DNA from: Candidatus Bathyarchaeota archaeon
Lineage (GTDB): Archaea; Thermoproteota; Bathyarchaeia; Bathyarchaeales; SOJC01
Reading direction: 5' to 3'
DNA length: 34,323 nt
Assembly (NCBI GenBank): GCA_020352645.1
Contig: CP070683.1
Coordinates: forward strand, 1,437,222-1,471,544
This document shows positions 1 through 34,323 of the stretch, piece by piece (the first letter of the stretch is position 1; each line of letters opens with the position of its first letter). Position numbers and translations under genes: made by a program. The notes below the pieces were generated by a model that was not told the DNA's origin, made no database searches, and saw only the letters and a list, made by a program, of their open reading frames with translations.

Positions 1-91
1 AAAGCTGGTAGCCTCGTTCTTCGTTGATCCATTCTTTGGAAAACGTAAAAAGGCAGTGATAAGAATCAGAATGCGCCTGCCAATTGTATTT

Positions 92-165
92 GGCCGGGGT
101 GAGGTAGCCTGGTAGCCTATAGGCCTGTGGAGCCTAGCGCCCGGGTTCAAATCCCGGCCCCGGCC
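92..165 (+). tRNA. tRNA-His (GTG)
   Basis: A complete cloverleaf is visible. The 7-bp acceptor stem pairs 93-99 with 158-164. The D-stem is 102-105/115-118, the anticodon stem is 120-124/132-136 and the T-stem is 141-145/153-157 around loop TTCAAAT. The anticodon loop CTGTGGA puts GTG at 127-129, which reads His codons. The base before the acceptor stem is G (92) and the discriminator is C (165). They can form the extra G-1:C73 pair that is the identity element of tRNA-His, so the isotype call is doubly supported. No intron is present, and the CCA end is not fully encoded because the next bases are CT. Confidence 0.96.
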
Positions 166-384
166 CTCAACTTCAACCAGACCGTCAAGATCCGTCTTTG
201 CTTCATTTGCTCTTGCTGGCGCATTGCCATACCAAGGGTTTTTTCGGAAACCTCGTAAATATTCGGACCTAAGTCCCTAGCTGGTTTCCAGCACATCTTT
301 GCGAATATAGACACGGAAGATACTGCTACGAAATCCCAATATCCTTAAGAAGGAAGGTATTCCGTCTATAATATTGGTGAATCC

Positions 385-2478
385 TTGAAGAGGATTGCTG
401 GGTTCTTCATCATAATCCTCATGTTAAGTCTTTCTGGAACAGGTTTTTCGAAGGCCATCAATCACTCTCAATTGATGGGAACTCTCATTACGAAAAACTG
501 GACTATCATGGTCTACTTGGATGGCGACTGCGACTTGGAGAATTACCAAATCCAAAATTTTCTTATGATTGCCTCTGTTGGATCGACAGCCAATATTAAC
601 ATTCTTGTTCAATTCGATCGAATAGATGGTTATGATGCACGCTTCGGAGATTGGACGGGCTGCAAGAGATTCTATGTAACTTCGGGGATGACTCCAGAGG
701 GCTTTAACGCTCTCTCCCATATTGGCGAAGTCAACATGGGCGACCCCCTGACTTTGAAGAATTTCATAATTTGGAGTGTGAATGCATATCCAGCTGAGAA
801 GTACGCTTTAATCCTTTCAGATCATGGTGACAATGGTGGAGTCTGTGAAGACCTAACAGGGAACTATGATTACCTCAGTTGTTGGGAACTCTACGACGTG
901 ATGCAATCAGTGAACCAGAGCATTGGAGTCACAGTTGATCTAATAGGCCTTGACGCCTGTTTAATGGGTGCAATCGAAGTGGCCTACCATTCAAGCATGG
1001 GATCCACGGTAATGGTGGCTTCAGAGGAAAGTGCTGATTATTGGGCCTATGATGATGTTTTATCCGATCTCGTTGCATCACCCACTTTGAATTCAGCTGC
1101 ATTAGCTCAGAGATTCGTATACTACTACATGCTTCTTTATGATGATTATCCGCCAGATGATTTTCGCGCTCGAGTTTCGTTGTCAGCTTTCAATCTGGAG
1201 CTGGTTACTAGTGGCTTGATCCCAGCGGTGAATGCTCTGGGTAGTCAGCTTAGCCAAGTGTTGGCTAAGCATGCATATGACATCTTGTCTGCAATAGATG
1301 ACACTGAGTATGCGTACCCACCTGCTGATTTTGCATATGTAGGAGACCTATACCACTTCGCCGAGAATGTCGAGAGACATGTGTCGAATCTCACGGTTCA
1401 GGCAACAGCGCAGAGTGTATTGGATTCTATCGATGCCGCGCAGATTGCCGAGTGGCACGGAACAGCACACTCAAACTATCACGGGCTGTCTATATACTTG
1501 CCTCCAACAGAGGATGCCTACTATTCGAGAACGACAATGTACACCCTTGACAACATGTATTGGATAACAAACAACGTTTGGGATGATTTCTTGCATACAC
1601 TATTCGTTACATATGCTCCAGGTATTCGATCACGAGAATCCCTGAGTGACATTTCCTTCGCGCCCTTCGACAGCAACGAGGATGGTTATTTCGATGCAAT
1701 CCACGTCACCCTAGATGTTGACACCACGGCCCAAACACTCAACGTCTCAGTAGAGAGTCGCCTGGTCGATCCATCAAACAATACAGTTGACACCGATTAC
1801 GCCGACTGGACCATAACTGGAGACGAAGATGAATGGCATAACCTCACACTTTACATGCCAGTTGGCAGCGAGGAAGGCTACTACGATGTGGAGCTCCTTC
1901 TTTATGATGAATATGGGATCTACGAAGACTATTACAGAAGCACTGAGGTTGCATACCTTCCAGAAGAGATGCAACATGATGTGGCAGTTCATCATGCCCT
2001 TGCAACCAAGACGGTTGTTGGCCAAGGTTTTCCAGCGCAGATCAACGTCACAACCTGCAATACAGGACACTACTTGGAAACAGTGAACGTCACAACGAGC
2101 GTAAACGGGACGATAATAGACACAACGCAACTGGTCCTTCCAGGCGGGAGCTCAGCCTCTTTCATAGTCCATTGGGAGACGGATGCTGTTAGTCTGGGTA
2201 ACTATACGATAACATCATTCGTTGAACCTGTAGACGGGGAGGTAAACACAGATGACAACGCTTTGACTGGCGACTCAATATTTGTGACGCTGCCTGGCGA
2301 TGTTGAGGGGGACAGAGACATCGATGTTTTCGACATAGTCCGCATGGCTGGTGCCTATGGGATAGAGGTACCGCCACCGAATGCCCTCTACGATCCCGAT
2401 TGCGATATCGACGGTGACGGTGACATCGACATCTTCGATATCGTGATCGCGGCCGGAAACTATGGGCAGAGCTGGTAG
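385..2478 (+). CDS. Secreted clostripain-family (C11) cysteine protease with C-terminal dockerin
   Basis: This is a predicted exported cysteine peptidase. Residues 1-25 form a signal peptide (MKR, then a hydrophobic run). Residues about 38-400 match the clostripain C11 domain: the catalytic His is H147 in LILSDHGDNGG and the nucleophile is C192 in LIGLDACLMGAIE. Residues about 530-635 look like a CARDB-type beta-sandwich. The last 60 residues form a dockerin-like pair of calcium loops (DVEGDRDIDVFD and DIDGDGDIDIFD). The gene starts at TTG 385 with GGTGA five bases upstream. It stands alone after tRNA-His. The dockerin suggests docking to a cohesin-bearing surface protein, but no cohesin is encoded in this window. 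The family call is strong; the substrate is unknown. Confidence 0.9.
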   Translation: MKRIAGFFIIILMLSLSGTGFSKAINHSQLMGTLITKNWTIMVYLDGDCDLENYQIQNFLMIASVGSTANINILVQFDRIDGYDARFGDWTGCKRFYVTSGMTPEGFNALSHIGEVNMGDPLTLKNFIIWSVNAYPAEKYALILSDHGDNGGVCEDLTGNYDYLSCWELYDVMQSVNQSIGVTVDLIGLDACLMGAIEVAYHSSMGSTVMVASEESADYWAYDDVLSDLVASPTLNSAALAQRFVYYYMLLYDDYPPDDFRARVSLSAFNLELVTSGLIPAVNALGSQLSQVLAKHAYDILSAIDDTEYAYPPADFAYVGDLYHFAENVERHVSNLTVQATAQSVLDSIDAAQIAEWHGTAHSNYHGLSIYLPPTEDAYYSRTTMYTLDNMYWITNNVWDDFLHTLFVTYAPGIRSRESLSDISFAPFDSNEDGYFDAIHVTLDVDTTAQTLNVSVESRLVDPSNNTVDTDYADWTITGDEDEWHNLTLYMPVGSEEGYYDVELLLYDEYGIYEDYYRSTEVAYLPEEMQHDVAVHHALATKTVVGQGFPAQINVTTCNTGHYLETVNVTTSVNGTIIDTTQLVLPGGSSASFIVHWETDAVSLGNYTITSFVEPVDGEVNTDDNALTGDSIFVTLPGDVEGDRDIDVFDIVRMAGAYGIEVPPPNALYDPDCDIDGDGDIDIFDIVIAAGNYGQSW

Positions 2479-2481
2479 TCT

Positions 2482-2517
2482 AACTCGGCTGATATTGACT
2501 TATTCGGTTACCGAGTT
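2482..2517. other. Hairpin just after the protease gene
   Basis: AACTCGG (2482-2488) and CCGAGTT (2511-2517) are perfect 7-bp inverted arms with a 22-nt loop, starting four bases after the protease stop codon. No T-tract follows, so termination is uncertain. From here to about 2790 I see no gene, RNA family or repeat. Confidence 0.4.
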
Positions 2518-2792
2518 CGCGAGCGCATCCCGTTCCAAGACCTCAGTAACAAAGCTGAAACGCTCTCTATGAAGAAATGCGCAGAACACTGCTGCAACTG
2601 GCAGGTTCTGACTTTGCGTCATTTCGTCTGCAGACATTCGCTCTAAAACAACACTCAAAGATGTTTACGATTTCATAAGCTTGCACAGTATTATATAGAG
2701 GAATCCTGGGAGAATCTGAGGTCCATAGCGGGCACTCAACGTGCTCTTAGAGAAATCAGTTGGGGCCCATCATGAGGGGCAGATGTCTAGTA

Positions 2793-2939
2793 AAAGTTTA
2801 TAAGCATCGTTTTGCGTCTTGAACGCTGCTAGATGGTGACGTTTGATGATTTCACCTACAAATCTGTGACTTTGTTGTGCAGCTAGCCTAGGCTCTCGCA
2901 GGATCATGAGAGCCGAAGAAACGTAACCTGAAACAGGGT
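2793..2939 (+). promoter_or_regulatory. Promoter and long structured leader of the MFS gene
   Basis: A TATA-like element (AAAGTTTATAAGC, 2793-2805) predicts transcription from about 2826, which gives a leader of about 114 nt before GTG 2940. Three hairpins fit in it: GGTGA/TCACC (2835-2839/2852-2856), GGCTCTC/GAGAGCC (2891-2897/2908-2914, 10-nt loop) and CCTG-AAA-CAGG (2927-2937), the last directly against the start codon. Many archaeal mRNAs have very short leaders, so this could be a regulatory leader. I do not recognise a known riboswitch class. Confidence 0.45.
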
Positions 2940-4184
2940 GTGATTTTATTGGGTATTCGTTCGAGAATCATTCATGAGTTTGGATTCATCAGCGGCAATC
3001 TATCGGTGCTGCTGAGCAGTTGGATACTCATAAACCTGGTTGCTGGAATACCGAACACATATTTCTCCTTATATGTGGAAGAATTAGGCGGTACTCCCTT
3101 TATCATAGGCGTGATAAGCTTCACTTCGTTCGCAGCGTTGGCTTCAGTGCAATTCCTAGGCGGATACTTGGCAGATATGTACGGCAGAAGACGACTATTG
3201 ATCTCAATGTCTTTCGGAGTAGCCCTGTCTAACCTTATTTTTGCATTCGCACCTTCGTGGGAAATAGTTGTCATCGCAGTATTGATTCAAAACCTGTGTC
3301 TTATTCACGAGCCTGCGATTGCCGCAATTACTGCTGATTCAATGCCGGAGGAGAAACGTGGCTTGGGCTTTTCGTTGATAATGTTTCTAGCGAACCTAGC
3401 TTCTCTAGCTTCCCCTCTCGTTGCGGGAACACTGTTTCTATATTTTGGCACGTTGGAAGGTGTTCGAATAGGTTTCCTGATAGTGACAGCATTCTATCTC
3501 GCCGCCGCAATAGTTCGCATAAGGCTTAAAGAGACTATAAGCAGCTCAGGTTTACGGCTCAGCCTAACAGGCTTGTTCAAAGCGTACCCTCAAGCGCTGA
3601 AGGAAAGCTTTGGCGTATGGAGAGTTCTGCCCCGCTCCATGTTTGTCTTATTCCTGATAAACATCATAGGAAGCTTCTCATACACTCTAATCGGCTCCTA
3701 TCTTGTGCTGTATACCACGCAAATCTCAGGTATCGAAGAATACGAATGGGCGATTCTGATGACGTGGCTGACTGCTGTGATGATAATCGGTGCTCTTCCA
3801 TCAGGAAAACTTGTAGACAAATATGGGAGAGCAAAATGTCTTCTGATGTCATGGCTCATATACGTGCCTTTTCCACTGATGGTTCTCTGGGAGGATCTAA
3901 CTATCATCTACATAGGTTTCTTACTGTGGGGGATCAGCAATGCCCTCTTCATGCCTGGATACTTAGCGATAGAAGCCGATCTGGTTCCGAAAGAACTGCG
4001 TGGAAAGGAAATTGGATGCAACCAGTTCGTTACATATCTTCTCATGGCTGCAGGCGGCCTAGTAGGCGGCTTTCTATATGAAAACACGACTCCAAGCCTT
4101 CCTTTCATCTTATCCTTCATCTTGGCAGCTTTCTGTCTGTTACTGCAAGCAATGTTCATTCGCGAACCAACGATCCGTCAATGA
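2940..4184 (+). CDS. Major facilitator superfamily transporter
   Basis: The 414-residue protein is almost entirely hydrophobic with about 12 predicted transmembrane segments, the usual MFS size. Motif A (GGYLADMYGRRR, residues 74-85) follows TM2, and its degenerate copy (PSGKLVDKYGRAK) sits at the equivalent place in the second half, giving the typical 6+6 architecture. It should be a secondary transporter in the cytoplasmic membrane. The substrate cannot be read from the sequence; drug or sugar efflux-type relatives are common. The start is ambiguous: GTG 2940 has no clear SD, whereas TTG 2949 has GGTG seven bases upstream. The gene lies behind a structured leader and is not in an obvious operon. 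Confidence 0.9.
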   Translation: MILLGIRSRIIHEFGFISGNLSVLLSSWILINLVAGIPNTYFSLYVEELGGTPFIIGVISFTSFAALASVQFLGGYLADMYGRRRLLISMSFGVALSNLIFAFAPSWEIVVIAVLIQNLCLIHEPAIAAITADSMPEEKRGLGFSLIMFLANLASLASPLVAGTLFLYFGTLEGVRIGFLIVTAFYLAAAIVRIRLKETISSSGLRLSLTGLFKAYPQALKESFGVWRVLPRSMFVLFLINIIGSFSYTLIGSYLVLYTTQISGIEEYEWAILMTWLTAVMIIGALPSGKLVDKYGRAKCLLMSWLIYVPFPLMVLWEDLTIIYIGFLLWGISNALFMPGYLAIEADLVPKELRGKEIGCNQFVTYLLMAAGGLVGGFLYENTTPSLPFILSFILAAFCLLLQAMFIREPTIRQ

Positions 4185-4298
4185 GTGTGCAACGTCTCAA
4201 CATACACAATATCAGTTCAATGATTAAAGCTGAAGGCTCTCTGGGAGAGAGCAAAACCTAAAAGCGCATGATCAGCACGTCTTGGCTTGTCGATTTAA

Positions 4299-5444
4299 AT
4301 GAAGATCATCATCTTGGGTTATGGAAACATGGGCTCTGCAATTGCAGAGGACTTGGCAAAGAGCTTACCTGAAAGCGAGATAGTCATCGCTGGAAGACGA
4401 GGGAAGAAGGCTCAAGAAGTCGCTTCAACGCTAGCAAAAAGAAACGTTTCAAGTGTTCAATTAGATGCTCAGTCGCAAGCTGAAGTTGAAAGCGAGCTAA
4501 GAAAGTTTGACTTGGCAGTAGGAGCCTTGCCAGGAAATCTTGGTTACAAATCAGCAAAAGCGGCAATCACGGCTGGAATAGATTTCGTTGACATATCTTA
4601 CATGCCTGAGAACCCTCTCGAATTGCATGACGCTGCAAAGAAAGCTGATGTAACAGTCGTGCCAGACTGTGGTGTTGCTCCAGGACTGAGCAGCTTGCTC
4701 GTCGGCCATGCAGTAGCCAAACTAGACTACGTAGATAGCGTGCAGGTCATGGTTGGCGGGCTGCCGGAAGGGCCTGTTCCTCCCTTAGATTACACAACAA
4801 CATGGTCAACCGAAGGACTCATTGATGAATACACTCGAACCGCGAAAATAGTTCAAGGAAGCAAGGTAGTTGAGGTTGAACCGTTGTCGGGTCTGGAGGA
4901 GATACAATTCCCTGGAATTGGTGGGCTCGAAGCTTTCTACACCGACGGACTTAGAACACTACTGCACACAATCAAGAATGTTGACACAATGTGGGAAAAG
5001 ACACTCAGATATCCTGGACACGTGAAGAAAATCAAGCTGCTGCAAAACCTGGGCTTTCTTGACGAACAACCCGTAAAGATCAACGGCAACAGCGTGTCAC
5101 CACGCCAAATGACAATCAAATTAATGGACAACAAGCTTCAAAGACCAGAGGTTAAGGATCTTTTAGCCCTGAAAGTGGAAGTAGGCGGAAGCTCAGCAGG
5201 TTCGAAGAAAAGCTACGTGTACCATCTGCTTGATCGATACGATGAAACTCACAAAGTCACGGCTATGGCAAGAACCACTGGGTTTCCCGCTTCAATCGTG
5301 GCACAGCTTCTAGCCAAGGCCAGCATCGAAGAGAAAGGGATATTACCCATGGAGAAAATTGCAGAGCACGATGAAATCTTCACAAGAATCCTCAATGAGC
5401 TGGAAAAAAGACACATACATGTCAAAGAGAGTATAAGCCCGTAA
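4299..5444 (+). CDS. Saccharopine dehydrogenase family protein
   Basis: The 381-residue protein opens with a Rossmann fold (IIILGYGNMGSAIAEDLA, GxGxxG at residues 7-12), followed by a conserved D-x-G-x-x-PG block (VVPDCGVAPGLSSLLVG) typical of the saccharopine dehydrogenase / LYS9 superfamily. Members act as NAD(P)-dependent oxidoreductases on amino-acid Schiff-base substrates, and related enzymes include carboxynorspermidine dehydrogenase. No lysine or polyamine gene is adjacent, so the substrate is open. The start is ATG 4299. There is no SD, and an A-rich element (AAACCTAAAAGC, near 4255) could be the TATA box of a short-leader transcript. Confidence 0.85.
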   Translation: MKIIILGYGNMGSAIAEDLAKSLPESEIVIAGRRGKKAQEVASTLAKRNVSSVQLDAQSQAEVESELRKFDLAVGALPGNLGYKSAKAAITAGIDFVDISYMPENPLELHDAAKKADVTVVPDCGVAPGLSSLLVGHAVAKLDYVDSVQVMVGGLPEGPVPPLDYTTTWSTEGLIDEYTRTAKIVQGSKVVEVEPLSGLEEIQFPGIGGLEAFYTDGLRTLLHTIKNVDTMWEKTLRYPGHVKKIKLLQNLGFLDEQPVKINGNSVSPRQMTIKLMDNKLQRPEVKDLLALKVEVGGSSAGSKKSYVYHLLDRYDETHKVTAMARTTGFPASIVAQLLAKASIEEKGILPMEKIAEHDEIFTRILNELEKRHIHVKESISP

Positions 5445-5494
5445 TCCACTATTGTATGAGTCGAACTACGAAATAACTGCTTTATCTCTCGCAA

Positions 5495-5519
5495 CTCCTT
5501 TTAGATCTCGAGAAAGGAG
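5495..5519 (+). promoter_or_regulatory. Hairpin that encloses the ribosome binding site of the next gene
   Basis: CTCCTTT (5495-5501) and AAAGGAG (5513-5519) are perfect 7-bp arms around an 11-nt loop. The 3' arm is the Shine-Dalgarno sequence for the TTG at 5529. When folded, the SD would be buried, so translation could be conditional. This is inferred from sequence only. Confidence 0.5.
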
Positions 5520-5528
5520 CTAACATGC

Positions 5529-5714
5529 TTGTCACGATGTGAAATCGTTGCCAGCCTAGACTTGATAACCCAAATTTTGGCCGATCCCGTCTGGAGCGAA
5601 AGAGCTGGAAGAGTGAAGACACTAGAAGACATGCGTCAGATGATTGTCGAATTCGGGAGAGCTAAGGGAAGACTGATAAAAATGGGCTCAGACACAATAC
5701 TAGTCCATCTGTAA
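5529..5714 (+). CDS. Small conserved-looking hypothetical protein
   Basis: A 61-residue acidic/basic mixed protein, probably soluble: no signal peptide, membrane segment or cysteine cluster (one Cys at residue 4). It is likely helical (LDLITQILADPVWSERAG, then LEDMRQMIVEF). I do not recognise the family. Support for a real gene comes from a strong AAAGGAG SD nine bases before TTG 5529, codon usage like the neighbours, and no competing gene on the other strand. An ATG at 5525 in another frame runs only five codons, so it is not the start. The gene stands between the saccharopine-family gene and the converging surface-protein gene. Confidence 0.6.
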   Translation: MSRCEIVASLDLITQILADPVWSERAGRVKTLEDMRQMIVEFGRAKGRLIKMGSDTILVHL

Positions 5715-5818
5715 GATTAAGCGTGTCAACAAAGGAAATGATCTCCTCTCATCCATGAGGAAGCTTAGGATAAATTCATCATTTTTAGAACAAAAGCGTG
5801 TGGAGTAGGAGATAGCTT

Positions 5819-7492
5819 TCAGCCTATTACACGCCTGCGCACTATGAAGATGATTCCGAATACTGCAGCTACAAATCCCATCATCAGTAGCCAGAATCCC
5901 ATTGTAGACCAAACCGGTGGAGGGAAATCTTGCAAGACTAGATTTCTAGAGGCTGTTTGTGTGACTGAAAACTCTTCAGTTGCACTTGTCTTCACCATTC
6001 TCAACCAGTAATCTGCGCTGTAGTGAGCCGTGACTCTGTAGGTTCCAGAAGATAGTCTGAACACGGCTCTCCCTGTGTTGTCCGTTACTTCAAGCCCATA
6101 TCCGACTCCAGACTGTGTGTAGATCATGACATATGCACTATGAACTGGTGCTCCGGCATTTGTCAAAACCTGCAACGTCAACACGTACACTTCAGTCTTT
6201 ATCCTAAACGGCCCGTCTGAATCTACATGTACGATCGTGTCTTTGACTACGGAATCTTTCCAAAGCACTATGAATCCGTAGTTTCCAACTGGGACATCTG
6301 TCAGATTGAGGAAGCCAGTCTCTGATGTATACCGTGGATCAATATCTTTTGTGCCATTAGGCCAAACTACATACACTTGAGCGTGAGGAAGAGTTTCATC
6401 CACATCGTCGGTCACGATAAATGCGGGATCATAATACACAACGACGCCTATCGTGAAAGCTTGCGTCTCAGTTTCTATGAAGGGCTGATATGAGCCGGTC
6501 TCGTTATACTTGTAGTATCCATTGTAATCTATTACGGAGACAGCCACAGTGTAATCTCCTAATGCAGCTGTGGTTGGATAGGACCAGTTCGCCTCGAATA
6601 CATGCGCATAGCCTATGGTCCACTGACCATTCGAAATCCGCGTCATCTCAGTGTTTTCGACAACAGCCATCCCTTCAGGATCGCTAATCGTCAGATTGAC
6701 CCTGTGCACGTCATAGCCACCGAATGGGTCAGTTACATTGGCGCGAACGATGACTTTGCGTCGGCTCTCACTCCAATTGTAATGGAACAACGTTGTTTCA
6801 GTATTGTCTACCGAATACGTTCCAACTGAAACCGGTCTGGCGTAGTCATTTGCTGGAAGAATCAGTTTGCTAGGGTACTGAGGTGAATCATACCACAGCC
6901 TTATATCTGCTGAGGAACCCGCATTGACCTCCACTTCAACCAAGAGCGTTGTGTCAACACTGAAGCTATGGATAAGCGGAGCCGACAGATTATAGTTGAA
7001 AACTGGAACATCTAGATAGGATCCTATAGAGCTTGTTACGATCGGGTTAATACCCCCCGAACTCCAGAGGACTTGACCTCCCACTGAGACCTCCTGGAAA
7101 CTAAGTGAAAACCCAACAGGTCTATAGGCTGAGCTGTTTGCCCATATGAAGACTTGCCACGTACCATTAAGCGTGACAGGACCGGCAAAATTCGGATACA
7201 GGTAGAAGGCCACAACAATTTTCGGTTGGCTTGCGGGCTTGAAGAAAGAGTTGCTGTAAGCTTGTTCTTGAGTCAAGTAGCTGAAAGATCTCGTTGTGTT
7301 CATTATGTATTTAGTCTCTAAGCCCGCCACTGAAACAGGCGCATTAATATTATGGAAATAGAACTGCATGGGCTTAGATGCCCCTGTGTAAGCGCCTTCA
7401 GCAAACTCGGCAATACAAGCTAAGAACGCTACTGAAATGAACAAGACCAGGGACATTACACTGGAACGTTTTCGTGCAGACATCTTGAGCAA
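5819..7492 (-). CDS. Secreted, C-terminally anchored surface protein of unknown function
   Basis: The protein has a basic N-terminus (SARKR) and a hydrophobic signal segment (residues about 11-33), a 480-residue extracellular part, and a final transmembrane helix followed by the basic stop RRRVIG. The extracellular part looks all-beta, with Ig-like or carboxypeptidase-regulatory-like repeats (phrases such as LTLQVLTNAGAPVHSAYV, then TDNTGRAVFRLSSGTYRVTA). About eleven N-x-S/T sequons suggest heavy N-glycosylation, as in archaeal S-layer-type proteins. No catalytic motif is seen. The start is TTG 7492 or ATG 7483; GGGAAG lies upstream but fits neither well. The gene converges with the 61-residue gene and diverges from the hydrolase gene. 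Confidence 0.8.
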   Translation of the reverse strand: MLKMSARKRSSVMSLVLFISVAFLACIAEFAEGAYTGASKPMQFYFHNINAPVSVAGLETKYIMNTTRSFSYLTQEQAYSNSFFKPASQPKIVVAFYLYPNFAGPVTLNGTWQVFIWANSSAYRPVGFSLSFQEVSVGGQVLWSSGGINPIVTSSIGSYLDVPVFNYNLSAPLIHSFSVDTTLLVEVEVNAGSSADIRLWYDSPQYPSKLILPANDYARPVSVGTYSVDNTETTLFHYNWSESRRKVIVRANVTDPFGGYDVHRVNLTISDPEGMAVVENTEMTRISNGQWTIGYAHVFEANWSYPTTAALGDYTVAVSVIDYNGYYKYNETGSYQPFIETETQAFTIGVVVYYDPAFIVTDDVDETLPHAQVYVVWPNGTKDIDPRYTSETGFLNLTDVPVGNYGFIVLWKDSVVKDTIVHVDSDGPFRIKTEVYVLTLQVLTNAGAPVHSAYVMIYTQSGVGYGLEVTDNTGRAVFRLSSGTYRVTAHYSADYWLRMVKTSATEEFSVTQTASRNLVLQDFPPPVWSTMGFWLLMMGFVAAVFGIIFIVRRRVIG

Positions 7493-7727
7493 ACTTCCCT
7501 GTGACAGTGCAGTCTCCTTGTTTCAGTCTGTTAAACTGCCTGCTCATACGCAATTAAGCGTTGTTAACCTAGAATCTCTATTCCAGATATAGAGGATCAA
7601 GCTGGCTATCTTGCGGAAACACTATAAAAGCATCGCAGCGGTTCTAATGTGGCCACAATCTCTCCATTCGCACTTTCAGGATCTCGCACATTCGCAATCT
7701 GGGAGACTGGAGTCCCAAAACGATAGC

Positions 7728-7737
7728 AAAATAAAGG
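7728..7737 (+). promoter_or_regulatory. TATA box of the isochorismatase-fold gene
   Basis: AAAATAAAGG is an archaeal TATA-like element. It predicts a start near 7759, just before ATG 7768, so the mRNA would be nearly leaderless. No SD precedes that ATG, which agrees. A second TATA-like element (CTATAAAAGC, near 7622) lies further upstream. Confidence 0.45.
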
Positions 7738-7767
7738 GCTTCGATACTGCAATAGACCTGAATCAAA

Positions 7768-8334
7768 ATGAGAAACCCTGCAATCATAATTGTAGATCTG
7801 CTGAACGACTTCGTCACGGGAGAACTCAAGGTTGAACGAGCTCAGAAAATAATTCAACCCTTGAGAAAACTCGTGGAAGCAGGGAGAAAGAATGGTGTCC
7901 CAGTGATTTACTCCAATGATGCCCACTACAAGATGGATCATGAAGTGGTTCATAAGTGGGGAGGTCACGCAATAAAAGGCACTCCAGGCGCTGAGGTCAT
8001 TCCTCAATTGGTACCGAAGAAGGAGGACTTCATCGTTGAAAAAAGAACTTACAGCGGCTTCTACGAGACAGGCTTGGAACCACTACTAAGAAGCTTATAT
8101 CAAGGACGCGGTGTGAAAACAATCATCTTGGGCGGACTTCACACACACATTTGCATCAGACACACAAGCGCGGATGCCTTCTTCAGAGGGTACAAAATAG
8201 TCATTGCACGAGACGGCGTAGAAGCTTTCACGGAAGAAACTCACTGTGAAGGCTTGGAATATCTGAAAGAAGTGTACAATGCAGAAATCAAGGCAGTGGT
8301 CGAAATAATACGAGAGTTCAAGAAGCCAAAGTAG
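7768..8334 (+). CDS. Isochorismatase-fold cysteine hydrolase, nicotinamidase-like
   Basis: The 188-residue protein has the cysteine-hydrolase catalytic triad: D10 (IIIVDLLNDF), K92 (VEKRTYSGFYET) and C129 (GGLHTHICIRHTSADAFF). D51 and H53 (SNDAHY), with H67, match the zinc-binding site of nicotinamidases such as PncA. If it is a nicotinamidase it deamidates nicotinamide to nicotinate for NAD salvage, which would fit with the NadM gene at 27.5 kb. Other isochorismatase-fold amidases share these residues, so the substrate is probable rather than certain. The start is ATG 7768. It precedes the geranylgeranyl reductase gene, from which it is separated by an inverted repeat. Confidence 0.85.
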   Translation: MRNPAIIIVDLLNDFVTGELKVERAQKIIQPLRKLVEAGRKNGVPVIYSNDAHYKMDHEVVHKWGGHAIKGTPGAEVIPQLVPKKEDFIVEKRTYSGFYETGLEPLLRSLYQGRGVKTIILGGLHTHICIRHTSADAFFRGYKIVIARDGVEAFTEETHCEGLEYLKEVYNAEIKAVVEIIREFKKPK

Positions 8335-8407
8335 ATCAAGCGACCAGAATACACAATCGAGATTCCCAGAGCTACAAGCAACATTTATGAAGCTTAGAAT
8401 CACGCAT

Positions 8408-8435
8408 TTCTCAATCTATCAAGTTCGATTGAGAA
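8408..8435. terminator. 9-bp inverted repeat before a T-rich stretch, possible terminator or operator
   Basis: TTCTCAATC (8408-8416) and GATTGAGAA (8427-8435) are perfect arms with a 10-nt loop. They are followed by a T-rich stretch (TTTTATCAG, then TTTTTT by 8455). The element lies between the hydrolase stop and the reductase start, so it could end the first transcript. An operator for the second gene is the alternative. Confidence 0.45.
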
Positions 8436-8489
8436 GAAAGTTTTATCAGTTTTTTGAGCAGAGTTAAGAAATCGACCGAGGGGACTGAG

Positions 8490-9848
8490 TTGAATCACTT
8501 TGACATGATAGTTGCTGGAGCTGGAACTGGAGGATGCATAGCGGCAAAAACGGCAGCTGAAGCAGGCTTGAAAGTTTGCATAGTGGATGCTAAGAAAAAA
8601 GAGGCGATTGGAAAAAAAATCTGTGGGGACGCCATAGGTCAACACCATTTTCATAACCTAGGCTTGAAAGAACCCTTTAACAACGAACTTGAACGCACGA
8701 TGGAAGGAATCGAAATATATTCCCCTGACAAGCAAACCCGCTACGTTGTCAAGGGCGAGAAACTATACGGTTTTATTCTCAACCGTCACGCTTTCGGTCA
8801 ACGACTGCTGAAAGAAGCTATTGATGCCGGCGCCGTTCTGCATGATTCAACCCACATCTTGGAACCAATAGTGGAGCATGGCTTCACACATGGGATAATC
8901 ACGAAGAATTACAATGGGAGTAAGAATGACCTTCGAGGTTCGGTGGTTGTAGAGGCAACAGGATTCTTTGCTTCTATTCGGAAAAAGCTGCAGCCTGATA
9001 TGGCAATCGATGCTCGAGTCGAAAACAAAGATGTGGAAGCATGCTATAGAGAGATCCGTCATCTCAAACAACCTCTCGATGATCCTACGCTTTGCCAAAT
9101 CTACTTGACTCAGAAGATTTCACCTGGAGGATACTACTGGATTTTTCCAGAAGGTGGAAATAAGGTAAATGTTGGACTAGGTGTTGCAATGATAGAAGGT
9201 TTTCCGAATCCTAAGGAGCAGCTTTACAAGGAGGTGCTTACAGACCCAGTTTTCCACGACTCCTCCATAATCGAGAAGGGCGCGTGGTTTGTCCCCACTA
9301 GGAGACCTCTAGACAACATGGTGGGAAACGGCATAATGATTGTTGGAGATGCAGCTTGCCAGGTAAACCCTATTCATGGCGGTGGAATGGGGCCATCAAT
9401 GATTGGTGGTAAGCTTGCCGCAGACACAGCCATAGAAGCCTTGGAGAAAGGGGAAGCAACCCAAGGACAACTGTGGAGCTACAATGTGAAGTACGTGAGA
9501 GACTACGGGGCGAAACAAGCCGGATTAGAGGTGTTTCGCATACTGCTGCAGCATATGGACGATGAAGCCCTCAATTATGGCATGCAATACAGGCTGCTAA
9601 CCGAAGAAGATGTTCTGAAAGCCAGCATGGGCGGAAATACATACTTCTCCATTACCGAAAAGGCTCGAAGAGCGTTTAAAGGAATACGGAGATTCAGCAT
9701 ACTTCTTAAGCTCAGAGCTGCAGCGAAACTGATGAGAGAGATTAGAGCACAATACAAAAGATACCCAACAACACTAAAGGGTCTTGAGAAGTGGAGGATA
9801 GAAACCAGAAGCTTAATGAAAAAAATAACCGAGAAACTCGAAAAATAG
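8490..9848 (+). CDS. Geranylgeranyl reductase family flavoprotein
   Basis: This is an FAD-dependent reductase of the archaeal digeranylgeranylglycerophospholipid reductase family, which saturates the isoprenoid chains of membrane lipids. It shows the N-terminal FAD Rossmann motif (DMIVAGAGTGGCIAAK, GxGxxG from residue 10), the family phrase KKICGDAIG around residues 40-50, and the second FAD motif VGDAACQVNPIHGGGM at about 284-300. I place the start at TTG 8490 because GAGGGG lies seven bases upstream; the frame stays open to TTG 8454 but that start has no SD. The length (452 aa) is typical. The Dph6 gene follows after 28 nt and may be co-transcribed. Confidence 0.88.
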   Translation: MNHFDMIVAGAGTGGCIAAKTAAEAGLKVCIVDAKKKEAIGKKICGDAIGQHHFHNLGLKEPFNNELERTMEGIEIYSPDKQTRYVVKGEKLYGFILNRHAFGQRLLKEAIDAGAVLHDSTHILEPIVEHGFTHGIITKNYNGSKNDLRGSVVVEATGFFASIRKKLQPDMAIDARVENKDVEACYREIRHLKQPLDDPTLCQIYLTQKISPGGYYWIFPEGGNKVNVGLGVAMIEGFPNPKEQLYKEVLTDPVFHDSSIIEKGAWFVPTRRPLDNMVGNGIMIVGDAACQVNPIHGGGMGPSMIGGKLAADTAIEALEKGEATQGQLWSYNVKYVRDYGAKQAGLEVFRILLQHMDDEALNYGMQYRLLTEEDVLKASMGGNTYFSITEKARRAFKGIRRFSILLKLRAAAKLMREIRAQYKRYPTTLKGLEKWRIETRSLMKKITEKLEK

Positions 9849-9876
9849 CCGCAGCCTTCACAGGAGCTCAAGTTCA

Positions 9877-10557
9877 CTGATAGCGCGTGTCGCAGTTCTG
9901 ATCAGCGGTGGAAAGGACTCAGCTCTAGCGCTCTACCGCATTCTGCAGCAGAAGTACAGTGTAGAATCTCTGGTAGCTATGATACCTCAAAGAGATGATA
10001 GTTGGATGTTTCACTATCCTAACATTCGGCTGACCACACTGTTTGCCAAGGCTACAGGAATAAGACTAGCGAAAGCTGAGACATCAGGAATCAAAGAACA
10101 GGAAACCGAAGACCTGAAGAATCTGCTCAAGACGCTAGATGTAGATGGCATCGTTGCCGGTGTAATAGCGTCGCAATATCAGAAACAGAGACTGCAAGAA
10201 CTTTCTGAAGAATTAGGCCTAAAACTCTTGACCCCGCTTTGGATGGAAAATCAGACTGACCTCCTAAGAGAACTTGTAGCATCAGGCTTTGAGACCATCA
10301 TAACTGGCGTATACGCTCAAGGTTTCGACGAGAAATGGCTAGGAAGAAGCATAGATATCTCCGCGATATGTGATCTTATCGAACTCAATCGCAAATACCA
10401 GATTTCCCCTGTAGGTGAAGGCGGTGAATATGAAACGCTTGTATTGAATGCTCCTTTTTTCGAGAGGAAGATAGAGTTGGTGGAAACTGAAAAGATTTGG
10501 GAAGGCCAAAGCGGATGGTTGCTCATCCGAAAAGCCCGACTAGCGAAAAGGACATGA
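9877..10557 (+). CDS. dph6: Diphthine-ammonia ligase (Dph6) with apparent non-canonical start
   Basis: The enzyme amidates diphthine on elongation factor 2 using ATP and ammonium. It has the PP-loop SGGKDS encoded at about 9904-9921, preceded by the strand RVAVLI. Near the C-terminus it has GEGGEYETLVLNAPFF, a Dph6 hallmark. The first ATG in frame (9979) lies inside the protein and would delete the PP-loop. Between the upstream in-frame stop (9826) and that ATG there is no ATG, GTG or TTG. The best candidate is CTG 9877, with AGGAG (9862-9866) ten bases upstream, giving 226 residues, the expected size. A sequence error or an ATA start at 9880 are alternatives. It lies 28 nt behind the reductase gene. 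Confidence 0.85.
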   Translation: MIARVAVLISGGKDSALALYRILQQKYSVESLVAMIPQRDDSWMFHYPNIRLTTLFAKATGIRLAKAETSGIKEQETEDLKNLLKTLDVDGIVAGVIASQYQKQRLQELSEELGLKLLTPLWMENQTDLLRELVASGFETIITGVYAQGFDEKWLGRSIDISAICDLIELNRKYQISPVGEGGEYETLVLNAPFFERKIELVETEKIWEGQSGWLLIRKARLAKRT

Positions 10558-10588
10558 GTGTTTTTATGCACATTAAGAGAAGGAAAAA

Positions 10589-10602
10589 CCAAGTTTAAAC
10601 AC
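10589..10602 (+). promoter_or_regulatory. TATA box of the MGMT-like gene
   Basis: CCAAGTTTAAACAC matches an archaeal BRE/TATA element. It predicts transcription from about 10622, 18 nt before the TTG start. A short inverted repeat, GAGAC/GTCTC (about 10612-10632), overlaps the predicted start site. Confidence 0.4.
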
Positions 10603-10639
10603 TTATTTTCTGAGACCCCAACACTTAGTCTCGGAAAAG

Positions 10640-11140
10640 TTGCCAAAGAGAAAAAGCTGGTGTGAAAAGCTTAGAGACAGCAAGGATTTACCGAGAGTTG
10701 AGAAGATTAGTGGCAAAATGACTAGAAGATGGGGATCCGGAACAGTGGTAATTCCCGCACCGAGAGAAGTTGATGAAATCATGAAGAAAATCCCCAAAGG
10801 AAAGCTGATAACGATCGGAGACATCCGGATGGCACTGGCCGAGAAGCATGGAGCAACAATAGCCTGTCCACTCACAACAGGAATCTTCGCCTGGGTTGCA
10901 GCTAATGCTGCTGAAGAAGAGAAGGAACAGGGAAAGAGAGATGTCACGCCTTATTGGCGTACACTAAAGAAAGAGGGGGAAATCAACCCGAAGTATCCAG
11001 GTGGAGTGCAAGCCCAAAGACTGCTTTTGGAAAGTGAAGGGCACAACGTAATCCAAAGAGGCAAGAAGTACATCGTGGAGAACTTCGAAAAATCTCTTGC
11101 GGACATTCCAGCATTCGAGATCAGATCCCGACGAGCTTAA
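10640..11140 (+). CDS. MGMT/ATL-like winged-helix protein lacking the acceptor cysteine
   Basis: Residues about 40-140 resemble the DNA-binding domain of O6-alkylguanine-DNA alkyltransferases (GKLITIGDIRMALAEKHG, then a YWR segment, then GGVQAQRLLLESEGH). Where repair enzymes carry PCHR with the alkyl-acceptor Cys, this protein has TPYWR, so it cannot be a standard suicide methyltransferase. Alkyltransferase-like (ATL) proteins also replace the Cys with Trp, so lesion recognition without repair is a reasonable inference; another DNA-binding role is possible. The start is TTG 10640 with only a weak SD. Its last 20 bases overlap the end of the convergent ValRS gene. Confidence 0.72.
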   Translation: MPKRKSWCEKLRDSKDLPRVEKISGKMTRRWGSGTVVIPAPREVDEIMKKIPKGKLITIGDIRMALAEKHGATIACPLTTGIFAWVAANAAEEEKEQGKRDVTPYWRTLKKEGEINPKYPGGVQAQRLLLESEGHNVIQRGKKYIVENFEKSLADIPAFEIRSRRA

Positions 11141-13595
11141 TCTTCGGGTAGCCGTCGACTGGAACGCCTTCGCCAATACTTGGAGAAATGCTGATATCAT
11201 CGATTTTGCAGGTGCCTGTAATGTCTTCTGAAGATTCGGACAATATCTCTGCGTATTCTTTTGTTCCGCTGTGGATGACTAGTCTCTTTATCGATGAGTT
11301 TAGAGGCATTCGCTTTCTGGCTTTCTCGCGCCTTATTTGGCTAATTACTGCAACTACAAGATCTCCTCTTTGAGCTGATTCATTATCCATGCTCTTCTCA
11401 TCTACCCTTGGCCATTGGGACAGATGTATACTTCTGTGCTTAACGTCTTCGAAAAACATGCTTTGGTAGATCTCCTCGGTGATGTGGGGAGCTAGAGGAG
11501 CAAATAGTTGCAAGAGACGGTAGAGTGCCGTATAAAGTGTGTATTGAGCGCCTGTACGCTTTTCTTTACCATATTTTTCCTCTTTGTATAGTCTGTGCTT
11601 CGCTGCTTCTATGTAGTTATCACATAGATCGCGCCAGGCAAAGTTCCTGATCTCTTCCATGGCTATGTTGAATTGGCATTTCTCAAGAGCTAAGGTGACT
11701 TTTATCGTTGCCAGATCCATTTTGGCTAGAAGCCATTGATCCAGAGGTGTCAGTGTGGGTGCCTTCACGGGCACGTAATCTTCCAGCATTGAACTGGCGA
11801 AGCGGGATGCATTCCACAGCTTTATGAGAAAGCGCCAAGCGTACTCTACGTCTGGCCATCGGAAAGGCACGTCTGAGCCTGTGGTGCCTCCACCGGCAGC
11901 CCATTGTCTTGATGCGTCAGCTCCGTACTTCTGGAAGACTTCATTTGTAGCGACGTAGTTGCCAAGGGATTTGTGCATCATTCTTCCGTCAGTTCCAAGA
12001 ACCATGCCATTGATGAGGCAGCTTTCATACGGTTTCTTGTTGAATAAGGCGAGATGGCGAGCCATCAGATAGTATGCCCACGTTCGGATGATGTCTACTC
12101 CAGATGGGTGGAGGTCTGCTGGAAACAGTCTTAACCATTCCTTTGCAGGTTTGTCAGGCCAACCTGCATGAACTGCACAGGTGATTGAAGAATCCATCCA
12201 TGTGTCAAAGACGTCAGTTTCTGGAATGAAGTCTCCATAATGCCCACATTTTGGACATTTCCTGATTTTGGGCGAGGCTGCTTTCGGGTCTATCGGAAGC
12301 CACTCCTCTCTAGCCATTATTGATTCGCCGCAATCGCTGCAGTACCACACAGGAATAGGAGTTGCGAAGATTCGTTGGCGGCTTATTACCCAGTCCCAAT
12401 CAAGGGATTTCGCCCAGTCAATCAGGCGATTCTTGGCGTAGCGTGGATACCATGAAACTTCCTCTGCCTTCTTCACTATTTCGTCAGTTAACTGTAGAGT
12501 CTTCATGAACCATTGCTTTCGTTCTAGTATTTCGATAGGTGTTTGGCAGCGCCAGCACATTCCCACTTCTTGAGTTACTGGTTCGGTTTTTTCTAGAAAG
12601 CCCTGTGTTTGAAGATCTTGGGTTATGGCTTTCTTGGCTTCCACTATGTCCAAATCAACGTATTTTCCCGCTTGCTCGTTGAGCTTGCCGGTTTCAGTAA
12701 TTGTCATGATTACGGGAAGGTGGTGCTTCTGTACAAATTTTACGTCAGCTTTGTCTCCATAAGTGCATATCATCACGACGCCGGTGCCGAACTCAGGATC
12801 CGCCATTTCGTCTGCTACAATCTTCACTTCTCGATTGGCAATGGGAACTGTTATGCTGTGTCCGACAAACTTCTGATAACGCGTGTCATTGGGGTTTACC
12901 GCAACTGTAACACATGCAGGCAAGAGCTCAGGTCTCGTAGTTGCAATGGTGAGGTAGGATCGATTCTTCAGCATGAAGCGAATATAGTTAAGTCTTCCTT
13001 GTCGTGTTGCATGTTCTACCTCAGCGTCCGCTATGGCAGTTTCACAACGCGGACACCAGTTAACCGGGTATGTGCCCTGATAGATGTAGCCTTTTTCGTT
13101 CAACATGATGAAGCTTAGTTGAGTTCGTCTCCAGTAATCAGGATTCATCGTCTTGTATTCAGTTGTCCAGTCATTACTGCAGCCTAACCGCTTTATGGCA
13201 GTTTTCATTATGGTGATGTACTTGTTCGTCACGTTTTCGCATAGCTCTCTGAATTTTTGAGGATCGAGTTCGCTTTTGCGGATCTTGTACTCTTTTTCAG
13301 CTTCCACTTCAGTTGGCAAGCCATGACAATCCCAGCCTTGAGGGAAGTAGACATTGAAGCCATTCATACGCTTGTAGCGTGCTACAATGTCAAAGTAAGT
13401 CCAGTTGAGAACATTTCCCATGTGGAACTCGCCACTAGGGTAAGGAGGGGGGGTATCGATGCAAAACGTGGGTCTCGAACGGTCGCTCCAGTCAAAATTG
13501 TATATACCCCACTCTTCCCATTTGTGCTGCCATTTTTCTTCATTGGCGAGTAAGTCAATTTTCTTTGGAAGAGCCCTCATGTTTTGATCTCTCAT
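11121..13595 (-). CDS. valS: Valyl-tRNA synthetase
   Basis: A class I synthetase of 824 residues, archaeal size. The HIGH motif appears as PSGEFHMGN (residues 53-61). The catalytic and CP1 editing domains follow, with Cys pairs C181/C184 and C347/C350 (CPRC, CWRC) and C419/C422 and C447/C450 (CSDC, CPKC) likely binding zinc. The second signature reads MMHKSLGN (539-546) instead of KMSKS. The anticodon-binding domain occupies the C-terminal third. The start is ATG 13595 or ATG 13580; GCTTAAAAG near 13613 looks like the TATA box and would start transcription close to either, so a leaderless or near-leaderless mRNA is likely. The C-terminus overlaps the convergent MGMT-like gene by 20 bp. Confidence 0.97.
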   Translation of the reverse strand: MRDQNMRALPKKIDLLANEEKWQHKWEEWGIYNFDWSDRSRPTFCIDTPPPYPSGEFHMGNVLNWTYFDIVARYKRMNGFNVYFPQGWDCHGLPTEVEAEKEYKIRKSELDPQKFRELCENVTNKYITIMKTAIKRLGCSNDWTTEYKTMNPDYWRRTQLSFIMLNEKGYIYQGTYPVNWCPRCETAIADAEVEHATRQGRLNYIRFMLKNRSYLTIATTRPELLPACVTVAVNPNDTRYQKFVGHSITVPIANREVKIVADEMADPEFGTGVVMICTYGDKADVKFVQKHHLPVIMTITETGKLNEQAGKYVDLDIVEAKKAITQDLQTQGFLEKTEPVTQEVGMCWRCQTPIEILERKQWFMKTLQLTDEIVKKAEEVSWYPRYAKNRLIDWAKSLDWDWVISRQRIFATPIPVWYCSDCGESIMAREEWLPIDPKAASPKIRKCPKCGHYGDFIPETDVFDTWMDSSITCAVHAGWPDKPAKEWLRLFPADLHPSGVDIIRTWAYYLMARHLALFNKKPYESCLINGMVLGTDGRMMHKSLGNYVATNEVFQKYGADASRQWAAGGGTTGSDVPFRWPDVEYAWRFLIKLWNASRFASSMLEDYVPVKAPTLTPLDQWLLAKMDLATIKVTLALEKCQFNIAMEEIRNFAWRDLCDNYIEAAKHRLYKEEKYGKEKRTGAQYTLYTALYRLLQLFAPLAPHITEEIYQSMFFEDVKHRSIHLSQWPRVDEKSMDNESAQRGDLVVAVISQIRREKARKRMPLNSSIKRLVIHSGTKEYAEILSESSEDITGTCKIDDISISPSIGEGVPVDGYPKIKLVGI

Positions 13596-13796
13596 CGAGC
13601 AAACGGTCTTTTAAGCAAATACTCAATGGAGATAAATAACGATTACCATTTCGCTGCTTCCTTGCATGAGCAAACCTCAAACAATAGAACGGGTTCACCT
13701 GATCATGAGACCTAAGAAGAAAGACAAATGAGATCGGTTCAGTTAGATAGAGTCTTCATGAATTGCGAGCGCAGACATAGAGAGCGCCTGCCGTAC

Positions 13797-13982
13797 TCAG
13801 GTAGCTGAGTATTTCCGGCCTTTACTATCAATCTGGCCTTTCTCGAAAAGCCTCTTCAATGTTCTGTAGACGGCTTTCTCTGACTTGTCAAGTCTTTGAG
13901 CTATCTCAACAAGAGTCAATGGTTGTGGAGAATTTCTAAGCAGCTCCAAGGTGGGTTTGTCAAGTTTTCCCATGTGCAACAC
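13797..13982 (-). CDS. Minimal winged-helix DNA-binding protein
   Basis: The protein is only about 60 residues and consists of little more than one helix-turn-helix: LTLVEIAQRLDKSEKAVYRT is the HTH, followed by LKRLFEKGQIDSKGRKYSAT, a short wing. It is probably a small transcription factor. GTG 13982, TTG 13979 and ATG 13973 are all in frame; ATG 13973 is the simplest choice. ATTATAAATAC (about 14018-14028) is a good TATA box predicting transcription from near 13996. It is flanked by ValRS downstream and the MBL hydrolase upstream, all on the same strand but with separate promoters. Confidence 0.72.
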   Translation of the reverse strand: MLHMGKLDKPTLELLRNSPQPLTLVEIAQRLDKSEKAVYRTLKRLFEKGQIDSKGRKYSAT

Positions 13983-14086
13983 GCTTGATGACGATATCAG
14001 TTTCTCACTTTGTATTTATAATTTCCCGTAGATGTCACAATACGTGGTTTCGACACTCGCTTAGTGTCTAGCCGAATCACACAAAC

Positions 14087-14935
14087 TTATCCATCATTTC
14101 CGAGATACCTGTCTAAGCCAAGCCGCCTATTCTGAATCTTGGGCTGGCTAATTCCGATTGTGTCATCTAAAATCATCCTCATCCCATCACTTGCAGCGAT
14201 GACGTCGACGCCTGTTTCCTTGTTCACTCTTCTCGCCTCATCATCTGGACCACGAAGAATCATCTTCATTCCGAAATGCGTCAAAACCGCAAGCTCTGGC
14301 TTAGCGTCGTTTACAATCTCAATAGCGTCGTCAGTGGTCATGTGTCCGCGCCAAGGCTCGCCACTAGGCCGCAGGACGCACAGAATCAAGACGCGAACGT
14401 CTCTATGAGAACGGCAAACGTCCTCATAGAACTCTGAATCACTGGTATACCCAATTGATCCCACATCCGTCTCAATGCGGAACCCAACTGTTCCCACATC
14501 TGAGTGTCTGGCCTCAGCTCCAAAGATTGCGATCTTGCCAATCTCGAACTTTGTTCCACCCTCAACATCTACAGTGAGCCTCGGTAAGCTTTGGTGATAT
14601 CTCGAAATCACTGGATCAATGCTCTCACTTCCTTTCAAGACGCTTTTTGCAGCGGCCAAAACACCTCTACGTCTAGTTGCTCCGGCAGTCATAGCTTCAA
14701 CCAAAACCTCAGCATCAGTGTAATGATCAGGATGAGCATGTGAAACCAAGACTCCGTTAATTTTCCGAGGATCCAATCCAGCTCCCCAAGAATGTACGAG
14801 CGCTCCCGGTCCAGGATCCAGATGTACGTCAAAGCTGTCTCCTAGAAAGCGGATTCCAGCAGTACGCCTCTTCTGAGTAACCATGGCGAATCTCCCTCCT
14901 CCGCTTCCCAGAAAGACAACTTTCACTTGACCCAA
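14087..14935 (-). CDS. MBL-fold metallo-hydrolase
   Basis: The 282-residue protein has the metallo-beta-lactamase metal motif HxHxDH as SHAHPDH (H66, H68, D70, H71), preceded by the strand KVVFLGSGGG typical of RNase Z-like and arylsulfatase-like MBL proteins. Later metal ligands are likely the His of EARHSDVGT, the Asp of GYTSDSEF and the His of LTHFGMKM. It should bind two zinc ions; whether it cuts a nucleic acid or a small phosphoester is not visible. The start is TTG 14935, well supported by AAGGAGG six bases upstream. It is divergent from UMP kinase, with 94 nt between them. Confidence 0.87.
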   Translation of the reverse strand: MGQVKVVFLGSGGGRFAMVTQKRRTAGIRFLGDSFDVHLDPGPGALVHSWGAGLDPRKINGVLVSHAHPDHYTDAEVLVEAMTAGATRRRGVLAAAKSVLKGSESIDPVISRYHQSLPRLTVDVEGGTKFEIGKIAIFGAEARHSDVGTVGFRIETDVGSIGYTSDSEFYEDVCRSHRDVRVLILCVLRPSGEPWRGHMTTDDAIEIVNDAKPELAVLTHFGMKMILRGPDDEARRVNKETGVDVIAASDGMRMILDDTIGISQPKIQNRRLGLDRYLGNDG

Positions 14936-14978
14936 AATCAGCCTCCTTCAACGAGATAGTTCCGCTGAGGTTCATTAG

Positions 14979-14990
14979 CTTTATTATATC
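14979..14990 (+). promoter_or_regulatory. TATA box of UMP kinase
   Basis: GCTTTATTATAT is flanked by short arms AGCTT and AAGCT. It predicts transcription from about 15011, 19 nt before ATG 15030. It lies in the divergent spacer shared with the MBL gene. Confidence 0.45.
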
Positions 14991-15029
14991 AAGCTGGTAA
15001 AGTTACCCAGAAAGGACGGAATCTAGAGG

Positions 15030-15707
15030 ATGCGCGTAGTAATCCGTATCGGAGGCTCAGTGATAGCCTCGCCAACTAACATTTCACTAATAAGTGAATA
15101 CTCAAGTCTTCTAACAAGATTGAAGACCGAAGGCTTTGAAATCGCAGCTGTCGTTGGTGGTGGAGCTTTAGCCAGAAAGTTCATCAAAATAGGCAATCAA
15201 CTTGAATTGAGCGAAGAAGATCAAGATTGGCTAGCAATCTATGTGTCAAGACTCTATGCATTGGCGCTCTCGCTCAAGCTAGGTGATGAAGGAATTGGAC
15301 ACGTACCTTCATCTATAAAGGAGATCAAAGAAGCTCTGAATCAGGGAAGAATAGTGGTTGTCGGAGGATTGAAGCCAGGAATGACAACGGACACAGTAGC
15401 TGCCCACGTCGCGAAGCAAATGGGCGCAAAAATCCTGGTAAAAGCCACGGATCAAGATGGAGTCTACACAAAAGACCCAAGAAAATTTCCATCAACCAAG
15501 AAACTCTTCAATCTGTCCTACAAAGAACTGACCACGTTTCTCGAGAAAGATCGACACAAAGCTGGAATACACCAGATTCTAGATCCAACCGCAGTGAAAA
15601 TTCTTGAGAAAGAGAATATGACAGTGAAAGTCGTGAACGGCTTTGATCCACAAAACATCGACGACGCTTTAAAAGGCAAAAAGGTAGGCACCACAATCGC
15701 AGAATAA
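15030..15707 (+). CDS. pyrH: UMP kinase (archaeal type)
   Basis: An amino-acid-kinase-fold enzyme that converts UMP to UDP in pyrimidine nucleotide synthesis. The phosphate-binding start VVIRIGGSVI and the second glycine-rich block VVGGGALARKFI match archaeal UMP kinases, as do GGLKPGMTTDTVAAHVA and the nucleotide-binding phrase KATDQDGVYTKDP. At 225 residues it is archaeal-length, shorter than bacterial PyrH. The start is ATG 15030; AGAGG touches the start codon directly, so initiation probably relies on the short leader. Confidence 0.94.
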   Translation: MRVVIRIGGSVIASPTNISLISEYSSLLTRLKTEGFEIAAVVGGGALARKFIKIGNQLELSEEDQDWLAIYVSRLYALALSLKLGDEGIGHVPSSIKEIKEALNQGRIVVVGGLKPGMTTDTVAAHVAKQMGAKILVKATDQDGVYTKDPRKFPSTKKLFNLSYKELTTFLEKDRHKAGIHQILDPTAVKILEKENMTVKVVNGFDPQNIDDALKGKKVGTTIAE

Positions 15708-15899
15708 GACATAAATAAATCCCTCGTTATTTGTGATCCAAGGTGCGAAGTGATGTCCCGCCAATTTACGTAGAATCCAGCAAAACTCTTCTAACAGTCA
15801 ACTTGGCGAATCATAAAATCGACTTGGACACGCAGCGGATTTTTATTCAGACACCACCTAACTACAGTGCAAACTCAACAGAAATCCGAAGGGACAGTG

Positions 15900-17408
15900 A
15901 TGGTTGAACTCAGCAACAGCGAACTGAAAACACTGGAAGCTGTTCAGAAACTAGGAAACAGAACAAGCGTGGAGAAGATTTCTGAAGCCAGCCAATTGGC
16001 TCACTCAGCAATAATGCGTTCACTACTGAAACTTTCAGAAGAAAACTTCATTCAGATACATGAAGAAACACAAACGCATGTGAAGTTGACTGAAGAAGGG
16101 GCGTCTTATTCAGTGAATGGACTCCCTGAACGTGTACTAATCAAGTCACTGATCCAGCTAGGTGGCAAAGCAGAAATCCGAAAAGCGGCTCAACATGCAA
16201 AGCTAGAGCCGAAGCTTACACCAATAGCTCTCGGTTGGCTACGGAAGAAAAGATGGGCTACCATTGAAGGAAAAACAAAACTATTGAAAGCTTCAAGGCA
16301 GCCGCCCACGGGAACAGATGAAGAAATACTCAAAGACTTGGCAGAAGGAGCCTCCCCTGTCATTGAGCAGTTGAACGACGACAAGAGAAAAGCGATCATG
16401 GCACTGCGAAATCGCAAGCTCCTTGAAACCAGAGAGACAACAAGCCGAACAGTGGAGATCACCCCCAAAGGTAAGGAAGCTCTTGAAAAAGGAGTAGAAA
16501 TCATAGACGGCATAAGTCAGTTGACTCCGGAACTGATTGTGTCACGAAGGTGGCGAGAAAAGAAAATCCGAAAATTCAACGTAACCGCCCCAGGCCCATT
16601 AATATTCCCTGGCAAGATTCACCCCTTACGGCAAATCATAGAACGCGCAAGACGGATTTTCCTAAACTTAGGATTCACTGAAATTCGAGGACCTCTAGTC
16701 GAAACAGCATTCTGGAATTTCGACGCATTATTCCAGCCTCAAGATCATCCAGCAAGAGAGATGATGGACACGTTTTACTTGTCTAATCCAAAAGCTGGAA
16801 AGCTTCCCACAAAGGACATCGTGAAGTCAGTAGCAGAAACACATGAAAACGGATGGACAACAGGCTCGAAAGGCTGGGGATACAAATGGAGCATGGAAGA
16901 AGCCAAACGACTTGTTCTGAGAACCCACACAACCGCAGAAACAATCAAGTATCTTTCGAAACACAAAGAACCCCCTATCAAGGTCTTCTCTGTTGACAGA
17001 GTATATCGAAATGAACAACTGACTTCCATACACACTGCCGAGTTCTACCAAATAGAAGGCATAGTGGTCGACAAAGGAGTCACATTGCGCGATTTGATGG
17101 GCACACTCCAGACATTCTATAGCAGATTTAGGCTGAAGAAGGTCAAGTTCTGGCCATGCTATTTCCCATACACAGAACCTTCTGCCCAAGCAATGGTCTT
17201 CGTTCCAGAACTCAACCATTGGATGGAGCTCTGTGGCATGGGAATGTTTAGGCCAGAAGTCCTAGCTCCAATGGGCATAGAATACCCGGTTCTAGCTTGG
17301 GGAGGAGGCCTTGAACGGATAGCCATGCTTGAACTGGGTCTAAACGATATACGACTGCTTTATGGAAACAGATTGGACTGGATAAGGAGGACTCCACTAT
17401 GCCAGTGA
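15900..17408 (+). CDS. pheS: Phenylalanyl-tRNA synthetase alpha subunit
   Basis: This is the catalytic subunit of the heterotetrameric class II PheRS. The N-terminal 200 residues hold repeated winged-helix modules typical of archaeal/eukaryotic PheS. The catalytic core contains motif 2 (FSVDRVYRNEQLTSIHTAEF) and motif 3 (AWGGGLERIAMLELGLND). ATG 15900 is chosen because GAAGGG lies seven bases upstream. GTG 15867 is also in frame and sits about 24 nt after a TATA-like ATTTTTATT (about 15840), so a leaderless longer form is possible. The 3' end overlaps pheT by 10 nt, indicating translational coupling. Confidence 0.96.
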   Translation: MVELSNSELKTLEAVQKLGNRTSVEKISEASQLAHSAIMRSLLKLSEENFIQIHEETQTHVKLTEEGASYSVNGLPERVLIKSLIQLGGKAEIRKAAQHAKLEPKLTPIALGWLRKKRWATIEGKTKLLKASRQPPTGTDEEILKDLAEGASPVIEQLNDDKRKAIMALRNRKLLETRETTSRTVEITPKGKEALEKGVEIIDGISQLTPELIVSRRWREKKIRKFNVTAPGPLIFPGKIHPLRQIIERARRIFLNLGFTEIRGPLVETAFWNFDALFQPQDHPAREMMDTFYLSNPKAGKLPTKDIVKSVAETHENGWTTGSKGWGYKWSMEEAKRLVLRTHTTAETIKYLSKHKEPPIKVFSVDRVYRNEQLTSIHTAEFYQIEGIVVDKGVTLRDLMGTLQTFYSRFRLKKVKFWPCYFPYTEPSAQAMVFVPELNHWMELCGMGMFRPEVLAPMGIEYPVLAWGGGLERIAMLELGLNDIRLLYGNRLDWIRRTPLCQ

Positions 17409-19054
17409 TCAACCTTGACCGGCAACGCTTCTCCAAATATGTAGGCAAAGAAGTAACCTCTGATGAAATGGCGGATTGGCTGCCCTGGCTTGGCTTCGAC
17501 CTAGAAGAGGTTGGAGAAGACAAGGTTAAGGTGGAGTTCAATCCTAACCGCATCGATTTCAGCAGTTACGCCGGAGTAGCAAGGGCTTTCAAGGGACTGA
17601 GAGGTTGGGAGACTGGCCTTCCTGAATACGATGTCAAAACTGGTGAGACACTGCTCAATGTTGAGTCAGCTGTATCAGAAGTGAGACCTTTTATGCTCGC
17701 AGCTGTTGTGCGTGGCCTGAAGCTTGAGGAAGATGACGTTATCGATCTGATGGAAATGCAAGAAGATCTGCACTGGGGCATAGGTAGAGACCGCAAAAAA
17801 GCGTCTATCGGAGTCCATAATCTAGATGTGGTCGAACCCCCATTCACCTTCACCGCTGTTGAGCCAGAAAGCGTGAAATTCGTTCCTTTAGACAAGGCGG
17901 AAAAGATGAGCCTTAAGGAAATTCTTGAAAAACACGAGAAAGGAAAGGGCTACAGACACTTGGTAGATTGGTCACCCAAGTATCCACTTCTTGAAGACAA
18001 GCATGGCAACGTGCTTTCAATGCCACCTATAATAAATGGAGAGTTAACAAGAGTCACAGAGAAGACCAAGGCGCTCTTCCTCGATGTAACAGGCACAGAT
18101 TATAACGCCGTTAAGAACAGCCTCAATGTCCTGTCAACAGCCTTCGCAGGTATGGGAGGTACAATTGAGAGAGTGCTCGTGAAATATCCGGGATCTATGG
18201 TGGAATCGCCCAATCTAGATCCTCAGATGATGCATCTAAGAACAACCTTTGCTAACAAGCTACTCGGCCTTAGCCTCACAGATCCACAGGTTATAGAGTT
18301 CTTGGAAAAATGTAGGTTAGGCGCTAAGAGCGCCAGCAGAAGCCACATTGATGTGCTAGTGCCACCCTATCGAATCGACATTCTACACGAAATAGATCTG
18401 GTAGAAGAAGTAGCAATCGGATATGGATATTACAACCTCAAGCCAACACTGCCGTCTTCAGTCACAATCGGCAAGCAGCACCCCGCCCAGATGAAAGCTA
18501 ACATCGCGAGGCAAATCATGATAGGCTTCGGTTTCACAGAGGCCATGAACTTCACACTTACAAATGAGGCCTGGCACTACACAAAGATGAGAAGAAAACC
18601 TGCCGCTTCTGTCAAGCTAGCTAATCCAGTATCAACAGAATATACCATCATGAGACACGACTTGCTTCCAAGTTTAATGAAGAACCTTGCCGACAACAAA
18701 CACGAGAGCTTTCCACAAAAGCTCTTTGAAGTTTCAGATGTCGTGTGGATAAACAATCAGCTAGACACAGGATGTCAAAGAAGACTTCATGTCGCTGCAG
18801 TCTCATCTCATCCAACCTCTAACTTCACCGAAATGAAATCTGTGACAGAAGCCCTGCTGGCAAATCTAAGCCTGAAGCTTTGGAAAATAGGCGTCGCGAA
18901 ACATCCAAGCTTCATCAATGGAAGGGCAGCAAACATTCGGCTCAGAAGTGAGACGATAGGAATGGTGGGCGAAATTCACCCTGAGGTATTGAATAACTTC
19001 GCGCTGGAAAACCCCACAACAGCTTTCGAAATAGATCTTGAGGAGATAGCATAA
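17399..19054 (+). CDS. pheT: Phenylalanyl-tRNA synthetase beta subunit
   Basis: The 551-residue beta subunit is the short archaeal form without the bacterial N-terminal EMAP and C-terminal FDX domains. It has a B1-like start ([18 protein letters not shown]), the B3/B4 editing region in the middle, a B5 domain (residues about 270-350, ending [18 protein letters not shown]) and a class II-like core with the C-terminal [11 protein letters not shown] segment. It pairs with PheS and edits mischarged Tyr-tRNA-Phe in characterised homologs. The start is ATG 17399 with GGAGG eight bases upstream, inside the end of pheS. Confidence 0.96.
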
Positions 19055-19080
19055 TTCAGAAAAGCTTTTTCCTATGCCTT

Positions 19081-19101
19081 ATCGCTATTACCGTTAGCGA
19101 T
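19081..19101. other. Hairpin after pheT
   Basis: ATCGCTA (19081-19087) and TAGCGAT (19095-19101) are perfect arms with a 7-nt loop, 27 nt after the pheT stop codon. It may stabilise or end the pheST mRNA. No T-tract follows on this strand. Confidence 0.4.
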
Positions 19102-19118
19102 GAAATGAGCAACATAAT

Positions 19119-19325
19119 CCCACCGACACCCTCCGAGAGGGCTCGTGAAGACGGACTTGACAGAAGCTTGCTCTCGAATGCTTGCTTGTGACGAAAAGCT
19201 AACCCAAGCACGAGACACGGTGGGCGCGGGTGCCAAACTCCCACGCCAGAGAGAGCTTAGCCGAGAAGAGCGTTGGCTCCAGCCATGAGGTTGAGTGTTA
19301 GGTGACGTGGGACACAACACCCGCG
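19119..19325 (+). ncRNA. Candidate structured non-coding RNA between pheT and tyrS
   Basis: Two long-range perfect helices abut each other. Helix A is CCCACCG (19119-19125) with CGGTGGG (19218-19224). Helix B is CGCGGGTG (19225-19232) with CACCCGCG (19318-19325). The junction has no unpaired base, so the helices could stack. Inside A lie the hairpin CCCTC-CGA-GAGGG (19129-19141) and the helix CTCGTG/CACGAG (19142-19147/19209-19214). Inside B are TGGC/GCCA and GTGTT/AACAC stems. No convincing protein is encoded on either strand. I cannot match it to RNase P, SRP, 5S, C/D or H/ACA RNA. The strand is not certain; + is assumed from the flanking genes, and a 5' leader of tyrS is the alternative. 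The surrounding 19055-19387 spacer otherwise holds only the hairpin above and a TATA-like CTTTAAGTTTAC (19337-19348) for tyrS. Confidence 0.6.
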
Positions 19326-19387
19326 AGAAGGCGAATCTTTAAGTTTACAAGGTGTGAATCTCTTAGACCAGCCGGAAGGCTATAATA

Positions 19388-20467
19388 GTGGACTTCGAAA
19401 CAAAAATCGACCTGATAGAACGAAACGCCGTCGAAATCATAACGGATAGTGAGCTACGATCCCTCGTTGAAACCAACGCAAAACCACGCAGTTACTGGGG
19501 ATTCGAATCAAGCGGATTCATGCACATAGGCCTGGGCCTAGTATGCGGATCAAAAATCAAAGACATGGTTGCAGCTGGCTTCCACTTCATCATTTTTCTT
19601 GCAGATTGGCACTCGTGGATTAACAACAAGCTTGGAGGCAAGATGGAAAACATACGTCTTTGTGGCGAATATTTCAAAGAGTGTTTCACAGCCCTAGGCA
19701 TAGAGAGCATGGAGTACTTATGGGCTGCCGACTTGGCCCAAGACATCAGCTACTGGGAAAAAATCGTGAGAATTGCGAAAAGCGCCTCAGTTCAACGCAT
19801 ATGGAGGGCTCTCCCAATAATGGGAAGAGAGATGGATCTTTCCGACGTCGAAACAGCATGGCTGCTTTACCCTTCCATGCAGGCTGCAGACATCTTCCAA
19901 ATGAACCTTGACGTCGCATGCGCAGGAATAGACCAGCGCAAAGCTCACATGCTCGCACGTGACATAGCCGAAAAACGTCACTGGCGGAAACCAATCTGCA
20001 TCCATACACCTTTGCTGATGGGCCTGCAAGGCCCCTCAAAGAGCGATAAGAAGCTAGATGAAGATTCAACTCTGAACCTGCAAATCACCTCAAAGATGGC
20101 GAAAAGCAAGCCGAAAACATGCATCTTCGTCCATGATTCGCCTCAAGACATTAAGGCCAAGTTGAAGGATGCCTATTGCCCCGCAAAACAAGTGACGGAC
20201 AATCCCGTCTTGGAAGAAGCGAAATATGCCATTTTCCCAAACACAACAGAAATGACAATTACACGGCCGGCTAAATATGGTGGCAACGTATGCTTTTCGA
20301 ACCACGCTGAGCTCGAGAAAGAGTATAGACAAGGCAGAATCCATCCCTTAGACTTGAAAAACGCTGTCGCCGATGCCCTAATACGAATATTAGAGCCAGT
20401 TCGAAACCACTTCAAGAAGCATCCAGAAAGACTGGAGAGAATGAGGAGAATCCAGATTACGAGGTAA
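19388..20467 (+). CDS. tyrS: Tyrosyl-tRNA synthetase (archaeal/eukaryotic type)
   Basis: A class I synthetase of 359 residues. The HIGH motif is SSGFMHIGLGL. The tyrosine-site region reads YPSMQAADIFQMNLDVAC followed by GIDQRKAHMLARD, as in archaeal TyrRS. The second signature is KMAKS (normally KMSKS), followed by VHDSPQDIKAKLKDAYCPAKQ, a hallmark of archaeal TyrRS. The bacterial S4-like C-terminal domain is absent, as expected. The start is GTG 19388; no SD is seen, and a TATA-like element at 19337-19348 would give a very short leader. It overlaps the SD of the next gene and is probably co-transcribed with it. Confidence 0.94.
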   Translation: MDFETKIDLIERNAVEIITDSELRSLVETNAKPRSYWGFESSGFMHIGLGLVCGSKIKDMVAAGFHFIIFLADWHSWINNKLGGKMENIRLCGEYFKECFTALGIESMEYLWAADLAQDISYWEKIVRIAKSASVQRIWRALPIMGREMDLSDVETAWLLYPSMQAADIFQMNLDVACAGIDQRKAHMLARDIAEKRHWRKPICIHTPLLMGLQGPSKSDKKLDEDSTLNLQITSKMAKSKPKTCIFVHDSPQDIKAKLKDAYCPAKQVTDNPVLEEAKYAIFPNTTEMTITRPAKYGGNVCFSNHAELEKEYRQGRIHPLDLKNAVADALIRILEPVRNHFKKHPERLERMRRIQITR

Positions 20468-20472
20468 GAGAC

Positions 20473-20910
20473 TTGTCCACACACTTACGCGAGAGAATAG
20501 AGAAGATCGAAGAGCTTCTTGAAAGACTGGCAATCCAATCAACAAAGGGAATCCTGATTGTTGTTGAAGGACAGAAAGATGTTGACACGTTGCGCAAACT
20601 AGCAATATCAGGTGAGATTATCGCTGCAAAAACAAGAAAGTCTTTCCTAGCTATGATGACTGAGATAGAAAAACTGGAAGTAGAAGAAGTCATACTTCTG
20701 TTGGATTTTGACAGACGCGGCAGAGAATGGACCAAAAGAGCGACAAAATATCTCGAGCAGACAAATGTAAGACCGAACATTCGTTTCTGGCAAGAGCTAC
20801 GCAGCCTTGTAAGTCGCGACGCAAAAGATATCGAAAGCTTGCTGCCTTATCTGCATACCCTGAAGAAGAAGAGTGGAGATTCGCAAACTATAATAGAGAG
20901 TAGACTGTAA
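20473..20910 (+). CDS. Small Toprim-domain protein
   Basis: The 145-residue protein is a stand-alone Toprim domain: E32 in LIVVEGQKDVDTL is the catalytic glutamate and D78/D80 in LLLDFDRRGRE form the DxD metal site. Such short archaeal Toprim proteins (primase/topoisomerase/RNase M5-like fold) have no firmly established role; RNA cleavage similar to RNase M5 or a DNA-repair function are possibilities. The start is TTG 20473, with GAGGT seven bases upstream inside the end of tyrS. It sits directly before dnaG, so two Toprim proteins are neighbours. Confidence 0.82.
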   Translation: MSTHLRERIEKIEELLERLAIQSTKGILIVVEGQKDVDTLRKLAISGEIIAAKTRKSFLAMMTEIEKLEVEEVILLLDFDRRGREWTKRATKYLEQTNVRPNIRFWQELRSLVSRDAKDIESLLPYLHTLKKKSGDSQTIIESRL

Positions 20911-20926
20911 GCGAATACTCAGTTTA

Positions 20927-20946
20927 CACTAATCACATAATTAGTG
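20927..20946. repeat. Palindrome upstream of dnaG
   Basis: CACTAAT (20927-20933) and ATTAGTG (20940-20946) are perfect arms with a 6-nt spacer, 41 nt before the dnaG start. CATATATCA (20962-20970) could be a TATA box. The palindrome could be an operator or the terminator of the Toprim gene. Confidence 0.4.
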
Positions 20947-20986
20947 ATGTTAACCCCCTTTCATATATCACTTGGAGGTGACGTTA

Positions 20987-22123
20987 ATGGGATCATCACA
21001 AACTGTTACAGTAAAGTATGTAATCCGCGCGAAATTCGAAATCGATGGTGTTGTAGAGAAACCCGATGTCATCGGGGCAGTTTTTGGCCAGACAGAAGGC
21101 CTCTTCGGAGCTGAGCTAGATCTTCGAGAACTGCAGAAATCTGGAAGAATCGGAAGAATAGAGATAAACCTTCAGTCGAAGCAAGACAAGACGAATGGAA
21201 CAATCACAATACCCACAAGCCTTGATCGAGTATCAACAGCAATACTCGCAGCTAGCTTGGAAAGCATTAATCGTGTAGGGCCATGCAGCTCAAAGGTAAC
21301 ACTGGAAAAAGTCGAAGACATCCGTGATTCCAGACGCAAACTCATAATAGAACGCGCAAAGGTGATTCTCCAGAAATGGAACATCGAATCCATACCGAGC
21401 ACTGATGAGATTTTCAGGGAAGTCTCAGAAACGCTGAGAACTGCTAAGGTCGACAAATATGGTAAAGACAAACTAACTGCCGGCCCGGATGTAGACGATG
21501 CAAAAGACATAATAGTTGTTGAAGGGCGAGCAGACGTGCTTAACCTTCTGAAGTGTGGGATGCTCAACATAATCGCCCTTGAAGGAGCAAAAATACCAGA
21601 AACAATAATCAAGCTCTGCAAGAAAAAAGAGGTAACAGCATTCTTGGATGGCGATCGAGGAGGAGACTTGATACATAAAGAACTCATGCAGGTGACAAAT
21701 GCAAAATATATCGCAAGAGCACCCCAAGGCAAAGAAGTAGAGGATTTGACTTGCAAGGAAATTGCGACAGCCCTCAAAAACAAGATTGCAATAAACCAGA
21801 CGAAGGCTAGAAAGGAAAAGCCCAAGATCTTAGTTCCAAAGCAAATATCTGGAATAGCTAAGGAGCTAGAAGGCACCCTTGAGGCTGTATTGCTGAATGA
21901 GAAAATGGGAAAAGTGGAGCAACTTCCAGTAAGCGAACTTGCCGAGAAGCTCCAGCAGACCAAAGACATAGATACCGTCGTTTTCGATGGTGTAATAACG
22001 CAACGATTGGTGGATGTTGCCAGCCAAAAGAAGATCAAATATCTGGTGGCGGCACGAGTTTCCGAAGTTGTCAAAAAACCCCTTTCAGTGCACCTGATAA
22101 CTTTCGCAGATGTTCAAGGCTAA
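20987..22123 (+). CDS. dnaG: Archaeal DnaG-type Toprim protein
   Basis: This is the archaeal DnaG homolog, which in characterised archaea associates with the RNA exosome and can have primase activity in vitro. It has the archaeal N-terminal domain (VKYVIRAKFEIDGVVEKPDV, GQTEGLFGAELDLRELQKSG), then a central Toprim domain with catalytic E179 (VVEGRADVLNLL) and DxD at 221-223 (FLDGDRGGD), and a helical C-terminal region. It lacks the bacterial zinc-binding and helicase-interaction domains, as expected. The start is ATG 20987, because GGAGGTGA lies eight bases upstream; TTG 20972 is in frame but would contain that SD. Length 378 aa. Confidence 0.95.
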   Translation: MGSSQTVTVKYVIRAKFEIDGVVEKPDVIGAVFGQTEGLFGAELDLRELQKSGRIGRIEINLQSKQDKTNGTITIPTSLDRVSTAILAASLESINRVGPCSSKVTLEKVEDIRDSRRKLIIERAKVILQKWNIESIPSTDEIFREVSETLRTAKVDKYGKDKLTAGPDVDDAKDIIVVEGRADVLNLLKCGMLNIIALEGAKIPETIIKLCKKKEVTAFLDGDRGGDLIHKELMQVTNAKYIARAPQGKEVEDLTCKEIATALKNKIAINQTKARKEKPKILVPKQISGIAKELEGTLEAVLLNEKMGKVEQLPVSELAEKLQQTKDIDTVVFDGVITQRLVDVASQKKIKYLVAARVSEVVKKPLSVHLITFADVQG

Positions 22124-22191
22124 CCGATGGTCACATCCTTCTCTGAGAAGAATAAAAACAGATCTGTTAGATTCACAAGGGCTTAATCAGT

Positions 22192-22488
22192 CTAAATCCG
22201 GGCAGATCTATCTTGAGGTGTTTTCGCTTCTTCAACGACTCTCTTGCCAGCAGCGACCTCGTCAACCGAGTGAATGGTTGCTCCCATCTCCTCCAGCTTC
22301 TTCTTGACATTCTCGAAGCTGATGTTGTTACCTGCGATTGTGATCTTGGCGTTTTCAACTTGCTGGTCAATCTCGTAGATGATCACGTTTACGCCCTCTA
22401 CGCCTTCCAAATCGCTCAGGGCAACAGAAATCTCAACCACGGTTGGCTTGTGGGGCTTTAGGACGTCAAGGACAAGCCTTCTTATCAT
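22192..22488 (-). CDS. DUF211 family protein
   Basis: The 98-residue protein begins MIRRLVLDVLKPHKP and continues with a ferredoxin-like beta-alpha-beta pattern (SDLEGVEGVNVIIYEID, then NISFENVKKKLEEMGATIHS). This matches the archaeal DUF211 family, small multimeric proteins proposed to bind metal ions or small ligands; the function is not established. The start is ATG 22488. AATTTAAAAC at 22521-22530 on this strand is a TATA box that predicts transcription about 12 nt before the start. It converges with dnaG. Confidence 0.85.
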   Translation of the reverse strand: MIRRLVLDVLKPHKPTVVEISVALSDLEGVEGVNVIIYEIDQQVENAKITIAGNNISFENVKKKLEEMGATIHSVDEVAAGKRVVEEAKTPQDRSARI

Positions 22489-22520
22489 CTCAGAACGCTC
22501 AATATAGTTAAATCATCTGG

Positions 22521-22530
22521 GTTTTAAATT
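22521..22530 (-). promoter_or_regulatory. TATA box of the DUF211 gene
   Basis: AATTTAAAAC, read on the minus strand, predicts a start near 22500, 12 nt before ATG 22488. It is followed by a second AT-rich run (AACTATATTG) closer to the gene. Confidence 0.45.
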
Positions 22531-22558
22531 TTTGCTCATTAAGAACATTGATTCTGCC

Positions 22559-23263
22559 TCAATCCTCAACAGAAGGTTTAGCGTCCGATTTGTAGAGCCT
22601 TTTTTCGTAAACAGACTTCTTCTTAAGTTTGCCAGAATAAGATGTGGTTATCCTCTTTCTCTGCACGTTTCTAGCTCTCGCCAAAACTCGTGAAACTCTT
22701 GTCTTTGAAGGCTTTCGAGGTCTTCGCGGCCTGGGAGGAACCGGTGTGAAAGCCCTTTGCACAGCCTTTTTTCTTGGTCGCCTTCTAGGAGCTGAAAGCC
22801 TCGCGGCCGAAATCTTTTTGAAAGTAACCGTCCGCTCTTTCAAGTCCACGCTTTGAACATTCCAACCCGCAATTCTCCATGCGTAGCCTTGGGCAGTGGT
22901 TTCGTTCTTTCTCCACCAGTCCTCACTCCTCAAAGCACTGAGCGGCAAGTCTGTCTTGATTATTCCCTCTATTCTCGAGAAGCTTAGCGTAACGATCCTT
23001 GTGAAATTCCCTCTTCGCCACAAGTATTCTCTAAGCGGTCCATACTTTGAACGGCTGCGTCTGGGCGCCACAATTCTCCTTGCACAGTTCAGGCATATGA
23101 GATCTCTCTGGTCACTCCACGAATCTTTGATCATGCAGCTTCTACAGTAGAGTTTTCTACATCTTGAACAACGCCTCAACGAATAAAGGGATAACACTCT
23201 GCCGCAAAGGCAGCATTCATCTTTCATACAAGAAACTAGTTGTCCACACACCTTGAAAAGCAT
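22559..23263 (-). CDS. Double zinc-finger (FYVE/RING-like) protein with DUF7662-like domain and basic tail
   Basis: Eight cysteines form four CxxC pairs at residues 17/20, 32/35, 40/43 and 57/60, the spacing of a cross-brace two-zinc finger as in FYVE/RING proteins. A middle domain (residues about 75-155) has the pattern LREYLWRRG, then SEDWWRKNETTAQGYAWRIA, then GWNVQSVDLKERTVTF, which I associate with the DUF7662 domain of many prokaryotic proteins; this is from memory. The last 75 residues are strongly basic (RPRRPRKPSKTRVSRVLARA), suggesting nucleic-acid binding. The start could be ATG 23299, 23263 or 23227. I chose 23263 because a TATA-like GTATTTGA (about 23290-23297) would place the transcription start just ahead of it. 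Confidence 0.7.
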   Translation of the reverse strand: MLFKVCGQLVSCMKDECCLCGRVLSLYSLRRCSRCRKLYCRSCMIKDSWSDQRDLICLNCARRIVAPRRSRSKYGPLREYLWRRGNFTRIVTLSFSRIEGIIKTDLPLSALRSEDWWRKNETTAQGYAWRIAGWNVQSVDLKERTVTFKKISAARLSAPRRRPRKKAVQRAFTPVPPRPRRPRKPSKTRVSRVLARARNVQRKRITTSYSGKLKKKSVYEKRLYKSDAKPSVED

Positions 23264-23523
23264 ACTGTCGCTGATTATCATGACGATTCTCAAATACATT
23301 CGTGTAAGTTGACAAGACCTGACTACTGCGGACTATCACATATTTCGATTCTCTGTAGGTTGTTCAGATCAGCCTTCGGAGGCTTGCTAGACGACGAGGA
23401 CACTCATTGCATGCGTGGGCATGTATAAAATACAACGTGAATCGCAGGTTCTAAGCTAGGATTCATAAGTCTTTTTTCTAAGCGCAACTAGCTCCACTTC
23501 AAAAGCTTAGAGTGTGATCATAC

Positions 23524-25050
23524 TTGAATGCTAAGATTTTGTTAGGAGCAATACTTGTCGCCTTCCTATCAACTCAGCTGATAGGCTTTCCAGCTCAAGT
23601 TTCAGCAGACACTGTTCTGAAATCTGATTTTGAAGGAGAAAGCTTCGCTAAGACAGTGGACTACTTTGACTATGCAAGAGCATACGCACTTCTACACGGT
23701 CTCCCTAAACCACCAGACTATTGGCACGCCAACGTATACATGACATATGTGAACAAGATGGGCCTGCAGATGTTGTACGCTGGTCTATCCAACATTAGCC
23801 TGGTCGACAAGGCTTACCTCACAATACCGATGCAGACTATTCTATTGCATTACAAGACGGAAGATCTTAACCAAGACGCTCTTGTCGCATCTTCCTTTCT
23901 GATGATAATGGGATTCAACGACACTGCAACATCAATCTATCGAGACTCGCCCGACAGAAATGACACCCTTTGGGCATCTTTCAGCTTCGGCGTGAATCTT
24001 CGACAGATTTTTCCAAACGCTGACCTGCCATCGCTAAATACAAAATGCGAGATCTTTCCATTGACCCCATCCGATGACAAGCTGACATGGAAGTGGGGAA
24101 TGAGATACATAAACCTCACAGCTCTCTGGATCACAACATTCATCACAGATGAAAACGAAACTGACACCAGCAAACCGTGGGGACTAGCTACCTATGACGA
24201 ATTAACCTTCAACTATACACTCTCCATAGACCCCGATAATAACATGGCAACCATACATCAGGATCACGTAATAGGCAAGATGCGTGATCTCTGGACATTC
24301 TGGGGATGGTTGTGGAATCATTACAACGGCACTGGATGCTACTGGCTGGGGAACAAGGTAAGTGACGAAACGATCTATCAATTCCTCAGCAGGAACAACG
24401 TAAAAATGAGCATCGTGAACTTCCAGACGTCATTAATGATTGACAACGAAACATATTGCACTTCAAAGAATGGTCAGAATGTTACCGACAATGACGTCCT
24501 TGTGAGTAGCTCCTCGATTTCAACATATGCAGAAAATGGTGAAAGAATATTCGACGCAGATTTCGGAGCGAAGGAAACCTACAAACTATTCAATTATACC
24601 GAATACCCTACAGAAACAGAATCCACAACTTATAATGCGTCCACAAGAACGGCTAGAATCGAAGGCTATGCAAAAAACAAAAACCTATTCTCTTTCCACA
24701 GAACCTTCGCGAAATACTTGCCACTAGCACTTGTCCACATGTATCCACAGCTTTACCAAAGAGCAAAGCTGACCATAACCAACATGACTAGAGCAGATTA
24801 CTTGTACACAATCTCCTATCCCAACTATAGTGGCTACAGAATCGTACATGACCCAGTCTACACGGTTTACTTTGCTTTAACTGCTGAGACGGCAGTTGGT
24901 CCTAATCTAGGAGGCTTACTAGTTCTTGCCCTTGTCGGAGGTACAATAGCAGCCATATCTATAATCATCATAAGAAGAAAAGGAAAGAAAAAAGCGCCTG
25001 AATCGGAAAATCAGCCGCCCCTGCCACCCGCACCTCCTGCCGCAATCTAA
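23524..25050 (+). CDS. Secreted, C-terminally anchored glycoprotein of unknown function
   Basis: The protein has a signal peptide (residues 1-28, ending near QVSADT), an extracellular part of about 430 residues, a final transmembrane helix (LVLALVGGTIAAISIIII), and a cytoplasmic tail RRKGKKK followed by a proline-rich end. At least a dozen N-x-S/T sequons indicate N-glycosylation. Tyr, Trp and Asn are abundant and I see no catalytic motif. It shares no obvious sequence with the surface protein at 5.8-7.5 kb, only the architecture. The start is TTG 23524; the SD is weak, and a TATA-like TTCATAAGTC lies near 23462. It is divergent from the zinc-finger gene. Confidence 0.75.
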   Translation: MNAKILLGAILVAFLSTQLIGFPAQVSADTVLKSDFEGESFAKTVDYFDYARAYALLHGLPKPPDYWHANVYMTYVNKMGLQMLYAGLSNISLVDKAYLTIPMQTILLHYKTEDLNQDALVASSFLMIMGFNDTATSIYRDSPDRNDTLWASFSFGVNLRQIFPNADLPSLNTKCEIFPLTPSDDKLTWKWGMRYINLTALWITTFITDENETDTSKPWGLATYDELTFNYTLSIDPDNNMATIHQDHVIGKMRDLWTFWGWLWNHYNGTGCYWLGNKVSDETIYQFLSRNNVKMSIVNFQTSLMIDNETYCTSKNGQNVTDNDVLVSSSSISTYAENGERIFDADFGAKETYKLFNYTEYPTETESTTYNASTRTARIEGYAKNKNLFSFHRTFAKYLPLALVHMYPQLYQRAKLTITNMTRADYLYTISYPNYSGYRIVHDPVYTVYFALTAETAVGPNLGGLLVLALVGGTIAAISIIIIRRKGKKKAPESENQPPLPPAPPAAI

Positions 25051-25408
25051 TGTTTCCGCGGCGGAGCAAAGAATCCCCCGGATCTACCGTCGCAGTAACA
25101 GAAGTATAACTGCCGATGGGTAGTGCTGCTACGAACATGGGAGCTGCGAGCACCGAGCCGAGCACTAAGCGCCCTAGGCTTCGCTAACAGCGTTCTCTGT
25201 CGTCTTGACAGATCAGTGGTAGAAACGTCGACTGAAGTGGATCATACCTGAGGCAGAACTATCTTGATTGAGAATCCTATGGTTTCACAAAACTCTGCGA
25301 TGCTAACCATGATGCATTCTAGGTTTTCTGCCTTGTCCATTGACACACCTGTCTAGATAGCTGGGGTGATTGTACAGAAGGCGTTTGGCTTTGCTTGTGA
25401 AATGATAT
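25051..25408. other. Convergent spacer with several hairpins, possible RNA gene
   Basis: This 358-nt stretch lies between the 3' ends of two converging genes, so neither needs a promoter here. The first 160 nt are GC-richer than the surroundings and can fold: CGGCGG/CCGTCG (about 25059-25064/25087-25092, one G-T pair) and AGTGCT/AGCACT (25122-25127/25161-25166). Further on, TCTGTC-GTCTT-GACAGA (25196-25212) is a perfect hairpin that may be a terminator. No coding gene is convincing, and no tRNA, C/D or H/ACA pattern is recognisable. Confidence 0.35.
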
Positions 25409-25801
25409 CTAAAAGAAACTCGCGAGAAAAGCTCCAACGTCTAGCGCTGCAAATGTTAACGACACTAGAACTGAGATGCTAAACATTAATAACATGGCCT
25501 TAGGTTCCACAGGCAAGCTAACTGGGGCCTCTTCAGCCTTTTTTTCGATGGAATACTCCTTTATTTCGCTTGTAATCATGTCAACTTGCACCTTTGCAAC
25601 CAATTGCTTCCCGATTTCTGCTTCAACAGCATAGCGTTGATTTTCAACGAAGACACGTTTCGGCTTGATTCCTCTTTTGTGTCCAAGTGATTTCAAGAAC
25701 GTGAAGGCTATAGAGGTGACCTGCTGAGCGTTAAGAGGTTTGACCTCTTGAGTAGCCCTTTGGGTCATTGCTGGGGCTATTTGCTCACGAGCTATCGCCA
25801 T
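25409..25801 (-). CDS. Tail-anchored membrane protein, unknown family
   Basis: The 130-residue protein has a cytoplasmic-looking N-terminal part and one C-terminal transmembrane segment (about residues 103-128, MLLMFSISVLVSLTFAALDV), so it is probably tail-anchored. Residues 25-90 look like a small alpha/beta domain (AFTFLKSLGHKRGIKPKRVF, then VEAEIGKQLVAKVQVDMITS) of a kind that resembles PepSY-like folds; this is a weak impression. The start is ATG 25801 with AGGTGA eight bases upstream. I do not recognise the family. Confidence 0.68.
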   Translation of the reverse strand: MAIAREQIAPAMTQRATQEVKPLNAQQVTSIAFTFLKSLGHKRGIKPKRVFVENQRYAVEAEIGKQLVAKVQVDMITSEIKEYSIEKKAEEAPVSLPVEPKAMLLMFSISVLVSLTFAALDVGAFLASFF

Positions 25802-25922
25802 CTAGCACGTCACCTATAACTCTTACAGTCTGATGGGCTGTCTCTAATAAGGCAGTGTGTGTAATTCTCTTTACAAACGCAAGATGCTACTGTCATCACA
25901 TTCCCCAGGAACAGGTGAGTGA

Positions 25923-26211
25923 ATGAGACTAAAGAGGACGAAGGATGGCATATTGGTTGATATTCTCGTCAGATCCAGATCAAAGGGCTTTGATGTTAAA
26001 GTTGACGATGAAATTTTGGTGTTTTGCAGGCAGCCGCCGACTGGGGGAAAAGCGAACACAGAGGTTGTCAAGAAACTGTCATGGCGCTCGGAACGCAGAT
26101 CGAGATCACACGGGGGTTCGCTCTTGAAAGAAGACGATTCTTATTACAGATGTGTCTGAAGAAGTTCTGAAAAGTCTTGAAACATTTAAAGAAAACAGCC
26201 GTGGCGAATGA
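25923..26211 (+). pseudogene. DUF167 (YggU-like) gene broken by two frameshifts
   Basis: The N-terminal half is intact: ATG 25923 with GGTGA upstream, then MRLKRTKDGILVDILVRS and the family core FCRQPPTGGKANTEVVKKLS. DUF167 similarity then continues in another frame from 26081 (ALGTQIEITRGFA) and in a third frame from 26128 (KKTILITDVSEEVLKSLETF), ending at TGA 26209-26211. Each shift is explained by one missing base, near 26079-26081 and near 26123-26127. Read as one frame, the sequence ends with an unrelated tail (SWRSERRSRSHGG). It is either a decaying gene or carries two sequence errors. DUF167 proteins are small alpha/beta proteins without a firm function. Confidence 0.75.
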
Positions 26212-26319
26212 CCTTGGCTCAATTTGAGCATTGTGCGCCAAACGAACGCAAGAAGAGTGATGCTGAATTGTAGTGCACACAGTTATCCTTTGTGCGACAC
26301 TGAGCTTTCCATGTGGAGC

Positions 26320-26568
26320 CTACTGTCTCTCTCTATGAGCGAAGTGTTCCAAGGCATGTGTGTAGTCCAAGCGTTGAAGCTCGTAGTGAACACTTATGAT
26401 TAGCCCTGAAAACAGGAAGGTAAAACCCAGAATTGCTAGTAGATCAGTCTTGAGCAGTAGTCCCACAATCGCTGCGCAGGAGCCGAGAGCTCCGAAAATC
26501 TCTCCGATAAATCTGCCAAAGCGAAACTCAGCGATTTTTTTTCTCATGTATTCTGTTATATCCGCCAT
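26320..26568 (-). CDS. Small two-helix membrane protein
   Basis: An 82-residue protein with an amphipathic, basic start (MADITEYMRKKIAEFRFGRF), two transmembrane segments (EIFGALGSCAAIVGLLL and LLAILGFTFLFSGLIISV) and a short polar tail (HALEHFAHRERQ). The start is ATG 26568, with AGGTGG exactly six bases upstream; an upstream in-frame ATG at 26601 lacks such support. The family is not recognised. It is divergent from the SAM-hydrolase-family gene. Confidence 0.62.
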   Translation of the reverse strand: MADITEYMRKKIAEFRFGRFIGEIFGALGSCAAIVGLLLKTDLLAILGFTFLFSGLIISVHYELQRLDYTHALEHFAHRERQ

Positions 26569-26662
26569 CGATTTCCACCTGTGTCTTCGAGAGAAATCCA
26601 AGTGGCTATATATAAGCGCTGGGTGAAGAGGGTCGTTTTGAACGACGATTCAAGATGGCGCT

Positions 26663-26673
26663 GGCTTAAATAC
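26663..26673 (+). promoter_or_regulatory. TATA box of the SAM-hydrolase-family gene
   Basis: GGCTTAAATAC predicts transcription from about 26694, giving a leader of about 12 nt before GTG 26706. Confidence 0.45.
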
Positions 26674-26705
26674 GTCATCTACAGAGCAGTCTATGGCGGA
26701 CCGCT

Positions 26706-27503
26706 GTGGAAAACAGATTAATCACCCTCTTATCCGACTTCGGGCTGCGAGATCCATATGTTGCTGAAATGAAAGGAGTGATACTGAACATCTGCTCTGA
26801 AGCAAAGATTGTTGATATCAGCCACGAAATCGAGAAGTTTGACGTACATATGGGGGCTTTTCTTCTTGCATCGGCAGCACCATACTTTCCGACGGGCACT
26901 ATTCATGTCGCAGTTATAGACCCAGGTGTTGGCACTGAGAGATGTCCAATAATTGTAGAAGACGAGCGCTTCCGTTTTGTGGGACCTGACAATGGAGTGC
27001 TCATGTTAGCTGCTTCACAACGCGAAAAGCCTCGCGTCTACATCATTGAAAATCGAAAGTTCATGCTCCCCAATGTTTCATCCACTTTTCACGGAAGGGA
27101 CATCTTTGCACCTGCTGCAGCCTATCTAGCTAGAGGGCGCTCTGCTTCGGAGATGGGACGGGAAACCAGCAGTTATGTTATGCCTAGTTTTGCACAACCT
27201 TCATTGATGAAGAACAGCATCTGCGGAGAAGTGATTTACACTGATGGTTTCGGCAACATAGTAACGAATATATCAGCAGGCATGTTGGACAGGATTGCTT
27301 TTCGTAAAAGTGAAACTCTCAAATGCATGATTGGCAAACGATCCGTTGCTTTAGACCTTCTTCCAGCTTATGGTAACGTCTCAAAAGGCAAGCCACTTGC
27401 AATTCTCGGCAGCCATAGCTTTCTAGAGATTTCAATCAACCAAGGCAATGCAGCGAGAGAGTTTGAGGCAAAAGCTGGCGATCCAATTAGACTTGAACGA
27501 TAG
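26706..27503 (+). CDS. SAM hydroxide adenosyltransferase (DUF62 family)
   Basis: The 265-residue protein matches the S-adenosyl-L-methionine hydroxide adenosyltransferase family, which splits SAM into adenosine and methionine using hydroxide; it is related to bacterial fluorinases and chlorinases. Diagnostic segments are LLSDFGLRDPYVAEMKGVI (D11 in the SAM site), HVAVIDPGVGTER, FVGPDNGVL, FHGRDIFAPAAAYLA and GEVIYTDGFGNIVTNI. The physiological role in archaea is not settled. The start is GTG 26706, near-leaderless behind the TATA box at 26663. It converges tightly with nadM (10 nt between stops). Confidence 0.92.
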   Translation: MENRLITLLSDFGLRDPYVAEMKGVILNICSEAKIVDISHEIEKFDVHMGAFLLASAAPYFPTGTIHVAVIDPGVGTERCPIIVEDERFRFVGPDNGVLMLAASQREKPRVYIIENRKFMLPNVSSTFHGRDIFAPAAAYLARGRSASEMGRETSSYVMPSFAQPSLMKNSICGEVIYTDGFGNIVTNISAGMLDRIAFRKSETLKCMIGKRSVALDLLPAYGNVSKGKPLAILGSHSFLEISINQGNAAREFEAKAGDPIRLER

Positions 27504-27513
27504 GAAACCCCTA

Positions 27514-28041
27514 TTAGATTTTGTCCGTTTTTGACAGATCCTTTAGTCTTCCAACCCCATCGATTTCTCTGATGAACTCTGAAACGGGTGTTGGTACGAG
27601 GTCTAACCAATCTCCGTCTTTCAGCATTCTTTTCCTGACCTCCGTCGCCAGATAGAGGGAACGTTTGGCGAAAGGTATTGACTTAACTGGGAATCCAGCT
27701 TCCATGAACAAGCGACGTGTAAGCGGCTCATTCGAGTAGACGGATTCGAATTTCGGTGTGTATCCTTTCACTTCTGCTACCCACATCATATGCACATGCA
27801 TGTCTCTGATCGGTATGATCCAATATCTCCGTGGAGATATCTGTGCCTCATCGAGAGCGTTGCGAATCATCGTAAGTCTTTCGCCAGCTGTGAAAGGATT
27901 GTCCAGTCGATGGCTGTATTGGGCACTACCTATAACCACAACAATCTCTTCAAGTTCGGACAAAACGTATTTTATGGCGTGAAGGTGACCCAGATGAAAG
28001 GGCTGAAACCTGCCTATATAAAGTCCCTTGGACAAGGACAA
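27514..28041 (-). CDS. nadM: Nicotinamide-nucleotide adenylyltransferase (NadM type)
   Basis: The enzyme joins NMN (or NaMN) to ATP to make NAD(+). It has the nucleotidyltransferase signature GRFQPFHLGH (H16-x-G-H19), then VVVIGSAQYSHRLDNPFTAG, the specificity segment VYSNEPLTRRLF, and the second ATP motif YLATEVRKRML (usually S-G-T-E-[IV]-R). At 175 residues it is the archaeal size. The start is TTG 28041 or TTG 28035; a GTGA-type SD sits at better distance from 28035. A TATA-like CTATTTTTAAGC lies near 28078. It may work with the nicotinamidase-like protein in NAD salvage. Confidence 0.93.
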   Translation of the reverse strand: MSLSKGLYIGRFQPFHLGHLHAIKYVLSELEEIVVVIGSAQYSHRLDNPFTAGERLTMIRNALDEAQISPRRYWIIPIRDMHVHMMWVAEVKGYTPKFESVYSNEPLTRRLFMEAGFPVKSIPFAKRSLYLATEVRKRMLKDGDWLDLVPTPVSEFIREIDGVGRLKDLSKTDKI

Positions 28042-28170
28042 TCACTTCTCAAATGCATACTAGGTGCATAGCTTAAAAATAGTTAGCGCTGTCCAGAGTG
28101 GAAACAACACATTTTTCATATGAACAGCTAGAATGTGATGGCAAGAGAGACTTCTGATGATACGTGTTGA

Positions 28171-28293
28171 ATGATCGGCTTGAATTATCCTTGTGCCCCC
28201 ATCAGAGACAACATCTTTGATATATTTCAGCCTCACATGGCTAAGTTTAAATTACAGGCAATCTATTATCATGCAAATCTAGGAGGTAAGTAA
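28171..28293 (+). CDS. Possible 40-codon upstream ORF of the proteasome gene
   Basis: ATG 28171 opens a 40-codon frame that ends in TAA at 28291-28293, two bases before the TTG of the proteasome gene, and whose tail contains that gene's SD. The predicted peptide has no recognisable domain, and the frame spans the predicted promoter at 28243. Translation would need an upstream transcript. It may be chance. Confidence 0.15.
   Translation: MIGLNYPCAPIRDNIFDIFQPHMAKFKLQAIYYHANLGGK
28243..28254 (+). promoter_or_regulatory. TATA box of the proteasome beta gene
   Basis: AAGTTTAAATTA predicts transcription from about 28275, leaving a leader of about 21 nt that contains the AGGAGGT SD (28281-28287). 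Confidence 0.5.
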
Positions 28294-28295
28294 CC

Positions 28296-28916
28296 TTGGT
28301 TGAAAATGATCAGCAATCTCGTTACTTCATGATGCCTGGCGCTACAACGCTTGGCTTGGTGTTTTCTGAAGGCGTTCTGCTGACCTCCGAAAAACGAGTT
28401 ACGTATGGATACTTCGTTACCAGCAAAGCTGGAAAGAAGGTGTTTAAGATCACTAATCATATAGGTGCAGCATGTGCAGGCCTTGTTTCTGACATGCAGG
28501 TTCTCATCAGAGAGATTGAAGCCTATGCCAACCTCTTTTCTCTGGATGCTCGTCGGAAGATCTCTGTGAGATCAGCCGCCAAAGTCATGTCAAATCTTCT
28601 CTTTGGCAGACGATATTTTCCGCTGATTACGCAAACTATTGTAGGTGGAGTAGATGAGGAAGGTGCATCGATTTACGTATTAGACGTCTTAGGCTCAGTG
28701 CTTCCAGACAAATATGCCGCAGTAGGCACTGGCGCAGAGATAGCTGTAGGTGTGCTTGAAGAAAACTACAGGGAGGACATGGGCTTAGAAGAGGCGAAAG
28801 AGATGGCTGTCCGCGCAATGAAGTCAGCGATAAGCCGAGACTCCATGAGCGGCAACGGAGTTGACTTTTTGATAGTAACCAAGGATGGGATCTCTGAAGA
28901 ATCACTTCAATTCTGA
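28296..28916 (+). CDS. psmB: Proteasome beta subunit with Ala at the Thr1 position
   Basis: A 206-residue beta subunit of the archaeal 20S proteasome. An ungapped alignment with active subunits places A16 at the catalytic Thr1 (MPG-ATTLG against G-TTTVG), E32 at position 17 and K48 at the Lys33 catalytic lysine (SKAGKKVFKI). The rest is normal (GAACAGLVSDMQVLIREIEA, AVGTGAEIAVGVLEENY, SRDSMSGNGVDFLIVT). The subunit may be inactive or structural, paired with an active beta paralog elsewhere, as in some TACK archaea with two beta genes; cleavage before T17 is the alternative. The start is TTG 28296, with AGGAGGT eight bases upstream. Confidence 0.92.
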   Translation: MVENDQQSRYFMMPGATTLGLVFSEGVLLTSEKRVTYGYFVTSKAGKKVFKITNHIGAACAGLVSDMQVLIREIEAYANLFSLDARRKISVRSAAKVMSNLLFGRRYFPLITQTIVGGVDEEGASIYVLDVLGSVLPDKYAAVGTGAEIAVGVLEENYREDMGLEEAKEMAVRAMKSAISRDSMSGNGVDFLIVTKDGISEESLQF

Positions 28917-29033
28917 CCAGTCTAACGCCCAAGAAAAAGCAGATCTGAAAACCTAGATGATTGATCCAGGATATTTCCTGAACCTATGCAGTTTTTCCGC
29001 CAAGAGGAATAACGTGTATTCCCAAGGCTATGG

Positions 29034-29133
29034 TGCGGCGGGCCGGATTTGAACCGGCGAACCCCTGCGGGAAAGGATCTTGAGTCCTTCGCCTGTAATC
29101 CTGTGGAGTTTGACCGGGCTTGGCTACCGCCGC
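29034..29133 (-). tRNA. tRNA-Leu (CAA) with a 15-nt D-loop insertion
   Basis: This is a class II tRNA on the minus strand. The acceptor stem pairs 29127-29133 with 29035-29041, discriminator A is at 29034 and CCA is encoded at 29031-29033. The anticodon stem AAGGA/TCCTT encloses loop CTCAAGA with anticodon CAA (29082-29080). The long variable arm CCC-GCA-GGG and the T-arm GCCGG/CCGGC are intact. Between D-loop GGTCAAA and the 3' D-stem GGC lie 15 extra bases (29094-29108, or shifted by one). Removing them restores a standard tRNA-Leu. The insert contains TCC-ACA-GGA, a mini-hairpin. It is best read as a non-canonical intron; a clear bulge-helix-bulge motif is not evident. Confidence 0.9.
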
Positions 29134-29258
29134 TACAGACCCCAACTACCAACCTACGAAATTTAAGGGTTACCAACAGATTATCTGCACTAGCTAGATG
29201 CACAACGTACACATCTCAAGGAATTGACGCGCCAAATATGGTTTTCTGCATGTACCGA

Positions 29259-29270
29259 ACATTTAAACAG
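29259..29270 (+). promoter_or_regulatory. TATA box of the NrdD-like regulator gene
   Basis: ACATTTAAACAG predicts a start near 29291, 21 nt before ATG 29312. No SD is seen before that ATG. Confidence 0.5.
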
Positions 29271-29311
29271 CTAAATCCCATAAAGAATAGCCACACAAAA
29301 GGCTTAGCTCC

Positions 29312-31420
29312 ATGTCGAAACCAAAGCTTCCAACTATACACAAGGCAGGCATTCGAGTACTGAAAGCGATTTCCGCATCCATTCGAATACAGATACTTAG
29401 TCTCCTTCTGGAACGAGGTGCCATGTCCTACACTGAAATAATGAATTTCTTGAAGCTCAATGTGACGCGTGATGCAGGGCGTTTTGCATATCATCTGAAA
29501 TTCCTGCTAGGTGCAGATCTCATTGAGCCAGACTCAGAAACCAAGAAATATCGTCTGACTGATCTGGGCAGACGCATCATCGAGATTACAGACGAAATAG
29601 AGAGAAAGACTTACAAACGCAGAAAAATGCTGGTTCGAACATCCCGCTTCACTATGGAGGAATTTGACCGAAACAGAATCAGCCAATCTCTAGTAAGAGA
29701 AGCTAATGTCCCCACCGATTTAGCACAGAAAGTTGCTCGTGAGACAGAGAAGAGATTGCAAAGGTTCAAAACCAAATACCTGACCGCCCCTCTTATTCGA
29801 GAAATTGTGAACGCTATTCTTCTTGAGAAGCATTATGAAGACTATCGCCACAGACTCACTCGGCTAGGCTTACCCGTTTATGACGTCACACAACTAATCG
29901 AAACGCGCCTACCAACGGTGGAAGCTATTCACAAAGAAGCAGGAAACGCAGTCATGGAGGAATACGCACTTCTAAGTATACTGCCCAGAAATGTCTCGGA
30001 TGCTCACCTGAACGGAAGCATCAACCTCCACAACCTAGGAACTTGGGTGTTAAAACCGAATGAAATCACGCATAATCTTCAATATTTCTTCCAAGATCAA
30101 AAACCCAAGTCGTTCGAGGCAGCTCTGACTATCACAAACAGAACAATCCAAGATTTCGCGAAAGAAACCTCCGGGCAGCAAAACCTTGAGAAATTCATCA
30201 GCCATTTAGCTCCATATGGAAAAGATACTCCTCCAAGCAAGATCAAAGAGCTATTGAGACTCTTTATCCAAGCCATGAACCAAGTATCACCCATCCCTAT
30301 AACCATGAGTTTAGAGTTCTCGCCTGAAGAGAACGATCCTTATTCCTCCGAAACATTCCGACTGACATTACTATTGTTGGAAGCATTGATGGAAGAAAAT
30401 CGAGCACACCCTCTGCAAAACCCTAAAGTGATAATCAAAGTAAGGCAAGAACAAGGGAAAACTACCGAGATAGAACCGCTCTTTCACGAAGTACACAAAC
30501 TCGCCGCAACAAGCCTTCTTGTGTATTTCGCCAACTTGTGCCCCAAGAATCAAGCGAATGCAACATACACGTCTTCAGGCCTAAGACTTTCGGATGACTG
30601 GTACGGAGACCGGGAGCTTGACACACAGAGAACAGGAAACCTTGACACAATTGCAATCAACCTGCCAAGGATTTCCTTCGAAGCGAAGGGCGACGAAAGC
30701 AGGTTCTTTGAACTTCTAGAGAGCCAGCTCAACATTGCCAAGCAAGCTCTGGAGATCAAATTCAAAACTATGAAGAAGCGCATTGAACAAGACCTGTTGC
30801 CCCGTCTGACACAAAAGACTAACGGGGATGAATATTTCAGGTTGAAAAATGCAACCAGAACGGTGGTTATTTCTGGGCTAAAGGAAGCAGTCAATGCATT
30901 GTTGGCGGGGAAGGAAGAATCAGAAGGAAACGCAGAAACTTCCAGTCTGGCTGTTAGTATTCTTGAATATATAAACCAATATACATCCAAACATACTAGG
31001 AAACCTCAGACTCGACTAACTTCTGCGATAGTCAACCTCGGATCTACGGCGGAGAGACTCGCAGAACTAGATGTTGAAAGATATGGGTGGGGAATTGCCA
31101 AGACGCGGGGAACAAAAGAACACCCCCACTATTCAGATATAAGCACTGTAAGCCTCGATAGAATGGAGCAACTTCATATTGAGGAGAGAATACATCAACT
31201 GACCCCTGGAGGTCACCTAGCCATAGTGGAGAATGAACAGGCAGAGCTATCAGTAGAGGATCTTCAAGTCAGGACACGCCGACTTGCAGCGAGCGAACTA
31301 GGTCTATTCTGTTACAAGCTTTCTCTGACGTTCTGCAGTCATTGTAAGAAAACGTCATCTGGGACTCATCTGAAATGCCCTGAATGTGGTTCCACAAACA
31401 TCGTATCCTTTAAGAACTAA
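29312..31420 (+). CDS. Winged-helix/ATP-cone/NrdD-like fusion without catalytic residues; candidate RNR regulator
   Basis: Residues 10-95 form an ArsR-like winged helix (SASIRIQILSLLLERGAMSY, ending YRLTDLGRRII). Residues about 105-200 form an ATP-cone-like region, and the remainder is a full NrdD-like body ending in a zinc ribbon (C675, C678, C689, C692). It aligns along its length with the NrdD downstream (PLIRE, TRLGLP, DAHxxGxIxxH, INLPR, ExRLAxxDxxxxG). However, C175 of NrdD corresponds to E251 here, the NrdD pair CCRL becomes SGLRL near 422, and the protein stops before the glycyl-radical loop. Catalysis is therefore ruled out. I infer a nucleotide-sensing transcription factor for nrdD. 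The start is ATG 29312. It is 225 nt upstream of nrdD on the same strand. Confidence 0.85.
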   Translation: MSKPKLPTIHKAGIRVLKAISASIRIQILSLLLERGAMSYTEIMNFLKLNVTRDAGRFAYHLKFLLGADLIEPDSETKKYRLTDLGRRIIEITDEIERKTYKRRKMLVRTSRFTMEEFDRNRISQSLVREANVPTDLAQKVARETEKRLQRFKTKYLTAPLIREIVNAILLEKHYEDYRHRLTRLGLPVYDVTQLIETRLPTVEAIHKEAGNAVMEEYALLSILPRNVSDAHLNGSINLHNLGTWVLKPNEITHNLQYFFQDQKPKSFEAALTITNRTIQDFAKETSGQQNLEKFISHLAPYGKDTPPSKIKELLRLFIQAMNQVSPIPITMSLEFSPEENDPYSSETFRLTLLLLEALMEENRAHPLQNPKVIIKVRQEQGKTTEIEPLFHEVHKLAATSLLVYFANLCPKNQANATYTSSGLRLSDDWYGDRELDTQRTGNLDTIAINLPRISFEAKGDESRFFELLESQLNIAKQALEIKFKTMKKRIEQDLLPRLTQKTNGDEYFRLKNATRTVVISGLKEAVNALLAGKEESEGNAETSSLAVSILEYINQYTSKHTRKPQTRLTSAIVNLGSTAERLAELDVERYGWGIAKTRGTKEHPHYSDISTVSLDRMEQLHIEERIHQLTPGGHLAIVENEQAELSVEDLQVRTRRLAASELGLFCYKLSLTFCSHCKKTSSGTHLKCPECGSTNIVSFKN

Positions 31421-31453
31421 CAATCAACTGCGGAAAATCCATCCTTCCAGCTG

Positions 31454-31510
31454 TTGACACTTCATGTCAATTTCGAAAGAATGAACTACAGAATTTTATA
31501 CAGTTCTTTC
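31454..31510 (+). promoter_or_regulatory. Two inverted repeats in the nrdD upstream region, candidate operators
   Basis: Repeat 1 is TTGACA-CTTCA-TGTCAA (31454-31470). Repeat 2 pairs GAATGAACT (31479-31487) with AGTTCTTTC (31502-31510), 8 of 9 positions. Its spacer holds a TATA-like AATTTTATAC. TATA-like elements also occur near 31515, 31551 and 31594; the last fits a transcription start near 31620, just before nrdD. The repeats could be bound by the upstream winged-helix fusion. Confidence 0.4.
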
Positions 31511-31645
31511 TAAAACTTTTAAGTCCTCTGCAGTACACGGGAAATTCATACTTTTATGTTAAAGAAACCATGACTAAGTAAGCCCACACAACGTGTTTTA
31601 AGCTGATCCATGCATTGAAAGGTCTAAGAGCTAAACGAGCTTATT

Positions 31646-33748
31646 GTGTTCTGCTGCGGGGGTTTTTCCACGAGCCAAAAAGAGTACACTGTAGATTCGC
31701 TCAAATACTTCCCAAGAGTCAGAACATCCAGGATAATGTTCGAGGATTTCAGCTCTCTAAGAATAAGAAACTCACTAGTGAAGGAAACTGGTCTATCAAG
31801 TGAAGTGGCAGATAAGATCGCTCTGGACATTGCAGATCGAATCAACACTCTGGATTTGGATTTCCTATCAGGTCCACTGATTCGTGAGTTCGTCTGCGTC
31901 GCATTGTTAGAAAACAACTTTGAGAAAGAGAGAGCACAATACACAAGGCTTGGCCTTCCGCTTTTTGACGTTGACAAACTGATTCACGCAGGTGACAAAG
32001 AGAATGCTAATCTTCAACACAATCCGGAAACCATTCACAAGCTTGCAGCCGATACCATCTTTGATCAGTACGCGTTGCTCAACTGCCTACCAGCTCATCT
32101 GGCAGATGCACATATAGCTGGCGCCATTCACATACACGACCTGGAATACTTCGCAACAAGACCCTTCTGCCAAGAGCATGACCTGCGTTTCTTCTTGAAG
32201 AAAGGATTGATAGTTGACGGGCAGGGTGTCCACACTGCTGTTGCAGGCCCAGCCAAACATCCCGAAGTCGCGATATTGCATGCGGCAAAGGCCTTAGCGG
32301 CTGCTCAGACAAATTGGGCAGGCGGACAAGGCTATGACTTCTTCAATGTATGGCTTGCGCCTTTCGTTCGAGGCATGTCATATGCGCGCATGAAGCAATT
32401 GGCTCAGATGTTCATCTACGAGATGTCCCAAATGTATGTTGCTCGAGGGGGTCAGACAGTTTTTTCCTCAATTGCCCTAGAATGTGCTGTACCTAAGATT
32501 ATCTGGGATGTACCTGCAGTTCTGCCAGGTGGGGAAGCTAGCAGGTCAGAGACCTACGTGGACTATTATGATGAGGCGAACACCTTCTTTAACGCAATTC
32601 TTGACGTATACATGGCCGGTGACTACCTTGGAAAACCATTCAACTTCCCAAAATGCGAGGTGAAACTGCGTCCTGAGTACTTGGATGCTTTCGAAGATGA
32701 ATACTTGAAAGTAGCTGCTCTTGCGTCAAAGTTCGGCACTCCTTACTTCCTAAATCTCTGCCCGGACTATATGCCAGACATCGTAAACAGCCAGTGCTGC
32801 CGGTTGATTTTTACGCCTGATAGCGAAGAGCTGGAGGAGTTCCACAAAGGCGCCATGAGAATGGGCAGTTTGCAAGTTGTGACAATAAACTTGCCAAGGT
32901 TGGCTTACGAAGCGAACGGAAACGATAAACTTCTGTATGAGCTTCTGGACGAACGAATGGATTTAGCTAGGGAAGTACTTATGATAAAGCGAGACGTAGT
33001 TCGGGACAGGATGAAAGGTGGGGCTTTGCCTTTCTGTTCAATGGATTGTTTCGGCGATTCATACCTGAATTTGGATAAGCAGGTGTTGAACGTAGGGTTT
33101 GTTGGCCTGAACGAATTGCTTAAGGCTCATCTAAGCGTTGAACTACATGAAGATCCAAATGCGTGGCGCTTCGGATTGAAAGTGATAAAACATATGGTCG
33201 ATAGAGTCAATGAATACGCCACGGAAACAGGCTACCGTTTCGGATGCATTCAAACCCCTGCAGAAAGCTGTGCACACAGACTGGCTTTGGTTGACAAGAG
33301 AATGTTTGGAGATCGAGCAGTAATACAGGGTGACGCTGGTAACGGCAGCATATATTACACTAATAGCTCCCATGTGCGTCCAGCAGCGGGCATTCCTTTA
33401 CTGGATCGGATACAGATAGAGTCAAGTTTTCATCCGTTGACCAAAGGCGGAGCAATCCTGCATGTATGGCTTGGCGAGAACGATCCAACGAATGAGTCAG
33501 TTTGGACCTTGATCCGGCGGATTGCAACGCAGTCGCTGGCGGCCTACTTCGCTTTCACGAGGGACATGACGATTTGTCGACGCTGCAATAACGTTGAGGG
33601 CAACTTACAGGTCAAATGCAGTCGTTGTGGAGCAGGTCAAGAAGATCTGGAACACTGGTCAAGGATAACAGGATACTATCAGCAGTTGCGAGGGTGGAAC
33701 GCAGGGAAAGTCCAGGAATTTAAGGACAGACATAGATATACAATATAG
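31646..33748 (+). CDS. nrdD: Anaerobic ribonucleoside-triphosphate reductase (class III)
   Basis: The enzyme reduces NTPs to dNTPs with a glycyl radical. The N-terminal 115 residues contain an ATP-cone (RIRNSLVKETGL, PLIREFVCVALLE). The body has IHIHDLEYFATRPFC with C175, the thiyl-radical region SQCCRL (C384/C385), and a C-terminal zinc ribbon (C644, C647, C658, C661). The glycyl-radical site G676 lies in SRITGYYQQLRGWNAGK. All key residues are present, so it should be active. The activase NrdG is not in this window. GTG 31646 is the only usable early start; its SD is weak. The 700-residue size is normal. It is a paralog of the upstream fusion gene and follows it on the same strand. Confidence 0.94.
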   Translation: MFCCGGFSTSQKEYTVDSLKYFPRVRTSRIMFEDFSSLRIRNSLVKETGLSSEVADKIALDIADRINTLDLDFLSGPLIREFVCVALLENNFEKERAQYTRLGLPLFDVDKLIHAGDKENANLQHNPETIHKLAADTIFDQYALLNCLPAHLADAHIAGAIHIHDLEYFATRPFCQEHDLRFFLKKGLIVDGQGVHTAVAGPAKHPEVAILHAAKALAAAQTNWAGGQGYDFFNVWLAPFVRGMSYARMKQLAQMFIYEMSQMYVARGGQTVFSSIALECAVPKIIWDVPAVLPGGEASRSETYVDYYDEANTFFNAILDVYMAGDYLGKPFNFPKCEVKLRPEYLDAFEDEYLKVAALASKFGTPYFLNLCPDYMPDIVNSQCCRLIFTPDSEELEEFHKGAMRMGSLQVVTINLPRLAYEANGNDKLLYELLDERMDLAREVLMIKRDVVRDRMKGGALPFCSMDCFGDSYLNLDKQVLNVGFVGLNELLKAHLSVELHEDPNAWRFGLKVIKHMVDRVNEYATETGYRFGCIQTPAESCAHRLALVDKRMFGDRAVIQGDAGNGSIYYTNSSHVRPAAGIPLLDRIQIESSFHPLTKGGAILHVWLGENDPTNESVWTLIRRIATQSLAAYFAFTRDMTICRRCNNVEGNLQVKCSRCGAGQEDLEHWSRITGYYQQLRGWNAGKVQEFKDRHRYTI

Positions 33749-33837
33749 AATGTTGGGTTGAGGGTTCAAGAAGAAGAGTCAGGCATGGCTGTTAAACCAT
33801 AGAAATGTCAAGCTGCTAAGCAATAGGTTGTATTCAG

Positions 33838-34176
33838 CTAGACGTTTTCCAGCAGCGTAAGCAATGCCAAAGCGAGCTTTTCGCCTTTCTTAGTGATTTT
33901 GTATTGCTTCTTGAGGGGATCTAAGGCCTCAGCCTTCGCGAAGCCTTTCTGTGTTATCTCGATCATCCGTGATCGGTACGTGCCGTCGCTAAGAGTAAGA
34001 TTGTGATTGTTCATGTAGGTCTTGGCTTTCTTCCATTTGCCTTTGTCTAAGATCAGCAGGAACAGGCAATCAATAGCGTGATCTTTCTCAAGCATAGTCT
34101 TGACCGCGGCAAATTCAGATGTTGTAAGTATGTGGGTAATCTGATCTTCGAGCTGCTTCTTCGATTTTTCTCCCAA
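33838..34176 (-). CDS. Winged-helix DNA-binding protein
   Basis: The 112-residue protein has a helical, charged N-terminus (MGEKSKKQLEDQITHILTTS), and its C-terminal half has a winged-helix pattern (DGTYRSRMIEITQKGFAKAE, LDPLKKQYKITKKGEKLALA, where Y-x-I-T-x-x-G is the typical wing). It is likely a transcription factor, perhaps of the archaeal MarR/PadR-like type. The start is TTG 34176; AAGTAAAAGTATAAGG (34191-34206, minus strand) would start transcription close to it, suggesting a leaderless mRNA. It converges with nrdD, and a link to it is only positional. Confidence 0.72.
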   Translation of the reverse strand: MGEKSKKQLEDQITHILTTSEFAAVKTMLEKDHAIDCLFLLILDKGKWKKAKTYMNNHNLTLSDGTYRSRMIEITQKGFAKAEALDPLKKQYKITKKGEKLALALLTLLENV

Positions 34177-34190
34177 TGAAGTCTCGCCTA

Positions 34191-34206
34191 CCTTATACTT
34201 TTACTT
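34191..34206 (-). promoter_or_regulatory. TATA box of the final winged-helix gene
   Basis: AAGTAAAAGTATAAGG on the minus strand lies 15-30 nt before TTG 34176, the spacing of a leaderless archaeal transcript. The remaining bases to 34323 hold further AT-rich elements (GGGCTTAAAAGAT near 34220) but no gene that I can support. Confidence 0.4.
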
Positions 34207-34323
34207 GTGTATGTTCTTAGGGCTTAAAAGATTTAACCTATATTACGATATAAGCAAGTGTTTACACACATCAATATTACGAAAACAGAAAGGTTGCCCC
34301 GCTGAAAGATGCCTGTAGAGGGC

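Follow-up and report, generated by a model that had tools for sequence, protein, structure and literature searches.

Within the window analysed here, an archaeal DNA stretch of 34,323 nucleotides, a gene that we call R encodes a protein in which a winged helix and an ATP-cone precede a catalytically dead fold of NrdD, the class III (anaerobic) ribonucleotide reductase (RNR). We consider it likely that R is a pseudoenzyme transcription factor, which senses nucleotides and controls RNR genes in the role of NrdR. R has lost the catalytic residues but keeps the fold, the ATP-cone and the zinc ribbon; together with its relatives it forms a single clade and repeatedly adjoins genes for RNRs and dNTP metabolism. 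The supply of RNR must match DNA synthesis. Bacteria use NrdR, which is reported to be rare in archaea (PMC9110341, PMC12176259), and R is probably the missing sensor that switches archaeal RNR genes.

The open reading frame of R starts with ATG, encodes 702 amino acids and ends with TAA (Table 1). Its Pfam matches to the winged helix, the ATP-cone and the NRDD domain each exceed the curated cut-off. When aligned with the adjacent 700-residue NrdD by BLASTP, R shows 28% identity over 651 columns (E 2e-67) and the alignment begins at the ATP-cone. Used as a query against its own genome, R matches only itself and this NrdD. The structure prediction suggested in the initial annotation returned an AlphaFold2 model with a mean pLDDT of 83, and that of an orthologue from an ammonia oxidiser (family f17) reached 79; the best PDB matches of both models in Foldseek are class III RNRs. 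The profile of the R N-terminus gave only marginal matches against PDB sequences (HlyU, E 0.009; ribosomal protein eL14).

Table 1. Positions of R, nrdD and their associated elements in the window
Feature	Position	Strand	Evidence
Likely BRE/TATA of the R gene, CCGAACATTTAAAC	29255-29268	+	Most members of the window's family have CCnnAACCTTTAAAC here; assignment inferred
R gene (winged helix, ATP-cone and catalytically dead NrdD fold)	29312-31420	+	ORF, orthologues, Pfam, AlphaFold2, Foldseek
Winged-helix domain, residues 16-91 (DUF7347, PF24038)	29357-29584	+	Pfam E 3e-8; weaker HTH_45/HTH_5
Predicted recognition helix, residues 55-67, within the nearly invariant DAGRFAYHLK	29474-29512	+	DSSP on the AlphaFold2 model; conservation
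ATP-cone (PF03477), residues 106-178, variant VRTS instead of KRDG	29627-29845	+	Pfam E 2.5e-7
NrdD-like barrel (NRDD, PF13597), residues 202-696, without catalytic Cys, NxN flap and HxHD	29915-31399	+	Pfam E 4e-59
Zinc ribbon, all four Cys kept (C675, C678, C689, C692)	31334-31387	+	Alignment
Candidate operator, perfect inverted repeat TTGACA-CTTCA-TGTCAA	31454-31470	.	Sole such repeat in the window
Conserved nrdD promoter block TGTCAATTT-n13-TACAGAATTTTATA, TATA-like stretch included	31465-31500	+	Pattern search
nrdD, intact class III RNR, 700 aa	31646-33748	+	Cys175, Cys384/385, RITGY radical Gly, NxN flap

The NCBIfam model of NrdD (TIGR02487) separates the two neighbours, as R scores 214 bits against a cut-off of 326 and does not reach it, while the adjacent NrdD scores 516.8 bits (cut-off 326.35). 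One other R protein (G036, L016:1396-3702), which is also dead, just reaches this cut-off with 326.4 bits, and automatic annotation could thus name it an active anaerobic RNR. Genes of the R type therefore risk being misread as anaerobic RNRs, even in aerobes. The genome hosting the window also encodes, elsewhere, a class II nrdJ and the activase gene nrdG2, which makes the adjacent NrdD a plausible working enzyme. Other NrdD-like genes were also noted: two loci of family f29 (L221 and L222) encode a 679-residue protein that is unusual in its C-terminal region, stays below the NrdD cut-off and has no ATP-cone match, and two further NrdD-like frames (G118:C199:2312-4135 and G350:C1:1470091-1470387) carry a single in-frame TAG each.

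To characterize the loss of catalysis, we aligned 36 R with 32 NrdD proteins and surveyed individual residues. Cys175, Cys384 and Cys385 are present in all 32 NrdDs, and none of them is kept in any of the 36 R proteins; in the window, R has Glu at the position of Cys175 and TSSGLRLS in place of the Cys-Cys segment. In most R proteins, Ala, Thr, Asn or Ser takes the place of the radical glycine (motif RxxGY; Gly711 followed by Tyr712 in P. copri NrdD, PMC11226230), or the residue is absent. Two R proteins of family f18 (L059 and L060) retain a glycine at the radical site and lack the cysteines. The motifs through which NrdD handles its substrate (PMC11226230) have gone the same way, with the NxN flap lost and HxHD degraded. 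The four zinc cysteines are maintained in 34 to 35 of the 36 R proteins, and R in the window ends 10 residues after the last of them, where the glycyl-radical loop is absent.

What the initial annotation had observed in this gene holds, and its reading of the gene as a regulator is supported in part and now has a broader scope. The ORF, Pfam and BLASTP data agree with its description of a 702-residue NrdD-like protein with an added N-terminal winged helix, and the alignment bears out the change of C175 to E and of the CC pair to SG, as well as the end just past the zinc ribbon. Its proposal that R retains substrate sites has to be dropped because the HxHD and NxN motifs are lost. It had also raised the concerns that homologs might have an intact glycyl-radical loop and that a frameshift at 31420 might hide a catalytic C-terminus. 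No aligned R has such a loop, and a frameshifted or truncated gene was ruled out by the orthologues: R proteins of the window's family stop at approximately the same place, and distant members have a decayed stretch beyond the zinc ribbon, where the radical loop would be.

Conservation is unevenly distributed along the protein. Over 32 R orthologues, the mean column identity is highest in the ATP-cone (0.83), followed by the winged helix (0.77) and the RNR part (0.55-0.66), and the recognition-helix pattern [DE][AS]G[KR]F(A/G)YHL is found in almost all of the phylum sample. These values bear on the idea that R is still an active enzyme with another chemistry. Although the barrel fold is predicted to be intact, this is highly improbable, since R has lost the catalytic cysteines, the radical glycine, the motif for the substrate triphosphate and the flap of the active site, with no conserved replacement seen there, and the barrel is less conserved than the ATP-cone and the winged helix.

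R is not a chance open reading frame, as 58 out of 61 genomes have matches, most of them full-length and with no internal stop. We extended to the phylum the genome search for the combined architecture that had been recommended at the outset. The profile of the R N-terminus matched 193 of 300 genomes at E < 1e-15; in 19 of these the best E-value exceeds 1e-40 and the match may be only an NrdD ATP-cone or a fragment, so that R is found in approximately 174 genomes of this phylum-wide sample. At the level of the class, matches occur in 107 of 151 genomes. Families f17, f46 and f49 are ammonia-oxidising archaea, since all their tested members encode archaeal AmoA, and the two f17 R proteins that we scanned show the winged helix, the ATP-cone and the NRDD domain above cut-off. 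R is widespread in Thermoproteota and also occurs in ammonia oxidisers, a group with cultured members, which makes the question of its regulatory role directly testable. The NrdJ of N. maritimus is Nmar_1627 (PMC4303638), and its R is therefore expected to be a neighbouring gene.

A maximum-likelihood tree built on the RNR part alone separates R from NrdD by one branch with 100% SH-aLRT support. The branching order inside R is unsure because the tree search was quick and some branches are long. The separation rules out a recent tandem duplication of nrdD in the window as the origin of R, and with it the initial view of R as a locally converted paralogue of its neighbour. Judged from the sequences, R is an old family that shares descent with NrdD.

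The neighbours of R point to its possible targets. In Bathyarchaeia, R precedes either nrdD or a glutaredoxin-nrdD pair. Most genomes of the window's family, and genomes of f2, f4, f6, f58 and f61, have R just before nrdD and on its strand, with a glutaredoxin-like gene between the two in f4 and f6. Among the ammonia oxidisers, R is directly upstream of the class II gene nrdJ, again on the same strand, in 34 out of 35 genomes, while the 35th has R and nrdJ on separate contigs. The probability of such a placement by chance is around 0.0016 per genome, although the genomes are related and do not represent independent counts. In f17, whose genomes carry class II nrdJ and have no NrdD among the matches listed, the gap between R and nrdJ is typically about 205 bp. 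Adjacency to nrdD and nrdJ therefore recurs, in line with the conserved RNR linkage on which the initial annotation had made its reading depend. We think it reasonably likely, if with somewhat more reserve than for R as a regulator, that R represents a phylum-wide archaeal counterpart of NrdR derived from a dead RNR, in which the allosteric machinery of the enzyme became the sensor, and that it controls the RNR genes of the class in use in each cell, including class II in ammonia oxidisers.

The association with RNR genes is not uniform. One genome of family f10, which belongs to the window's class, has R upstream of nrdJ and another does not, and R is not adjacent to an RNR gene in f5, f7, f8, f9 and f18. 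R is followed on the same strand by dcd, which encodes dCTP deaminase, in f48 and f52, and where no RNR gene is nearby it is often convergent with pyrB, with pyrI adjoining. R thus tracks RNR genes and other nucleotide-pathway genes of unrelated families, and its targets are probably not limited to nrdD, as it also adjoins nrdJ, dcd and pyrB/pyrI. The convergent or divergent arrangement with pyrB/pyrI in many families, the position of dcd in f48/f52 and the five families in which R is unlinked to RNR genes could even suggest a DNA-binding nucleotide sensor for nucleotide metabolism broadly (pyrBI, dcd and others), and not chiefly for RNR genes. This is unlikely, because convergent neighbours need no common regulation, R is more tightly linked to RNR genes, which are of two classes (34 of 35 ammonia oxidisers), and the sole footprint that we found is at nrdD.

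Two other arrangements around nrdD were observed. Family f7, which belongs to the window's order, has a bacterial-type NrdR gene directly before nrdD (L200:1221-1688; 154 bits with TIGR00244) and keeps R elsewhere in the genome, so that two RNR regulators, NrdR and R, may coexist there. Stretches similar to the L200 NrdR also end just before nrdD at nine other f7 loci (L105, L108, L110, L111, L114, L115, L117, L118 and L120). A glutaredoxin/NrdH-like gene precedes nrdD at L088:8185-8490, L090, L091 and L092, and similar sequences precede nrdD in f22, f34, f42 and f43; this position suggests a class III RNR that is reduced by glutaredoxin.

The gap between R and nrdD hosts the candidate operator TTGACA-n5-TGTCAA. 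Conservation of this gap in the window's family is concentrated in TGTYAATTT, which includes one half of the repeat, and in a TATA-like AATTTTATA further on. The pattern of the promoter block has one match per genome in 13 of the 61 genomes, always in the R-nrdD gap, and the reversed pattern used as control has none. The TGTYAATTT half is conserved in the promoters of f1 and f6, and in f6 the block precedes the glutaredoxin-nrdD pair. The left arm, TTGACA, is less perfect in other members of the window's family and is not clear in f6. Overall, the TGTYAATTT block was found only in genomes of the window's own order with a linked nrdD; inspection of the promoters of unlinked nrdJ and of f18 nrdD did not reveal it, and neither the unlinked nrdJ in the genome of the window nor the promoter of R itself showed the candidate operator. 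In the promoter of f17 nrdJ, a conserved TGTnAA element stands farther from the TATA-like box, and this core is all that the promoter has in common with the block of the window. A single operator common to the whole phylum is therefore not established.

These gaps also help to weigh the proposal that R is a pseudo-subunit, which would bind NrdD or NrdJ and tune its activity; the winged helix would then make contacts to proteins or bind DNA non-specifically. Pseudoenzymes frequently serve as allosteric partners, which in part favours this proposal, and R retains the full RNR fold in the predicted models and adjoins RNR genes. We nevertheless regard it as improbable: the R family as a whole adjoins RNRs of class II as well as class III, two groups with only a distant relationship, few stretches of the protein are as conserved as the predicted recognition helix, and the gaps of around 200 bp between R and nrd genes bear promoter-like conserved blocks.

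In the reading that we favour, a class III RNR gave up catalysis and acquired an N-terminal winged helix at an early stage within the Bathyarchaeia-Nitrososphaeria part of Thermoproteota. Most economically, it would have retained its allosteric body as a sensor without a working active site, with the winged helix relaying signals to RNR promoters. The presence of the ATP-cone suggests nucleotide sensing; this cone, possibly helped by the former specificity site in the dimer interface, would read the ATP/dNTP state, and a nucleotide-dependent change of oligomer could then reposition the winged helices. RNR transcription might be set by a dimer bound to a palindrome of the type TTGACA-n5-TGTCAA, which precedes the TATA-like element of nrdD. 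This placement of the candidate site tips the balance slightly towards R being an activator. In NrdR and most ATP-cones of RNRs, the phosphates face a Lys-Arg pair (PMC9110341, PMC11226230), and VRTS in the cone of R means that nucleotide binding is not assured, though the intact NrdD next to R shows this variant too. VRTS in place of KRDG was also observed in other intact archaeal NrdDs (L213 and L214).

Several known systems resemble R in part. NrdR also combines an ATP-cone with a DNA-binding domain and acts on, or lies beside, RNR genes of different classes (TIGR00244; PMC9110341, PMC12176259). R shares with it the ATP-cone and the position by RNR genes, but NrdR has 140-220 amino acids, binds DNA through an N-terminal zinc ribbon and has no RNR domain, whereas R carries a winged helix unrelated to that ribbon, together with a complete dead RNR. 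R is not a member of the NrdR family, since it has no match to TIGR00244 and does not show the order of N-terminal zinc ribbon and then cone. NrdD (TIGR02487, PF13597; PDB 9d3x, 8p23 and 1h7a) has the same fold, ATP-cone and zinc ribbon, while R differs in its winged helix and in the loss of the catalytic cysteines, the radical glycine, the NxN flap and HxHD. The N-terminal domain of R matches archaeal winged helices of the ArsR/HTH_45 type (PF24038, PF14947, PF01022); the remainder of R is unrelated to these proteins, and metal sensing is not implied.

We found no description of the R architecture, in agreement with the initial annotation, nor of any enzyme-type regulator derived from an RNR, in the open-access papers searched; a general archaeal RNR regulator was not found described either. 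The closest precedents for the design are regulators made from other enzymes. MocR/GabR proteins consist of a winged helix and an aminotransferase fold, and Bacillus PurR of a winged helix and a phosphoribosyltransferase fold. Like R, in which Pfam matches and active-site residues indicate a winged helix fused to a dead enzyme fold, they carry a DNA-binding head on a former enzyme, which in their case now senses a metabolite. If R works in the same way, it would clearly exemplify how a transcription factor can take over the allosteric body of an enzyme as its sensor.
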